Source: Lysinibacillus sp. 2017 (GTDB lineage: Bacteria; Bacillota; Bacilli; Bacillales_A; Planococcaceae). From it: 64,000 nucleotides of DNA. Position numbers and translations under genes: made by a program. How positions within the stretch are numbered: the first letter of the stretch is position 1; every line of letters begins with the position of its first letter. Of this stretch, positions 1 through 64,000 are shown one piece after another. The stretch is from contig NZ_CP029002.1 in NCBI RefSeq assembly GCF_003073375.1, positions 1,722,001-1,786,000 on the forward strand. Direction: 5' to 3'. The notes below the pieces were generated by a model. That model was not told the DNA's origin and made no database searches. It saw only the letters and a list, made by a program, of their open reading frames with translations.

Positions 1-74
1 TGCATCAAATGGAAGGAATTATAGGAGAGATATATACAATGCTTATGTCTTAAATTATTTTAGGGGGGAGAAAG

Positions 75-494
75 ATGCAAATAGCTTTCGCGAATCTAAA
101 CCATATATCTGAAGTTGTATCATTTTTCAATGAAAATTTAGATAGTAATCATAGCGCAGTTTATTCCGAAGAGTTTGTATGTCCTCTTGGAATTAAAGCA
201 GCCATCAGAAGAAATCAAATGATAGTAGCAACAGTAGAAGGTCAAGTAGTGGGAGCATTTCGATTTTATAGAAAAAAGACACAAAATAAAATTTCTTTAT
301 ATCAATTTGCGATAAGAGGGGATTATCGGGGTCAAGGATTGTTAAAAAAGATGTTAAAACCGATAAATGATTTACCTATCATGATACTTTGTCCAATGAA
401 TTCTGATTTTAATGACTATTTTCGTAAAACGGGTTGGAGTTTACAAGAACAAAATGAAGAGTATAAAATCTGGGTTTTTAGTAACCTTCATTAA
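75..494 (+). CDS. GNAT-family N-acetyltransferase
   Basis: A 139-residue single-domain protein of the GNAT acetyl-CoA-dependent acyltransferase fold. The central acetyl-CoA pyrophosphate-binding motif is visible as RGDYRGQGLLKKML (residues about 79-92), preceded by the strand ISLYQFAI. The ATG is chosen because a GGGGGGAG ribosome site lies 5 bases upstream. It is monocistronic and followed by a strong bidirectional hairpin shared with the convergent protease gene. Substrate cannot be told from sequence. The family is firm; the function is open. Confidence 0.85.
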   Translation: MQIAFANLNHISEVVSFFNENLDSNHSAVYSEEFVCPLGIKAAIRRNQMIVATVEGQVVGAFRFYRKKTQNKISLYQFAIRGDYRGQGLLKKMLKPINDLPIMILCPMNSDFNDYFRKTGWSLQEQNEEYKIWVFSNLH

Positions 495-520
495 TTGGTT
501 TTTTTAATAACAAATCGCAA

Positions 521-553
521 AAAAGAGAAATTGCGCTGTGCAATTTCTCTTTT
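521..553. terminator. Bidirectional intrinsic terminator
   Basis: A perfect 14-bp stem (arms 521-534 and 540-553) with a 5-nt GCTGT loop. The stem is A-rich on one side and T-rich on the other, so it can end transcription from both the acetyltransferase gene and the convergent protease gene. Confidence 0.9.
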
Positions 554-596
554 TGTTTGAACTGAAATTAATTATAACTCGTACTCGGTAACTTCT

Positions 597-3500
597 TTAG
601 TTGCCGTTACCGTTACCATTACCGTTGCCGTTACCATTACCATTACCATTACCGTTGCCGTTACCGTTACCGTTACCGTTACCGTTACCGTTACCGTTAC
701 CGTTACCGTTACCGTTACCGTTACCGTTACCGTTACCGTTACCGTTACCGTTACCGTTACCGTTACCGTTACCATTACCATTACCATTACCATTACCATT
801 ACCATTACCATTACCATTACCATTACCATTACCATTACCATTACCATTACCATTACCATTACCATTACCATTACCATTACCATTACCATTACCATTACCG
901 TTGCCGTTACCGTTACCATTACCGTTGCCGTTGCCGTTGCCGTTACCATTACCGTTACCATTGCCTGGCTTCCCAACATTCACTTCAAACGTTAGTGTGT
1001 TTTCACCATACGTTACTGTAATCTTTGTAGTACCTTGACCTTTACCTTTTACAGCACCCGCTTTTACAGTAGCAATCTTATCATTCTCTACTTTGTAATT
1101 TGCAAGTGTTGTAACGTCTTTTTCTGTTACTTTACCGTCAAAAGTAGTTATTTCATTAATCTTAACCATAACTTCTTTACCTATACTAGTTTCAACCTGA
1201 GCTTGGTCGATTTCTAGAGTTACTACCGGTTCTTCTATAACCGGCGCCTTAACTGTAACATTTACATTTACTTCATTATTACCGTATGAAATAGTAATTG
1301 TCGTTGTGCCATCTCCTACTGCAGTTACTAATCCATTTACTACAGTTGCAACATTTTCATCTGCAATAACATACGTAGCTTTTGAAGTTACATCTTCCTC
1401 TGATGCCTCGCCTTCAGCAGGCGTTGATGTTTCCGTTACCGCAAGCTGTGCAGTTTCTCCAACTGTTAGATCTAACACAGTAGGGTTTACAGAAAGTGTT
1501 AAGACAGGTTCTACTATTTCTTTTTCATAGATTATTGCCTCGCCAACATTTCCAGCAGCGTCAGTAATTACTACTGTCACAGCATTCGTTTCTGCTGTTA
1601 CTGGGAATGTGAAGCTACCGTTCTGATTTAATTCAAAAGCAACTGGCGCTTGTACTTCGCCATTTACCGTCGCAATATATGAAGCTTTTAATTTATCATT
1701 TAAATTGTAATCTAAACCGTATAAATATAATTCTTCATTGTAATCGATATACTTATCAGTTACTTGTCCTGTAGCGACACCTTCAGCTACTGAACCTGTA
1801 ATTTCCGGCTTTGTCGTTTTTACAACAATTGGTCCAACATAATCCGAAACTACTCCTGTAGCAGCAAGACCTGTGAAGTCAATTGTATATAGACCATCCG
1901 GAATCGTTGTTGCAGGTGCTGAGCTCCACGGTTTGTATTGCCCGCCAACGTTCAGCGTATAAGATCCTTTTCCAAGCGAAGTACCTGCGTGTAGATAACC
2001 GATGTAGCCATCTCCATATTCTCCGCCTTCAGGATTCATAATATCCCAAAGCTCGATATAGTTCGTTGATACATCTCCAGTTAATGTGAATGAAAGTACA
2101 GCCGAGTCTTTCACGCCATCTCCGTTAAACGATAAGTCTGTTTCTGTAATCTTGAAGTCTTTTAGTTGAGTTGTAGCCACACTACCGAAATCAGCAGCGA
2201 ATGGCAATGAAATGTCTGTAGCTCCACCGTTAATGTGGATATATCCTAGTATTTCAGAGCCGTTTGGTGCCGTAGCTTGTGAGGCAGTTAATGTAATATT
2301 TAAAATTTGCTCACCAGCTAGATTAAATGTCGGCTGATCTACTGTAACGGCAGCATCACCAAATGTTTTTGTTACATCTACTGATACATTGTATTGGCCG
2401 CCATTTCCTTTAATATCTTTTACTAATACTTGTTTCGTTACAGAAATATTCCCGTCTTTCAGTGATTGAGGACCAAAAGTAACAGTACCTTTCTGGTTTT
2501 CTACAACAGCTCCAGTTCCATCTAAAACTGCCGTATCAAGTGCATACGCAAGAATTTCTGGATGAGCAGCTGCATAAGGGTTTACACGCCCTGCACCTTG
2601 AGAGAACACATCATATTTTGCTGTGTCTAAAACTTTTGCAGTATTGGATAGCGCAACTTTTACATCGAACGCGTTCCAATCAGGATTTGCTTGTTTCACT
2701 AATGCAGCAATACCCGCAATATGTGGTGTTGCCATAGAAGTTCCTGTTTTGCGATCATATGCTTTATCGTAAACTGCATTAGGGAAATCTGTTTTATACA
2801 TTGGAATCGTTGACATAATATTTGTTCCAGGCGCTGATACGTCTGGTTTAATATCAAAGTTTGGTGTAGATGGTCCACGTGAACTAGAAGAGTTTACATC
2901 ATCCCCAGTTGTCGATGTGGAACCAAACTTACCAAAGCTTACTTTTCCAGTTCCGCCTGCTAATGCAGCGCGGATAGCATTACCATCTGTTACGGACAAA
3001 TCGAATGTTGGCAGGAACTCAAATGAGTCACCAAGGAATGTACCTGAAATATCTGGTGCATTTGTTCCGCCAGCAAAGTTATGAATAATTGTTGCAACTG
3101 CTCCATTTGCTTTGGCATTCGCAATTTTATCAACAAATGCGATACTGCCGCGAGAAATCAAAGCCACTTTACCTTCTACATCAATTCCTTCAAAATCTTT
3201 CATTTCTCCGTTTCCAGGAATCGCAACTAGATCAAATTCTCCTTGAAGCTGTGCTACTAAATTTCCACCAAAAGTAGTTCCCATCAATGGAAGTTGTTTT
3301 GTAAGATTGAAATCGCCTACTGTAACGTTAACTTCACCGTTATACATTGTTTCAGGATTTGTTGTGTTACCAACTGCAATCCCTAAACGAGCAGTTGCTG
3401 GTGTTCCCATAGTACCGCGGTTTGGACCAGAGTTTCCTGTTGCAATCACTCCAATTGTTCCAGCCATCATTGCATTATTAATAGCAAATGAGCCAGCATC

Positions 3501-4574
3501 TGTTTCAGAGTTAGCACCGCCGCCAAGTGAAAGATTGATAATGTCCATTTCTTCTATTACTGCAGTTTCAATTGCTTTCACAATACCAGACGTAGCACCA
3601 CTTCCATATGCCCCAAGAACACGATAAGCATACAGGTCTACTTTTGGAGCGATTCCTTTAATACCGAATTCGTTAGCTCCGATTGCTGCAATTGTTCCGG
3701 CAACATGTGTACCGTGAGAAGTATAGAACGCGCTTCCGTTTGCATTAAATTCAGGTGTCCCAGCTGGGCGCTCTGAAGGTAATGTCTCCGATGCATCGTT
3801 ATCTTCACGGGGCTTAGTGTAAGTTGACGAGTTAGGGATGAAGTTTTTCCCGCCTTTATAAACTCCAGCAAACTCAGGGTGGTCTGCATCAATACCAGTA
3901 TCTAGTACAGCTACTTTTACCCCTTGTCCTTCAATTCCTTCATTCCAAAGCTGTTCGATGCCAAGGAAAGAATTACTTGTATTCATTTGAGCTTCTAATT
4001 GATCTTCCTTAATAAGTTCCGATGATTTCGTTGAATTATCCTCTGAAGCATAAACAATTGCATCAGGTTCAATTAATGTAATTCCTTCAATTGTTAGTAA
4101 TTTCGGAAGGTCATTTGCTTTGATAGTTGCCGCAAAACCGTTTAACACCGTATCAAATGTGTATCCTTGCGTCATCTGTACTTGTTTTGCAACTAACTCT
4201 CTTTTTACTTTTGCCTGTTGAGCTTTAACATTTGAACGAACTTCATTTGCTCGAGCATTAGAGAATTTTTTGCCTTTTACTTCGCTCATCCCTTGCTCTA
4301 GTGCAACTGGCTTTTCAGATAAATGAACGATAACTGCAACCTCTTCATTGCCTGATACATTTTGTAAGCTTTCATGAAGAGTGGGACCATCTTTAGACAA
4401 GCTTAGCTGTTCAGCAATAGCCGCCTTTAGTTCGATCATACTTTGACTTTGACTATCCTGCTTGAATGGATTCCGTTCTTCAGCACTAGCACTCGAGAAT
4501 GGAACTAATAGAGAAAGCACCATAACGAAAGCTAGAATACTACTTAAGAACTTTGTAAACTTAAACTTATTCAA
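597..4574 (-). CDS. Secreted subtilisin-family (S8, Vpr-like) serine protease with Big domains and a Gly-Asn tail
   Basis: A 1325-residue extracellular serine endopeptidase. In order: signal peptide (1-31); I9-type propeptide (about 75-170); S8 catalytic domain with Asp225 (AVLDTGIDADHPEF), His290 (SHGTHVAGTIAA) and Ser613 (GTSMATPHIAG); a PA insertion (about 440-545) between His and Ser as in Vpr/lactocepin-like subtilases; a beta-sandwich region; two bacterial Ig-like Big_2 repeats (about 1025-1195); and a (Gly-Asn)61 tail at about 1204-1325. No LPXTG or SLH anchor is visible, so the tail may act as a wall-spanning spacer. The start is TTG with GGGGGG 9 bases upstream. It is monocistronic. 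Protease identity is secure; the substrate and the tail's role are inferred. Confidence 0.95.
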   Translation of the reverse strand: MNKFKFTKFLSSILAFVMVLSLLVPFSSASAEERNPFKQDSQSQSMIELKAAIAEQLSLSKDGPTLHESLQNVSGNEEVAVIVHLSEKPVALEQGMSEVKGKKFSNARANEVRSNVKAQQAKVKRELVAKQVQMTQGYTFDTVLNGFAATIKANDLPKLLTIEGITLIEPDAIVYASEDNSTKSSELIKEDQLEAQMNTSNSFLGIEQLWNEGIEGQGVKVAVLDTGIDADHPEFAGVYKGGKNFIPNSSTYTKPREDNDASETLPSERPAGTPEFNANGSAFYTSHGTHVAGTIAAIGANEFGIKGIAPKVDLYAYRVLGAYGSGATSGIVKAIETAVIEEMDIINLSLGGGANSETDAGSFAINNAMMAGTIGVIATGNSGPNRGTMGTPATARLGIAVGNTTNPETMYNGEVNVTVGDFNLTKQLPLMGTTFGGNLVAQLQGEFDLVAIPGNGEMKDFEGIDVEGKVALISRGSIAFVDKIANAKANGAVATIIHNFAGGTNAPDISGTFLGDSFEFLPTFDLSVTDGNAIRAALAGGTGKVSFGKFGSTSTTGDDVNSSSSRGPSTPNFDIKPDVSAPGTNIMSTIPMYKTDFPNAVYDKAYDRKTGTSMATPHIAGIAALVKQANPDWNAFDVKVALSNTAKVLDTAKYDVFSQGAGRVNPYAAAHPEILAYALDTAVLDGTGAVVENQKGTVTFGPQSLKDGNISVTKQVLVKDIKGNGGQYNVSVDVTKTFGDAAVTVDQPTFNLAGEQILNITLTASQATAPNGSEILGYIHINGGATDISLPFAADFGSVATTQLKDFKITETDLSFNGDGVKDSAVLSFTLTGDVSTNYIELWDIMNPEGGEYGDGYIGYLHAGTSLGKGSYTLNVGGQYKPWSSAPATTIPDGLYTIDFTGLAATGVVSDYVGPIVVKTTKPEITGSVAEGVATGQVTDKYIDYNEELYLYGLDYNLNDKLKASYIATVNGEVQAPVAFELNQNGSFTFPVTAETNAVTVVITDAAGNVGEAIIYEKEIVEPVLTLSVNPTVLDLTVGETAQLAVTETSTPAEGEASEEDVTSKATYVIADENVATVVNGLVTAVGDGTTTITISYGNNEVNVNVTVKAPVIEEPVVTLEIDQAQVETSIGKEVMVKINEITTFDGKVTEKDVTTLANYKVENDKIATVKAGAVKGKGQGTTKITVTYGENTLTFEVNVGKPGNGNGNGNGNGNGNGNGNGNGNGNGNGNGNGNGNGNGNGNGNGNGNGNGNGNGNGNGNGNGNGNGNGNGNGNGNGNGNGNGNGNGNGNGNGNGNGNGNGNGNGNGNGNGNGNGNGNGNGNGN
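600..965 (-). repeat. Hexamer tandem repeat encoding (Gly-Asn)61
   Basis: Sixty-one uninterrupted hexamers, each encoding Gly-Asn on the minus strand (GGTAAC, GGTAAT or GGCAAC). The variants are arranged in blocks: 19 consecutive GGTAAC-type units (660-773) and 21 consecutive GGTAAT-type units (774-899). The mixed five-unit pattern at 600-629 recurs exactly at 900-929. This indicates expansion by slippage and segmental duplication. The opposite strand is an incidental Leu-Pro open frame. Confidence 0.95.
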
Positions 4575-4882
4575 ATCTCAATTCCCCCCTTGTTTTAATT
4601 TTCATACTTTTCAGTTTAGTATGACGCTTACAATTTATCACAAGGAAACCAATTTATATATCGAAATACTCTGATATTTCTAAATATTGATATAAAGTAA
4701 TAGTTTATGGAAAATAGGTTACATCTATCTTCCTGGTAATATAATAAAAAGTAGAACTTTCAGAATGGAATTAAAGAAAGGGCTGAGAAAAACAACTAAA
4801 ATAGGCCTCTTGGAATGGGAAATCCCTATTCAAGAGGCACGATTATTGAGGTGCATTTATATAATTATATTTTAGTAGCTTG
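4575..4882. other. Intergenic region between protease and Hsp20 genes
   Basis: About 310 AT-rich bases that must hold the protease promoter (minus strand). No convincing -35/-10 pair stands out. The only clear structure is the hairpin at 4805-4838 behind the Hsp20 gene. Confidence 0.5.
4805..4838 (-). terminator. Probable terminator of the hsp20 gene
   Basis: Inverted repeat GCCTCTTGGAATGGG / CCCTATTCAAGAGGC with one bulged base and a short AAAT loop. It lies about 45 bp downstream of the Hsp20 stop and is followed on the minus strand by a T-rich stretch. The U-tract is imperfect. Confidence 0.55.
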
Positions 4883-5332
4883 TTAATAAAAATCTATATC
4901 AATACTTTGTACGTTAGTTTGTGCCGTTTTAAGCATTCTTACCTCAAGCACACCATTTCTATAAATTGCCTTCACACTGTCTCTAGAAACAGGACTTGGT
5001 AGGAATATAGAACGATAGAAGCCACCTGCATAACGCTCTTGTCTAAACATATTTCCATCATTTATTTCTGTTGCTTTATTGATGGAACCTCTAATGCTTA
5101 ACATATTCTGATCAACATTGATCTGTATATCGTCGTCCTTTTCTAAACCAGGAATATCACAAATAACGATGACTTCCGTTGCTGTTTCATGCACATCGAC
5201 TTTCATGCCGCTAAAGTTTCCAAACATATTATCAAAAAAACTCAAATCAAAAGGAAAAGCTGAAAACATCCGGTCAAATTCTTTTCTTACATTCGATAAT
5301 TGTTTAAATGAATCATCAGGTAGTAATGACAT
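4883..5332 (-). CDS. Hsp20/alpha-crystallin family small heat shock protein
   Basis: A 149-residue ATP-independent chaperone that holds unfolding proteins. The alpha-crystallin domain spans about residues 42-138 (MKVDVHETATEVIVICDIPG ... FYRSIFLPSPVSRDSVKAIY, NGVLEVRMLK). It ends with an IDI tripeptide resembling the I-x-I oligomerisation motif. The start is supported by AGGAGG about 8 bases upstream. It is a single-gene unit; no CIRCE or HrcA operator is visible upstream, so class I heat-shock control is not supported. Confidence 0.9.
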   Translation of the reverse strand: MSLLPDDSFKQLSNVRKEFDRMFSAFPFDLSFFDNMFGNFSGMKVDVHETATEVIVICDIPGLEKDDDIQINVDQNMLSIRGSINKATEINDGNMFRQERYAGGFYRSIFLPSPVSRDSVKAIYRNGVLEVRMLKTAQTNVQSIDIDFY

Positions 5333-5673
5333 TCTATAAGCCTCCTATTTACTTTTGCTTATATTTTATGTGCAGGGCTCCTTAAATTGGCTGGGCAATA
5401 TCAATTATTTAGTGAAATTCACATTACAGAGAACCTGTTTGAAGGACTGATCTGGATAAATGTTTATTTCGATGTGTATCCGGATGGCCGCTGAATGTTT
5501 GGGCAGGAGGTGGGGAGGGGTAATATACAACTAATTGTCAGGCGAAATTTCGGAAGTATATTTCTATTCTTAATAGTAGGAAAAAGTGAAATAGTTTTAC
5601 TTTTAGGAAGGGAACAATTGGCACATCGAACCACAAAAAATTGTGTTACAATGGATGCTTGAAAGGAAGCATC
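5333..5673. other. Intergenic region between hsp20 and the acyltransferase gene
   Basis: About 340 bases separating divergently transcribed genes. It must contain promoters for both. A short hairpin (CACAA/TTGTG) lies just before the acyltransferase start region. I see no gene, repeat or known RNA motif. Confidence 0.4.
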
Positions 5674-6642
5674 ATGAAAAGAACAGCATATTTTGATAAC
5701 GCAAAAGCTATTTTAATTTACTTAGTTGTATTAGGACATTTACTATCGGGCTATTTGTTGGAAAATAAATATTTAGACACATTATATTTAGTTATCTATT
5801 TATTCCATATGCCAGCCTTTATTTTAATTTCAGGACATTTTTCTAGAAAAATTAAAAGTAAAGCAGATCTAAAGAAAATCGCTAAAACTTTGATTTTACC
5901 CTATGTTATTTTCCAACTCATATATAGTCTTTACTATAAAAGCATCTTTGGTGACGGAGTAGAAATAGAGTTTTTTGAACCACGCTACGCCTTATGGTTT
6001 TTACTCAGTATGGTGATGTGGAAACTCATGCTATTGGTGTTCGGTGGTCATAAAGCGATGGTTTTAGTATCCATCGTTGTATCCTTACTAGTAGGTTATA
6101 TGAGTGAAGTGAATGAGTGGCTAACTTTATCGAGAACATTTTTCTTCTTCCCATTCTTTTTAATAGGTTATTACTTGAATCGGGAAAATTTTGCGAAGAT
6201 GAAAAATAAATGGAACGTACGAGTTGCGAGTACACTAGCGGTTATGCTTGTACTACTCGTCTATTTATACGGCGATGTCCATTGGCAGGAATGGTTTTTA
6301 GGACGTATACCGTACGAAGAGATTCACTATGGAATACTTCAATCAAGTGTACTAAGCAGATTACTAATTTACGGATTAATGATGGTTAGTACATATATCT
6401 TTTTAACACTTGTTCCAAAGGGAAATCTATGGTACACAACGATTGGCGGTAAAACACTATGTGTCTATTTACTACATTTATTTATCGTCCGAGCATTTAA
6501 AGAAACTCAAATTTTTGAATGGATAGAGGATACGGGGAATTATCTCGCATTGTTTGCGATTGCCTTTATCATTGTCTATGTATTATCGCGTAAATGGGTG
6601 TGGCGCATAACTGCTCCGATACTTACAGTAAATAAGAAATAA
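5674..6642 (+). CDS. Membrane acyltransferase, acyltransferase-3 (OafA/fucose O-acetylase-like) family
   Basis: A 322-residue polytopic protein of about ten membrane segments. The N-terminus MKRTAYFDNAKAILIYLVVL followed by GHL is the typical start of acyltransferase-3 enzymes, where Asp and His of this first helix are conserved. FHMPAFILISGHF carries a second conserved His. Such enzymes O-acylate cell-surface glycans using acyl-CoA. The ATG at 5674 is preferred over an upstream TTG because AAAGGAAG sits at ribosome-site distance before it. It is monocistronic with its own terminator. The glycan acceptor is unknown. Confidence 0.85.
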   Translation: MKRTAYFDNAKAILIYLVVLGHLLSGYLLENKYLDTLYLVIYLFHMPAFILISGHFSRKIKSKADLKKIAKTLILPYVIFQLIYSLYYKSIFGDGVEIEFFEPRYALWFLLSMVMWKLMLLVFGGHKAMVLVSIVVSLLVGYMSEVNEWLTLSRTFFFFPFFLIGYYLNRENFAKMKNKWNVRVASTLAVMLVLLVYLYGDVHWQEWFLGRIPYEEIHYGILQSSVLSRLLIYGLMMVSTYIFLTLVPKGNLWYTTIGGKTLCVYLLHLFIVRAFKETQIFEWIEDTGNYLALFAIAFIIVYVLSRKWVWRITAPILTVNKK

Positions 6643-6657
6643 TAGCAAAACAATTCA

Positions 6658-6703
6658 GACTGCAGAAAACTCTAGAGAAATTGAGTTTTCTGCAGTCTTT
6701 TTC
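6658..6703 (+). terminator. Intrinsic terminator
   Basis: A perfect 15-bp stem (GACTGCAGAAAACTC and its complement), 10-nt loop, then TTTTTC. It closes the acyltransferase transcript. Confidence 0.92.
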
Positions 6704-6817
6704 GTTTAAAGTAAGTAAACATGAATTCTAAATCGAGCTTAAGGTATTTCAATACGTTTAAAATCCAATATAAATATAGACAAAAATCGCATTATTATAA
6801 AAATTAAGTTAATATCA

Positions 6818-6846
6818 TTCGCATTATTTAAATTAAACGGTATACT
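6818..6846 (+). promoter_or_regulatory. Candidate sigma-A promoter of metNPQ
   Basis: TTCGCA (6818-6823), 17-bp spacer, TATACT (6841-6846), about 45 bp before the ATPase start. Four of six and five of six consensus matches. There is no S-box or T-box in the short leader. Confidence 0.4.
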
Positions 6847-6891
6847 TAGATGCATTGTGACAAATGTTACAGGTTAGCTGGAGGAAAATAC

Positions 6892-7635
6892 ATGATTCAA
6901 TTACATAATGTCAGTAAAAAATATGAGGAGTTTTATGCGGTCAAAAACGTATCACTTACTATTAATCAAGGCGAAATTTACGGATTAATAGGTCCAAGTG
7001 GGGCAGGGAAATCGACACTACTAAGGCTGATGAATCTACTAGAATTTCCAGATGCCGGTGAGGTAAATGTGGCTGGACAACAGCTCACATACCTATCTTC
7101 AAATCAATTACGTAATGCGAGAAAATCCATTGGTATGATTTTTCAACATTTTAATTTAGTAGCAAATAAAACAGTATATGAGAACGTTGCAATTTCATTG
7201 AAGTTAGCAAATTATCCAAAACGAGAAATAAAAACAAGAGTGGAAGAATGCTTAAAATTTGTTGGGCTTGAATCGATGCAGAAAAGATATCCCTCACAGT
7301 TAAGTGGTGGACAAAAGCAACGTGTCGCGATTGCGCGTGCGTTAGCAAATAAGCCACAAATGTTACTTTGCGACGAGCCTACCTCTTCACTCGACCCAAC
7401 GACGACCGCTGAAATTTTAACAGTATTGCAAACGATCAATAAAACGTTTGGTGTAACGATTGTCATTGTCAGCCATGAGATGGACGTGATTAAGAGTATT
7501 TGTCAGCGTGTTTGTGTCTTAGCAGACGGTAAAGTTTATGAAACGGTAGACATTATCCCGGCTGGCATTACTAAAATCGCACACGATCCACAAACCTTCG
7601 TCGAACAATTAACGAGGAAGGATGACGTGAAATGA
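6892..7635 (+). CDS. metN: ABC transporter ATPase, MetN-like but lacking the C-terminal NIL domain
   Basis: A 247-residue ATP-hydrolysing subunit of a methionine-type ABC importer. Walker A GPSGAGKST (about 34-42), Q-loop IFQHFN, signature LSGGQKQRVAIARA, Walker B LLCDEP and H-loop SHEMD are all present. The family's usual length is about 340 residues; the missing part is the C-terminal NIL/ACT-like domain that in MetN senses methionine for transinhibition. The start at 6892 is preferred because GGAGG precedes it; an upstream ATG lacks a site. It overlaps the permease start by 4 bases (ATGA). Substrate is inferred from the lipoprotein partner. Confidence 0.85.
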   Translation: MIQLHNVSKKYEEFYAVKNVSLTINQGEIYGLIGPSGAGKSTLLRLMNLLEFPDAGEVNVAGQQLTYLSSNQLRNARKSIGMIFQHFNLVANKTVYENVAISLKLANYPKREIKTRVEECLKFVGLESMQKRYPSQLSGGQKQRVAIARALANKPQMLLCDEPTSSLDPTTTAEILTVLQTINKTFGVTIVIVSHEMDVIKSICQRVCVLADGKVYETVDIIPAGITKIAHDPQTFVEQLTRKDDVK

Positions 7636-8294
7636 TAGATATTTTAGTACAATACCAAGCAGAAATACTTCAATCGATTTTAGAAACATTTATGATGGTT
7701 GGCGTATCGATAGTAGCTGCAATAATTGTAGGATTACCCGTGGGCACACTGTTATTTTTATGTCGTAAGGAGCGTTTATTAGAAAATCGTATATTGTATG
7801 TAACATTAAATTTGCTGGTGAATATTATTCGATCATTTCCGTTTTTATTACTGGTCGTGTTTTTAATTCCATTTACTAGATGGCTTGTCGGAACTGCGAT
7901 TGGGACGACAGCTGCAACTGTACCGTTAGCGATTATTGCGATTGCTCATTATTCTCGTCTTGTTGAGCAATCGTTGTTAGAAGTACCTAAAGGCGTTATC
8001 GATGCAGCTATTTCAATGGGTGCTTCGGTGAAGGAAGTGATTTTTAAATTTCTATTTGTTGAAGCGCGTTCGGGCCTTGTTCTTGGTCTAACAACCTCTA
8101 CAATAAGCTTTATTTCGTATTCAACGATTATGGGCGTCGTTGGTGGTGGAGGAATTGGAGATTTTGCAATTCGATACGGCTACCAGCAATTCAAAACTGA
8201 TCTTATGATGTATATGATCATCATTATGATAATTCTTGTACAGGGAATTCAGATAATAGGCACTACTGTTGCAAGAAAAATAGATAAACGATAG
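7632..8294 (+). CDS. metP: Methionine-type ABC transporter permease
   Basis: A 220-residue inner-membrane permease with five hydrophobic segments. The cytoplasmic coupling loop is readable as EVPKGVIDAAISMGASVKEV, the EAA-type motif contacting the ATPase. Length matches MetI/MetP permeases (about 220 residues). Translational coupling with the ATPase (ATGA overlap) and a 10-bp gap to the lipoprotein gene show one operon. Called metP to avoid confusion with the cystathionine synthase metI. Confidence 0.88.
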   Translation: MIDILVQYQAEILQSILETFMMVGVSIVAAIIVGLPVGTLLFLCRKERLLENRILYVTLNLLVNIIRSFPFLLLVVFLIPFTRWLVGTAIGTTAATVPLAIIAIAHYSRLVEQSLLEVPKGVIDAAISMGASVKEVIFKFLFVEARSGLVLGLTTSTISFISYSTIMGVVGGGGIGDFAIRYGYQQFKTDLMMYMIIIMIILVQGIQIIGTTVARKIDKR

Positions 8295-8304
8295 GAGCAA
8301 AAAA

Positions 8305-9132
8305 ATGAAAAAATTATTCATGCTATTCACAGCGCTAGTTGTATTCTCACTGGCAGCATGTAGCGAAAAAGACGAAGCCGTTCCGAACAACAATGAAGCA
8401 CAAGAACAACAGTCTACTACTTTGAAGGTGGCGTCATTAATCCCACCTATGACTGAAATTTTAGATGTTGTAAAACCATTATTAGCTGAAGAAGGTATCG
8501 AGCTTGAAGTGGTCATTTTAGGGGATAACGTCCAACCAAATGCGGCATTAGCAGCAAAGGAAGTGGACGCAAACTTCTTCCAACATCAACCATTCATGCA
8601 AGAGTACAATAAAAGTACCGATTCTAATTTAGTAGCGATTGAAAAAATTTACTATCCGAACTTCGGTATCTATTCGAAAAATTATAAATCATGGGATGCA
8701 CTTCCTAATGGTGCAACACTAGCCATTGCAAATGATTTATCAAATATAGACCGTACACTACAATTACTAGCACAACATGACGTGATTACATTAAAAGAAA
8801 AAACGGATACATATTACGCATTAAAAGATATTGCAACGAATCCGAAAAACTTACAATTTAGTGATGTCGACCTATTAATGTTAGCGCGTATGTATGATGA
8901 AGCAGATGCGGTAGTTATGTATCCAGCATATGCAGCTCCACTTGGATTAACACCGACAAAAGATGCCATTCTAACTGAAGGTACAGGCAATGAATATGCG
9001 CTTCAATTAGTAACACGCGAAGATAATAAGGACGATGTAGTGATTCAAAAGCTGAAGGAAGCAATGGTCAGTGATGAAGTTCGTGAATTTTTAATCGAAA
9101 ACTATGAGGAAACAGCATCACCAGCGTTTTAG
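8305..9132 (+). CDS. metQ: MetQ/NlpA-family substrate-binding lipoprotein
   Basis: A 275-residue lipoprotein. The signal peptide ends in a lipobox LAAC with the lipidated Cys at about residue 20. The mature part shows the NlpA/MetQ fold with LKVASLIPPMTEILDVVKPL, VDANFFQHQPFMQEYN and DADAVVMYPAYAAPLGL. The family binds L-/D-methionine or derivatives at the outer face of the membrane for MetNP. A ribosome site AGGAG is 8 bases before the ATG. Transport of a related amino acid cannot be excluded. Confidence 0.88.
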   Translation: MKKLFMLFTALVVFSLAACSEKDEAVPNNNEAQEQQSTTLKVASLIPPMTEILDVVKPLLAEEGIELEVVILGDNVQPNAALAAKEVDANFFQHQPFMQEYNKSTDSNLVAIEKIYYPNFGIYSKNYKSWDALPNGATLAIANDLSNIDRTLQLLAQHDVITLKEKTDTYYALKDIATNPKNLQFSDVDLLMLARMYDEADAVVMYPAYAAPLGLTPTKDAILTEGTGNEYALQLVTREDNKDDVVIQKLKEAMVSDEVREFLIENYEETASPAF

Positions 9133-9269
9133 CGAACGGTTACTTGAATATATTTTTAGAGTAAATTTATAAAATCATTCCTATTAGTCAAACCTTAGAA
9201 TGAGATGAGTTAAGACAGAAAGCTGTTTAACTCTTTTCAAAAAATTAATGGAGGTTGATTGGATCAAAT

Positions 9270-9473
9270 ATGACTACTAATCGTAACAAGTCAACTGTTA
9301 AGAAAGAGCCTACTGCAAATAAATTACAGGTAAATCTAAAACGTCAGGAAAGTCAGCAAGAAGAGTTTAGTCCTGAATTTAATTTCTCTTCAGGTAAATT
9401 TAATGATTTTGTAAAAAAACAAAGACCAGCAGACAATAATCAACCTGTAAGTGAACGGACGGCATGGCACTAG
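9270..9473 (+). CDS. Small hydrophilic protein of unknown function
   Basis: A 67-residue, Lys/Gln/Asn-rich soluble protein without a membrane segment or Cys. It begins MTTNRNKSTVKKEPTANK. GGAGG lies 15 bases before the ATG, which is long; a TTG five codons upstream touches the ribosome site, so the true start is unsure. A strong terminator follows. I do not recognise the family. Coding is supported by the ribosome site, terminator and amino acid composition only. Confidence 0.55.
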   Translation: MTTNRNKSTVKKEPTANKLQVNLKRQESQQEEFSPEFNFSSGKFNDFVKKQRPADNNQPVSERTAWH

Positions 9474-9516
9474 TTTATATTTGATAACAATTCAACATTC
9501 AACACATTGATTGGAA

Positions 9517-9550
9517 GGAATCAAGGCCAGTGCCTTGGTTCCTCTTCTTT
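9517..9550 (+). terminator. Intrinsic terminator
   Basis: An 11-bp stem (GGAATCAAGGC with one G-U pair), CAGT tetraloop, then TCTTCTTTACTTT. It ends the small-protein transcript. Confidence 0.8.
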
Positions 9551-9577
9551 ACTTTATATAACTTGTGATTAATATGG

Positions 9578-9618
9578 CACCCAAATTAGATGAATCTACC
9601 AATTTGGGTGTTTTTATT
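9578..9618 (+). terminator. Second hairpin with T-tract
   Basis: CACCCAAATT (9578-9587) pairs with AATTTGGGTG (9601-9610), followed by TTTTTATTTT. It lies just upstream of the permease gene, so it may be a backup terminator or an attenuator. Confidence 0.7.
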
Positions 9619-9684
9619 TTGCATGATTAGAAGAACAGTCGCATAAAGTGGGAATGGTGAAAAGTGGAGTAAAGAGGGTGCGTA

Positions 9685-10731
9685 TTGAAAAAGAGTATAC
9701 AAATTGCTGGTGCATTCGTCAGTTTAGTAGTTGGAGCAGGCTTTGCTTCTGGACAGGAAATCATGCAGTACTTTACAAGCTTTGGTATTATGAGCATATT
9801 TGGCTCTATTGTAGCAGCGATCATTTTTGCCATTTTAGGCATGACCCTTGCTCAAATCGGCTCTGATTTGCAAACTACTTCCCATAAAGAAGGCGTACAT
9901 TATATTGGCGGTCGTTTTTTTGGTCCAGTGCTAGATCTATTAATTTCTTTTGTTTTATTCGGAATTTCGATTGTCATGTTTGCTGGAGCGGGTTCCACAT
10001 TTAATCAAATGTACAGTATCGAAGCTTCCTTTGGGAGTATGCTGATGGCATTAGCTGTCATTTTTACGCTCTTGTTGAATGCGGAAAGTATTATCAAAAT
10101 TATTGCGACATTAACGCCATATTTGATGGGCATTATATTTATTCTATTAATTTATTCCGTATTTACAATGGATTACGCTTTTAACGAGCTAAATGTCATG
10201 GCAAAAAACCAGCCTTCAGCAACTTCTCACTGGCTATCAGGTGCGATATTGTATGTTTCGTATAATATTACAGCAGGAGCAGCAATGCTTATTGTTATGG
10301 GGGGGACGACCAAGGATCGAAAAATTGCCAGACGCGGTGGTGCATTAGGTGGTATCGTACTAGGCTTGTTAATTTTGCTAATTAACGCGGCGTTATTTGC
10401 AAAAATGAACGTTGTGGCAGCAGTTGAAATGCCAACGCTTGAGCTTGCACAACAGATTCACCCGATAGTTGGCATTATCATGTCTGTTATTTTACTTGCA
10501 ATGATCTATAGTACAGCTGTTGGGACGCTTTATATACTAGCAGTACGAATTGGAAATCCACAGCGCATATCATTTAAGTTAATTGTCATGCTGCTATGTT
10601 TAGTAGGATTTGCTATTAGTCTTGTGGGTTTTACAACTTTAATAGGCAAATTATATGCGATTATGGGCTATTTTGGAATCATCTTGATAATAGCGATTTT
10701 ATTTTCGTGGCTACGTAAACCTAAAAGATAA
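9685..10731 (+). CDS. YkvI-like polytopic membrane permease (APC-fold)
   Basis: A 348-residue membrane protein with about ten hydrophobic helices. The N-terminus KKSIQIAGAFVSLVVGAGFA followed by SGQEIMQYF carries the glycine-rich unwound-helix motif typical of the amino-acid-polyamine-cation fold and of Bacillus YkvI proteins. It probably moves an amino acid or related solute; the substrate is unknown. The start is TTG with GAGGGTG 4 bases upstream. It stands alone. Confidence 0.75.
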   Translation: MKKSIQIAGAFVSLVVGAGFASGQEIMQYFTSFGIMSIFGSIVAAIIFAILGMTLAQIGSDLQTTSHKEGVHYIGGRFFGPVLDLLISFVLFGISIVMFAGAGSTFNQMYSIEASFGSMLMALAVIFTLLLNAESIIKIIATLTPYLMGIIFILLIYSVFTMDYAFNELNVMAKNQPSATSHWLSGAILYVSYNITAGAAMLIVMGGTTKDRKIARRGGALGGIVLGLLILLINAALFAKMNVVAAVEMPTLELAQQIHPIVGIIMSVILLAMIYSTAVGTLYILAVRIGNPQRISFKLIVMLLCLVGFAISLVGFTTLIGKLYAIMGYFGIILIIAILFSWLRKPKR

Positions 10732-10783
10732 TTCCTTACTTCGTTAGCTATTATCTAACTGTTTTGAGCGATAATTGTTTTAA

Positions 10784-11356
10784 CTATTCTAATGAACTAT
10801 AGGTTACTTTAATTTCACGATATTTTTCTGGAAATAACGAATGACTAAACCCATATTTTATAACTAATTCATTATTATCTTTCCACTCTAATTGATAATC
10901 CATATTATCAAATGGCTTAAACTCATCATCAGTTTGAATATCCGCTAGATGTTTCATAAATAGTTTTGTTTTTGATAATTGATAAACATCCCCAGTAGCT
11001 CTTTCAGCTACAAGAAAATGCGCTTGATTATTTGGAGAAGAAAAGGTTGTATAAACCGTTTCTAAAGACAATGCGCCATACAGGAATGTGTAAGCTAAAA
11101 TAAAAAAACTACCAATCATAGCAATTGCCGTAATACCTTTATCTTTAAGCTTTGAATGAACCAAATAAATACCGGATACACAAGTTAAAATTACGAATAA
11201 GCATATGAATAAATAATGAGGTATTCCATGTGTTGGATTTCCAATATATAAAAAGATTCCATTCTTACTTAGCGAAAATATTATAACTAAACAAGTCACA
11301 CTAAAAGTGAAGCACACCCATACTGGTAATAACCGTGTATTATTAACTTTTTTCAT
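10784..11356 (-). CDS. Membrane protein of unknown function
   Basis: A 190-residue protein with three predicted membrane helices in its first 110 residues (LPVWVCFTFSVTCLVIIFSL; a second rich in Leu/Ile around 50; ITAIAMIGSFFILAYTFLYG), followed by a hydrophilic C-terminal domain of about 85 residues. Start chosen at the internal ATG with GCGAGGTG before it. The adjacent minus-strand gene is also a small anchored protein. No family recognised. Confidence 0.65.
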   Translation of the reverse strand: MKKVNNTRLLPVWVCFTFSVTCLVIIFSLSKNGIFLYIGNPTHGIPHYLFICLFVILTCVSGIYLVHSKLKDKGITAIAMIGSFFILAYTFLYGALSLETVYTTFSSPNNQAHFLVAERATGDVYQLSKTKLFMKHLADIQTDDEFKPFDNMDYQLEWKDNNELVIKYGFSHSLFPEKYREIKVTYSSLE

Positions 11357-11490
11357 TTGCGCACCTCGCCTGCTAAATTTCAAACTCATTGTAAAGTTCA
11401 CTAGAAGAGAAGCATGATAATTGTTTTTCTATATTTTTTAGGTATTTCTTTCTAACATCTTTATCAATACTTAACAAGATTCAGCTGTTC

Positions 11491-11997
11491 CTAATTAGTA
11501 AGAATGGATTTCAATAAATAGGTGCCTGGTACATTTTTATTTTCAACATATTTAAATTCGTACGTGACATTATATACTCCTAAAATAATCAATATATGTT
11601 CTCCATCACGCATATAACCTCTAAACTCAAAGTTGTTATAATCAAATCTCTCCATTAATTCGCTCTCATAATTTACCTCAGTAAAAGTAATTATATTATC
11701 ATCCCTATTTAGCGTAACGGAGGGGTCAATGACATTTTCTAAATACGCATAATCTTTATTAATCATGGCGTTAATAATTCTGAATGACAGGTTTAATGTA
11801 TCTCTGAGTTGGTCACGTTCCATATCATAATCAGTACCACTAGACGCTTCTGTTCCATTTCCTTTAACTACTGGCTCATATTCGATTGTTGAACTAACCG
11901 CTTGTTTTTCAGGACTAGCCTTTGAACTAATGTAAAACCCGATTCCGCCCCCTATCAAAAACAGAATAACCATGATGAGTATGAATTTTTTATACAT
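11491..11997 (-). CDS. Single-pass membrane-anchored protein of unknown function
   Basis: A 168-residue protein with one N-terminal hydrophobic helix (FILIMVILFLIGGGIGFYI) and an extracytoplasmic domain of about 140 residues rich in Asp, Asn and Glu. GAGGAG lies 8 bases before the ATG. There is no lipobox. It may be co-transcribed with the downstream membrane gene. No family recognised. Confidence 0.65.
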   Translation of the reverse strand: MYKKFILIMVILFLIGGGIGFYISSKASPEKQAVSSTIEYEPVVKGNGTEASSGTDYDMERDQLRDTLNLSFRIINAMINKDYAYLENVIDPSVTLNRDDNIITFTEVNYESELMERFDYNNFEFRGYMRDGEHILIILGVYNVTYEFKYVENKNVPGTYLLKSILTN

Positions 11998-12166
11998 AGA
12001 AACGGATCTCCTCTAAGGTTTTTTTGGCTTACTTTACTTCCTATATAGTATATTTGAAAGTAGCGTATATATACTTTTTTTCATATTATTTTGATAAAAC
12101 CTAAATCTTTTGATATTATCTAATAGTCACACAATACATAATAAATGAAATATTGGGGGAATTTGT

Positions 12167-14527
12167 ATGTGGAAAAAATTATCTGCTTCTGCACTTACAT
12201 TATCACTTTTAGCAAGTGGAATGACGGTAGCACCAGCATCGGCGGCAAATGATGAGGAAATAACGCGCGGTGAGTTTGTAAAGGCAGTTATTGATGCATT
12301 AGGTGTAACTGTTGGCTCTGGTAAATCTGTACAGTTCAAAGATGTACCTGAATCATTAAAGCCTTATATTGAAAAAGCAATAGAATTAAAGTTAATTAAT
12401 GGAAAAACTCCTACACAATTTGCACCAGATGAAAAGGTGTCTCGCTCACAAGCGTTCATCGTTGCAGCACGTGGCTTACAAGGGGATGCTACATATTCAG
12501 AAGATGTATTAAATCAATTTAAAGATGCAGATACAATTGCAAAAGCTAATCGTCAAGAAATGGCGAAAGCTGTAAAATTAGGTCTTTTAAAAGGCTATGA
12601 AGATGCTACAATTCGACCAAATAATATTGTTAAAAAAGTAGAACTGGACAAAATTTTAGAGCGCTTTTTAGCAGAGTATAGTCCAGTAGCAGCAAATACT
12701 ACTGTAGCATTACGTATTTTAGGGACAACAGATATCCATACAAATGTTGTAAACTATGACTACTATAAAGATACTGAATCAAACAGTTTAGGGCTTGCCA
12801 AGACAGCATTATTAATTGATGAGGCACGAAAAGAAAATCCAAATACATTGTTATTTGACAATGGTGATGAAATTCAAGGAACGCCACTAGGCTCATACAT
12901 GCAATCTGTGAAAAAGTTAGCAGATGGTGAGATTCATCCTTCAATTGCAGCAATGATTGCATTGGATTACGATGCTGCTACATTTGGTAATCATGAATTT
13001 AACTATGGCTTAGATTTTTTAGATGAAGTAACAGATGATGCAACATTCCCATACGTAAATGCGAATATTCGTAACGCAACAACTAAAGAACTAATGTACG
13101 ATCCTTACGTAATGATTGAAAAAGAAGTTGTCGATTCAAATGGGGAAAAAGCAATGATTAAAGTGGGTGTAACAGGTATTGTTCCACCACAAATTTTAAA
13201 ATGGGATAAATCGAATTTAGAAGGAAAAGTTACAGTTGATGATTCAATTCAAGCTGTAAAAGCGATTGTTCCACAAATGAAAGAAGCAGGCGCAGATGTT
13301 GTTGTTGTGTTATCTCACTCAGGTATGGGCGATGCAACACATGAAGTTGGCGAAGAAGATGTTTCTTATTTAATGACAGAAATTAAAGATGTGGATGCGG
13401 TTATTTCAGGACACGCACATGATGTATTCCCAGGTAAAGTAGACGCGTCTATTAAAACGGTTGATTTAGAAAAAGGTACAATGAACGGTGTACCAATTGT
13501 CATGGCTGGTAAATACGGTAGCCACCTTGGAGTAATTGATTTACAACTTGAGAAAAAAGGCGATTCTTGGGATGTGACAGATGGAACAGGCGCTGTACGT
13601 GAAATTTCTAAAGACAATTCAGATGTAAACCAAGCAGTCGTTGATAGTGTGAAGGAAGCACATGAAGGTACAATCGAGTATGTTCGTCAAGCGGTAGGAA
13701 CAACGACAGCGACAATTCATAGCTATTTCTCACAAGTACAAGATGATCCATCAATTCAAATCGTAACAGATGCACAAACGATTTATTTGAAAGAAAAATT
13801 AAAAGGTACACAATACGAAAATTTACCAGTATTATCTGCGGGTGCACCATTTAAAGCGGGTACGAGAAGTGATCCGGACTACTATACGTATGTAGCAAAA
13901 GGCGAATTAGCAATTAAAAACGTAGCAGATCTTTACTTATATGACAACACATTGTCAATGCTAAAAGTAACAGGTGCGGATGTAAAAGAATGGTTAGAAA
14001 TGTCTGCAGGTCAATACAATCAAATTGATGTAACAAAAACAGAAGAACAACAATTAATTAATGCCGATTATCGTTCATATAACTATGATGTGATTGATGG
14101 TGTAACATATGAAATCGATGTAACACAGCCAGCAAAATATGATCCAAGTGGTAATTTAGTGAACGAAAAGGCTTCACGTATTGTTAACTTACAATACAAA
14201 GGTGAACCAATCGACTTAAAACAAGATTTCATCGTAGCAACGAACAACTACCGTGCTAACGGAACATTCCCTGGTGTACGTAATGCAACAGCGGTAGAAA
14301 TTTATCCAGATGAAAACCGCCAATCGATTATCGACTATATCTTAGCGGAAAAAACGATTGACCCATCAGCAGATGGTAACTGGAAATTTGCTCCGATTCC
14401 GGACAACGTTAAAGTAGTATTTGAGTCATCGAAAAAAGCAGTTAATGTATTAGAAAAAGATAGTAACATTCAATTTATTGGTGATGGAACAGATGGCTTT
14501 GGTAAATATTTATTAAAAACAAATTAA
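12167..14527 (+). CDS. S-layer-anchored 5'-nucleotidase / 2',3'-cyclic-nucleotide phosphodiesterase
   Basis: A 786-residue secreted enzyme. Signal peptide (1-26) ends in APASA. Two to three SLH segments follow (about 30-180; EITRGEFVKAVIDAL, SRSQAFIVAARG), which bind pyruvylated wall polymer. The calcineurin-like metallophosphatase domain shows the dinuclear-metal motifs GTTDIHTN, DNGDEIQGTP, GNHEFNYGLDF, VVVLSHSG and SGHAHDVFPG. A 5'-nucleotidase C-terminal substrate domain completes it. GNHEFNYGLDF is typical of CpdB/YfkN-type 2',3'-cyclic phosphodiesterase/3'-nucleotidases, which scavenge nucleotides outside the cell. It has a single enzymatic unit, unlike double-domain YfkN. GGGGGA 7 bases before ATG. 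Confidence 0.92.
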   Translation: MWKKLSASALTLSLLASGMTVAPASAANDEEITRGEFVKAVIDALGVTVGSGKSVQFKDVPESLKPYIEKAIELKLINGKTPTQFAPDEKVSRSQAFIVAARGLQGDATYSEDVLNQFKDADTIAKANRQEMAKAVKLGLLKGYEDATIRPNNIVKKVELDKILERFLAEYSPVAANTTVALRILGTTDIHTNVVNYDYYKDTESNSLGLAKTALLIDEARKENPNTLLFDNGDEIQGTPLGSYMQSVKKLADGEIHPSIAAMIALDYDAATFGNHEFNYGLDFLDEVTDDATFPYVNANIRNATTKELMYDPYVMIEKEVVDSNGEKAMIKVGVTGIVPPQILKWDKSNLEGKVTVDDSIQAVKAIVPQMKEAGADVVVVLSHSGMGDATHEVGEEDVSYLMTEIKDVDAVISGHAHDVFPGKVDASIKTVDLEKGTMNGVPIVMAGKYGSHLGVIDLQLEKKGDSWDVTDGTGAVREISKDNSDVNQAVVDSVKEAHEGTIEYVRQAVGTTTATIHSYFSQVQDDPSIQIVTDAQTIYLKEKLKGTQYENLPVLSAGAPFKAGTRSDPDYYTYVAKGELAIKNVADLYLYDNTLSMLKVTGADVKEWLEMSAGQYNQIDVTKTEEQQLINADYRSYNYDVIDGVTYEIDVTQPAKYDPSGNLVNEKASRIVNLQYKGEPIDLKQDFIVATNNYRANGTFPGVRNATAVEIYPDENRQSIIDYILAEKTIDPSADGNWKFAPIPDNVKVVFESSKKAVNVLEKDSNIQFIGDGTDGFGKYLLKTN

Positions 14528-14593
14528 TTAATAAGTGTGAGTATTTCTTAATGAACTAACGCACACTTTGGTAAATAATAGGTAGCAAAACAA

Positions 14594-14629
14594 ATGAGCT
14601 AGGAGATACATTTCCTAGCTCATTTTTGT
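14594..14629 (+). terminator. Intrinsic terminator
   Basis: An 11-bp stem ATGAGCTAGGA / TCCTAGCTCAT followed by TTTTTG, behind the nucleotidase gene. Confidence 0.85.
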
Positions 14630-14644
14630 GCGGTTTTATTATGT

Positions 14645-14827
14645 TCAATTTAACAATTGAGTTATTTGAGATTTAGTTTCGCTAGCAAAGGCTAAGGTTC
14701 TATCAGAGTAGCGATTCGGATTTTCGAGAATTAGTTCACAAGCCTTTAGAGTTTCAAAATTTATTTGAGCAAATCGGTCATCTAATTTGTTGAATTCTTC
14801 GTCAAAATGTTTATATAGTTCTTCCAT
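14645..14827 (-). CDS. Small acidic protein of unknown function
   Basis: A 60-residue helical, acidic, soluble protein starting MEELYKHFDEEFNKLDDRF. The ATG at 14827 is preferred over an upstream GTG because AGGAT lies 9 bases before it. It is convergent with the nucleotidase gene. Heptad-like hydrophobic spacing suggests a helix pair. No family recognised. Confidence 0.55.
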   Translation of the reverse strand: MEELYKHFDEEFNKLDDRFAQINFETLKACELILENPNRYSDRTLAFASETKSQITQLLN

Positions 14828-15012
14828 TAAAATCACATCCTAGATAAATTATTTATTTGCATTATTGTCAAAGATGGCTCGGTTAATACTTTATTGACTT
14901 AGATCAAATTTAATGCAAAGCAACATCAAATATCCAAAGCTAATCCTCACCTACATGTATTAATAAAAATCAAACCATACTAACATGAATAAATTGATTT
15001 GAAGGTGAGTCC

Positions 15013-16410
15013 ATGAAGCGAAAAATAGTCATCGCGTTTATAATATTGATAATCCTCAGCGCAACTCTTATAGTAGTAATTTCTATATCTCCAATAAAAA
15101 AGTTGGATGAAATTTCAATACAATCAACAAAGAAGCCCGTTATACTTATAATTGTGGATTCATTAATGAGTGAACCATTACAAACAACAGTTAAAGAAGG
15201 TAAAGCACCGGCCTTCGCATTTTTGATCAACAATGGACAGCTTAATCAGGAAATGATTAGCTCTTATCCGACGATGTCTCTCACCATCGATAGTACGTTA
15301 TTAACCGGTACGTATCCGAATCAACATAAAGTGCCGGGATTGATTTGGTTTAAGGAAGATGAAAATCGAATGATTAGTTATGGCAGTGGAATCCGTGAAA
15401 TATGGAATAATGGGGTAGGGAATGTAGCAATGGACAGTATTGTTCATCTTAATAAAGACCATTTAAGTAAAGAGGTTCAAACCATTCATGAAGAGCTTGC
15501 AAATCGAGACCTTGTATCTGCTTCGATCAATGGTCTTTTATACCGTGGAAGTTTTGAACAACAACTAAACGTCCCAAAGCTTATATCGATGACTAATCTG
15601 TTACCAAAAAAAAATGAAATAAAGGGACCGACAATATTTTCACTTGGTGCGCTATCTCAATATAATCCATCGAATAATCGTCATAAGTTTGTATGGAATC
15701 GTATGGGAGTCAATAACAAATTCACTGCAAATGAGTTGAAATACTTAATCGAACAAAAGAAGTTACCTTCATTCACATTGGCTTATTTGCCAGATGCAGA
15801 TGCTTCCATACACAAACATGGTCCAGACAATTTAAAGGGCATTGAAAAAGCAGATCAGGCATTACAAGATATATTCAATAGCTTTTCATCTTGGGAAGAA
15901 GCAATTCAGGAAGTAACATGGATTGTATTAGGAGATAGCGGCCAATCGTTCGTAAATGAAGATAAAGAGACTTCTTTAATTAATTTAAATGATTCATTGG
16001 GAGATTTTACGTTTTGGAAAGGGGAAAAAAGGAGTGCCCAACTTGCGATCGCGATTACCTATGTTGACGACTATGAAGAATCGTGGCGAATTGCTGGGAA
16101 TGCTTCAATATTAGACTTAAAAGTTACAAAAGAAGTACGCATTCAGTATCAAGATTATCCAGATGCCCTTGCAAGGCTATATGGAGCGCTTCATTCACAG
16201 GAAGGGCGTGTCATTATCGTGGATGCTAAGCCTTCGTATGAGTTCATTGAAGAACATAGTCACGATCATGCGGGAGGTGGCGCTCATGGGTCTCTTCATA
16301 AAGTAGATTCGGTTGTTCCAATCATTGTTACGGGAACGAGGGAATTCCCTAAATCTAATCGTCTTGTTGATATGAAGAAGTGGATTCTTCAACTATTGGA
16401 TGGCTCATAA
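15013..16410 (+). CDS. Membrane-anchored type I phosphodiesterase/nucleotide pyrophosphatase-family protein
   Basis: A 465-residue protein with one N-terminal membrane helix (IVIAFIILIILSATLIVVIS) and an extracytoplasmic alkaline-phosphatase-superfamily domain. PVILIIVDSLMSE supplies the first metal Asp. SYPTMSLTIDSTLLTGTYPN carries the catalytic Thr and the family's TG-x-x-P signature. Metal residues recur in PDADASIHKHGPD, VLGDSGQS and HDHAGGGAHGSL. It probably cleaves phosphodiester or phosphonate substrates at the cell surface. GAAGGTGAG precedes the ATG. It is monocistronic. Confidence 0.85.
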   Translation: MKRKIVIAFIILIILSATLIVVISISPIKKLDEISIQSTKKPVILIIVDSLMSEPLQTTVKEGKAPAFAFLINNGQLNQEMISSYPTMSLTIDSTLLTGTYPNQHKVPGLIWFKEDENRMISYGSGIREIWNNGVGNVAMDSIVHLNKDHLSKEVQTIHEELANRDLVSASINGLLYRGSFEQQLNVPKLISMTNLLPKKNEIKGPTIFSLGALSQYNPSNNRHKFVWNRMGVNNKFTANELKYLIEQKKLPSFTLAYLPDADASIHKHGPDNLKGIEKADQALQDIFNSFSSWEEAIQEVTWIVLGDSGQSFVNEDKETSLINLNDSLGDFTFWKGEKRSAQLAIAITYVDDYEESWRIAGNASILDLKVTKEVRIQYQDYPDALARLYGALHSQEGRVIIVDAKPSYEFIEEHSHDHAGGGAHGSLHKVDSVVPIIVTGTREFPKSNRLVDMKKWILQLLDGS

Positions 16411-16482
16411 GGATGAAGATTTAATGTATGGTTTAAGTTCGGTATACTGCAGCATTAAATCTGGATTAGATACAATTCAAAC

Positions 16483-16520
16483 CCCGTCTTAAACGCCTAC
16501 GATGCACTGTTCAAGACGGG
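16483..16520. terminator. Hairpin between convergent genes
   Basis: CCCGTCTT (16483-16490) pairs with AAGACGGG (16513-16520). The T-tract is weak on both strands, so terminator activity is only probable. Confidence 0.45.
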
Positions 16521-16526
16521 TCAATT

Positions 16527-17585
16527 TTATTTCGCTGTATATTTTTTAATGGCAGGAATGATATCGTTCCCAATAATCTCAATGTTTTTCATCACTTTAT
16601 CTAAAGGCACGCCGCCAAAATCGATTTGGGCCATGAAGCGTTGCATGCCGAATAGCTCGTACTGGTACAACATTTTTTCAATAATTTGATTTGTACTACC
16701 GACCATTAAGGCATCGCGAACGTCAGGTGCTTGTTCCACTTGCCAGCGCGGATAACCTTGTCCCCGGATTGCCTGGAAGCCACCGCTTAAATGAGGGTGC
16801 ATGCCTTCAACTGCTTCACTTTCCGTTTCTGCTACATAAAATAAACTTGTTGTCGCAATGGGTAAAGTCGCAGGGTCAAATCCACTGCGTTGTGCGGCTT
16901 CACGATACGCATCGACAGAAGGCTTGAAGTTTTCTGAAGGACCCCCTAAAGTAGTAAGCATCATCGGAATGCCCATATAGCCTGCTTTCATCGCGCTTGT
17001 AGGAGGCCCACCAACCGCACGCCAAATCGGTATCGAACCATTTAGCGGCTGCGGTAAAATGTGAGCATCTTTAAGTGCAGGGCGGAATTTACCTTCATAA
17101 TTAATAATTTCTTTATCATTTAATTGTTTTAATAATGCTAATTTTTCTTCAAAAATATCTTCGTAATCACGTAGGCTGACACCAAATAATTCGTGTGCGC
17201 CAACACGTGAACCACGACCAGCCACAATTTCAGCACGTCCATTTGAAATTAAATCGATCGTTGCGAAATCTTCATAGACACGAACAGGATCTGCTACACT
17301 TAAAACCGTTGCTGAACTCGAAATTTTAATTTTTTCTGTAGCTTGTGCAATAGCACCAAGTACAACACTATGTGCTTGGGTTGTAAAATATTGCTCATGG
17401 CTTTCGCCAACTGCAAACACATCAATGCCTGCTTGTTCTGCGAGTTTACTTACCTCGATTATTTCTTGAATACGTTGTTGTGCTGAAATTCGGTGTCCTG
17501 TTAGAGGATTTGGAATATGATCTCCTAACGTGTATAATCCAAATTCCATACCGTTTGCTTCATTAATGCGATATTGTTCCATCAT
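16527..17585 (-). CDS. LLM-class (luciferase-like) flavin-dependent oxidoreductase
   Basis: A 352-residue FMN- or F420-type TIM-barrel oxidoreductase. Recognisable are FGLYTLGDHIPNP at the N-terminus, DVFAVGESHEQYF, the barrel segment KIKISSSATVLSVADPVRVY with EDFATIDLISNGRAEI, and the GRGSRVGAHELFG loop. AGGAGG is 5 bases before the first of two adjacent ATGs. It follows the ring-cleaving dioxygenase by about 10 bases, in one operon headed by a MarR repressor, so a role in quinone/aromatic detoxification is inferred. Substrate unknown. Confidence 0.85.
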   Translation of the reverse strand: MMEQYRINEANGMEFGLYTLGDHIPNPLTGHRISAQQRIQEIIEVSKLAEQAGIDVFAVGESHEQYFTTQAHSVVLGAIAQATEKIKISSSATVLSVADPVRVYEDFATIDLISNGRAEIVAGRGSRVGAHELFGVSLRDYEDIFEEKLALLKQLNDKEIINYEGKFRPALKDAHILPQPLNGSIPIWRAVGGPPTSAMKAGYMGIPMMLTTLGGPSENFKPSVDAYREAAQRSGFDPATLPIATTSLFYVAETESEAVEGMHPHLSGGFQAIRGQGYPRWQVEQAPDVRDALMVGSTNQIIEKMLYQYELFGMQRFMAQIDFGGVPLDKVMKNIEIIGNDIIPAIKKYTAK

Positions 17586-17595
17586 GGACTCCTCC

Positions 17596-18534
17596 TTATT
17601 CGATTGGGTTTAGCTTTCCAATGATTTCTTCTCTACGTGCTTCTAAAAAGTCTGGTAAATCTAATTGTTCACCAAGTGTATCGATATTTCCATCACGTAA
17701 TAGACCTGGTCCGTCTGTTGCAATTTCAAATAGGATCCCATTGGATTCACGGAAGTAGATGCTTTTGAAGTAAAAGCGATCTATAATTCCTGATGAATGG
17801 AAGCCGCGGTTTTTCACTTGCTCATTCCAGTATTCTAGTTCTTCGTCGTTTTTTACTCGAATCGCTAAGTGGTGAATACTACCGCGTCCAGGTTTTTCGG
17901 ATGGTCCGTCTTGTTCGATGGCATAAATTTCACCGAAAACATCACCGTTGATTGATTGAAAGCGTGCAGTACGCTCATCTTGCTCGGCAATTGTGTATCC
18001 GAAAACTTCAGTTAGTGTGCTTGTTAATTTTGACAAGTTTTTCACGGTCATTTCAACTGTACCCATGCCTTGGATTTGATGTTCTTCTGGCACTGGTGAT
18101 TTTTCATAAGTTTCCCAATGGTCTACCTTTTGACCGTTGCCAACAATTAGTGCCATACGTAAGCCTTCTTTATCTTCAAATAGAAGGGCAGGGCGACCAA
18201 CATACGTTGAGATACCTTCATGATTGACATCTAATTCATCAAATCGAGCTTGCCAGTAGTGTAGGCTTTCAATGCTTGGTACAAGTAAGCCAATTTTCGT
18301 AATGGCATTTGTACCGCGATGTGTACGACCAACTAAAGGGATTTCAAAAAATGATAATTCGGTCCCTGGGCTACCTGTTTTGTCCCCATAAAATAGGTGA
18401 TACATCGATGTATCATCTTGGTTAACAGTTACTTTCACGCGGCGTAAGCCCAATACTTCACGGTAAAACGTATTATTTTGCTGTGCATTCTTTGTGATCA
18501 TTGAAATGTGGTGATGTCCTGGAATTGTATACAT
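17596..18534 (-). CDS. Ring-cleaving (glyoxalase-fold) dioxygenase, MhqO/MhqA-like
   Basis: A 312-residue vicinal-oxygen-chelate protein with two glyoxalase modules. Module one begins GHHHISMITKNAQQNNTFY; module two contains GTVEMTVKNLSKLTSTL and GSIHHLAIRVKNDEELEYW. The His and Glu metal ligands are visible (HHIS, HHLAI, LFEIATDGPG). Length equals B. subtilis MhqO. Such enzymes are induced by quinones and thought to open aromatic rings with Fe2+. The start at 18534 is fixed by AGGAGG 6 bases upstream. It lies directly behind the MarR gene. Confidence 0.87.
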   Translation of the reverse strand: MYTIPGHHHISMITKNAQQNNTFYREVLGLRRVKVTVNQDDTSMYHLFYGDKTGSPGTELSFFEIPLVGRTHRGTNAITKIGLLVPSIESLHYWQARFDELDVNHEGISTYVGRPALLFEDKEGLRMALIVGNGQKVDHWETYEKSPVPEEHQIQGMGTVEMTVKNLSKLTSTLTEVFGYTIAEQDERTARFQSINGDVFGEIYAIEQDGPSEKPGRGSIHHLAIRVKNDEELEYWNEQVKNRGFHSSGIIDRFYFKSIYFRESNGILFEIATDGPGLLRDGNIDTLGEQLDLPDFLEARREEIIGKLNPIE

Positions 18535-18582
18535 TTTAGTCCTCCTTATTTTAAGCTTGGTAGTCAAGTTAGAGAGAAAAAT

Positions 18583-19017
18583 CTATTTACTACGATGTTC
18601 GCTATTTTTTTGAACCCGGGATAGCAGTCGATATAATTGTTTTTGTTCTTCTTTTGATAATGTTTCATCGAAAAATGATGATTGAAAGGCAAGCTGTGCA
18701 TCAAATGCATTGTCTAGTAATGTCGCACCTTTATCCGTCAATGATATATATTTCGTTTTCCAATCTTGCTTACGTTCGATTAAACCATCTTGTTCCAAAC
18801 GAGCGAGCATGCGCGAAATACCACCTTGCGTCACCGTGACTTTTTCGGCAAGTTCAGATTGTGTAATCCGTGGAGCAATTGATATTTGTAACAGTACATC
18901 AAACTGCGCGGTCGTTAAGCCAAAATCTCTTAAAAATTCGTTTGATAATAAATTACTTTGATGAGTAAAACGCATCATCCGAAGCCATATAAGTGAGCCA
19001 AGTGTATTGTTTTGCAA
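18583..19017 (-). CDS. MarR-family repressor, MhqR-like
   Basis: A 144-residue winged-helix regulator. The DNA-binding core is [20 protein letters not shown] followed by [12 protein letters not shown], then the wing [19 protein letters not shown] start at 19017 is proposed: AAAGGA sits 9 bases upstream, and it gives the usual MhqR length (about 145) with [17 protein letters not shown] as helix 1. A longer open frame upstream has no ribosome site and non-MarR residues. It heads the operon with the dioxygenase and oxidoreductase and is probably autoregulated. Confidence 0.82.
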
Positions 19018-19077
19018 GCCAACACGTCCTTTCGTAAATATCACTTTACTACTCAATTGATGGAAAATCAACAAAAC

Positions 19078-19095
19078 TATCTCGAATTTGAAATA
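19078..19095 (-). promoter_or_regulatory. Putative MhqR operator
   Basis: An imperfect inverted repeat; read on the minus strand it is TATTTCAAATTCGAGATA. This matches the B. subtilis MhqR operator consensus as I recall it (TATCTCGAATTCGAGATA) at all but two positions. It lies about 60 bp before the proposed repressor start, within the promoter region. Confidence 0.65.
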
Positions 19096-19222
19096 ATAAA
19101 CGTGTAACCATTTGGAAGTTGAAGCGAATAATTCATGATGGAGGACTGGTGTCATATGACGTAATATATTATTAAAGCAGGTTACGTCCTTAGTAAATAG
19201 AAAATGTAGAGGAGATGTCAAA

Positions 19223-19786
19223 TTGACAGTAAAAGAGGAAAAATTCGAATATAATTCAGAAACAGAAAGATTAGTAATAAGACCATTAAAGAAAACTGAC
19301 TATGAAAATTGGTTAAAGGAATTTGAAAACCGGTATCCATCACAAAATCGCCATGATCAAGGGAAATTAGATATGAGCGAATGTACACTAGAGTGGTTTT
19401 GTCATCTAGTAGACAAACATCAAGAATTAGCACTTACAGATACTACTTACATATTCGGTGTGTATAGCAAAGAAGAGGGTACGCATCTAGGTATGATTGA
19501 TTTTTCAACTTTAACTAGAGATGATTTTCAATGGGGGAGGATCGGATATACCATTCACAATCAGCATTGGAGAAAGGGTTACGGCAAAGAAGCGGTGAGT
19601 GCAGCTCTGACGTTAGCATTCGACCAATTGAAATTTCATCGTATTGAGGCGCATATTAATATTGATAATATGCCTTCCATTAAATTAGTAGAAAGTGTTG
19701 GGATGGAATTTGAATGTATTCGAAAAGGTTTTATATACGAAGATGATGAATGGACTGACCATTTAATCTATTACAAGAACTCGTGA
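19223..19786 (+). CDS. RimJ/RimL-type GNAT N-acetyltransferase
   Basis: A 187-residue acetyltransferase of the Acetyltransf_3 subgroup. [20 protein letters not shown] is the typical N-terminus; the acetyl-CoA motif is [20 protein letters not shown], followed by [20 protein letters not shown] and VGMEFE. The group acetylates protein N-termini, amino sugars or small amines. The start is TTG with GAGGAG 8 bases before. It stands next to the MarR operon on the opposite strand. Confidence 0.85.
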
Positions 19787-19919
19787 CGATTATAAGTAAC
19801 AATGAGAACGAAGGGTATGGTCGTTTATATACGATGGATTCAAAAAGGCTGAAAAATTTTATTTTGAATTAATAACATGGAAACTTTAAATGAAAGAGTC
19901 GTATGAAGGTGGTATAAGA

Positions 19920-20333
19920 ATGAAAAAAATTCTATTTTTTATTTTGGCAGTGTCTTTAACTTCTGTAATTTTAATAGGTTGCCAATCAAGTAATAGCGAA
20001 AATGTGATTGTACAAATTGCGAAGGTTTCAATTTCAAAATCAACTGGTTTCGGGAAAGTAAACTCCGATTTTTTTGTTGAATATGTTGATCAAGAAAAGT
20101 TGGGGATTTTCAGTGATGCCATTACAACTGCTTCGAAAAATGTAGGGATAGCTGACATGATTGATCCAGAATATGATTTCACGGTGCTTGATCCAGAAGG
20201 AAATACAGAGGGCTATCATTTATGGTTAGGGGAAAAGGGACAACTAAGCACGTTAATGATTGTTAGGGACACGCATACGACGTATTCAATTTCAGAAAAC
20301 ATGACGGATAAATTGATTGAAGTAATCGAATAG
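19920..20333 (+). CDS. Small lipoprotein of unknown function
   Basis: A 137-residue lipoprotein. MKKILFFILAV starts a signal peptide; LIGC is the lipobox with Cys21. The mature domain (about 115 residues) shows beta-rich segments (VIVQIAKVSISKSTGFGKVN, YHLWLGEKGQLSTLMIV). GAAGGTGG is 6 bases before the ATG. It is followed by a terminator. Similar short lipoproteins occur in Bacillus, but no function can be read from this one. Confidence 0.7.
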   Translation: MKKILFFILAVSLTSVILIGCQSSNSENVIVQIAKVSISKSTGFGKVNSDFFVEYVDQEKLGIFSDAITTASKNVGIADMIDPEYDFTVLDPEGNTEGYHLWLGEKGQLSTLMIVRDTHTTYSISENMTDKLIEVIE

Positions 20334-20342
20334 GTGAATGAT

Positions 20343-20378
20343 AAAGACCGTCTTTAATAGGATGGTCTTTAATGTTTT
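20343..20378 (+). terminator. Intrinsic terminator
   Basis: A 10-bp stem AAAGACCGTC / GATGGTCTTT (one G-U pair), 8-nt loop, then AATGTTTTA. Confidence 0.7.
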
Positions 20379-20544
20379 ATTAGCAAAATTCCCATCATCT
20401 AATAGTCCATCCTGTATCACAACTAAGCTGTTGAAAAATAAACAAAGGTATGAGCTTAAAACAAGTTGAATAGAATATAATAGGCGAATTTTTTATAGTT
20501 TTGGACATGATTGGCGAGAAGATATTATTAGGAGGAAAGATGCA

Positions 20545-21288
20545 ATGGATAATAAGTTAAGTTATTCTAAAAAACACCCTATAAAAAGTATTATTTTAAT
20601 TGAGGTCAGTTTTTTACTAGTCGTTTTTATAGCGGGGGCAATCGCTACGATTAAACAATTAAGTTACAATTCTCCAATATTAATATCATTTCTACCAACA
20701 GCTTTAGTTTTACTTATTTATTTTACATTGAAGAGAAAGTGGGCTTATTTTGGTTTCAAAAGTGAAATAACAAGATCAAATTGGATACTCTATTTCCCCC
20801 TACTTGTTATTTTAATCGTCTTATGTTTTCAAGGATTTAGTTCTCAGCCTCTTGAAACAATTGTTTTCTATGTGGGCTTTGCGATTTTAGTTGGCTTTGT
20901 GGAGGAAAGTATTTATAGAGGAATAATGATAAAAATATTACTACCACTGGGTATCCTTCCAGCGATTCTGACTTCGAGTATATTGTTTTCTGTCACACAT
21001 ATGCTTAACTTGTTATCTGGTCAGAGTATTGGGCAAATGGGACTTCAATTGATTTATTCACTATTAATAGGAATTGTGCTAGCACAACTATTTATTAAAA
21101 CAGGAAACATATATCCGCTGATTCTGTTTCATACCCTTCATAATCTCATTCAATTTCTAGGGGATGGAGGAGCTAGTGCGATTCTTGACACGATCGTACT
21201 GATAGTTTTAAGCGTTACTGCCATTTCGTTAGCATTATCTTTGCGTAAAAATCAGAAGCAAAATTCACCTTTATTAGTAAGTGAATAA
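20545..21288 (+). CDS. CPBP-family (CAAX-like) intramembrane metalloprotease
   Basis: A 247-residue protein with about seven membrane helices. The three conserved motifs of the Abi/CPBP family are present: FVEESIYRG (EExxxR), VTHMLN and LFHTLHNLIQ, giving the Glu and His metal ligands inside the membrane. The family includes CAAX-type proteases and bacteriocin self-immunity proteins. AGGAGG is 9 bases before the ATG. It is single with its own terminator; no bacteriocin gene is seen next to it. Confidence 0.88.
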   Translation: MDNKLSYSKKHPIKSIILIEVSFLLVVFIAGAIATIKQLSYNSPILISFLPTALVLLIYFTLKRKWAYFGFKSEITRSNWILYFPLLVILIVLCFQGFSSQPLETIVFYVGFAILVGFVEESIYRGIMIKILLPLGILPAILTSSILFSVTHMLNLLSGQSIGQMGLQLIYSLLIGIVLAQLFIKTGNIYPLILFHTLHNLIQFLGDGGASAILDTIVLIVLSVTAISLALSLRKNQKQNSPLLVSE

Positions 21289-21298
21289 ATGGTATTGA

Positions 21299-21332
21299 GA
21301 TGACTTTGGTATGCAGCCAGAGTCATCTTTTT
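21299..21332 (+). terminator. Intrinsic terminator
   Basis: An 11-bp stem GATGACTTTGG / CCAGAGTCATC (one G-U pair), 7-nt loop, TTTTTG tail, directly behind the CPBP gene. Confidence 0.88.
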
Positions 21333-21348
21333 GAATGTCCATTGCGCT

Positions 21349-21495
21349 CTATTCTTTCGATAAATACATGCTTCGATAATCCAGTCTTCCGTGTTGATCA
21401 AATTGTACATGTTTATAGGCAGTATCTTCTCGAATATAAAATTCGTGTTGACGGTGAGTCAGAAATTTCAATGTGTAATTCGTTATAGCACTGCT
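21349..21495 (-). pseudogene. Possible C-terminal remnant of an unknown gene
   Basis: On the minus strand an open stretch of about 49 codons reads like genuine protein (FLTHRQHEFYIREDTAYKHV, then QFDQHGRLDYRSMYLSKE and stop). It has no ATG and no ribosome site, and a stop lies just upstream in the hairpin that cassette A interrupts. It may be a decayed gene end. Evidence is composition only. Confidence 0.3.
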
Positions 21496-21505
21496 TTAAC
21501 TTTAG

Positions 21506-21532
21506 TAACGGGTTCGGATATTGGAAAGAAAA
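21506..21532 (+). repeat. Left terminal inverted repeat of cassette A
   Basis: Starts TAACGGGTTCGG and ends GAAAA; it differs from the complement of the right repeat at 5 of 27 positions. Confidence 0.8.
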
Positions 21533-21557
21533 CAGTAACATATCCTTTGACACACGT

Positions 21558-21593
21558 TTAGCAAGACCGCATAAATTTATGTGGTCTTGCTAA
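21558..21593. repeat. 36-bp palindrome in the left arm of cassette A
   Basis: Two 18-base arms with no spacer, complementary except for one G-U type pair, centred on CATAAATTTATG. Cassette B has the same core and a degraded version of the flanks. Confidence 0.85.
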
Positions 21594-21691
21594 TTTAGTG
21601 TTAAAACTGATGCGAATTGACAAACTTATTTTTAAAAGGTTAATAGGTAATTTATGTTAAAATGTTACTTTAACAACAGAGGGGGTAAGTA

Positions 21692-22248
21692 ATGAGAAAG
21701 ATATTTATTGGGGTAGCAATAATAACGATAATTTTAACTGTATTTCTAATATTTAATCACAAACAACTGCCCACTAAAGATGATGTATTTAAAATCACAA
21801 ACAACTGGTCTCCAACAACAGAGGAAGTCTATTTAGTGAGAAAAATAGACGGGGAGTGGTTAACCATTTTTAGAAATACTCATTCAATTATGATTGCTAG
21901 GTTAGAGCAAAACTGGTTGGGTTATTGGGAGATGATACTGGAAGCGAAGCTACATTAGCTGGTACTTATTATCCACCAGTGCAAGACGAGGAATTTAATT
22001 GGAGTGCAGGTTCAAGGGGAAATACATCACACTACTTTGGTCAAATTATCAATCCTACTATTAAGAAAATAGAAGTCGAAATACAGCGAAATTTCTTTGA
22101 AGATGCGTTGATAATTAGTTCAGGAAAAGCTCATTTTTTCTTTGCTAAAGTCGATGGGGAGTTAGTAATGCCTGCAAATATTAGGGGATTTTCTGAAAAT
22201 GGAGAGTTAATTTATTCTACAATTAAACCAACGAAAAAGATTGATTGA
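21692..22248 (+). pseudogene. Passenger gene of cassette A, frameshifted membrane-anchored protein
   Basis: Two overlapping frames form one protein of about 185 residues. The first part starts with GGGGG 7 bases before the ATG, has an N-terminal membrane helix (IFIGVAIITIILTVFLIF) and continues to about 21925 (IARLEQNWLGYW). The second frame continues as GDDTGSEATLAGTYYPPVQD to ISSGKAHFFFAKVDGELVMP and the end. The frames differ as expected from a single-base deletion in the G/T-rich stretch 21905-21930. Family not recognised. Alternatively two short genes are meant, but the second has no ribosome site. Confidence 0.65.
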
Positions 22249-22302
22249 TAGTAGTTTTTCAACTAACAAGGGCGCTTAATCAAGCACTGTAAATTATACG
22301 AA

Positions 22303-22332
22303 AAACGCTCAGATATACATATCTGAGCGTTT
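22303..22332 (+). terminator. Terminator-like hairpin inside cassette A
   Basis: A perfect 14-bp stem AAACGCTCAGATAT and complement with a 2-nt loop. The same CGCTCAG stem follows the passenger of cassette B, at the same distance from the right end. Confidence 0.8.
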
Positions 22333-22408
22333 GCAATTTCCATTTATAAGTTCAAATCAATGTTAAATTGTATGCTAATGGGGTTGTTATTTACATTGCA
22401 TTTTTAGT

Positions 22409-22435
22409 TTTTCTCCCCATCAACCGAACCCGTTA
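22409..22435 (-). repeat. Right terminal inverted repeat of cassette A
   Basis: Begins TTTTCTCCCCATCAAC and ends CCCGTTA. Its complement is identical to the left repeat of cassette B at 26 of 27 positions. Confidence 0.85.
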
Positions 22436-22468
22436 TAATTTGAGCAGTGCTTCTTTTAAATTTAATAT

Positions 22469-24136
22469 TCATCCAGCACGCCCACGCATCTCAAAAAACA
22501 ATCCTTTCATGTCCATCAATTCATCATAATGTCCACTTTCAATTAACAGCCCATCTTGCATCACAAAAATCCGATCCATTTTTTCAAGCCCCGTCAGTTT
22601 ATGTGTAATAAATAACAATGTTTTCCCCGTAGTAGCACTAAGCATTTCCTGAAATAATGCTTGTTCGGTTTCCGCATCTAAGCTAGTGAAAGGTTCATCT
22701 AAGAGCCAAATGGAACTATTTTTAAGGAGGACGCGGGCAAAGGCGAGTCGTTGCTTTTCACCACCTGATAGATTTTCACCTTTTTCTAACACGTCATGAT
22801 CTAATGACAGTGATAAATGAGCTCGTTGTAATGCATTTTCTAGCACGCCATCAACAGCATTTTCATCTGCAATAAGTAGATTTTCACGAACTGTCCCTGA
22901 AAAGAAGTGATTGTGCTGCAATTGAATGGCCATCAGCTGCCAAAGAGAATCTGCATCGATTTCATTGTACGGTAAATTATGTCCGAAAAGCTCACCATCT
23001 GTTGCGGAAAAGCTTTTAATCAATAACTGAAAGAGTGTTGATTTTCCAGAGCCACTTGGGCCAACAATCGCGATTTTTTCACCAGGTTGAATTGTAAAAC
23101 AAATGTCCTTCAACGCGTGCTTCATATCTTCACGATACTGAAATGTAACATTTTCCGCACGTATTTCAAAAGACTTACTCTGCTCGAAAACGACCGAACC
23201 AACCTCCTTATCACGCCCCACCAATTGAAGCCGTTCCATAGCTTCCTCCGACTGATTGTAATGATAAGGAACCGTTGCGAGTGGAATCGCTGTTTCAAAT
23301 ACCGTTAGTGCTATTAAAATAAGCATTGCCAAATACAAGCCGTCCAGTGAGTGATTCGCCACAAAGTAAGCACCTAAAAAAATCACAATAAAGATCGTAA
23401 AAAGGGCAGCCACCTGATTGAGGAGCTGCATTTGTACAAGTGTTTGCTGTTCCTTTCTCACTTCCTCTGTATACGTTTCACTCAGAGCTAAGAGAGCATT
23501 TGTTTTCGCGCCGAGCTGATTGTAATGTTTTAATTCTTTGAAGCCGTACAAAAATTCCGCCGTTTCATTCATTAGCTGATGTTTCACCATTTGTGGTTGT
23601 TGCTTTTTTAATATAAAAAGCGCAGGGATTATGACAGCTACAAGTAAAAAACCAAAGAACAATACGAGCGCAATCCAAGGAGAAAAAAACATTGTAAAAA
23701 TTACCGTACAAAGAAAGACTAACAGTGCAACAAGCGGGGGATAGACAACGCGCAAAAAGAAATTTTGCAATGTCGCCACGTCATTCGTAATACGTGCAAG
23801 CAAGTCGCCACTTTGATAGCGGTTAAAAAGCTCACTCGCTATAGGGGTTAAACGGTCAAAAAATCGCAAGCGAATGTCTGATAAAATGCGAAACGTAGTA
23901 CGGTGGGTTAGGAGCCGTTCTGCATATTTACTCGTTGATTTGGCAACACCAAATACTTTTAAAAATGCCGTTAATATTAAAATAATATAAAACGGCGGCA
24001 TTAACGCGGCCTGCGAAATGAGCAATCCGCTTTGAGCAAAGAGTGCCACCGAGGTGATACCACTAAGGGTGCCGACAATTAGCGCGAGGAGAATGTCTTT
24101 TTTCTCGCGAATAATGAGTAGAAAAAGTTCACGCAT
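22469..24136 (-). CDS. cydC: Thiol-reductant ABC exporter subunit CydC
   Basis: A 555-residue half-transporter: six-helix ABC type 1 exporter domain (about 1-310) plus nucleotide-binding domain. The N-terminal part LFAQSGLLISQAALMPPF and KSTSKYAERLLTHRTTFRIL is typical of CydC. Walker A GPSGSGKSTLF, signature LSGGEKQRLAFARVL and Walker B WLLDEP are intact. With CydD it exports cysteine/glutathione for assembly of cytochrome bd. The start at 24136 is chosen for GGAGG 7 bases upstream and overlaps cydD by 8 bases. No cydAB genes are in the window. Confidence 0.87.
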   Translation of the reverse strand: MRELFLLIIREKKDILLALIVGTLSGITSVALFAQSGLLISQAALMPPFYIILILTAFLKVFGVAKSTSKYAERLLTHRTTFRILSDIRLRFFDRLTPIASELFNRYQSGDLLARITNDVATLQNFFLRVVYPPLVALLVFLCTVIFTMFFSPWIALVLFFGFLLVAVIIPALFILKKQQPQMVKHQLMNETAEFLYGFKELKHYNQLGAKTNALLALSETYTEEVRKEQQTLVQMQLLNQVAALFTIFIVIFLGAYFVANHSLDGLYLAMLILIALTVFETAIPLATVPYHYNQSEEAMERLQLVGRDKEVGSVVFEQSKSFEIRAENVTFQYREDMKHALKDICFTIQPGEKIAIVGPSGSGKSTLFQLLIKSFSATDGELFGHNLPYNEIDADSLWQLMAIQLQHNHFFSGTVRENLLIADENAVDGVLENALQRAHLSLSLDHDVLEKGENLSGGEKQRLAFARVLLKNSSIWLLDEPFTSLDAETEQALFQEMLSATTGKTLLFITHKLTGLEKMDRIFVMQDGLLIESGHYDELMDMKGLFFEMRGRAG

Positions 24137-25841
24137 TAAGAGCACCTCCATTTTTCATCGCCTGATAAAACGAATCTTCTTGCATTGTTTCATGTGTGCC
24201 ACTCGCACGAATTTTCCCGTTTTTGAAACAATAAATGAAATCTGCATTTTTTAATGTTTCAAAACGATGGGTCACAACAATAATCGTTGCAGCCATTGCC
24301 AACCGTTTCATCGCTTTCGTAATCATTTGCTCAGTCAACACATCAAGTCCAGCGGTAGGTTCATCAAAAAAGACAAGCGATGGCTTTTGAACAAGGGCAC
24401 GTGCTATCGCAATTCGCTGTTTTTCGCCGCCGGATAAACCAATGCCACCTTCACCAATTTTCGTATCAAGTCCATTTGGCAAGCTACCTAGCCAATCCGT
24501 CAATTGTGCTTGATACAACGAGGAGACAATTTCTTCATCATTAAAACTTTTTCCCATCACTAAATTTTCCCGCACGGTGCCAGCAAACACGAAAGAATGC
24601 TGACTAATAAAACACATGGTGTCATACCAGCTCTGTTCATTTATCAATTTGCGCTCAAGCTCATTAATAGAGATAGATCCTTGATCTAAGGCAACGGTAC
24701 TAGCAAGCATATGAAGCGCCGTTGTTTTGCCGTGACCAGTAGGACCAATGAATGCAACTGTTTTATTGGCAGGAATTTCAATCGATAGTGGACCAATTGT
24801 TGTGCCATTCTCATAACGATAGGTTGCATCGAGTAATGCTAGGCTAGGTGCACTTGCATCTGAAAGTATTTGGGGTCCCCAAATTACAGGTACTGATTTT
24901 TCTTCAAGCTCTTGTTCAATGAGCTTCATCGCCGCCATACTGCCTTTTCCTGTGTGAAAAGCTGCACCGAGATCCTTTAAAGAATTATAAAACTCAGGTG
25001 TGAGCGTTAATACAAAAAAAGCGGATGCAAAAGAGAGCGTTTGAAAAATAATCATTTGAAAGCCAATTTCAAGCGCAATAAGTCCCACACCCAGTGTTGT
25101 GATGAGTTCGATAAATAATGTGGAGGCGAATGCCACTTTTAATACGGTCATGGTCGTGTTGAGAAACTGATAATTATAAACTTGCAAAACACCGCGTTGT
25201 TTTTCAGTTTGTGAAAACAACTTTAGCGTTTGCAATCCGTGTAGTAAGTCTAAAAACTTCCCTGAAAATCGATTCATTGCTTCAAGCTGTTGCTCGGATT
25301 TTTGCTTTGTTTGCAGGCCGATAATAATATAGCTAAGAGGAATAAATGGTGCTGTAATTAGTAAAATAAGCGCACTTTTCGGATTAGCAAATAAAATGCA
25401 AATGAGCAAAATAATTGGAGCTACTTGTGATTTCATTTTTTGCGGGATGTATTCACGAAAATAGCCGTCAAGTTCGTCCACGGTGTCGACATATAGTGAA
25501 ATTTTATGCCCAGTCTGGTCGCGTTTCATCATTTCAAATGAGTCCAAACGCCACTTTGTTAACAACATGTCACGAATGGTGTTTTTCGCATAAGCAGCAA
25601 AATGATTACCGAAATGATTGAAAAAGTATTGGGCAAGGAGGCGAAGGAGCATCGCAAATCCTAATAGCACGAAGTAGGGGAAGGTTTCTGGAAAAGCCGA
25701 CTTTTGAATAAACACCGTATCGACAATTTTGACAATGCTAAAGCCTTGTAGCACAATCGCAGCACTAAAAAATAAAGCAATGATAAAAAAAACTAGCTGA
25801 TAGTGTTTGTACTTATGTAATCGTTGTAAAAACACACGCAT
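24129..25841 (-). CDS. cydD: Thiol-reductant ABC exporter subunit CydD
   Basis: A 570-residue half-transporter, partner of CydC. Membrane domain about 1-320; RDMLLTKWRLDSFE is near the first cytoplasmic loop. The nucleotide-binding domain has Walker A GPTGHGKTTALH (His in place of the usual Ser/Cys at the fifth position), signature LSGGEKQRIAIARAL and Walker B VFFDEP. The start at 25841 is supported by GGGGGAT 4 bases before; the open frame extends further upstream without a site. Translationally coupled to cydC. Confidence 0.85.
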   Translation of the reverse strand: MRVFLQRLHKYKHYQLVFFIIALFFSAAIVLQGFSIVKIVDTVFIQKSAFPETFPYFVLLGFAMLLRLLAQYFFNHFGNHFAAYAKNTIRDMLLTKWRLDSFEMMKRDQTGHKISLYVDTVDELDGYFREYIPQKMKSQVAPIILLICILFANPKSALILLITAPFIPLSYIIIGLQTKQKSEQQLEAMNRFSGKFLDLLHGLQTLKLFSQTEKQRGVLQVYNYQFLNTTMTVLKVAFASTLFIELITTLGVGLIALEIGFQMIIFQTLSFASAFFVLTLTPEFYNSLKDLGAAFHTGKGSMAAMKLIEQELEEKSVPVIWGPQILSDASAPSLALLDATYRYENGTTIGPLSIEIPANKTVAFIGPTGHGKTTALHMLASTVALDQGSISINELERKLINEQSWYDTMCFISQHSFVFAGTVRENLVMGKSFNDEEIVSSLYQAQLTDWLGSLPNGLDTKIGEGGIGLSGGEKQRIAIARALVQKPSLVFFDEPTAGLDVLTEQMITKAMKRLAMAATIIVVTHRFETLKNADFIYCFKNGKIRASGTHETMQEDSFYQAMKNGGALNA

Positions 25842-25901
25842 TAAAATCCCCCGAAATCCATTCACTTCCTTATCTATTTCTTTTTTAGGTGCAATGTAAA
25901 C

Positions 25902-25941
25902 AAAAAAACCAACAAAATCCAAATTAAGGACTTCATTGGTT
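25902..25941 (-). terminator. Intrinsic terminator behind metC
   Basis: A 14-bp stem with three G-U pairs (minus strand AACCAATGAAGTCC / GGATTTTGTTGGTT) followed by TTTTTTTG. It separates metIC from cydDC. Confidence 0.85.
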
Positions 25942-25952
25942 ACGTTTAATTA

Positions 25953-25985
25953 TTTTTTATTACTTTTTATTACTTTTTATTACTT
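25953..25985. repeat. 10-bp tandem repeat at the metC stop codon
   Basis: About 3.3 copies of TACTTTTTAT overlapping the end of metC, giving two consecutive in-frame TAA stops. It looks like a recent slippage product and may vary in copy number. Confidence 0.8.
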
Positions 25986-27133
25986 GCAATGGCTAATGCT
26001 TGTGTGAAATCTTCTATTAAATCATCTTCATTTTCTAAGCCAACTGAAAAGCGAAGTAACCCATCTGTAATCCCACGTTTTGCACGTTCTTCAGGCTCCA
26101 TCGCCGCGTGACTCATTTTGGCAGGATACGATAAAATCGATTCAACACCACCAAGGCTAACTGCGAATACAGGGATTTTCATTGCTTCCACGAATGCTTT
26201 TGCTACCGTATAACTAGGTAAGCTAAACGATAGTACTGCACCAGCTGATGTCGATTGGCTGGCGTGAATGTCGTAGCCAGGATGTGATTCAAGGCCTGGA
26301 TAAAATACTTTCTCCACGAGAGGATGCGTATCTAAAAACTTCGCAATACGCATGGCAACACGGGATTCCTCGTTAAATCGTACTGCAGTTGTTTTCATAT
26401 TTTGAATGAGTGTAAAGCTATCTTGCACACCAAGTACCGAGCCAAATGAGTTTTGGATAAAGTAAATGCGGTTTGCTAGCTCCTCATCCTTCGTTACTAC
26501 GAGTCCAGCCAAGATATCCGAGTGCCCTGATAAAAATTTCGTCGCCGAATGAATTACGACATCGACCCCTAATTCAAGTGGACGCTGGTGAAGAGGGGTC
26601 ATGAACGTATTATCTAAAAACGTCATTGCACCGCTCGTTTTTGCAATATCCACAACCGCACGAATATCGGTAATCCCTAGTGTAGGATTTGACGGTGTTT
26701 CGATGTAAATGAGTTTGGTTTCTGGACGAACAGCAGCTTTTACAGCTTCTATATCCGTAAAATCAACAAATGTATGTGTAATACCGTAGCGCGGCAATAC
26801 TTTCGTCACGAAACGATAGGTACCGCCGTACACATCTTCCGTAATGACTAAATGATCGCCTGCAGATAAAATCATGAAGCAAGCAGATACCGCTGCCATT
26901 CCTGTTGCAAATGCAAAGCCGCGGTTTCCACCTTCAAGCTCAGCAATCGCTTTTTCAAGTGCGGCACGCGTCGGGTTGCCTGAACGCGCATAATCGTACT
27001 CACCAAATTCATCGATTGATTCTTGATGGAACGTAGAAGATAAATACATCGGTACATTGACAGCACCTTTTTTATCCGAGTAGCCTTCACGAATCGCCCC
27101 GTGTATAAGAGCAGTTTCTATACGACCTGTCAT
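25970..27133 (-). CDS. metC: Cystathionine beta-lyase (MetC)
   Basis: A 387-residue PLP enzyme of the Cys/Met-metabolism family, cleaving cystathionine to homocysteine, pyruvate and ammonia. PLP site: Lys in IHSATKFLSGHSDILAG; Tyr/Arg substrate and phosphate contacts in YDYARSGNPTR; GMAAVSACF phosphate loop. Length and order (metI then metC, overlapping 4 bases) match the B. subtilis metIC operon. The assignment of gamma-synthase versus beta-lyase rests on gene order and length, since both belong to one family. GAGAGGTG before the ATG. Confidence 0.85.
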   Translation of the reverse strand: MTGRIETALIHGAIREGYSDKKGAVNVPMYLSSTFHQESIDEFGEYDYARSGNPTRAALEKAIAELEGGNRGFAFATGMAAVSACFMILSAGDHLVITEDVYGGTYRFVTKVLPRYGITHTFVDFTDIEAVKAAVRPETKLIYIETPSNPTLGITDIRAVVDIAKTSGAMTFLDNTFMTPLHQRPLELGVDVVIHSATKFLSGHSDILAGLVVTKDEELANRIYFIQNSFGSVLGVQDSFTLIQNMKTTAVRFNEESRVAMRIAKFLDTHPLVEKVFYPGLESHPGYDIHASQSTSAGAVLSFSLPSYTVAKAFVEAMKIPVFAVSLGGVESILSYPAKMSHAAMEPEERAKRGITDGLLRFSVGLENEDDLIEDFTQALAIASNKK

Positions 27134-28245
27134 GCGAATTCACCTCTCAATGTTTCAAATACTTGCTGTAAATCCGCAATAATATCATCGGCTTCTTCCA
27201 CACCAATAGAGAAGCGTAGTAAACGGTCACAAACACCGCGCGCCACACGTTCCTCATAGGGCATATCGGCATGCGTTTGTGTCGCAGGATAGGTAATAAA
27301 GCTTTCAATGCCACCTAAGCTTTCCGCAAACGTAATCAGCTTCATCGCTTTTAAAAATGGATTCACCATCGCGGCATCTTTTACTCGGAATGACAACATC
27401 CCACCTTTTCCTGTATATAAAACGTCTGATACAAGGGGTTCATTAGCTAAATAGGTAGCCACTTTCTTACCGTTTACATCATGTTGTTTTAAACGTAAAT
27501 GAAGTGTTTTTAACCCGCGAATAAGTAACCAAGAATCCATCGGGGACAGCACCATGCCAATGCCATTATGTAAGTAGCCAATTTGTTCACAAAGCGAAGC
27601 TCCTTTTGCAACAACTAAGCCAGCAAGGACGTCATTATGACCGCCGATATATTTTGTAGCACTGTGAATGACGATATCTGCACCAAGCTCAATTGGGCGT
27701 TGGAAGTATGGTGTGTAGAACGTATTGTCGACGATTAATAGTAAGTTATGTTTTTTCGCTAACGCCGCATAAGCGACTAAATCGATTTCCTGCATTAATG
27801 GGTTTGTAGGTGTTTCGATGAATAACGCTTTTGTATGCTCATTAATTAAGCCTTCAACTTCTTCAATATTGATAAACTTATTGTAAACAGGCTTAATGTT
27901 GTATGTATCCGCAAATGTTTTGAATAGACGGTATGTACCGCCGTACAGATCATCTGGTACGATTAACTCATCACCTGGCTTGAAAATCATTAATACAAGT
28001 TGAACGGCGGCCATACCCGAACTACAGGCAAAACCTGCGTCGCCACCTTCTAAGTCAGCAATGCCGTTTTCTAAAATTTCGCGTGTCGGGTTTTTAGTTC
28101 GTGTATAATCATAACCAGTAGATTCCCCAATACCTGCATGCTTATAAGCGGTAGACATATAAATCGGTGGGTTGACCGCACCTGTTTTAGGATCGCTTAA
28201 ATTCCCAAGTTGTACGAGTTTCGTTTCAATCGAGCGTTGTGACAT
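27130..28245 (-). CDS. metI: Cystathionine gamma-synthase / O-acetylhomoserine sulfhydrylase (MetI)
   Basis: A 371-residue PLP enzyme joining cysteine (or sulfide) to acylated homoserine in methionine synthesis. The PLP Lys is in IHSATKYIGGHNDVLAG; YDYTRTKNPTREILENGIAD and CSSGMAAVQLVLM form the cofactor pocket. Size matches B. subtilis MetI (about 373). AAGGAAG lies 7 bases before the ATG. The upstream 170 bp, shared with the divergent phosphatase gene, hold no S-box or T-box. Confidence 0.86.
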   Translation of the reverse strand: MSQRSIETKLVQLGNLSDPKTGAVNPPIYMSTAYKHAGIGESTGYDYTRTKNPTREILENGIADLEGGDAGFACSSGMAAVQLVLMIFKPGDELIVPDDLYGGTYRLFKTFADTYNIKPVYNKFINIEEVEGLINEHTKALFIETPTNPLMQEIDLVAYAALAKKHNLLLIVDNTFYTPYFQRPIELGADIVIHSATKYIGGHNDVLAGLVVAKGASLCEQIGYLHNGIGMVLSPMDSWLLIRGLKTLHLRLKQHDVNGKKVATYLANEPLVSDVLYTGKGGMLSFRVKDAAMVNPFLKAMKLITFAESLGGIESFITYPATQTHADMPYEERVARGVCDRLLRFSIGVEEADDIIADLQQVFETLRGEFA

Positions 28246-28415
28246 GAAAACACTTCCTTTTTGAATTTATAGAACATTTAGAATGAATGGATTATTAAAT
28301 CAATTTATCATGTTAAACTAATTGCTACAATAGAGGATTTATGTAATTTTACAAACGATTAGAAGGATAGAAATTGTGAATCTATGTGATTTCAAGAAAA
28401 AATGGAGGGTGAAAT

Positions 28416-29060
28416 ATGAAAAAAGCGATTATTTTTGATATGGACGGTACACTTTTTCAAACAAATTTAATTTTAGAGGAAGCATTAGAAGGCGCTTTTA
28501 AAAAATTACGCGCACAAAAATTGTGGAATGGTGCAACACCAATTGATACATATCGACAAATCATGGGCGTTCCACTGCAAGTTGTTTGGCAAACACTTTG
28601 TCCAGAGCACGCTGAAGAAGTTCGCCAGCAAAGTAATATATGGTTCCATGAACAGCTGATTCAACTGATTCGTGCTAAAAAGGGAGCTTTGTATGAGGGA
28701 GTAGAGGAGACGCTCGCAAAATTAGCGGCTAATTATCCGATCTATATCGCAAGTAATGGTCAGTCCCCGTATTTACAAGCAATCTTTGAAACATATGAGA
28801 TGCAACAATGGGTGATTAAATTTTATAGCATTGATGGAATAGAATCGGGTAATAAGTCTGAACTTGTTCAGCGTGTCATTGAGGAAAATCAGTTGGAGAA
28901 TGGTTATATCGTAGGAGATAGACTATCTGACTTTGTTGCAGCAAAAGACAATGAGTTCCAGTCAATTGGCGTACGATTTGATTTTGCGCAGGAAAATGAA
29001 CTTGAAAAAGCAGATGTTGTCGTTAATAGCTTTGAAGACATTTTAGCTGTGGTCAACTAA
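28416..29060 (+). CDS. HAD-superfamily phosphatase (phosphoglycolate phosphatase-like)
   Basis: A 214-residue cytoplasmic hydrolase. Motif I FDMDGTLFQTN gives the nucleophile and acid Asp residues (about 8 and 10), motif II is YIASNGQSPY, motif III Lys in GIESGNKSELVQ and motif IV is IVGDRLSDFVAAKDN. A helical cap (subclass I) lies between motifs I and II. GGAGG is 8 bases before the ATG. Substrate cannot be told; small phosphorylated metabolites are usual. Confidence 0.86.
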   Translation: MKKAIIFDMDGTLFQTNLILEEALEGAFKKLRAQKLWNGATPIDTYRQIMGVPLQVVWQTLCPEHAEEVRQQSNIWFHEQLIQLIRAKKGALYEGVEETLAKLAANYPIYIASNGQSPYLQAIFETYEMQQWVIKFYSIDGIESGNKSELVQRVIEENQLENGYIVGDRLSDFVAAKDNEFQSIGVRFDFAQENELEKADVVVNSFEDILAVVN

Positions 29061-29063
29061 AAA

Positions 29064-29108
29064 AATCCTAGAATAGCCATTAGTCTGGTATTCTAGGATT
29101 CTATTTTT
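29064..29108. terminator. Bidirectional intrinsic terminator
   Basis: A perfect 12-bp stem AATCCTAGAATA / TATTCTAGGATT; T-tracts on both strands serve the phosphatase gene and the convergent mscL. Confidence 0.9.
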
Positions 29109-29113
29109 AAAAA

Positions 29114-29509
29114 TTAGGCTTGTTCGTTTTCCTTTTTCAGTAAGTCACGGATTTCTTTTAATAATTCTTCTTTCGTATCAAGCTCTGGTGTTGGATCTTC
29201 CACAACTTCTGCATCTTTTTTTCGGTTGAATTTCGTAATTACTCGTAAAACTACGAAGATAGCAAATGCAATAATTAAGAAGTCAATAATTGATTGTACG
29301 AATACACCAAGTGCAATTTGCGCATCACCTGAACCAAATTTCCATTCATTTGTAAGGTCAATACCGCCAGTTAACATTCCTACTAATGGCATAATAATAT
29401 TTTTAACTAATGAATCTACGATTTTACCGAAAGCAGCACCGATTACAACGGCAACAGCTAGGTCCATGACATTGCCTTTCATGGCGAATTCTTTAAAGTC
29501 TTTCCACAT
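29114..29509 (-). CDS. mscL: Large-conductance mechanosensitive channel MscL
   Basis: A 131-residue channel that opens under membrane tension to release solutes during hypo-osmotic shock. WKDFKEFAMKGNVMDLAVAV with VIGAAFGKIVDSLV is the diagnostic N-terminal amphipathic helix plus first membrane helix. The second helix is FLIIAFAIFVVLRVI, and the charged C-terminal bundle is KEELLKEIRDLLKK. The start is fixed by AAGGAG 8 bases upstream and the family's usual length; the open frame before it is non-coding. Confidence 0.96.
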   Translation of the reverse strand: MWKDFKEFAMKGNVMDLAVAVVIGAAFGKIVDSLVKNIIMPLVGMLTGGIDLTNEWKFGSGDAQIALGVFVQSIIDFLIIAFAIFVVLRVITKFNRKKDAEVVEDPTPELDTKEELLKEIRDLLKKENEQA

Positions 29510-29666
29510 AAAAACAGCTCCTTCTGACAATATTTCCTGCGAATTCCTATTGTACCGATAGTTATTATAAAATTCAACTATGGAAATAGTAGAAATACCA
29601 TTTATAATAATATAGTAATACATAGTAAATTTTACAATTTTTCAAACTAGTAAATATGAAACGAAG

Positions 29667-30371
29667 ATGGTGGCGACTATGGCAACAAAGAAGAAAAAAC
29701 CGCTTTTATCACCAAATGCAAAAATCTTTTTAATTTTATTGTTAATACCTATCGCATTAATGATTTATATTTTTGCCTTTTTTAGTTGGCAGCAAATTAA
29801 AGGTTTGCCGTTTTTTGATGAATTTACTGAAAAGTCGGTATATCAGCAGATTCAAGAACAATTTGATTTAGAAATTCCGATTGAATACATACCTGTATAT
29901 GTATCAGCAGAGCAAAAGTATGGTGTACCTTGGACATTACTGGCTGCACATCACCGAGTAGAAACGCGCTTTTCATCATTAAAAAAATTAGAGTCTCCCG
30001 TTGGTGCAGAAGGGCATATGCAATTTATGCCGTGCACATTTGTCGGTTGGAAACACCCATCTTGTAAAGGGCTAGGACAAGGAGAAATCACCGAAAAAGA
30101 AAAAACAAATCCAGCAGTTATCCAAAAATATGGTGGCTATGGTGTCGATGCGAATGGAGACGGTGTAGCGGATCCTTATGACATCGAGGATGCAGTATAT
30201 AGTGCGGCTAATTTTTTGTCTAGGGCTGGTGTAAAAGAAGGCCAAATTCAAAAAGCCGTCTTCCAATATAATCATAGTAAGAAATATGTTCAAGATATTC
30301 TGCATTATTATAATTTATATACCGACTACGGCGATCAGCTTAAGCAACTTGCATTAGAAGAGGCCAAATAA
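29667..30371 (+). CDS. Membrane-anchored lytic transglycosylase
   Basis: A 234-residue lysozyme-fold protein with one N-terminal membrane helix (KIFLILLLIPIALMIYIFAF). The catalytic segment is LLAAHHRVETRFSSLKK, with Glu as general acid, then GAEGHMQFMPCTFVGW (the G-x-MQ-x-MP motif) and NGDGVADPYDIEDAVYSAAN. It cleaves peptidoglycan. The start may instead be ATG 29679, which has GGTGG before it. Its natural terminator, a hairpin shared with the convergent glsB-like gene, is split by cassette B beginning 20 bases after the stop. Confidence 0.85.
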   Translation: MVATMATKKKKPLLSPNAKIFLILLLIPIALMIYIFAFFSWQQIKGLPFFDEFTEKSVYQQIQEQFDLEIPIEYIPVYVSAEQKYGVPWTLLAAHHRVETRFSSLKKLESPVGAEGHMQFMPCTFVGWKHPSCKGLGQGEITEKEKTNPAVIQKYGGYGVDANGDGVADPYDIEDAVYSAANFLSRAGVKEGQIQKAVFQYNHSKKYVQDILHYYNLYTDYGDQLKQLALEEAK

Positions 30372-30390
30372 AAAAGTGTGACAGTAAAAT
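30371..30390. terminator. Left half of a terminator split by cassette B
   Basis: AAAAAGTGTGAC plus the loop AGTAAAAT. Its partner arm GTCACACTTTT starts at 31759, 1.37 kb away. Without the cassette the two arms form an 11-bp stem with an 8-nt loop between convergent genes. Confidence 0.85.
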
Positions 30391-30417
30391 TAACTGGTTC
30401 GGTTGATGGGGAGAAAA
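30391..30417 (+). repeat. Left terminal inverted repeat of cassette B
   Basis: Begins TAACTGGTTCGGTTGATGGG, ending GAGAAAA; complementary to the right repeat at 24 of 27 positions. Confidence 0.88.
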
Positions 30418-30437
30418 CATTAAATAACAAACTAATT

Positions 30438-30476
30438 GGGGACACAATTCACACATGAATTGGTGTCCCTCTTTTT
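30438..30476 (+). terminator. Terminator inside the left arm of cassette B
   Basis: GGGACAC / GTGTCCC outer stem and AATTC / GAATT inner stem with one bulged G, followed by TCTTTTTG. It could replace the host terminator that the insertion splits. Confidence 0.8.
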
Positions 30477-30550
30477 GTTGTTATATCGGCACTTAAGGTA
30501 ATTTAGCACCCAAATTAGCACATCAATTAGCGTACACTTTGAAGAGACCA

Positions 30551-30562
30551 CATAAATTTATG
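30551..30562. repeat. CATAAATTTATG core shared with cassette A
   Basis: The 12-bp palindrome recurs in both cassettes 122-141 bp before the passenger start. Flanks here (AGACCA / GAGGTGTT) are degraded relative to cassette A. Confidence 0.75.
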
Positions 30563-30691
30563 AGGTGTTGTTAAACTCTATGTCAAAACGGGTGTTAATT
30601 GTTCGCATAATATCAAATTGAATTCTTTCTTCTAAAAGGAAAATGGAAAATTTATGCTAAAATGAATATGTAATCGAAGGGAGATGATTTA

Positions 30692-31594
30692 TTGCAAGAA
30701 AACATAATGACTTTATCTGACGGTAGAAAATTAGGTTTTTCGGTCTATGGTGACAAAAAAGGTCTGCCACTTTTTTTATTTCACGGCACTCCAGGTTCGA
30801 GAATTTGGTTTTTAGAAGATGATAAAATAGCACACAGATTGGGGTTCTACTTAATAGCTACTGACCGACCTGGTTATGGTTTATCAGATAAAAAAGTTAA
30901 TCGTGAAATTATCGAATACTCATCAGATATCGAAGAGCTTGCTGATTATTTACAATTGGATGAATTCTCCGTTTTAGGTGTTTCAGGGGGAGGCGCTTAT
31001 GCGACGGCTGTTTCGCACTGTTTACCAGATAAGGTAAAACTATGTATCCTTGTTTCAACAGCCACGCCTTTCGTAGATGGTAAACCTTCTAAAGCTATGT
31101 CAAAAGAAAATCGCTTAGCATTTTTCCTTACTAATTACTTTCCGTGGTTACTAAGATTAGCTAACAATTCTCAAAAGAAAATGATTGATAAAAACCCAGA
31201 AAAATATAAAGCAACATTAAAAAAAGGCGGCAGTCATTTGTCAGAATGGGACAATAAAATGCTATTAGATGAAGAAGTGTTAGAAAATGGAGTTATTCAT
31301 TCTAAAGAGGCATATCGACAAGGAGTAGATGAAGTTATATACGAATCTAAATTACTAACAAAAGATTGGGGCTTTAAATTAGAGGAGATTAAAACTCCCA
31401 TAAAAATATGGCATGGTGAAGATGATACTTTATCTCCTATTAATGAAGTAAAGGTTATGGCGAAAAAGTTATTAAATACCGAATCACATTACATCGAAAA
31501 TGGTGGGCATTTTCTAACCGAAAACGACGAATTATGGGAATCGATACTAACAAATATCATGGAATATTTTAATCAGGTTGTTCCGATTAAATAA
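30692..31594 (+). CDS. Alpha/beta-hydrolase, passenger of cassette B
   Basis: A 300-residue soluble hydrolase. Oxyanion loop FHGTPGSR, nucleophile elbow GVSGGGAY (Ser), acid Asp in WHGEDDTLSPINEV and His in ENGGHFLTENDE give a complete triad. The start is TTG with GGGAG 9 bases upstream. It is the only gene in the cassette, with promoter region and terminator supplied by the element's arms. The frame is intact. Substrate unknown; proteins of this type include esterases, haloperoxidase-like and detoxifying enzymes. Confidence 0.87.
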   Translation: MQENIMTLSDGRKLGFSVYGDKKGLPLFLFHGTPGSRIWFLEDDKIAHRLGFYLIATDRPGYGLSDKKVNREIIEYSSDIEELADYLQLDEFSVLGVSGGGAYATAVSHCLPDKVKLCILVSTATPFVDGKPSKAMSKENRLAFFLTNYFPWLLRLANNSQKKMIDKNPEKYKATLKKGGSHLSEWDNKMLLDEEVLENGVIHSKEAYRQGVDEVIYESKLLTKDWGFKLEEIKTPIKIWHGEDDTLSPINEVKVMAKKLLNTESHYIENGGHFLTENDELWESILTNIMEYFNQVVPIK

Positions 31595-31616
31595 TATAGT
31601 TTTTCATACTCCGTTA

Positions 31617-31647
31617 AAAAACGCTCAGATTTTTTCTGAGCGTTTTT
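31617..31647 (+). terminator. Terminator of the cassette B passenger
   Basis: AAAAACGCTCAGA / TCTGAGCGTTTTT stem with a T-rich loop and tail. The same CGCTCAG stem is in cassette A. Confidence 0.9.
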
Positions 31648-31722
31648 ACTTTCCCATTCATAATGCCAATTTGCTGTTGGAATATATGCTAATTAGTTTG
31701 ATATTTACATTGTTATTAGTGT

Positions 31723-31749
31723 TTTTCTCCCCATCAACTGAACTCGTTA
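31723..31749 (-). repeat. Right terminal inverted repeat of cassette B
   Basis: Begins TTTTCTCCCCATCAACTG and ends CTCGTTA, abutting the right copy of the 9-bp duplication. Confidence 0.88.
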
Positions 31750-31774
31750 CAGTAAAATGTCACACTTTTATTTA

Positions 31775-32032
31775 TTAAGTAGCTTTACGCATTGATTTTA
31801 AAATGAAGCTTACTACAAAAATTAAAACGATGGCACCGATTAAAGCTGGGAATACGTAGAAGTCAGAAACTTTCCAACCCCAATCACCTAAAATCATACT
31901 ACCAATCCAAGAACCAATGATACCAGCAATAATATTACCAATAACTCCTCCTGGAATATCCTTACCTAAAACAACGCCTGCTAACCATCCTAAAATTCCC
32001 CCGATGATTAAAAACCAGATAAAACTTATCAT
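31775..32032 (-). CDS. GlsB/YeaQ/YmgE-family stress membrane protein
   Basis: An 85-residue protein of three membrane helices with the family's Gly-rich pattern (FLIIGGILGWLAGVVLGKDI, GVIGNIIAGIIGSWIGSMIL, PALIGAIVLIFVVSFIL). Members are induced by stress in many bacteria; molecular role unknown. AAAGGAGAG is 9 bases before the ATG. Its terminator side is the arm displaced by cassette B. Confidence 0.9.
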   Translation of the reverse strand: MISFIWFLIIGGILGWLAGVVLGKDIPGGVIGNIIAGIIGSWIGSMILGDWGWKVSDFYVFPALIGAIVLIFVVSFILKSMRKAT

Positions 32033-32142
32033 AATCTCTTCTCTCCTTTGTAAAAATTTAGTAAGATAATTGCATCTAGTTAATTATTTCCTATCTAGCA
32101 AAAAGTTAAACATATTTTTAAAAAAAATCGTGAATTGATGGA

Positions 32143-32688
32143 TTATAAGATTTTCGCACCTAAGGATGATTCAAAATGACTAAGAGCCCATTTGTGACCT
32201 ACTTCATTGAAACTCGCGACACCATTAGCAGGTACAGAGATTTTATAGCCCAAATTGTATGCTTCCACAGCAGTATGCAGTACACAAATATCGGTACAAA
32301 CTCCTACAAGTACAACTTCTTCAACTTTTCGTTCACGCAGCAAAATATCCAAATTTGTCCCAGCAAACGCACTATAGCGCGTTTTATCGAATGATATGAT
32401 TTGTGATTGATATTTTTCATACAAAGCCTTCACTGAACCAAATAATTCACGACCAGCTGTTCCTACTATATTATGTGGAGGAAATAATTTTGATTCTGGG
32501 TGATAGTCATCATTTTCGTAATGTAAATCATTCGCAAAAACAACGACTTCGTTTGCTTGCACGTATTCCTCAATTAGTGAAGCAATTTTTCCTTCGATTG
32601 CTTGACCTGGTTCACCACAAGTTAATTTTCCATCTGTAGCGACAAAATCATACGTATAATCAATGACGATTAATGCTTTTTTTGACAT
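32143..32688 (-). CDS. Isochorismatase-family cysteine hydrolase, nicotinamidase-like
   Basis: A 181-residue hydrolase. The catalytic triad is visible: Asp in VIDYTYDF, Lys in SFDKTRYSAF and Cys in VGVCTDICVLHTA. A metal site typical of nicotinamidases is in FANDLHYENDDYHPES (Asp and His). It probably converts nicotinamide to nicotinate for NAD salvage. Start at 32688, 8 bases after GGGGG. It is monocistronic. Confidence 0.86.
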   Translation of the reverse strand: MSKKALIVIDYTYDFVATDGKLTCGEPGQAIEGKIASLIEEYVQANEVVVFANDLHYENDDYHPESKLFPPHNIVGTAGRELFGSVKALYEKYQSQIISFDKTRYSAFAGTNLDILLRERKVEEVVLVGVCTDICVLHTAVEAYNLGYKISVPANGVASFNEVGHKWALSHFESSLGAKIL

Positions 32689-32838
32689 ATTCAAAACCCC
32701 CTAATCTTATTAAACAATAGTATGCCATGACAAAGTGGAAATTGCTGTGTAAATTTGTTCACAAAATATTCGAATTATTTTACCTTTTGCTATTGCATAT
32801 TGTATAGTGTGTTTAAATAAAGCGAAGAGGTGATTCAT

Positions 32839-32946
32839 ATGGATATGGCTTTAATGAGAAAGTTAAATCGCCAAGGACTTCTTATTGTTGGACTTCACAC
32901 GTTAATCATGTTGAATTTTGCCCTTGAAATGTTATTAATAAATTAA
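32839..32946 (+). CDS. 35-residue membrane peptide
   Basis: A short frame with GAGGTG 6 bases before its ATG and a UUCG-loop terminator 20 bases after its stop. It encodes MDMALMRKLNRQGLLIVGLH followed by TLIMLNFALEMLLIN: a short basic N-terminus and one hydrophobic helix. The tight ribosome-site/ORF/terminator package supports a real gene. Similar peptides can be membrane-protein modulators or type I toxins; no antisense RNA is evident. Family not recognised. Confidence 0.65.
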   Translation: MDMALMRKLNRQGLLIVGLHTLIMLNFALEMLLIN

Positions 32947-32966
32947 TAGAAATTAGAAAAATTACG

Positions 32967-32998
32967 CCTAGCAAATTCGTTTGCTAGGTTTTTATTTT
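32967..32998 (+). terminator. Intrinsic terminator with UUCG loop
   Basis: CCTAGCAAA / TTTGCTAGG closed by TTCG, then TTTTTATTTT. Confidence 0.93.
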
Positions 32999-33067
32999 GA
33001 TTGGAAAGAAGGAAAAGAGCTGAAATATAGAGAAGCCATTACTAAGTTTTTATAAGAGGTGATTCAA

Positions 33068-34243
33068 ATGGATATTTACAATGAAGTATTTTCATCGATT
33101 GAACGACCGTTTGCTTGGGTTGACTTTAATGCGTTAAAGAAAAATATCGATTTTGTCAATCAAGCATGTGGAAACAAAAGAGTTCGCATTGCCACAAAAT
33201 CAGTGAGGTCCGTATCTATGTTGCAATACATAGCAAAGGAGCTGCATCATTTCGCAGGCTATATGACGTTTACTGCAAGTGAGTCGAACTATTTACTAGA
33301 ACAAGGACTCGATCAACTATTAATAGGCTACCCCGTTTATGAAGAACTATCCATTGCAAAACTTGCTGAGTGGGTAAAAAAAGGGAAATCTGTCACGTTT
33401 ATGATTGATTCTATAGAGCAGGCAGAGCTATTAAATGATATAGCAAAGCAAGAACAAGTGAAGTTAACTATTTGTATCGATCTGAATGTTTCGACGGATT
33501 ATCGTTTCCTGTATTTTGGAACGAAGCGTTCACCAATTTCAACATTTGAAAAGTTATCTACTTTATTAACCAAATTAGAAGCTTGTTCACATCTTGTTAT
33601 TGAAGGCGTGATGGGTTATGATGCGCAAATTGCAGGGGTGGCTGATGTTTCAAAGCAGTTACTTGGGGCAAAGGGAGCTTTAATTCGTACTTTGAAAAAG
33701 CAATCTTTAAAAAAAATTACATCGTTTCGTCAATTTGCAGTCGCACATGTGAAAAGTCTGCATGATTTGAAGTTTGTAAATGCAGGTGGGTCTGGCAGTA
33801 TGGAGCTTTCCTCGTTGCAACGAGACGTCACGGAAATCACAGTGGGCTCTGCTTTTTATGCACCAGCTTTATTTGATGGTTATGATAGCTTGCAACTACA
33901 ACCTGCTGCTGGGTTTGCATTAAGAGTCACTCGAAAATTTGCACCTACTATTGCCGTTTGTCATGGTGGAGGCTACATTGCATCAGGGGCGGTAGGACTT
34001 GATCGTTTACCAACATTCTTAGAAAAAAATCGATTTGCGTTTTTACCATTAGAAGGAGCAGGGGAAGTACAAACGCCGATTGAAGTAAAAAGTGGTCAAG
34101 TGGAAATTGGCGATACAATCTATATGAGGCATGCAAAAGCTGGGGAGCTATGTGAGCGATTTTTAGTTTTACATGCAATAAAGGACGGTCAATATATCGG
34201 ACCAATTCGAACTTATCGGGGGGATGGGCAATGTTTTCTATGA
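33068..34243 (+). CDS. Alanine-racemase-fold PLP protein, D-serine/D-threonine dehydratase/aldolase-like
   Basis: A 391-residue protein with the fold-III PLP barrel (RVRIATKSVRSVSML carries the PLP Lys) and a C-terminal DSD1-type metal-binding domain (VCHGGGYIASGAVG, then His and Cys in RHAKAGELCERFLVLH). Related enzymes deaminate D-serine or cleave D-3-hydroxyamino acids with PLP and Zn/Mn. ATG 33068 is chosen because AGAGGTG precedes it; the upstream GTG lies inside that site. It overlaps the following oxidase by 13 bases, so the two are co-translated. Confidence 0.8.
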   Translation: MDIYNEVFSSIERPFAWVDFNALKKNIDFVNQACGNKRVRIATKSVRSVSMLQYIAKELHHFAGYMTFTASESNYLLEQGLDQLLIGYPVYEELSIAKLAEWVKKGKSVTFMIDSIEQAELLNDIAKQEQVKLTICIDLNVSTDYRFLYFGTKRSPISTFEKLSTLLTKLEACSHLVIEGVMGYDAQIAGVADVSKQLLGAKGALIRTLKKQSLKKITSFRQFAVAHVKSLHDLKFVNAGGSGSMELSSLQRDVTEITVGSAFYAPALFDGYDSLQLQPAAGFALRVTRKFAPTIAVCHGGGYIASGAVGLDRLPTFLEKNRFAFLPLEGAGEVQTPIEVKSGQVEIGDTIYMRHAKAGELCERFLVLHAIKDGQYIGPIRTYRGDGQCFL

Positions 34244-35553
34244 AAAATTGGGAAGAAGGACAAAAATGGACGAACTGGTCAGAAAGCTATTTGGCGTACC
34301 CAAGTCGATTTTTTGCACCTCATACTGTAGAAGAAGTATGCCAAATAGTGAAGGAACAGGCGCTATTAAATCGTACAATCCGCGTAACGGGAGCTGCACA
34401 TTCATTTAGCCCGGTAGCAATGCCAGAACAAACAGCATTGACACTTCATCATTTGCGCGGACTCATCTCTATTGATAAAGAAGCGCATACTGCTACATTT
34501 TATGCAGGAACGTATTTGTATGAAGTAGGGCCGATTCTAGCGGAGTATGGCTTAGCCCTTATTAATATGGGGGATATTCAACAGCAAACTTTAGCAGGGG
34601 CGATTTCTACAGGAACACATGGTACAGGCATCACGCTTGGTTCGTTTGCTTCCATGGTAACACGTTGGGGGATTGTCACGGGTGAAGGAGACTACTTAGA
34701 ACATGACCGTGGTGAGGATGCCTTAACGGAAGCATTGCATGTTTCGGTGGGTATGCTAGGTATTTTAGTTAAGGTGACGATTCAAGTTATTCCTTTATAC
34801 AGCTTAGCGTATACATCGGAACGACATGACTTTCATTCGGAAATTCAAAATTTCCAACAAACGATTCGCGAAAATCGAAACGTCGAATGGTTTTACTTCC
34901 CAGGTAGTAATCAAATTCAAGTGAAAAAAATGAAACAAGTCGCGCCACAGCAACAACCTAAAATTCAAAAAATAATCGATCAAGCTAAAAATCAGGCACT
35001 TGAGAATGGCTTGTTTTATGTGGCGTCAGAACTTTGTAAGCGTAAACCATCCCTTAGTTTGGCGGTTAGTCGAATCGCATCAAATTTAGTTGGAGGGGAA
35101 GCACGTACAGGAATTAGTTATGAAATTTATCCATCTCCACGAAATGTAAAGTTTGTTGAAACGGAATACGCTATTTCAATTGATCAGTTTGAAGCTTGTA
35201 TGGAGGAAGTGCATGCGATGTTTTTAAGAAAAGAATTTGATGTGCATTTCCCGATTGAAGTTCGTACGACAGCAGGGGAAATGGGCTATTTAAGTCCCAC
35301 ACAAGGTCTGGAAAGTACGTTTTTGGCATTTCATATGTATAAAGGAATGAATGAGTCACCCTATTTTAATTGGATACGTAACATGATGGTGAAATATGAT
35401 GGGCGTCCGCACTGGGGGAAAATGAATAATTATGATGATCAAAATATCGAACAGTTTTATCCGAATGCTGCGAAATTCAATGAACAAAGAAAACAGCTAG
35501 ATCCGTATAATGTGTTTTTAACAACATATTTCAAAAATATTTTTGACAAGTGA
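34231..35553 (+). CDS. FAD-linked sugar-1,4-lactone oxidase / alditol oxidase family
   Basis: A 440-residue flavoprotein. N-terminal FAD-binding domain: RVTGAAHSFSPVAM (His position used for covalent flavin in the family), GDIQQQTLAGAISTGTHGTG and TRWGIVTGEG. The C-terminal ALO domain ends with HWGKMN, the substrate/flavin segment of D-arabinono- and L-gulono-lactone oxidases, and LDPYNVFLTTYF. It oxidises a sugar lactone or alditol with O2. GGGGGATG precedes the ATG. The pairing with a D-amino-acid-type PLP enzyme is unexplained. Confidence 0.86.
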   Translation: MFSMKNWEEGQKWTNWSESYLAYPSRFFAPHTVEEVCQIVKEQALLNRTIRVTGAAHSFSPVAMPEQTALTLHHLRGLISIDKEAHTATFYAGTYLYEVGPILAEYGLALINMGDIQQQTLAGAISTGTHGTGITLGSFASMVTRWGIVTGEGDYLEHDRGEDALTEALHVSVGMLGILVKVTIQVIPLYSLAYTSERHDFHSEIQNFQQTIRENRNVEWFYFPGSNQIQVKKMKQVAPQQQPKIQKIIDQAKNQALENGLFYVASELCKRKPSLSLAVSRIASNLVGGEARTGISYEIYPSPRNVKFVETEYAISIDQFEACMEEVHAMFLRKEFDVHFPIEVRTTAGEMGYLSPTQGLESTFLAFHMYKGMNESPYFNWIRNMMVKYDGRPHWGKMNNYDDQNIEQFYPNAAKFNEQRKQLDPYNVFLTTYFKNIFDK

Positions 35554-35562
35554 ATGTTAGAT

Positions 35563-35599
35563 AATGCGTATGAGAAAATTCCTCGTACGTATTTTTTGA
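35563..35599 (+). terminator. Intrinsic terminator
   Basis: AATGCGTATGAG / CTCGTACGTATT (two G-U pairs) followed by TTTTTTG, behind the oxidase gene. Confidence 0.85.
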
Positions 35600-35694
35600 T
35601 GATAATACTCTTGAGTTTTTAGAAAATTAAAATTTTTAAAAAATAGTAACGAAAGAGCTAAAACGATGCAGCAATCACGATGAAAGCGATTTCA

Positions 35695-35709
35695 ATTGTT
35701 CTGAAATTT
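35695..35709. promoter_or_regulatory. Candidate CodY box upstream of ilvD
   Basis: ATTGTTCTGAAATTT matches the CodY consensus AATTTTCWGAAAATT at 12 of 15 positions and lies about 30 bp before the -35. CodY control of branched-chain genes is established in Bacillus; binding here is inferred. Confidence 0.45.
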
Positions 35710-35734
35710 TTGAATTGTATAAAAAATTCAAAAA
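35707..35734. promoter_or_regulatory. Perfect inverted repeat next to the ilvD promoter
   Basis: TTTTTGAATT, 8-base spacer, AATTCAAAAA: ten perfect pairs ending 6 bases before the -35. It could be an operator or part of an extended CodY region. Confidence 0.55.
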
Positions 35735-35740
35735 ATAGTG

Positions 35741-35770
35741 TTGACGCATACGCTGAATTCGTACTATGAT
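35741..35770 (+). promoter_or_regulatory. Sigma-A promoter of the ilv-leu operon
   Basis: TTGACG, 18-bp spacer, TATGAT: five of six matches at each box. It gives a leader of about 155 nt before ilvD containing a CACTTCGC/GCGAAGT long-range pairing. Confidence 0.75.
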
Positions 35771-35931
35771 AACAACAATTTAGTACACCACTTCGCAAAA
35801 CTTCACAGTGATGTAAGATAAAAGCGAAGTAAATCATTCGTAACTTGCAATTTTGAAAGTTCGAATATTCAAAATAATAGAGATAACAGTTACATCCGAG
35901 AATACATGCATTACGTTGAGGGGCGTTAGAA

Positions 35932-37602
35932 ATGAGAAGTGACATGATTAAACTTGGAGTTGACCGAGCTCCACACCGTAGTCTTTTATACGCTACTGGG
36001 AAAGTAAAGGCTAGAGACTTAGAGAAGCCATTCATCGGTGTTTGTAACTCTTATATTGATATTATTCCAGGACATGTTCACCTACGTGAATTCGCAGATG
36101 TTGTTAAGGAAGCAATCATAGAAGCTGGCGGGATTCCATTCGAATTCAATACGATCGGTGTGGATGATGGAATTGCAATGGGACATATCGGGATGCGTTA
36201 TTCACTACCATCACGTGAAATCATTGCTGACTCAGCAGAAACAGTAATAAACGCACACTGGTTTGACGGGGTGTTCTACATTCCAAATTGTGACAAAATT
36301 ACACCAGGAATGTTGATGGCAGCAGTGCGTACGAATGTTCCATCTGTTTTCGTATCAGGTGGTCCAATGGAGGCAGGTATTTCGTCAACTGGGAAGCAAT
36401 TATCCCTGACGAGTGTATTTGAAGGAGTCGGCGCACATAAGGCCGGCAACATGACAGCTGAAGAGCTACTTGATATTGAAAATAATGCATGTCCGACATG
36501 TGGTTCATGTTCAGGGATGTTCACAGCCAACTCAATGAACTGTTTAATGGAAATGCTAGGTTTAGCATTACCTGGTAACGGAACAATCGTTGCAACTAGT
36601 GACAAACGAAAAGAACTTATTTACGAAGCAGCTAAGCATCTTGTACGAATGATTAAAGAAGATGTGAAGCCACGCGATATCGTGACGAAAGAAGCGATAG
36701 ACGATGCATTTGCACTTGATATGGCAATGGGTGGTTCGACTAATACCGTACTTCATACATTAGCCATCGCCAATGAAGCAGAAATTGACTATAACATTGA
36801 AGAGATTAATAAAGTAGCTGAGCGTGTACCGTATTTAGCGAAGATTATGCCAGCATCGGATATTTCGATGGATGACATCGCAAAAGCAGGCGGCGTGCAA
36901 GCCATTATAAATGAATTAACAAAAATTCCTGGTGCGATTCATCCAGATCGCCCAACGATTACAGGTTTGTCGATGCGTGAGCTTGTGAAAGATTATGAAA
37001 TTACAAATGATAAAGTAATTCGTACGAAAGATAACCCATACAGCCCAGTTGGTGGATTATCCGTATTATTTGGAAATATTGCTCCTGAAGGCTCGGTCAT
37101 TAAAGTTGGTGCAGTCGATCCTTCGATTAAAAAATTTGTCGGAGAAGCAATCGTCTTTGAATCTCAAGAAGAAGCACAACAAGCGATAGACGAAGGCATT
37201 GTTCGTGAAGGACACGTTGTTGTCATTCGCTATGAAGGGCCAAAAGGTGGTCCAGGGATGCCAGAAATGCTAGCTCCAACATCAGCGATACAAGGTCGTG
37301 GATTAGGAACAAAGGTAGCACTTATTACCGACGGACGTTTCAGTGGTGCATCTCGCGGTATTTCTATCGGTCACATTTCACCAGAAGCAGCAGAGGGCGG
37401 TCCAATCGCACTCGTTGAAAACGGGGATACGATCGAAATCGATTTACCAAGCCGAACGATTAATTTACAAGTATCTGAAGAGGTACTTACAAAACGTCGT
37501 CAAAATTTACAACCATTTGAACCAAAAATTAAGCGCGGTTGGTTAGCTCGTTACTCAGCATTAGTAACAAATGCTTCTCAAGGCGGCGTCATGAAAATTT
37601 AA
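35932..37602 (+). CDS. ilvD: Dihydroxy-acid dehydratase
   Basis: A 556-residue iron-sulfur enzyme dehydrating dihydroxy-isovalerate and dihydroxy-methylvalerate to the 2-oxo acids of valine/leucine and isoleucine. Cluster Cys ligands are seen in [12 protein letters not shown] and [31 protein letters not shown] and [19 protein letters not shown] are active-site motifs. GAGGGGCG precedes the ATG. It is the first gene of the operon and the only one placed before the T-box. Confidence 0.96.
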
Positions 37603-37611
37603 TATCAAAAA

Positions 37612-37990
37612 TCGTTGATGAGGTTAAAGGATATAGAGTTTTGTATTTACCAGAGAGCCGGTAATGGTGGAAGCCGGCGATACAACTATATCCGACATCC
37701 CCTCGGAGTGAGCTATTAAACGCGTAAGCCATTAGATAGCTCCGGGCATATTCGAAATGCTCGTTATTAATGAATCATTCACAGGATTTAGTTGCACTTA
37801 TTTAGCATTAGCTAATTTGTAAATCTTGTACTCAGGAATGATTCACGAGGTGGCAAATAGTTGTGGATACTTTTAAAAGTTCCGAAACTACTTAGCTATA
37901 AACAAGGGTGGTACCATGAAAAGTCTTTTTCATCCCTACGCAATCGGCTTCCTTTTGCGTGCGGAGAAAAGGCTTTTTCTTTTGGTCAAA
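37612..37990 (+). promoter_or_regulatory. T-box riboswitch (tRNA-sensing) between ilvD and ilvB, probably Ile-specific
   Basis: The leader shows stem I with GGATATAG / CTATATCC, the AGAGA bulge (about 37652) and the GGTGGAAGCCGG apical part; a specifier-loop strand GACATCC; and the T-box AACAAGGGTGGTACC at 37901-37915. A terminator (arms from 37922, T-tract 37974-37983) follows. With GAGG/CCTC as the lower stem, the specifier reads ATC at 37697-37699, an Ile codon; CTC just downstream (Leu) is the alternative. Uncharged tRNA would favour read-through into ilvBHC-leuABCD. Confidence 0.9.
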
Positions 37991-38040
37991 ATATCGATGA
38001 TGTTACACATATATTTTCAAATAAGGAAGGAGAATTCAAA

Positions 38041-39789
38041 ATGAGTGCAAATGCTTCAACCAATCAAGAGATTGAAATCCAAGTAGAAGAACAACCCGTT
38101 CAAAAACCAAGAGATGGTGCAGATATTTTAGTTCAATCACTACATGATCAAGGTGTTGATATTATTTTCGGTTATCCAGGTGGTGCGGTTTTACAAATTT
38201 ATGATGCACTATACCGTAACCCCATTCGCCATATTTTAACACGACACGAACAGGGCGCGATTCATGCTGCAGAGGGTTATGCACGTGTTATGAATAAACC
38301 AGGTGTCGTTATTGCAACGTCAGGTCCAGGCGCTACGAACCTTGTTACAGGGATTGCGGATGCCATGATTGATTCGATTCCATTAGTTATCTTCACGGGG
38401 CAGGTTGCAACATCGGTAATTGGAACAGACGCGTTCCAAGAAGCTGATATTATGGGAATTACAACACCAATTACAAAGCACAACTACCAGGTCCAAGATG
38501 TGGCAGATATTCCGCGCATCATAAAAGAAGCATTTCATATCGCCAATACTGGACGTAAAGGACCAGTTGTTATTGACTTCCCGAAAAACGTATCGCAATC
38601 AGTTTTCGGTGATGAAATTAAAACACCAGATAATATTTATTTACCTGGGTATCAGCCGACGACAAAACCAAACTACTTACAGATTCAGAAGGCAATTCAA
38701 GCATTGTCGGTAGCGACAAAACCACTCGTACTTGCTGGAGCTGGTGTTTTATTTGCCGATGCACGCGAACAATTAACTGAATTTATTGAAAAATATAAAT
38801 TGCCAGTTGTGAATACATTACTTGGACTAGGAAGTATTCATGGACAGCATGAGCAGTTCTTCGGAATGGCAGGGATGCATGGCTATGCGACTGCAAATAA
38901 TGCCATTACGCAGTGTGACTTACTAATTAATATCGGTGCACGCTTTGATGACCGCTTAACAGGCAATTTAAAATCATTTGCTCCAAATGCAAAAATCGTT
39001 CATATCGATATTGATCCAGCTGAAATTGGAAAAAATGTCCCGACTGATATTCCAATCGTAGCGGACGCGAAAGAAGCATTGTATGCATTTCTGAAAAAGG
39101 ATTTCCAAACTCCCGATATTTCTGAATGGGTAACGTACTTAAATGAAAGCCGTGATAAGTATCCTTTGTGGTATGAAGCGGACACTGAAGAAGTATTACC
39201 GCAACAAGCCGTTGAAATTGTTCATAAATTAACAAATGGTGATGCTATCGTAACAACAGATGTAGGACAGCATCAAATGTGGGCAGCGCAATACTACCAT
39301 TTGAATAACGATCATGGTTGGGTAACATCTGGCGGTCTAGGAACAATGGGCTTCGGGTTCCCAGCCGCGATAGGCGCACAATTCGCACGACCAGATAAGA
39401 AGGTCATCGCATTTGTAGGGGATGCAGGCTTCCAAATGACGAACCAAGAGTTGACGTTATTAAAAGAATTTAACTTACCAGTAAAAGTGGTCATTTTAAA
39501 CAATAGTTGCTTAGGTATGGTACGCCAATGGCAAGAAACATTCTATGAAGAACGTTATTCACAATCACTAATGCCAATCCAGCCAGACTTTGTGAAATTA
39601 GCGGATGCATACGGTGTGAAAGGATATCGCATTAACAATATTTCAGAAGCAGAATCGATTTTTGCAGAAGCCATTCTATCTGATGAGCCAGTTGTTATTG
39701 ATTGTCGTGTGAAGCAATTAGTTAGTGTATTCCCGATGGTCGCACCTGGTAAAGGTCTACATGAAATGATTGGAGTGGAAAAACCATGA
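38041..39789 (+). CDS. ilvB: Acetolactate synthase large subunit
   Basis: A 582-residue TPP/FAD enzyme making acetolactate or acetohydroxybutyrate from pyruvate. Catalytic Glu in [20 protein letters not shown] domain [19 protein letters not shown]/Mg motif [16 protein letters not shown] to [14 protein letters not shown]. The ATG at 38041 has GGAGAAT just upstream; the frame stays open back through the T-box, but that part is RNA structure, not protein. It overlaps ilvH by 4 bases. Confidence 0.96.
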
Positions 39790-40301
39790 AACGTGTTATT
39801 ACAGTAACCGTAATTAATCAAAGTGGCGTACTAAACCGCGTAACAGGTTTACTAATGAAACGCCAATTTAATATTGAATCCATTACAGTTGGACATACGG
39901 AACAACCGAATTTTTCAAAAATGACCTTTGTCGTAAATATTGAGGACGAAAGTAAAACGGAGCAATTAATCAAGCAATTATCAAAACAAATTGATGTTTT
40001 AAAAGTCAATGATATTACGGAAAAAGCCATCGTACTTCGTGAATTAGCACTGATTAAGGTCGTATCACCACCAAATTTGCGTATGGAAATGAACGCCATT
40101 GTTGAACCGTTCCGTCCACAAGTGGTAGATACTTCGAAAAACGTTGTGACCTATGAGGTTATTGGTCATCCAGAGAAAATTGATGCCTTTATCGAATTAA
40201 TTCGACCATATGGCATTAAAGAATTAACGCGAACAGGCGCTACTGCTTCAGTTCGTGAAGCACAAAAAATCGAAGGTCCACAATTATCCATTTTAAAATA
40301 A
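39786..40301 (+). CDS. ilvH: Acetolactate synthase small (regulatory) subunit
   Basis: A 171-residue subunit with an N-terminal ACT domain ([20 protein letters not shown]) that binds valine for feedback inhibition, followed by a C-terminal domain ([20 protein letters not shown]). ATGA overlap with ilvB ensures coupled translation. Length is normal for the long IlvH type. Confidence 0.94.
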
Positions 40302-40363
40302 GCAATGACTTTTAGTAGATATGAAAAACGCTGGGTGGACGATGTCATCAGAAGCCCAATTTC

Positions 40364-40377
40364 AAAAAAAAAAAAAA
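40364..40377. repeat. Run of 14 A between ilvH and ilvC
   Basis: A homopolymer in the 101-bp gap, about 25 bases before the ilvC start; prone to slippage in replication, transcription or sequencing. Confidence 0.85.
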
Positions 40378-40387
40378 CTTAACTTAA

Positions 40388-41416
<1,029 letters not shown>

Positions 41417-41417
41417 G

Positions 41418-42959
41418 ATGAGAACAATTGATATCTTTGATACAACATTGCGCGACGGGGAACAATCAGCTGGTATTAATTTAAACACTGCTGAGAAAAT
41501 CGAAATCGCCAAGCAATTAGAAAGATTAGGTGTCACAATTATTGAGGCGGGATTCCCTGCCTCATCTCCAGGTGACTTTGAAGCGGTATCCCTAATCGCG
41601 AAAACTGTTAAAAACTCGATCGTAACGGGCTTAGCTCGTGCTGTGAAAAGTGATATTGATGCGGTGTGGGAAGCAATTAAACATGCAGAACAACCACATG
41701 TACACACGTTTATAGCTACAAGCCCTATTCATATGGAGTATAAACTAAAGAAAACACCAGATGAGATTGTTGAACAAGCTGTAGCTGCGGTCAAATATGC
41801 GAAAGAAAAATTTTCATTAGTTGAATTTTCTGCAGAAGATGCCTTTCGTTCAGATAAAGAATTTTTAGTACGTATTCTTAGCGAAGTTATTGCGGTTGGT
41901 GCAACAACTGTGAATGTTCCAGATACAGTAGGCTATGCTTCACCAGAGGAGTATGGTGCGTTATTCCGCTACCTACGAGAAAATGTACGCGGTGCAGAAA
42001 ACGTTAAATTTTCCGCGCATTGTCACGATGATTTAGGAATGGCAGTAGCCAACTCAATTGCAGCAATTCAAAATGGTGCAGACCAAGTCGAATGTACGAT
42101 TAACGGAATTGGCGAACGTGCAGGAAACGCTGCATTAGAGGAAATTGGTGTTGCTCTTCACATTCGTAAAGATTTTTACGGTGTTGAAACAGGCCTAAAC
42201 TTGAAAGAAATTAAACGAACATCGCAAATGGTGAGTCGTTTAACGAACGTAGTCATTCAACCGAACAAAGCGGTTGTTGGCAAAAATGCATTTGCGCATG
42301 AATCAGGTATTCACCAAGATGGCGTGTTAAAAAATCCTGAAACATATGAAATCATTTCACCTGCATTAATTGGTGAGGATGATGTGGCGTTAGTGTTAGG
42401 TAAGCATTCGGGACGTGCAGCATTTAGAGATCGTGCTGAAACAATGGGCTTCCATTTATCAGATGAAAAACTTAACAAAGCGTTTGCAGAGTTTAAAAAG
42501 CTAGCAGATCGCAAAAAAGAAATCACTGAAGATGATTTAACAACTATCTTAATCGAACAACAAGTTTCAATTGAAGATGTGGCATTATTCGAATTGAAAT
42601 CCGTACAAGTTCAATATGGTACAGAAAATATTCCAACAGCGACGGCTTCTGTTATTACACCAGATGGAGATGTAAAAACATTAGCTGCTACCGGTTCAGG
42701 CTCAGTGGAAGCGATTTTCAATACGTTAGAACAACTTGTTAATGGAAAAGTAAACATTTTAGATTATCGCGTGAAATCAGTAGGAAAAGGTCGCGACGCA
42801 CTTGGGGAAGCAGTCATTAATTTAAAATACAACGGCTACACTTCAACAGGTCGTGATTCGGCCATAGATGTACTAGAAGCATCAGCGAAAGCCTACTTAA
42901 ATGCGATTAATCGTCAACTCATCCAACAACAAGTACGCGAAGAACAAGTAATCGGTTAA
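41418..42959 (+). CDS. leuA: 2-Isopropylmalate synthase
   Basis: A 513-residue DRE-TIM enzyme condensing acetyl-CoA with 2-oxoisovalerate, the first leucine-specific step. [14 protein letters not shown] holds the metal Asp and catalytic Arg; [13 protein letters not shown] the metal His pair; [16 protein letters not shown] the second signature; the C-terminal leucine-sensing domain starts near residue 390. It begins one base after ilvC with its ribosome site inside that gene. Confidence 0.96.
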
Positions 42960-43034
42960 TAATAATGAGCGCCATAGTATTTAGTGGCGCTTCTACAATA
43001 CGTAATTTCACGTAGAAAGAAAGGTGTTTTTCAA

Positions 43035-44135
43035 ATGGAAAAGAAAATTACAGTACTACCTGGTGACGGCATTGGTCCAGAGGTTGTATCAAGTGCCATT
43101 AAAGTACTACAAGTAATTGGGAAACGATTTAATCATACGTTTCATTTAAAATATGCAACAATTGGTGGTGCAGCGATTGATCAATTTAACAATCCACTAC
43201 CTGATGAAACAATTGAACTTTGCGAGCAAAGTGATGCCATTTTATTAGGTGCAGTAGGTGGTCCTAAATGGGATAACAATCCACCAGAATTACGACCTGA
43301 AAAAGGGTTATTAAAAATCCGAAAGCACTTTGATTTATTTGCAAATTTACGTCCTGTTAAAGCATTCCCAAGTTTACTTGCTTCTTCCCCATTAAAACGT
43401 GAAGTTGCGGAAAATGTAGACTTAATGATCGTCCGCGAATTAACAGGAGGGCTATACTTCGGTGAACCTCGTAGAAAAACAGATGCAGGTGCTATTGATA
43501 CATGTGTGTATTCACGTCAAGAAATTGAGCGTATTGTCGACAACGCATTTGAGTTAGCAAGACTTCGCCGAGGTAAACTATGCTCAGTAGATAAAGCGAA
43601 CGTACTTGATACATCACGTTTATGGCGTGAAATCGTTGAAGAAAAGAAAAAGCAGTACCCAGATGTAGAAACAGAACATAACTTAGTGGACTCAGTAGCG
43701 ATGAAATTAATTACAAACCCAGGACAATATGATGTAATCGTTACTGAAAACCTATTCGGTGACATTTTAAGTGATGAAGCCTCTGTTATTACAGGTTCAC
43801 TTGGCGTATTACCTTCTGCATCCATTCGTGGCGATAATTTCGGACTTTATGAGCCAGTGCATGGTTCAGCACCAGAAATTGCGGGGCTTGGTGTCGCAAA
43901 TCCTGCAGCAACGATCCTTTCGGTGGCAATGATGCTCCAATATTCATTCGGTTTAAAAGAAGAAGCAGCAGAAATCGAACGCGCGGTAAGTGCCGTATTT
44001 GAAGACGGTTACTACACAGCAGATCTAGCGCAAGAACATAAACGTACGCTGTCAACAGATGAATGGACAGAAAAAGTATTAAATGAAATCGATGCAAGCT
44101 TTGTTTCAGAAAGCATTATGATTTCGTATAACTAA
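43035..44135 (+). CDS. leuB: 3-Isopropylmalate dehydrogenase
   Basis: A 366-residue NAD-dependent oxidative decarboxylase. ITVLPGDGIGPEVV starts the fold; substrate Arg residues in LRPEKGLLKIRKHFDLFANL with RPV; VRELTGGLYFGEPR; NLFGDILSDEASVITGSLG binds metal and NAD. The ATG at 43035 has AAAGGTG at ribosome-site distance. The leuA-leuB gap holds a 7-bp hairpin (AGCGCCA / TGGCGCT) without T-tract. Confidence 0.95.
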   Translation: MEKKITVLPGDGIGPEVVSSAIKVLQVIGKRFNHTFHLKYATIGGAAIDQFNNPLPDETIELCEQSDAILLGAVGGPKWDNNPPELRPEKGLLKIRKHFDLFANLRPVKAFPSLLASSPLKREVAENVDLMIVRELTGGLYFGEPRRKTDAGAIDTCVYSRQEIERIVDNAFELARLRRGKLCSVDKANVLDTSRLWREIVEEKKKQYPDVETEHNLVDSVAMKLITNPGQYDVIVTENLFGDILSDEASVITGSLGVLPSASIRGDNFGLYEPVHGSAPEIAGLGVANPAATILSVAMMLQYSFGLKEEAAEIERAVSAVFEDGYYTADLAQEHKRTLSTDEWTEKVLNEIDASFVSESIMISYN

Positions 44136-44164
44136 TTTCTTTAATGTAAGGAACGGTGAAAACT

Positions 44165-45574
44165 ATGGGGAAAAATATAATCGAAAAAGTGTGGGAACAA
44201 CACGTCGTACATCGTGAAGATGGTAAACCAGATTTACTTTACATCGACCTACATTTAATACACGAAGTTACAAGCCCACAAGCGTTCGAGGGACTACGCT
44301 TAGCTGGACGAAAAGTGCGACGTACAGATCTTTGCTTTGCAACAATGGATCACAATGTACCGACTAAAAACTTACCAACAATAAACGATCCAATCGCGAA
44401 AAAGCAAATTATGAAGCTTGCTGAAAACGCGAAAGAATTCGGTATTGAGCTTGCTGATATCGGTCACCCAGATCAAGGGATTGTCCATGTCATCGGACCA
44501 GAATTAGGACTTACTCAACCTGGTAAAACGATTGTTTGCGGGGACTCTCATACTGCAACTCACGGGGCATTCGGTGCCATTGCCTTTGGTATCGGAACTT
44601 CAGAAGTGGAACATGTATTATCAACACAAACGCTCTGGCAATTAAAATCACCAACGATGGAAATCCGTGTGAATGGTGAACTGGGTATAGGTGTTACAGC
44701 AAAAGATATCATTTTAGCCATCATCGCAAAATGGGGTATCGGTGTTGGTACTGGTCATATTGTGGAATATACAGGAGATGCGATTCGCAAGCTTTCAATG
44801 GAAGAACGCATGACGATTTGTAACATGTCCATCGAAGCTGGGGCGAAAGCAGGGTTAATTTCACCAGATGAAAAAACGGTTGAATTTTTACGAGGCCGTC
44901 GTTATGCACCACAGGGCGAAACGTTCGAAGAGGCTGCAAAATATTGGTTAAGCTTAGCATCAGATGCAGATTGCACATATGATGTGGTTTTAGAAATCGA
45001 TGCAGCTGATATTGAACCAATTGTAACTTGGGGAACAAATCCAGCAATGGGTGTTGGTGTATCACAAACAGTGCCAACTGCAGCTGATTTTGACAACGAA
45101 ACGGATAAAGCGGCGTTAGACCAAGCACTTCAATATATGGATTTACAAGCAGGTCAAAAAATTACCGACATCGAAATCCAACATGTATTTATTGGTTCAT
45201 GTACGAACTCTCGTATTAATGACTTACGTGCAGCTGCAGCAATTGTCGAAGGTCAAAAAATTGCAGAAGGCGTGAGAGGCATTGTTGTACCTGGCTCTTG
45301 GTCAACAAAAGCACAAGCAGAACAAGAAGGACTTCATAAAGTATTCCTTGATGCAGGCTTTGAATGGCGCGAATCGGGTTGCTCGGCTTGTTTAGGAATG
45401 AACGAAGACATCATTCCATCAGGTGAGCGTTGTGCATCAACATCAAACCGTAACTTTGAAGGACGTCAAGGGGCAGGCGCTCGTACGCACCTTGTATCAC
45501 CAGCTATGGCAGCAGCAGCGGCAATTCATGGCCGATTCGTAGACGTCCGTCAACTACAAAAGCAAGAGGCATAA
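44165..45574 (+). CDS. leuC: 3-Isopropylmalate dehydratase large subunit
   Basis: A 469-residue aconitase-type subunit. Cluster Cys ligands in [14 protein letters not shown] and [31 protein letters not shown] is the family signature. With LeuD it isomerises isopropylmalate. ATG 44165 preferred over a GTG three codons upstream that lies within the AAGGAACGGTG ribosome-site region. Confidence 0.95.
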
Positions 45575-45586
45575 GGAGAGATACGT

Positions 45587-46177
45587 ATGAAACCGATAAA
45601 TATCGTCAACAGCATTTACGCGCCACTTGATCGAAAAAATGTCGATACCGACCAAATTATTTCAAAGGAATTCCTGAAACGTATTGAACGTACTGGGTTT
45701 GGCGAGTTCGTATTTTATCATTGGCGTTTTGATAAAGACGGCAATCCAAATACAGATTTTGTATTAAACAAACCGCAATTTAACGGGGCTGAAATTTTAG
45801 TTGCGCAAGATAACTTTGGATGTGGTTCTTCACGTGAGCATGCACCGTGGGCTATTTTAGATTATGGCTTCCGCGTTGTCATTGCACCGTCTTTCGCAGA
45901 CATTTTCCACAATAACTGCTTTAAAAACGGGATTTTACCGATTAAGCTGACAGAAGCCGAGTGTGATGAACTACTTGAAAAAGGACTTGCACAAGCGCAA
46001 GCGATCGAAGTAAACCTAGAAGCACAGACAGTAACAACAAGCTATGGCAAAACGTATGAATTTTCGATGGATCCGTACTATAAAGAAATGCTACTTAATG
46101 GCTGGGATGAAATATCGCTAACATTTAAATACGACGACCAAATCGCGGAGTACGAGAAAAATCGTATTGCATATTAG
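45587..46177 (+). CDS. leuD: 3-Isopropylmalate dehydratase small subunit
   Basis: A 196-residue swivel subunit. DRKNVDTDQIISKEFLKRIE and NFGCGSSREHAPWAILDYGF are the hallmark segments contacting the substrate carboxylate. AAGGAGAG is 7 bases before the ATG. It is the last gene of the operon and is followed by a terminator. Confidence 0.95.
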   Translation: MKPINIVNSIYAPLDRKNVDTDQIISKEFLKRIERTGFGEFVFYHWRFDKDGNPNTDFVLNKPQFNGAEILVAQDNFGCGSSREHAPWAILDYGFRVVIAPSFADIFHNNCFKNGILPIKLTEAECDELLEKGLAQAQAIEVNLEAQTVTTSYGKTYEFSMDPYYKEMLLNGWDEISLTFKYDDQIAEYEKNRIAY

Positions 46178-46184
46178 ATTGAGG

Positions 46185-46233
46185 AGCTTGTTACTAAGGG
46201 AAATTACCTATGTAACAAGCTTTTTCCTTTTTT
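46185..46233 (+). terminator. Terminator of the ilv-leu operon
   Basis: AGCTTGTTAC / GTAACAAGCT stem followed by TTTTCCTTTTTTT. Confidence 0.92.
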
Positions 46234-46304
46234 TGTGTAGTTGTTGTCATTTTTTTAGGGTGATATAATTTAGCATAGAAGGTTTTATAGTAGGAGTGTA
46301 TGCG

Positions 46305-46880
46305 ATGAAGAATTTATGGGGTTGTTTTGGCGTTTTTATTATTGGTTTGATTATCATTAGCTTTATTGTGAGTTATTGGTATTTTATAGTAGGAGCCATT
46401 GCGCTCTATTTTGGTGTGAAGTGGTATATCAACTACACAAAAAACAAAAAACAACAGAAAATAGAAGAGACGCAAAATTTACAAGTATTGGAAAATCAAT
46501 CTACCATTGAATATAAAATGGAAAGACTTTTAACATTATCAAATCTTACAGATCCAAATGATGAGAAACGTCAAGATTATTTGTCTAAAAGTGAGCTTAA
46601 TTTACGCGATTATTGGTATAAATATTTAGACTTACGTGCTAAATTATTTTTAAATGATACACCTACATATCGTGAAGAAGAAGTAATACACCTAATGTGC
46701 GATGAACTGCTTTTACGAATAGATAACGTTGAAGTTGAAGTTTCTGATAAAGTGAGAATGGAATTTATTAAGGAAAATCTAACACCATTGTTACGAGATG
46801 TTGTGGACATTATGGAAGGTATTCGTCCAACGAATTCGATAAACGTTGATGCTTACAATCTTTTAAAACAAACGAAATAA
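46305..46880 (+). CDS. Membrane-anchored protein of unknown function
   Basis: A 191-residue protein with two N-terminal membrane helices (GVFIIGLIIISFIVSYWYFI, IVGAIALYFGVKWYI) and an alpha-helical cytoplasmic domain rich in charged residues (LSNLTDPNDEKRQDYLSKSE). AGGAG is 8 bases before the ATG at 46305. Monocistronic, ended by a strong bidirectional terminator. No family recognised. Confidence 0.72.
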   Translation: MKNLWGCFGVFIIGLIIISFIVSYWYFIVGAIALYFGVKWYINYTKNKKQQKIEETQNLQVLENQSTIEYKMERLLTLSNLTDPNDEKRQDYLSKSELNLRDYWYKYLDLRAKLFLNDTPTYREEEVIHLMCDELLLRIDNVEVEVSDKVRMEFIKENLTPLLRDVVDIMEGIRPTNSINVDAYNLLKQTK

Positions 46881-46884
46881 GTTG

Positions 46885-46940
46885 AATAAAAATAGCCATG
46901 CACAAACATGAAAAATCATGTGAGCATGGCTATTTTTATT
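46885..46940. terminator. Strong bidirectional terminator
   Basis: Seventeen-bp perfect stem (arms 46885-46901 and 46924-46940) with an inner ACATGA/TCATGT helix. The minus-strand ABC gene's stop codon lies at its edge. Confidence 0.93.
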
Positions 46941-48675
46941 ACACAGCTACCCAATGTCCGGGACTTACTTCAACTAACTTCGTATTCTCCACATCAAAGC
47001 GGTTCGCCATCAGTTCTTCTTCAGTCATCACTTGACGCTTCTTTTGTTTTTCAATCGCAGGGTCAGGTATTGGGATGGAATTCAGCAGCATTTTCGTATA
47101 TGGATGCTGTGGATTCGCGTAGAGCTCTTCACTTTCCGCAAGTTCGACAATTTTCCCACCATACATTACCGCTACTCGGTCACTAATATGCTTCACCATC
47201 GACAAATCATGCGCAATGAATAAATACGTCAGGCCAAGACGTTGCTGCAGGTCCTTCAGTAAATCTACAACCTGCTTTTGAATCGACACATCAAGCGCAG
47301 ATAATGGCTCATCGCATACAATAAAGTTAGGCTCTACCGCTAGTGCGCGGGCTATACCGATACGCTGACGTTGCCCACCACTAAATTCATGTGGATAACG
47401 GAGTGCGTGTTCTTTATTTAAGCCAACAAGTTCTAATAGTTCCTCTACGCGAGCGCGACGCTCATCACTCGATTTTACTAATTTATGCACATCAAGTGCT
47501 TCACCGATTATATCGAGTACCTTTTTCCGCGGGTTTAAAGATGAATAGGGATCTTGGAAAATGATTTGCATATGACGTCGCATGCTTTTTAATTCATTTT
47601 TCGTCAATCGTGTCACAGGTACACCTTTATACAGTACTTCACCATCAGTTGGTTCATGTAATTGAAGAAGGGTACGTCCTGTGGTAGATTTCCCTGAACC
47701 TGATTCACCTACAAGACCCAGTGTTTCACCAGGATAAATTTGGAATGATAAATCATTGACGGCCTTGAGCACATTTCCTTTATTCAATTCAAAGTGCTTT
47801 GATATATTTTTAACTTCTACTAATGGGATGTTTAAATCGACATCTGGATCAACATTTGGGGCCAATTTAGGTTCTTTCTTTTCATGAAGCTTCGGCAATG
47901 CATTGAGTAGACGCTGCGTATAGGGGTGCTGCGGATTTGCGAAAATTTCTTCCGTTGTACCTTCTTCAACAACTTCGCCTTCTTTCATAACAATGACGCG
48001 GTCACACATGCCAGCAACGACACCTAAATCATGGGTAATTAAAATAATCGATGTACCCAAACGCTCTTGCATTTGCTTCATTAACGACAAAATTTGGGCT
48101 TGAATCGTTACGTCTAAAGCGGTCGTTGGTTCATCAGCGATTAGTAGCTCGGGATTACAAGCAAGCGCCATTGCAATCATGACACGCTGACGCATTCCAC
48201 CACTAAATTCATGTGGATATTGATTGTAACGCTCTACGCTATTTTTAATACCGACTGACTTTAATAGTTCAATCGTTTTCGCATGGGCTTCTTTTTTTGA
48301 TAAGCTCTGGTGCTTAATTAAGCCTTCTGCAATTTGTTCACCGATTCGAATGGTTGGATTGGTTGATGTCATAGGGTCTTGGAAAATCATACTAATATCT
48401 TTTCCTCGAATACCTTCCATTTGTTTTTCAGTTTGGGTAATCAAATTTTTCCCTTGAAATTCAATCGTACCAGATTTTAAAAATGAGGGAGGGGATGGTA
48501 GTAAACGCATAATCGAACGAGCGGTTACACTTTTTCCACTACCTGATTCTCCAACAATTCCAACCGTTTCCCCTTTATTTACATGGAAGCTGACACCTTT
48601 AACAGCTTCAAATTCCGTTTCTCCCGTAATAAATGAAACGCGTAAATCCTGCACTGCTAGTAGTTTTTCACTCAT
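46939..48675 (-). CDS. Oligopeptide-type ABC transporter ATPase, fused OppD-OppF
   Basis: A 578-residue protein with two complete ATPase modules in one chain. Module 1: Walker [14 protein letters not shown], signature [14 protein letters not shown], Walker [12 protein letters not shown]. Module 2: Walker [13 protein letters not shown], signature [27 protein letters not shown]. Each ends with the peptide-family oligopeptide/dipeptide C-terminal extension ([32 protein letters not shown]). It probably powers the divergent permeases and binding protein. ATG 48675 has AAAGGGTG before it; the open frame beyond is promoter DNA. Confidence 0.92.
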
Positions 48676-48693
48676 TATTTGCTCACCCTTTAA

Positions 48694-48708
48694 AATATTT
48701 CGAATATT
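48694..48708. promoter_or_regulatory. Weak CodY-like palindrome
   Basis: AATATTTCGAATATT lies within the extended repeat AAATATT-TCG-AATATTT in the leader of the fused ATPase gene. It matches the CodY consensus at 11 of 15 positions. Confidence 0.3.
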
Positions 48709-48739
48709 TGTTATTGACGAAAAGTTATTGCTAATCCAT

Positions 48740-48768
48740 ACTGTACTATACAGGTAGGGATTATACAA
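48740..48768 (-). promoter_or_regulatory. Candidate promoter of the fused ATPase gene
   Basis: On the minus strand TTGTAT, 17-bp spacer, TACAGT. The -10 overlaps a short palindrome CTGTA-CTA-TACAG (48741-48753) lying in the divergent intergenic region, a possible operator for both transcripts. Confidence 0.45.
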
Positions 48769-48839
48769 TATAAACATTCACACTATTCGAACGCCAATCA
48801 TTACGCAGCGCTGGAAAATAGTAGAAAGGAGCTGTTAAG

Positions 48840-50243
48840 GTGAAAATATCAAACTTGTTTTACGAAAGCTATGTTAAAAATGCTTCGAAAAAAGGTTATA
48901 TGTTCGCGTACACAGTACTTGGGATACTCGTGCATATAGTTACGTTAACGATGTATTATGTTAGCGGATCCAAATCTAAAAATGAAGAATTTACCGCACC
49001 AATCAAGAAAAACCTGCTTGATGATGGCACTGTTACAACATGGCAACAACAGTACGAACAGCAAGAACGTACGAAATTAACTTTTTTCAATCAAGAAATA
49101 GATGAACAAAAAGTTCGTACAATAGCACAGCAACTCGCTGAGCAAAAATTGCAGCGCGAAGTGGAAAAACAGATGGCCTTACATGGGATTGAACAAAGTA
49201 CATATAAAAACTACTTTAGTCAACGTTTAAAAAATCCTACATTTTTAATTTTGAGTCTAATTCCTGGTATAGTAATGTACTTACTTTTATTAGTCACGAG
49301 TAATTCATTTGTCCGCTTCATTTTCGAACGCTTAATACAAAGTGTATTCGTGATAATAGGGGTTGCAACATTAGTATTTACGATTTTGTACATATCACCA
49401 TTTGATCCAGCGAGAAATTTACTTGGGGTTGAAGCAACACCCGATCAGGTGGCGAATTTCAACACGCTCTATGGCTTAGATCAACCGTACCTCGTGCAAT
49501 TGTGGCATTCTTTATCCGGACTATTTACGTTTGATTTAGGAACATCGTTTGCTGGGAAGGAAGATGTGACACAAAGTATATTAAATAAATTTCCAGTGAC
49601 ATTAGAAATCGCACTGTTCTCCTTATTAATGGCAGTAGCAATTGCAATTCCAGTAGGGATTATTTCTGCGGTACGTCCAAATTCATTTGTTGATTACGTA
49701 TTTATGTTCGTTGCATTAATCGGGCTTTCCATTCCGAGCTTCTGGCAAGGGTTAATTTTCATTTTAACGTTCTCATTAGAATTAAAATGGTTCCCAGCCA
49801 CATATAATCCAAACAATTGGATGTCTCTTGTTCTGCCAATTGTAGTGCTTGGAACAACGCTTACTGCATCCATTGCACGTATGACGCGTTCGAGCATGTT
49901 GGAAGTAATTAATGAGGATTACATTATTACTGCAAAAGCAAAAGGACTAAGCGGTCGCAAGGTCATTACTAAGCATGCGATTCGTAATGCGATGATTCCG
50001 ATTATTACAGTCATTGGATTATTATTCGGTGGGATGCTTGGTGGTGCCTCAGTAATAGAGAAGGTATTCAATATTAGCGGACTTGGTAGCTATATTGTCG
50101 ATAAACAATTTATTCCGGACATTCCGGCAATTTTAGGCGGAGTTGTTTATATTGCGATTACGATTTCAATCGTGAATATGATTATTGATATTTTATACGC
50201 GTTCTTTGATCCGCGCATTCGTTCAAAAATGAAAAAGTCTTAG
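48840..50243 (+). CDS. Peptide-type ABC permease (DppB/OppB-like) with N-terminal extension
   Basis: A 467-residue permease; usual DppB length is about 310-340. The extra 160 residues comprise one membrane helix (FAYTVLGILVHIVTLTMYYV), a Gln/Glu/Lys-rich, probably coiled-coil stretch (about 45-130) and a second helix (FLILSLIPGIVMYLLLLV). The standard part starts RFIFERLIQSVFVIIGVATL, with the coupling EAA loop EDYIITAKAKGLSGRKVITK. GTG start 10 bases after AAAGGAG. First of three genes transcribed away from the fused ATPase. Confidence 0.88.
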   Translation: MKISNLFYESYVKNASKKGYMFAYTVLGILVHIVTLTMYYVSGSKSKNEEFTAPIKKNLLDDGTVTTWQQQYEQQERTKLTFFNQEIDEQKVRTIAQQLAEQKLQREVEKQMALHGIEQSTYKNYFSQRLKNPTFLILSLIPGIVMYLLLLVTSNSFVRFIFERLIQSVFVIIGVATLVFTILYISPFDPARNLLGVEATPDQVANFNTLYGLDQPYLVQLWHSLSGLFTFDLGTSFAGKEDVTQSILNKFPVTLEIALFSLLMAVAIAIPVGIISAVRPNSFVDYVFMFVALIGLSIPSFWQGLIFILTFSLELKWFPATYNPNNWMSLVLPIVVLGTTLTASIARMTRSSMLEVINEDYIITAKAKGLSGRKVITKHAIRNAMIPIITVIGLLFGGMLGGASVIEKVFNISGLGSYIVDKQFIPDIPAILGGVVYIAITISIVNMIIDILYAFFDPRIRSKMKKS

Positions 50244-50256
50244 GAGAGGGTAACAA

Positions 50257-51753
50257 GTGAAATTCATATCAGATGTAAAACTGCTTTTGAAAATAACACA
50301 AGAATATGTAAATGCACAGTTTACCATTGCTTTTTCTGCGATTTTTTCATTGTTGTTTTTACTTTACAGTTTTAATTTTACACAAGGGGTTTGGCGACCT
50401 TACGTACTCGCGTTTTTCGTCCTTTATCTAATTACAACCATCTACGTGGTGGTCGCATCTCTTCTTATAAAAAAGGATTTAGCGAATAGCCATGAAATTA
50501 CAAAGCGTACGCGTTTACTTGGAATTCCACTGATTTTAACGATTTTCGTTGGGAATGTGTTTGCGGCAGGCTTTGGTTTTATGCTCGCAACCAAAAATAA
50601 AACAGCGGAATATACATTTGCGGTGTATGCATTCAATACACAAGTTTTCATTATTCTTATTTCAGGGCTGAATATTTTTAAGCCATATGTAGTGGATACA
50701 TTTTTACTCGCAATGGGGGCATTTGTCGTACTTGCGGTTGTTTACTTAGTCGTAGCGTTTTTAATTTCACGCTATGTGACTGTGAGCTTTGCGCCAAAAT
50801 GGATGTTACCACTTGGAATTTTGATGTTGCTTCCGGTATTAACCGGAAATTTCTTCTCCTTATTACTCGGTATTACGCTTATTCGAAAAGCGCGCAACAG
50901 TGATCCATCAGCTATAGAGAAATGGCAAAAGACATGGAACAAAATTTTGCGTAATACGATGGCAGTATTTGGGTTATTTTTCATCGTCTTTATGTTTAGT
51001 TTATCGGTCGTAAGCTCATGGACATTTGACTATGACTTCGCTGTCGAAAACAATTATAATGTGCTCCTGCAAACACCGACGCTTGAATATCCGTTAGGGA
51101 CTGATAATTTTGGTCGCGATTTATTTTCACGAATTGTATTCGGTGCGCAAATTTCGTTAATTGTAGGTTTTTGTGCCACATTTATTCCGGCCATTATTGG
51201 TGGAGCACTTGGAGCAATTTCGGGTTATTACGGGAAATCCACGGACAACATCATTATGCGTGCCCTTGATATTCTGTATGCGATTCCTGGTATTTTACTG
51301 GCCATTGCGATTATAGCGGCATTTGGGGCAAACACAACAAATTTAATTATTGCGTTAAGTGTTGGAGCAATTCCGACTTATGCACGTACGATGCGTGCGA
51401 ATGTCTTACAAATATCAAACTATGAATTTGTTGAATCTGCACGTGCGTTAGGCGCATCTGATAGCTCAATTATTTTCAAACATATCGTGCCAAATGCCAT
51501 GGCACCAATGATTGTCAAAGCGACACTTACAATAGGTGGCGCAGTCATTTCGACAAGTAGTTTAAGCTTCCTTGGTCTTGGTATTGAGCCACATATTCCA
51601 GAGTGGGGCAATATTTTAAAAGTTGGAAGCACGTATTTAGAATCTCATTCTTATTTAGCGATTTTCCCAGGTCTATGTATTATGCTGCTCGTTTTATCGT
51701 TCAACTTTTTTGGTGATGGACTGCGCGATGCGTTAGACCCGAAATCAAATTAA
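50257..51753 (+). CDS. Peptide-type ABC permease (DppC/OppC-like) with polytopic N-terminal extension
   Basis: A 498-residue permease; usual DppC length is about 290-300. The first 220 residues add roughly six extra membrane helices (FTIAFSAIFSLLFLLYSFNF, YVLAFFVLYLITTIYVVVAS, LGIPLILTIFVGNVFAAGFG and others). The normal core follows: TLEYPLGTDNFGRDLFSRIV is the diagnostic periplasmic/first-loop segment and NYEFVESARALGASDSSIIF the EAA loop. GTG start with AGGAGAGGG upstream. Coupled to dppB-like by a 13-bp gap. Confidence 0.88.
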   Translation: MKFISDVKLLLKITQEYVNAQFTIAFSAIFSLLFLLYSFNFTQGVWRPYVLAFFVLYLITTIYVVVASLLIKKDLANSHEITKRTRLLGIPLILTIFVGNVFAAGFGFMLATKNKTAEYTFAVYAFNTQVFIILISGLNIFKPYVVDTFLLAMGAFVVLAVVYLVVAFLISRYVTVSFAPKWMLPLGILMLLPVLTGNFFSLLLGITLIRKARNSDPSAIEKWQKTWNKILRNTMAVFGLFFIVFMFSLSVVSSWTFDYDFAVENNYNVLLQTPTLEYPLGTDNFGRDLFSRIVFGAQISLIVGFCATFIPAIIGGALGAISGYYGKSTDNIIMRALDILYAIPGILLAIAIIAAFGANTTNLIIALSVGAIPTYARTMRANVLQISNYEFVESARALGASDSSIIFKHIVPNAMAPMIVKATLTIGGAVISTSSLSFLGLGIEPHIPEWGNILKVGSTYLESHSYLAIFPGLCIMLLVLSFNFFGDGLRDALDPKSN

Positions 51754-51777
51754 TTAAACTTTTTGGAGGAATGGAAA

Positions 51778-53592
51778 ATGAACAAAAAATATTTTACGTT
51801 AGCATCAACTGCAACAGTAGCGGCCATCGCATTAACAGGCTGTGTCGAAACGAAATCCGATGTAAAAGAAAGCCCTACTGATACTGAGGAAACTGCTGGT
51901 ACAAAGCCAGTCATCGAGCTACTTGGGATGTCTTCATCTGAGCAAGACATGAACATTGTGCGTGACCAACTAGTGAAAAACGGATTTGATGTAAAATTAA
52001 ACATGCAACCAGATTACGGTTCATTCACAGCACAACAAGATGCAGGTAACTTTGATATCGCCATTTCTAGCTGGACGACAGTAACAGGTAACCCAGACTA
52101 CGCCGTTCGTGGTTTATTCAAAACAGGTGGCGATTACAGCCGTACGTCAGACGCGACAGTTGATAAATTAATCGATGAAGCAAGTACGTTAACTGGTGAT
52201 GATGCAAAGGAAAAATATAAAGAGCTAGAGCAAGCGTTAGTATTCGACAATGCATACATGGCACCACTTTATATTTCACAAAAGTTCCAAGGTATTTATA
52301 AAACAGAGGTTAACCCAGATTCAGTACGTCTACCAAAATCACGTGCACAAGTGTGGGAGTCTATTACATTTAATGATGCATCAAAAAATGCTTCGGAAAC
52401 TTTAGTATTACACCAAGCACTTGGTTCACTTACTTCACTTGATCCCGTTAAAGCAAATGACGGATCTATTAATACATTAAATACAAATATGTACGTACGT
52501 TTAGTGAACTTATCAGATACTGATGAAGTGGTTTCAGATGGTTCATTATCTTATAATCATGCGATTTCTGAAAATAACGAAGAATACTATTTTGTATTAC
52601 GTGACGATATTAACTTTGCAAAAGTAGAAAATGATGCAGCGGTAGATACAGGTGATTTAGTATCAGCAGAAGATGTCGTGTTCACATTAAACCGTGCGAA
52701 AGATAAAGACGCTGTAGCAGACCACCGTACGTATTCGATTCATGAAAACATTAAGTCTGTAGAAATCGTTTCGGATATTACGGCATTAGAGTCTGTGAAA
52801 ACAGCGGACGGCAAATCGGTATTAGAAGAATTGTCGGATAAATTACCAGCTGCAGTTGCGCAAGTAGTAACGGATGAAAAAGATGTGGATAACGCAGCAG
52901 GGAAGTATCAAGTAGTGAAAATTACAACACCAACGGCATTCCCACAAGTATTAAATTATTTAGCGCATCAATCAGGTGGTATCGTTTCTGAAGAAGCTGT
53001 TTCTGCCGTGAACACATTTGATGTGGCAAGCTATGATCCAAACAAAGACATCTCTTACGGTGACCAATCAACTGTGACAGAAGGTGCAACTTATGCGAAC
53101 AACTTAGCAGCATCAGGACCATACATTTTAGTGAAGAAAAATGATTACGAAGCAACATTCGTGAAAAACCCAGCGTACCAAGTGGGTACTGAAAACGAAC
53201 CGAAAATCAACAATATTAGCGTTCGCTTCATCGCAGATAATGACAGCGCACTGTCAGCCTTACGTAACGGAGAAATCCACGTATTACAATCAGTGCCTGA
53301 AACAAAAACAGATGTTGTAGAAGGCGATAGCAACTTACAATTAAAAACAGCTGATAGCAACGCGGTATCTTACTTGCTATTCAACACAACAAGCCGTGAT
53401 GTATCAAAATCAGCAGACTTACGTAAAGCTGTTCTTTACTCGATCAACCAATCGGAATTCATCAGCTACTACCAAGGTAAGAAAAAGTCAGCGGTATCAA
53501 CAGTTTCGCCTTTAATTGACACTGGCTTAAAATTAGAAGCCGATAGCGGGAAAGTAAAAGAATTCTTAAACGCATATTATGAAAGTAAATAG
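51778..53592 (+). CDS. Substrate-binding lipoprotein (SBP_bac_5 family), apparently circularly permuted
   Basis: A 604-residue lipoprotein; lipobox LTGC with Cys22. Residues about 44-195 are homologous to the C-terminal lobe part of oligopeptide-binding proteins (VIELLGMSSSEQDMNIVRDQ, NFDIAISSWTTVTGNPDY, ALVFDNAYMAPLYI). Residues about 207-604 then run from the normal N-terminus (LVLHQALGSLTSLDPVKAND) through SAEDVVFTLNRA to LRKAVLYSINQSEF and stop at VKEFLNAYYESK, where a standard protein would continue into the C-lobe. Joint near residue 200 (TFNDASKNASE). GGAGG 8 bases before ATG. It serves the two preceding permeases. Confidence 0.9.
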   Translation: MNKKYFTLASTATVAAIALTGCVETKSDVKESPTDTEETAGTKPVIELLGMSSSEQDMNIVRDQLVKNGFDVKLNMQPDYGSFTAQQDAGNFDIAISSWTTVTGNPDYAVRGLFKTGGDYSRTSDATVDKLIDEASTLTGDDAKEKYKELEQALVFDNAYMAPLYISQKFQGIYKTEVNPDSVRLPKSRAQVWESITFNDASKNASETLVLHQALGSLTSLDPVKANDGSINTLNTNMYVRLVNLSDTDEVVSDGSLSYNHAISENNEEYYFVLRDDINFAKVENDAAVDTGDLVSAEDVVFTLNRAKDKDAVADHRTYSIHENIKSVEIVSDITALESVKTADGKSVLEELSDKLPAAVAQVVTDEKDVDNAAGKYQVVKITTPTAFPQVLNYLAHQSGGIVSEEAVSAVNTFDVASYDPNKDISYGDQSTVTEGATYANNLAASGPYILVKKNDYEATFVKNPAYQVGTENEPKINNISVRFIADNDSALSALRNGEIHVLQSVPETKTDVVEGDSNLQLKTADSNAVSYLLFNTTSRDVSKSADLRKAVLYSINQSEFISYYQGKKKSAVSTVSPLIDTGLKLEADSGKVKEFLNAYYESK

Positions 53593-53603
53593 TAAATAAA
53601 GTG

Positions 53604-53636
53604 AAAACCCAAGCAGATTGTCTGCTTGGGTTTTTT
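53604..53636 (+). terminator. Terminator of the peptide-transporter operon
   Basis: A perfect 14-bp stem AAAACCCAAGCAGA and complement, TTG loop, T-rich tail. Confidence 0.95.
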
Positions 53637-53770
53637 CATATTTAGTGACCTAAATACTCACCATTACTTTTGATCGATTGTTGTTGAATAATATGGATTA
53701 TAAACCTATTAAAGTTATTTTCATGGTAAAATGGATGATAATTACGAATTTATATTGAAAGGTTGATTAG

Positions 53771-55618
53771 ATGAACTACAAAAAATCTACGACGATGCTC
53801 GCATTAGCAGCGATTCCTGCAGCCGTTCTTTTCGTTCCACCAACAGAGACGCATGCAGCAGAAAACAGTGGGGCAGTTGGCTATTATAATGGAAATACAT
53901 ATTATTCAAGTGAAGTAACTTATGTTGAAACGTTGATCAATCAAATAAACCCATATAGCACATCATTTAATTACCAAGTGCAATTGGCTAAAAATGCTTA
54001 TGAAAATTTGACGACAATTCAAAAGTCACAAGTAAGCAATACCTACACGTTATTTAATTATTTAAATACATATACAGATTACCAAACAATTAATACAAAT
54101 TTTTCGAATAAAATGAATGCAATTTCTATCAATGATCGTTCATTTATTCGCAACGTAGAGGAAGCTAATCGTTATTACAATTCTTTATCGTCATTGCAAA
54201 AGTCTGTTATTCCTACGTATTTAGTTACGCAATTACAAACTTACTTAACTAATATTGCAAATATGCGTGCAGCTGAAGCCAAATTAGAGGCATTAAATGT
54301 AAAGGATACCGACTATCAAGTGCAATACTCTGCTGCAATGCTAGCTTATAATGCACTTCCATATAATTATCGCACTTTGATTTCTTCCAAAGCTGCGGAA
54401 AAAGTTAAGGAATATGAATTGTATTTTTCACTAGAATATAACCGTTCAGCAGCGCAAAAAGTCATTAATGTGATTTCAAAACTATCAACAATTTCGTCAC
54501 CGAAGGAAGTGCAAGATGCACGTGAATTATATAATAATTTAACTGTATATCAACAAAATTTTGTGACGAATACGAGAGATTTAACTTATTTTGAAACCGT
54601 ATTAAAAAATCCTCATTTAGGTTGGGATCCAGAATATGATTATTATAATGGCGAAGATGAGGACGAAGAGTTTGATGATATTACGATAAAGAAAAGTGGA
54701 AACTCATATGCGGTTTTAGTACCCCTTTCTGAAATGAAGCGTTACACACCGACGACGATTACTGTTTCTAAAAACATCACATTAAAAGTTTCGCGTACAT
54801 CGATTCCGGATTACCGGGATACTTCTGTCATTGCAATGTCAATTGATGAATATGATGGAAATTCCATTGTATTTACGGCAACGGTGAACAATGAAGATGT
54901 ACAATTCTCAAACTATGTAGATATCGAACTTAAAGGACTTCCTTCAAACGCTACAATTCTACGTGTAGATGAAAATGGCAATGAAGTTGCGGCAAACTAT
55001 AAAAAAAGTGGTACGAAATACACTATTAAAACGAAGAAATCTGCTGAATTTGTTGTATCGACAAAAAGCGTGGTGTTCCACGACATTCGGACAGATGGCA
55101 ACCGAGTAGCTATTGAACAGTTAGCTAAACGTAATATTGTATCAGGAACGTCATCAAACTATTTTGAACCGAATGCTCAAGTAACGGTAGGTCAGTATGC
55201 AACGATGATTGCTCGTGCAATGAATCTATCAGCGACAGAAAGTTCACCATATGTTGATGTGAAAGGAAAATGGTATGGCGCATCTATTCAAGCATTAATC
55301 GAGGCGAACATTTTAGATGATAAAAATGGTAAATACTATTATCCTGATCAAATTGTAACGCGTCAGCAAGCTGCGGTCATTGCAGTTCGTATGTTAAAAC
55401 AAGCGGGAATAGCATTACCAGATACTAATTATAGTAAAGTACCATTTAAAGATTTCCAAAAAGTATCTGCAAATGCTCGTTATCATGTAGCAGTTGCTTA
55501 CCAATTAGGTATTTTTGGTGGTAAATCAAATGGAAACTTTGATCCAAACGACAAACTAACTCGTTCACAAATGGCAAAAGTACTGTATACAACTTTACAA
55601 ATGGCGAATATGCTTTAA
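53771..55618 (+). CDS. Secreted S-layer-homology-domain protein with N-terminal helical repeats
   Basis: A 615-residue exported protein. Signal peptide (1-30, ending THAA). Four diverged repeats of about 75 residues follow (about 50-280), each with a core like YYNSLSSLQKSVIPTYLVTQ or LYNNLTVYQQNFVTN, a helical pattern also seen in other Bacillales SLH proteins. Then a short acidic linker (EDEDEEFDD), a beta-rich domain (about 310-435) and three C-terminal SLH repeats (FHDIRTDGNRVAIEQLAKRN; YVDVKGKWYGASIQALIEAN; FKDFQKVSANARYHVAVAYQ) for wall anchoring. GAAAGGTTG upstream of ATG. Function beyond surface location unknown. Confidence 0.9.
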   Translation: MNYKKSTTMLALAAIPAAVLFVPPTETHAAENSGAVGYYNGNTYYSSEVTYVETLINQINPYSTSFNYQVQLAKNAYENLTTIQKSQVSNTYTLFNYLNTYTDYQTINTNFSNKMNAISINDRSFIRNVEEANRYYNSLSSLQKSVIPTYLVTQLQTYLTNIANMRAAEAKLEALNVKDTDYQVQYSAAMLAYNALPYNYRTLISSKAAEKVKEYELYFSLEYNRSAAQKVINVISKLSTISSPKEVQDARELYNNLTVYQQNFVTNTRDLTYFETVLKNPHLGWDPEYDYYNGEDEDEEFDDITIKKSGNSYAVLVPLSEMKRYTPTTITVSKNITLKVSRTSIPDYRDTSVIAMSIDEYDGNSIVFTATVNNEDVQFSNYVDIELKGLPSNATILRVDENGNEVAANYKKSGTKYTIKTKKSAEFVVSTKSVVFHDIRTDGNRVAIEQLAKRNIVSGTSSNYFEPNAQVTVGQYATMIARAMNLSATESSPYVDVKGKWYGASIQALIEANILDDKNGKYYYPDQIVTRQQAAVIAVRMLKQAGIALPDTNYSKVPFKDFQKVSANARYHVAVAYQLGIFGGKSNGNFDPNDKLTRSQMAKVLYTTLQMANML

Positions 55619-55623
55619 AATTG

Positions 55624-55666
55624 AAAAAACTCATTGAGAAGGTCTAACATTCTCAGTGAGTTTTTT
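55624..55666. terminator. Bidirectional intrinsic terminator
   Basis: AAAAAACTCATTGAGAA and complement (one G-U pair), 9-nt loop; T-tracts on both strands between convergent genes. Confidence 0.92.
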
Positions 55667-55712
55667 AACTATATAAACTTAATAAATTGAAATGATGAAC
55701 AGATTTAGTTAA

Positions 55713-56189
55713 TTACTGAACCTTTTTGTATTCTTTTTCCGTACCGTCGGGAAATTTGATTTCTAGCTCGAATTCCTTATAATCATTAGCCAAATTGAAT
55801 TTCTGTAAAACTTCATTTATGACATCATCATTTGCAGTTGTCGCATCAAATGTGAAACTTCCGAAAATGGGAGCGAGTGTATCGACCGCCTGATTGCCGG
55901 TTTCTTTTTTATTGTTTATATCATCCTCAATCTTTACCTCCGCACCAGTTGTTTCGTTTTCATAGCTGACTTCATATGATTTATTGTTTGCATAGGTCAC
56001 ATCCAAATCAAAATGTGTAAAGTTAAATGCAGCATCTGCATTACTTGTTGTATTATCTACATTGTTATTTGTAGTGTTCGATCCTTCCACAGGTGCATTA
56101 TCAGGCACATTCGTTGCATCTTCTTTATCACCACAAGCGACTAAAAAGACACTTGCACTAATGGCTAAAAATAAAGCTGTTTTTTTCAT
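55713..56189 (-). CDS. YusW-like lipoprotein
   Basis: A 158-residue lipoprotein: signal peptide with lipobox LVAC (Cys19), an Asn/Thr/Asp-rich linker (about 25-50) and a YusW-type domain (FNFTHFDLDVTYANNKSYEV, NLANDYKEFELEIKFPDGTE). Function of the family is unknown. AAAGGTGG is 6 bases before the ATG. Monocistronic. Confidence 0.8.
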   Translation of the reverse strand: MKKTALFLAISASVFLVACGDKEDATNVPDNAPVEGSNTTNNNVDNTTSNADAAFNFTHFDLDVTYANNKSYEVSYENETTGAEVKIEDDINNKKETGNQAVDTLAPIFGSFTFDATTANDDVINEVLQKFNLANDYKEFELEIKFPDGTEKEYKKVQ

Positions 56190-56445
56190 ATAAAGACCAC
56201 CTTTCTATAATTAAAGTACCCAATTTACAGAGGTTTTAATCGAAAAGATAGTTTAACATTCCTTCAGTAAAAAGTTGGTCACTTTTAATTTTAATTTTTA
56301 GTTAAAAAGATTTTCACTGCGAATGATGCATAAATAACCGAAAAAATTAATTAAATATACATATTTTAGAAAATTCTATATGCTATAATTAATTTATGGG
56401 AAATATTCACAAATTTTTCCGACTATTAAAGTGGAGGCTCAAAGT

Positions 56446-57807
56446 ATGAATAAAATGACGAAACAGGCTTTAGCGACAGCACTTGGCACAACATTGATGT
56501 TAACAACCGTTGCACCTGCAATTTATGCAGAACAACAAGCAATGCCGGAAGTAAGTAACTGGGCAATTGAAGCATTAAATGAAGGGGAAAAGTTTGGTGT
56601 ATTTCCATTAGATTGGTATTATGAAGATTTCCAATCGGCGATTTCAAAAGAACGACTAGATACGTTAATTGACTTAACGGAGCAAAAAATCGACAAATTA
56701 AAATTAAAGAAAAACGAAAAATTTTCAGCAATACAAGTAACCGGTGACAATACGCGTGGAGACATTGTGAATCGTTTATATAATATTGTTGCCCAGTATG
56801 ATATTAAAGCGGGAAAAGATCCAGTAGCTTATATGAAGGAACACCAAGTATTACGTGGCTCAGAAAAAGGCCTACAGCTAGAACAGCAGGCAACAACTCA
56901 GCAAGCCGTATTATTCGCGATTCGCTTAATTAAGGATACATATGCACAAGTTGATGAAGGGTCAAAAGGTGTTGCATGGGTGGTAGAAGATGAAGATACG
57001 AAAATCTATTTATTGGGCTCAATACACTTAGGAATCCCTGACCTTTATCCAATGCATAAAAAGTTAACAAAAGCTTTTGATGAATCAGATGGCTTGTTCG
57101 TTGAGGCAAATATGTTAGACCCAGAAGGCATGAACTATTATATGGAGAAAGCTATGTTCTCTGGTAGCCAAACATTAAAAGACGTAATTAGTGAAGAAAC
57201 GTACGCGAAGCTTCAAAAAGTAGCTGATGAAATAGGCTTATCTATGGAAGAATTAAAATACCATAAGCCATGGCTAATTTCGAACAATTTATCACTTCTT
57301 ACAATGGATGATGCTTTTGGTTTAACTGGGGAACAAATGGCGATGCATGGCATTGATATGCAGTTTTTACTAAGTGCAATGCTGCAGCAAAAGCCAATTT
57401 ATGAGCTAGAAGGTATGAAGGCACAAGTAGATATGTTTGAGGCACTTTCACCAGAATCACAAGAACAATCTTTAGAAGAAGTATTGGATAGCATTTTAGC
57501 ACCTTATGAAGAAACGGAAGTAGATGAAGGAATTACATTACTTGGTTCATGGTTTGATAGTTGGAAACGTGGCGATGTTAAAACCTTTACAGAAAGCTTT
57601 GTAGCAATCGAGGGTGAACAGTCAGAGTTTGATCAAATGTTATTTGGCAAACGTGATGAAGAAATGGCAAAATCAATTGTTTCTGTGCTAGAGGAACAAG
57701 CAGGGACGTACTTCTTAGTTGTTGGCTCAGGGCATTTCTTAGTCGATAAAAATATTCGTTATCATTTAGAACAAAGTGGATATGATGTAGTACCATTTTA
57801 CGAATAA
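56446..57807 (+). CDS. Secreted TraB/GumN (TIKI-like) family protein
   Basis: A 453-residue exported protein. After a signal peptide (1-27) comes a half SLH-like segment (NWAIEALNEGEKFGVFPLDW) and then a TraB/GumN domain (about 165-453): IYLLGSIHLGIPDLYPMH gives the first G-x-x-H motif, GLFVEANMLDP a conserved Glu, and VVGSGHFLVDKNIRY the second G-x-x-H. The fold is related to erythromycin-esterase/TIKI metalloproteases; bacterial substrates are unknown. ATG 56446 follows GGAGG by 8 bases. Confidence 0.87.
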   Translation: MNKMTKQALATALGTTLMLTTVAPAIYAEQQAMPEVSNWAIEALNEGEKFGVFPLDWYYEDFQSAISKERLDTLIDLTEQKIDKLKLKKNEKFSAIQVTGDNTRGDIVNRLYNIVAQYDIKAGKDPVAYMKEHQVLRGSEKGLQLEQQATTQQAVLFAIRLIKDTYAQVDEGSKGVAWVVEDEDTKIYLLGSIHLGIPDLYPMHKKLTKAFDESDGLFVEANMLDPEGMNYYMEKAMFSGSQTLKDVISEETYAKLQKVADEIGLSMEELKYHKPWLISNNLSLLTMDDAFGLTGEQMAMHGIDMQFLLSAMLQQKPIYELEGMKAQVDMFEALSPESQEQSLEEVLDSILAPYEETEVDEGITLLGSWFDSWKRGDVKTFTESFVAIEGEQSEFDQMLFGKRDEEMAKSIVSVLEEQAGTYFLVVGSGHFLVDKNIRYHLEQSGYDVVPFYE

Positions 57808-57812
57808 AAATA

Positions 57813-57856
57813 AGCGCGGGTTCCCTTTATTTAAAAGGGATACCGCGTATTTTTCC
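57813..57856 (+). terminator. Intrinsic terminator
   Basis: CGCGG and TCCCTTT stems paired with AAAGGGA and CCGCG around a small internal loop, then TATTTTTCC. Confidence 0.82.
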
Positions 57857-57934
57857 TTTAAGCTTTTCCTTAATGGAAGGGATAATGAATCTTTTGTAGA
57901 ATAATAAGTTATAAGTAATTTGGAGGTTTAGTTA

Positions 57935-58420
57935 ATGACATTTTATTCGAAAACAAATTGGTCCTAACTCTTCATTTTCGTATTTTATAATGTCTTTTTA
58001 ATCATTCAAGCATATATTGGCGATTTTATCACACCTTATTATTTGCTATGCAATATACTATTTTTATTGAGCTTATTAATAATGACAATCAAATTGACCA
58101 TGACAATTGACGACAAAAAGCTCACATATCGCCGTACTTTCATGGCAGTACCTCTTCAAAAACAAAAAGTGATTTCGTTTCACGACATTCAACGGATTCA
58201 CATAAAAAATAGATATGGCATTAGCATGAAGTTGAAAAATAAAGCGACTATCCGCTTGAATTTCTATAAATATGAGGCAAAACTAATGGATTACCTAGAA
58301 CACCTTTGCGATCAACAACAAATTGAGTTCACAAAAAGCAAGGAGTTCCTACTTTTTGAAAAGGGAGAAAAGCTAAAGCAACAAAGTATTCAGTTTGAGA
58401 AAGAGTACAGAGGGAAATGA
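57935..58420 (+). pseudogene. Small membrane protein gene interrupted by an in-frame TAA at codon 11
   Basis: GGAGG 7 bases upstream and an ATG start a frame that reads MTFYSKTNWS, then TAA, and continues in the same frame for 150 codons (LFIFVFYNVFLIIQAYIGDF, two membrane helices, then a soluble part KKLTYRRTFMAVPLQKQKVI with SFHDIQRIHIKN). The soluble part resembles a bacterial PH-like domain. One nonsense substitution explains the break. The remainder could be translated only from a weak internal TTG at 58043. Sequencing error is the alternative. Confidence 0.7.
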
Positions 58421-58514
58421 AAAATGGATTCGTGTAGTTTTCAAGCAAGAGAAACTAAGAAGTGCAAGGTTTAATAGAACTTTTATAAATTTCAAAAAAT
58501 AATATTGTACTCTA

Positions 58515-58544
58515 TTGACAATACATACAATATTTTGCTATAGT
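58515..58544 (+). promoter_or_regulatory. Sigma-A promoter of the rsgA leader
   Basis: TTGACA (perfect), 18-bp spacer, TATAGT. It gives a leader of about 230 nt before rsgA. Confidence 0.85.
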
Positions 58545-58578
58545 TAACTCAATTAATAAAGAAAGAAGGTGCTGGATT

Positions 58579-58656
58579 ATGACAAATGTATATGATTTTG
58601 TAACAATGCAATTCGGTTTGTCATCGATACCTCGCCTTTTGTGTACACATTTATAA
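58579..58656 (+). CDS. 25-residue leader peptide upstream of rsgA
   Basis: An ATG frame with GAAGGTG 7 bases upstream encodes MTNVYDFVTMQFGLSSIPRL then LCTHL and stop. A hairpin GTGTACA / TGTACAC overlaps its last codons and stop, and a terminator follows 30 bases later. The order promoter, peptide, terminator, gene is that of ribosome-mediated attenuation. Coding is inferred from the ribosome site and this arrangement. Confidence 0.6.
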   Translation: MTNVYDFVTMQFGLSSIPRLLCTHL

Positions 58657-58685
58657 TTGTACACGCTTCTTAACTGTGCGGATGG

Positions 58686-58727
58686 AACCTCGTGATAAGC
58701 TGAATTGCTAATCACGAGGTTTTTTGT
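58686..58727 (+). terminator. Attenuator-type terminator between leader peptide and rsgA
   Basis: A perfect 11-bp stem AACCTCGTGAT / ATCACGAGGTT, 14-nt loop, TTTTG tail, lying inside the transcript upstream of rsgA. The ACCTCG of its 5' arm occurs a second time upstream (58628-58633), so the 3' arm has an alternative, weaker partner. Confidence 0.85.
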
Positions 58728-58778
58728 GTCCTTAAATACACAATACATCCAACATACAGCCATTAGGAGGCATTTTCA

Positions 58779-59834
58779 TTGAACTTACAAACATTAGGCT
58801 TTAACACTTATTTTGAAACACAATTAAACGAATTAACAATTAATACAACGAATAAAATTCCAGCACGCGTCATTTTAGAGCATAAGCATTCTTACCGCGT
58901 GATAACAGAACAGGGAGAGTGGCTAGCGAGTATTTCTGGAAACTTTGCTTTCAATTCGTATAGCCGAAAAGACTATCCAGCAGTTGGCGACTTCGTGTTA
59001 GTCGAACAAATGCCAGGAGAAGAGCGCGCCATTATTCATCATCTATTTGAACGAAAGTCAAAATTTACGCGTAAAATGGCAGGTCAAGAAATGGACGAAC
59101 AAATCGTTGCGTCCAATGTTGACATCGTATTCCTCGCAATGAGTTTAAATGCGGACTTTAATGTACGTCGGTTAGAGCGTTATTTAATCGCAGCGTGGGA
59201 TTCAGGTGCAAAACCAGTCATCGTATTAACAAAAGCAGATCTTTGTGATGACGTCGATGCTTATGTACAAGAGGTGGAATCAATTGCATTTGGTGTCGAA
59301 ATAATCGTTGTAAGCGCGGTAACAGGTGAAGGAGTTGAAGTGTTACGAGAAATGTTGTCAGAAGGCATGACGGCAGCACTGCTCGGATCATCAGGAGCTG
59401 GTAAATCAACATTGACGAATGCGTTAGTCGAAAATGAACAAATGAAAGTTTCAGGGATTCGTGAAGAAGATGCAAAAGGGCGTCATACGACTACGCATCG
59501 TGAATTAGTTTTACTTCCCACAGGTGCTAGCTTAATCGATACACCTGGAATGCGTGAATTACAGCTTTGGGATCAAGGGGATAGCTTAAGTGCAAGTTTC
59601 TCTGATATTGAAGAGCTTGCTGAAAATTGCCGTTTCCGTGATTGTACACATAAAAAAGAACCACATTGTGCAATTCGTACTGCGATTGATGAGGGAACAA
59701 TCGAAGAAGCTCGTTTAAGAAGCTATTTTAAACTACAAAAAGAACTCGCATATATCGAGAAAAAGGCAAATACTGATGCATTGCTAGCAGAAAAACGAAA
59801 GTTTAAACAAAGTTCAAAAAGCAGTAAAAAATAA
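58779..59834 (+). CDS. rsgA: Ribosome small-subunit-dependent GTPase A
   Basis: A 351-residue circularly permuted GTPase assisting late 30S maturation. N-terminal OB domain (about 35-95), then G4 LTKAD, G5 VSAVTGEG, G1 GSSGAGKSTLTNAL, G3 DTPGMREL and the C-terminal zinc knuckle CRFRDCTHKKEPHC. It is longer than B. subtilis RsgA (about 298) and nearer the E. coli length, so it could be an additional paralogue. TTG start 8 bases after AGGAGG. It stands apart from prpC/prkC-type neighbours and is preceded by a leader peptide and attenuator. Confidence 0.93.
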   Translation: MNLQTLGFNTYFETQLNELTINTTNKIPARVILEHKHSYRVITEQGEWLASISGNFAFNSYSRKDYPAVGDFVLVEQMPGEERAIIHHLFERKSKFTRKMAGQEMDEQIVASNVDIVFLAMSLNADFNVRRLERYLIAAWDSGAKPVIVLTKADLCDDVDAYVQEVESIAFGVEIIVVSAVTGEGVEVLREMLSEGMTAALLGSSGAGKSTLTNALVENEQMKVSGIREEDAKGRHTTTHRELVLLPTGASLIDTPGMRELQLWDQGDSLSASFSDIEELAENCRFRDCTHKKEPHCAIRTAIDEGTIEEARLRSYFKLQKELAYIEKKANTDALLAEKRKFKQSSKSSKK

Positions 59835-59848
59835 CATAACAACTTTTC

Positions 59849-59885
59849 AAGCAGGTCAGGAAGTATTTCCTCACCTGCTTTATTT
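59849..59885 (+). terminator. Intrinsic terminator
   Basis: AAGCAGGT(C)AGGAA / TTCCT(C)ACCTGCTT stem followed by TATTTTG. Confidence 0.85.
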
Positions 59886-59953
59886 TGAATTAACATATTT
59901 CATCGAAACAACTGGTACAATATAGTATAATTGTAAAAAAGGGGGAATTGAGT

Positions 59954-60583
59954 ATGGTGAATTGGCTATATGTAATAGTTCTAGGAATTATTGCAGGATT
60001 AGTTAGTAGTATTTTTGACGTTCCATTATGGATTCTACTGATTGTCTTTATTGTCTTGGCAATCGCTAAGATTTTACATATGTATTACATTGCCTTCTTT
60101 TCAACTGACATGAATAAAGTGAAAAAGTACATCATTAAAAACAAAAAAGATCCATTCATGAATTTTCTATTAGTAGTGGAATCAGGTACGATGGAACAAG
60201 AAATTGAAGCATCGGATAAAGTGATTGCACATTATAAACAGCCAACGATGAAAAACACATACGAAATGAACCGTGCCATCCGATTAGAAGATTTTGAACG
60301 AGCGCATGAATTTGCCGATAAATTAATGAAAACGCCCTATGGACCTTACGGCAAAGCTTTAATTGCTGCCAGTTTAGGAAATCGAGTTGAGGCAAAAAGT
60401 TATTCATTAAAGTCGGATTGGATGGAAGCAGCGATTGATGCAGAGCTTGCATTAAAAGAAAACAATAAGGCTGCTTTTGAGAAGTATTCTAAAAAAGCAA
60501 TTGAAGGAACTAAAGGTATTCAACGTTTTCTCTTTATACATGGCTTCAACAAATCGATTAAAGAGCATAATTTACACCAATAA
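59954..60583 (+). CDS. Membrane-anchored protein of unknown function
   Basis: A 209-residue protein with two N-terminal hydrophobic helices (YVIVLGIIAGLVSSIFDVPL, WILLIVFIVLAIAKILHMYY) and an alpha-helical soluble domain of about 150 residues with repeated helix pairs (VIAHYKQPTMKNTYEMNRAI, EAAIDAELALKENNKAAFEK) suggestive of a TPR-like solenoid. ATG 59954 with GGGGGA at 8 bases. No family recognised. Confidence 0.7.
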   Translation: MVNWLYVIVLGIIAGLVSSIFDVPLWILLIVFIVLAIAKILHMYYIAFFSTDMNKVKKYIIKNKKDPFMNFLLVVESGTMEQEIEASDKVIAHYKQPTMKNTYEMNRAIRLEDFERAHEFADKLMKTPYGPYGKALIAASLGNRVEAKSYSLKSDWMEAAIDAELALKENNKAAFEKYSKKAIEGTKGIQRFLFIHGFNKSIKEHNLHQ

Positions 60584-60637
60584 AGTGTCGCGAATTAAAG
60601 ATCGCGATTACTGTCACCAATTTTATAATCTTGATGA

Positions 60638-60677
60638 AACGAGTTCCTCCTAATACGAGGGCTCGTTATTTTATTTC
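60638..60677 (+). terminator. Intrinsic terminator
   Basis: AACGAG and CCTC pairing with GAGG and CTCGTT, then ATTTTATTT. Confidence 0.7.
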
Positions 60678-60762
60678 AATTCCCGAAATATTTCCGAGCA
60701 TTTATCTGAATAATTTAGTAAAATAGAAATTGTACAATTATTTTGAAAGCGAGGCTATATCA

Positions 60763-62559
60763 ATGACAAATACTACATATCCACAAGTCTGGGATTTAGA
60801 TGTCTTTTTCCCAGGAGGCAGTGCATCACCCGAGTTGAAGGAGCATATCCAAAATTTAACGCCAAAATTTGAAGAGTTAAAAGAAAAGGTAACGAATTTA
60901 CAGGTGCCTATTTCTGTTGAAGTAGCAGGTGATATAGTAAGTATTATAGAAAACATCAAAGATACAATGATGAATATATCGCAGGCTGGTGCCGTTCTTT
61001 CTTGTTTAACTGCTCAAGATACGACAGACCGTGAAGCGTTACTATTACAAGGTCAATTATCAGGTATTGCGGCAAATTTTTCACCGATTTTAGAAAGCTT
61101 CAACCAAAAAATTGGTCAAATCGATCAAGCGATATTTGAAGCTTTACTTGAAACAGAGGAGCTTGCTCAATTTGCGTTCATTTTAACAGAATGGCGTGAA
61201 AAGTCGAAAGAATCCTTATCAGAAGATGAAGAAGCATTGATTTCAGCATTAGGTGTTGATGGTTATAGCTCTTGGGGGCAACTGTACAGCATGTTAATCG
61301 GCGACATCAAAGTGGAAGTCGAAGTAGATGGTGAAAAGAAATTATTATCAGTAGGCCAAGCAAATAACTTAAGCTCACATAAAGATCGTACGGTACGTAA
61401 AGCGGCATTCGATGCATTAGAAAAAGTGTTTACTGAGCGCGAGGAATTTTTCGCAAAAACATTAAATCATTTAGCAGGCTTCCGTTTAGCGGTATACAAA
61501 AAGCGTGGTTGGGAATCGGTAACAAAAGAGCCACTTCAAATCAACCGCATGAAGCAAGAAACAATCGATGCAATGTGGGGAGCGATTACTTCACGTAAGG
61601 CCACTTTCGCAGACTACTTAACACATAAAGCAAAAATGCTAGGTACAGATAAATTAGATTGGTTCGATTTTGATGCACCTGTAACGGATTCAACAGCAAC
61701 AATGGACTACCAACAAGGCGCTGAGTTCATTTTAAAACATTTTGGTCGCTTCGGTTCTGAAATGGAAAGCTTTGCACGCACAGCTTTTGAAGATGGTTGG
61801 ATTGAGGCAGAAGACCGTGACAACAAACGTCCTGGTGGTTTCTGTACAAGTATGCCACTTTCACAGCAATCACGTATTTTCATGACGTATTCTGGAACAA
61901 TGTCAAATGTATCAACATTAGCACATGAACTTGGTCACGCTTTCCATACGTATGCCTTACGTCCAGTGCATCCTTTAAACACGCGTTACGCAATGAACGT
62001 GGCAGAAACAGCTTCAACATTTGCTGAAATGATTGTAGCAGATGCAGCGGTGGAAGAAGCGACAAACGAGCAAGAAAAAATCGCACTTTTAGAAGATAAA
62101 ATCCAGCGTTCAGTGGCATTCTTCATGAATATCCATGCACGTTATTTATTTGAAACGCGCTTCTATGAAGAACGTAAAAATGGTGTTGTCTCAACTAAAC
62201 GTATTAATGAAATTATGGAACAAGCACAAGTAGAAGCACATGCAGGTGGACTTGGTGAAACGCATCCACACTTCTGGGCTTCGAAAATGCATTTCTATAT
62301 TACAGGTGTACCGTTCTACAACTTCCCGTACACATTCGGGTACCTATTCTCATTAAGCATTTATGCAAAAGCAAAAGAAGAAGGTCTTGGTTTCGAAGAG
62401 AAATACATGGCATTACTACGTGATACGGCAGTCATGACAGTAGAAGATTTAGCGATGAAACACTTAGGAGAAGATATTACAAAACAAGATTTCTGGTTAA
62501 AAGGAATCGCCCTTTGTGAGAAAGACGTTGAGGAATTTATCGCATTAACATCTAAATAA
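60763..62559 (+). CDS. pepF: Oligoendopeptidase F (M3 family)
   Basis: A 598-residue zinc metallopeptidase cleaving short peptides in the cytoplasm. The zinc site HELGH is in STLAHELGHAFHTYALR, with the third ligand Glu in NVAETASTFAEMIV; HARYLFETRFYEER and FYNFPYTFGYLFSLSIY are family segments lining the channel. ATG 60763 is preceded by GCGAGG at 8 bases; the frame upstream is non-coding. Monocistronic. Confidence 0.93.
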   Translation: MTNTTYPQVWDLDVFFPGGSASPELKEHIQNLTPKFEELKEKVTNLQVPISVEVAGDIVSIIENIKDTMMNISQAGAVLSCLTAQDTTDREALLLQGQLSGIAANFSPILESFNQKIGQIDQAIFEALLETEELAQFAFILTEWREKSKESLSEDEEALISALGVDGYSSWGQLYSMLIGDIKVEVEVDGEKKLLSVGQANNLSSHKDRTVRKAAFDALEKVFTEREEFFAKTLNHLAGFRLAVYKKRGWESVTKEPLQINRMKQETIDAMWGAITSRKATFADYLTHKAKMLGTDKLDWFDFDAPVTDSTATMDYQQGAEFILKHFGRFGSEMESFARTAFEDGWIEAEDRDNKRPGGFCTSMPLSQQSRIFMTYSGTMSNVSTLAHELGHAFHTYALRPVHPLNTRYAMNVAETASTFAEMIVADAAVEEATNEQEKIALLEDKIQRSVAFFMNIHARYLFETRFYEERKNGVVSTKRINEIMEQAQVEAHAGGLGETHPHFWASKMHFYITGVPFYNFPYTFGYLFSLSIYAKAKEEGLGFEEKYMALLRDTAVMTVEDLAMKHLGEDITKQDFWLKGIALCEKDVEEFIALTSK

Positions 62560-62566
62560 ATAAGAA

Positions 62567-62605
62567 AAAGCATCCTTTCTACAAATTATGTGGAAAGGAT
62601 GCTTT
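62567..62605. terminator. Bidirectional intrinsic terminator
   Basis: A 17-bp stem (one G-U pair) with AATTA loop; T-rich on both strands between pepF and the convergent gene. Confidence 0.93.
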
Positions 62606-62612
62606 CATTTTA

Positions 62613-63662
62613 CTACTTTTTTCGTAACGTAAAATCGAGTGTATCCGCATCACGGATTGTAATGGTATAGGTTCCGTTTACTTGATCGTGTTGAACGTCG
62701 ATATTTTCTAGGTGTTTATCGTATTTAAAGATGATTTCGTTATTTGCTGACTTGTATAACACATGCAAATCATCACGCTTTACTTCAAAGTTTGGTGTAA
62801 AATCAGGATTCCGGTCCGTAAATTCACTAATGAATAGTTTCGAACCTTGTTCTACATAATCATCACGGTTCACTTCTGGAGCAATAGCATGATAAACATT
62901 ATTTACAGATGCTTCAAGTTCAATATAGCGACCATTTTCAAATTCCGTATCAATTGCACGTTGTAAGCGCGGCGCTTGCTCCTCTGCAATCGTTGGCTGA
63001 ATCGTTTCATACAATTCCTTCATCAGCATTTTTGTTTTCTTCTTATCCGATGCAATCGGTGTAGCTTGTAAGAAGGTTTCCATGAAAAATTTGGCTGGCT
63101 CACCATCTGACTGCTTATCAAGTACATATAAATTTTCTTCTAACGGATCATAATTCATACGGATTAACGCACATTTTTGTACGCGACTTGTTGCATCAGG
63201 TAAAATATTTTCAATTGTTTTTAGGTTCAGTGTTTCTAAATCAATTTGGACTGCATCTTTTGGATCTAGCTTTAATAATAAAATGTACGGCTCGCCAATT
63301 AGCTCAATATGCGCAACGAAAACCGAGCCATTACTATTCGACACCGTTTGCATGATTTGATAAAGCTTATTTGATAAATCATTTGTTAGCGATAGAAAAT
63401 GGGTGTCATCTTGATACTCAACGTAGCGATTCATTTTCGTTAAAATATCATTGTCGCGATCTAAAAACTTACAGGCTACAGATTTTGGACTATTAAATGT
63501 GGCATCAATGTATTGCTCGAAAAATTCACTGTATACATTCTGTTCTAGCGCGGACAGATCCATCGTTTGACTGGCTGATACGAAACGGCTTTGTTCCATA
63601 TCAAGTAACGTCACCGCCATGCGCTTCATTTGGATGGAAAGTGTAGTTTCTACTTCGTTCAT
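62613..63662 (-). CDS. Nucleoid-associated protein (NA37/YejK-like)
   Basis: A 349-residue soluble protein resembling the NdpA/YejK group: conserved N-terminal helix-rich part (SVACKFLDRDNDILTKMNRY), VFVAHIELIGEPYILLLKLD and an acidic/basic C-terminal part. The E. coli relative associates with the nucleoid; no enzymatic motif is visible. ATG 63662 has AAGGAG 10 bases upstream; the open frame before it is rejected for lack of a ribosome site. Family assignment is from overall pattern. Confidence 0.7.
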   Translation of the reverse strand: MNEVETTLSIQMKRMAVTLLDMEQSRFVSASQTMDLSALEQNVYSEFFEQYIDATFNSPKSVACKFLDRDNDILTKMNRYVEYQDDTHFLSLTNDLSNKLYQIMQTVSNSNGSVFVAHIELIGEPYILLLKLDPKDAVQIDLETLNLKTIENILPDATSRVQKCALIRMNYDPLEENLYVLDKQSDGEPAKFFMETFLQATPIASDKKKTKMLMKELYETIQPTIAEEQAPRLQRAIDTEFENGRYIELEASVNNVYHAIAPEVNRDDYVEQGSKLFISEFTDRNPDFTPNFEVKRDDLHVLYKSANNEIIFKYDKHLENIDVQHDQVNGTYTITIRDADTLDFTLRKK

Positions 63663-63779
63663 ATTAGTTATGCTCCTTTTTACTCCGATTTTTTTAGTAT
63701 AACGGACTACGCAAAATTTTGCACGATAGGCTCGTGATTTTACAAATATGAACATATGTGCTATTATAAATAAGTGCTA

Positions 63780-64000
63780 TTTTAGATAGTGGTATGAATG
63801 GGTTGGCATTCTGCTAGTGTTTTTGAGGATACTTATTCACACTGGCGCAAGCTAAAGGGCTGCAAGGACATAGTAGCAGGTAGGGACTATGTTGCTTAAG
63901 TTAGAGAAAATTAGTGGAATTTTACCGCGGTTAAAACTGGAGTTATGCTACTCCGAATAAGATATAAATTCCCCGGATGATCGGGTTGAGACTTTCATTT
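63780..64000 (+). ncRNA. Unassigned hairpin-rich intergenic segment, possible structured RNA or leader
   Basis: No open frame. Successive helices are evident: CTAA...GCAA-GG-ACATAGT paired with ACTATGT-TGC...TTAG around 63854-63907; TTTTACCGCGGTTAAAA; GGAGT-TATGCT-ACTCC; and CCCCGG-ATGA-TCGGG near 63972-63985. It may be a cis-regulatory leader of a gene beyond the window or a small RNA. It does not match any riboswitch consensus I can recall. Confidence 0.3.

Follow-up and report, generated by a model that had tools for sequence, protein, structure and literature searches.

A transposase-free hydrolase cassette in the loop of a split terminator in Lysinibacillus, a probable passenger cassette of the Tn7491 transposon group

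In Lysinibacillus sp. 2017, a 1359-bp segment carrying one alpha/beta-hydrolase gene, hereafter cassette B, lies between two convergent host genes. We analysed it within a stretch of 64,000 nucleotides (NZ_CP029002.1, positions 1,722,001 to 1,786,000), which we refer to as the window. Two copies of CAGTAAAAT bracket the segment as an exact 9-bp duplication, and its terminal inverted repeats (TIRs), TAACTGGTTCGGTTGATGGGGAGAAAA and TAACGAGTTCAGTTGATGGGGAGAAAA, match at 24 of 27 positions (Table 1). We scanned the entire window for inverted ends 300-3000 bp apart that match at 20 or more of 27 positions and are flanked by an exact 9-bp duplication. Cassette B was the sole pair, and the same scan on 20 first-order Markov shuffles returned 0 pairs. 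The passenger product matches PF00561 (E 1.8e-16), and when 10 transposases from the parent group described below were used as tblastn queries (E up to 1e-4), none had a match inside the cassette. These results bear out an earlier sequence-only reading, which had described the repeats, the perfect duplication, a single alpha/beta-hydrolase gene and the lack of a transposase.

Table 1. Features at the cassette B locus, and cassette A, in window coordinates
Feature	Position	Strand	Remarks
Cassette A, 930 bp	21506..22435	+	Second member in the window (locus L030)
Upstream host gene, 234 aa, terminator split	29667..30371	+	ORF
Left half of host terminator	30372..30390	.	Includes duplication copy 30382-30390; stem intact in 9/15 sister loci
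Cassette B, 1359 bp	30391..31749		
Left TIR	30391..30417	+	27 bp; weaker similarity on to 30435
Leader hairpin GGGGACAC..GTGTCCC and U-rich run	30438..30470	+	Fold -17.8 kcal/mol, z -3.3
Near-palindrome ACCACATAAATTTATGAGGT	30547..30566	.	Conserved in leader
Passenger gene, alpha/beta hydrolase, 300 aa	30692..31594	+	TTG start, ATG at codon 6
Two-way terminator-like hairpin AAAAACGCTCAGA/TCTGAGCGTTTTT	31617..31647	.	Fold -18.7 kcal/mol, z -6.7
Right TIR	31723..31749	-	Inverted-end alignment
Right half of split terminator	31750..31769	.	Includes second CAGTAAAAT copy, 31750-31758
Downstream convergent host gene, 85 aa	31775..32032	-	ORF

The flanks of cassette B, AAAAGTGTGACA and TGTCACACTTTT, are an inverted repeat that the sequence-only reading had overlooked. 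Together they make up a two-way intrinsic terminator between the convergent genes, opened in its loop, and the duplicated bases correspond to the loop region of the hairpin. Each of the 15 further genomes in the genus has a match to the upstream gene (in separate pieces in G162), and a short motif from the 3′ end of the downstream gene, by which alone that gene was recognised in sister loci, follows this match in 12 of the 15. At nine loci the intact stem precedes this motif, and these are empty sites of the kind that the sequence-only reading had proposed to look for; at three the motif comes after a different sequence, and at the remaining three neither stem nor motif was found.

Inside the cassette, the leader hairpin is terminator-like and faces transcription entering from the left. 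It is also present in the transposase-bearing elements L041, L060 and L090 and is absent from cassette A. The hairpin beyond the passenger gene is terminator-like in both directions, and both hairpins are kept in most of 12 aligned rows, the right one being missing in L096. A consensus terminator scan of 30300-31900 gave 0 sites, which we attribute to the scan's rule on T-run position, and folding was used instead. We hypothesize that the hairpins inside the two ends could halt transcription from either neighbour, replacing the split terminator. The near-palindrome ACCACATAAATTTATGAGGT has ordinary RNA stability (z -0.33) and is a possible operator. An Rfam search of cassette B returned one sub-threshold match. 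Among 260 other genomes, a single one has a homologue of the hydrolase (E up to 1e-40, 60% identity), and no element was found around that homologue (locus L204).

The sequence-only reading had proposed to search for the ends of cassette B in other genomes, and they do recur: with up to 3 mismatches allowed, 70 of the family's 261 genomes (the window's own genome counted) contain the end motif, often as inverted pairs, and a reversed control of the motif gave 0 among the matches listed. The window holds a second member, cassette A, which agrees with cassette B in its ends, in its right part and over a portion of the leader and carries a different passenger, its frame broken into two ORFs; its duplication is imperfect (7/9), and it sits in a hairpin with 8/9 flank pairs. 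When one pair was taken per locus, each element counted once and a single mismatch tolerated in duplications of 9 bp or more, 16 of 25 distinct end pairs carried a duplication of 8-10 bp and nine carried none. A further pass, covering 72 loci with some overlap between them, yielded 24 distinct elements, 12 with an exact duplication and 22 with at most one mismatch; this pass chose pairs by duplications with up to two mismatches, so that its duplication rate is not independent. Control words of duplication size, taken 20-40 bp outward, gave 0 matches in 72 cases. Of the 22 elements, 20 have no transposase match, and 17 have at least 7/9 paired flank bases, the other five having fewer. Their passengers mostly resemble small membrane proteins or lipoproteins by eye, and of eight that were scanned, two have a Pfam match (E <= 0.01), which in one case falls short of the cut-off. 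Two further loci are recorded here. At L085, a pair of elements that differ in end type adjoin (503-2926), each flanked by cacttacac repeats, and elsewhere in the window's genome a right end lies at G000:C1:1852085-1852109 for which 8 kb of sequence showed no left partner.

Transposons with the ends of cassette B and a transposase, another idea of the sequence-only reading, do exist. L041 (genome G174) has the ends, leader and terminator of cassette B, and its duplication is exact. Its genes are those for a 98-aa protein, for a transposase broken into frames of 81 and 564 aa, and for a passenger; in intact relatives, the transposase is one frame of ~650 aa. The leader and right end of cassette B align with those of the transposase-bearing elements. 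Matches to the transposase occur in 41 of 261 family genomes, many of them as fragments. The window's own genome has only three partial matches, with a longest open frame of 168 aa, and no full-length helper transposase was found there. One locus of this genome, L076 (G000:C1:23720-27136), holds a transposase remnant and a left end together. A collection of 84,980 species genomes gave 125 candidate stretches with a transposase relative. We kept 80 of these, all from Bacillota by record title except one from Chryseobacterium; inverted ends with an exact 9-bp duplication were found at 47 of the 80 loci, and 33 gave no pair. Dropping L118, L126, L140 and L161 as spurious left 43 elements.

These 43 elements prefer hairpins as insertion sites, judging by their flanking sequences. 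At least 7 of 9 flank bases pair at 37 of the 43, whereas random places drawn from these loci reach this level in 141 of 860 cases; at least 8 of 9 pair at 29 compared to 27 of the 860. The mean flank folding energy is -19.1 kcal/mol for the elements and -8.2 kcal/mol for the random places. By eye, most flanks resemble intrinsic terminators in having A-runs ahead of the stem and T-runs behind it. The six elements with fewer than 7/9 flank pairs are not in recognisable hairpins.

The transposase has no Pfam family above cut-off and 0 matches in a PDB sequence search. It shows weak similarity to zinc ribbons of the IS1/IS256 type (NF033558, NF050000, NF048018). Member 1 of the group scores 29.2 bits against the IS1-family model NF033558, whose cut-off is 100 bits, and the only sign of kinship to IS1595-family transposases other than ISSsu9 was the zinc domain common to IS1 and IS1595, below cut-off. 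IS1 also makes a 9-bp duplication; the group transposase resembles those of IS1 and IS256 in the zinc ribbon and differs from them in its length of about 650 aa, and member 1 falls below the curated cut-offs wherever score and cut-off are both shown. A first AlphaFold model built from 10 sequences had a pLDDT of 54.7 and was set aside. Foldseek with the transposase model gave four matches at E <= 0.001, Tn5 being the best by E-value, and the best VIA-align match was ISCth4, which we take to belong to the IS256 family. On this model, the fold is DDE-like, with D281, D428 and E582 as putative catalytic residues. The small proteins of 98 and 93 aa encoded beside the transposase have no Pfam match at E <= 0.01, and the 98-aa protein has none in NCBIfam. 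No search supports a ribbon-helix-helix label for them.

The sequence-only reading had likened cassette B to the mobile insertion cassettes of IS231. The likeness holds for the layout, a passenger between borrowed ends as in MIC231, whose helper transposase acts in trans; the ends themselves, as far as tested, belong to the Tn7491 group. IS231 ends contain a CCCATCAAC-like string, as do ends of the cassette B type, and IS231 probably differs from the cassette B group in its ends as a whole, its transposase and its duplication length. That cassette B is itself an IS231-type cassette with IS4-family ends has hardly any probability in our estimate, given that no Pfam family reaches its cut-off for the transposase associated with these ends, which shows only the weak zinc-ribbon similarity to the IS1/IS256 type.

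The group has a known relative on plasmids. By tblastn, the transposase occurs on 112 plasmid records, over at least 80% of its length in 96, and the 112 come from Enterococcus (90), Staphylococcus (9), Lactococcus (4), Listeria (3) and, with one each, Pontibacillus, Niallia and four Gram-negative genera; three phage records also carry it, two of them nearly full length. We opened nine of these places and found dfrG, a known trimethoprim-resistance gene, adjoining the transposase in eight, the exception being Pontibacillus; six of the eight were picked by identity to the end of the dfrG element. We equate this plasmid element with Tn7491, because the published end equals that of L110/L112 and the published duplication is also 9 bp. 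Tn7491 is a dfrG transposon first seen inside Tn6198 (PMC10763498, whose abstract spells it Tn4791), and ISSsu9, a described relative by way of dfrG, is listed under the IS1595 family in the accessible part of PMC11366657 and linked to dfrG in that of PMC8343405.

The transposase of Tn7491 is 57.5% identical to that of L090, and Tn7491 resembles the cassette B group in its layout of small ORF, transposase and passenger and in its 9-bp duplication. Its ends start TAA..GTTC like those of the group, whereas the inner end bases of cassette B differ (GGTTGATGGGGAG), and it carries a transposase and dfrG where cassette B carries the hydrolase only. Among eight Tn7491 copies with an exact duplication, six have at least 7/9 flank pairs, L112 having 5 and L227 having 6; L062 and L110 are one record in this set, and L228 and L230 apparently represent one target in two orientations. 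Three further copies lack an exact duplication, and one locus has one end only. Looking through L224, L225 and L227-L232, we observed that the sites with exact duplications are mostly hairpins. The word "terminator" has 0 occurrences in the accessible part of PMC10763498.

Insertion into hairpins, several of them confirmed terminators, is described for IS1272 and TnSha1 of the IS1182 family, which delete part of the stem by blunt cuts and leave no duplication (accessible parts of PMC4923244 and PMC5678879). Cassette B differs from this type of insertion in keeping both stem arms and a perfect 9-bp duplication. As far as the literature searched reaches, which included few subscription papers, the terminator-loop targeting by the Tn7491 group, its many passenger cassettes and its overlap with the integron-like arrays described below are new.

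Cassette B lacks the ~650-aa transposase of an autonomous Tn7491-group transposon. As a non-autonomous member it fits, with ends, leader and right end homologous to those of transposase-bearing members and a 9-bp duplication. From the sequence comparisons, we consider it likely that cassette B is a non-autonomous transposon of this group that moved in trans into a terminator loop. Its hydrolase gene would be framed by ends, a leader and a terminator that belong to a group of DDE-type transposons. The group transposase, supplied in trans, would bind the ~25-bp ends, make 9-bp staggered cuts and insert the element at the loop region of a terminator hairpin of the intrinsic type, splitting the host structure. 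With terminator-like hairpins just inside both element ends, the neighbouring genes would probably still end properly, and the insertion may be harmless. Counting against this reading are the lack of a full helper in the window's genome, the elements outside recognisable hairpins, the end pairs with no duplication and the consensus terminator scan with its 0 sites.

An unlikely, though not negligible, alternative is that cassette B arrived as a complete transposon and lost its small ORF and transposase in place, never moving in trans. Passengers adjoin the transposase in transposase-bearing elements, and the transposase is internally deleted in L072 and reduced to 45 residues in L029/L056. On the other hand, cassette B retains no transposase match at all, 20 of the 22 elements above likewise have none, and one transposase-less cassette occurs at more than one site. 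In G162, an internally deleted transposase lies beside a gene for a 146-aa passenger, and a near-identical passenger without transposase makes up a 1063-bp cassette that both G164 and G163 carry (98.6% identical). The two copies of this cassette occupy unrelated sites in two species, sharing the element alone, with a duplication that is exact at one site and has one mismatch at the other. The simplest reading of these sequences is loss of the transposase followed by movement in trans, as we favour for cassette B.

Repeats around AACTAACGG..TTAGTT are found inside several of the group's multi-gene elements and also in long arrays. By strand, these sites count 89/1 within 140 kb of G199, 15/0 in a stretch of G200 and 20/0 in a stretch of G220. 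In the arrays (L188-L194, G199:C2:1-140000; L195-L196, G200:C3; L197-L198, G220:C2), the sites lie between many small accessory genes; L189 also holds a group II intron match (9935-10019). Cassette-sized blocks are common to elements and to arrays of other species, and in seven pairs viewed, one of them with a blank partner, block edges fall mostly at or near sites. Two elements from two species, L040 (1332-5162) and L049 (1036-3843), have the same outer genes and a different middle, and both changes are at array sites.

A Xer-like tyrosine recombinase (L048:2226-3074) has matches in 66 of 261 genomes, including relatives at ~60-65% identity, and close copies, ~91-94% identical, occur in many genomes of several genera (including L193 and L245-L254). 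Each of the ten close loci L245-L254 has 1 to 16 sites, all on the strand opposite the recombinase; for the ~65% relatives, L255 has none and L256 has one on the same strand. The recombinase scores 219 bits against a XerA/integron-integrase model with a cut-off of 220 and 88 bits against integron-integrase TIGR02249 with a cut-off of 265. Within 109 sites, the arms paired at 5.055 of 7 positions, compared to 4.976 when dealt anew (sd 0.077, maximum 5.239); the arms do not co-vary, and a selected hairpin at the array sites is therefore not supported. For Firmicutes, the accessible part of PMC9024848 reports one complete integron and a few CALIN across the phylum, so these arrays may be partly known already.

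That some group elements contain array sites and share cassettes with arrays raises the question whether cassette B is itself a gene cassette of such an array with incidental inverted ends. We regard this as very improbable, since its ends, leader and duplication are those of a transposon, and a motif test found no array-type site in the window. The same test found no array-type recombination site at the boundary of cassette B, and the integron gene cassette was rejected as a label for it. A wider reading, which we put forward tentatively and rate at somewhat below even chances, is a Gram-positive parallel to mobile integrons, in which terminator-loop transposons move genes drawn from arrays, cassette B and Tn7491 being products. 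If true, transposons would carry single- or multi-gene units from large integron-like arrays that house a widely shared Xer-like recombinase, and cassette B would be a reduced unit mobilised in trans, one outcome of a gene-capture economy among Planococcaceae.

Cassette B thus appears, from sequence comparison, to be a genuine transposon that is non-autonomous. We class it with the passenger cassettes of the Tn7491 group, whose transposase-free members are common in the genomes sampled. The finding assigns the vehicle of dfrG to a wide group of Bacillota transposons whose target rule is unusually clear and can be defined, and the link to arrays bears on how Gram-positive bacteria build mobile gene sets. 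It also suggests how genes enter genomes with little damage: the target is the one intergenic structure where insertion should harm least, and the element seems to bring replacement terminators with it.
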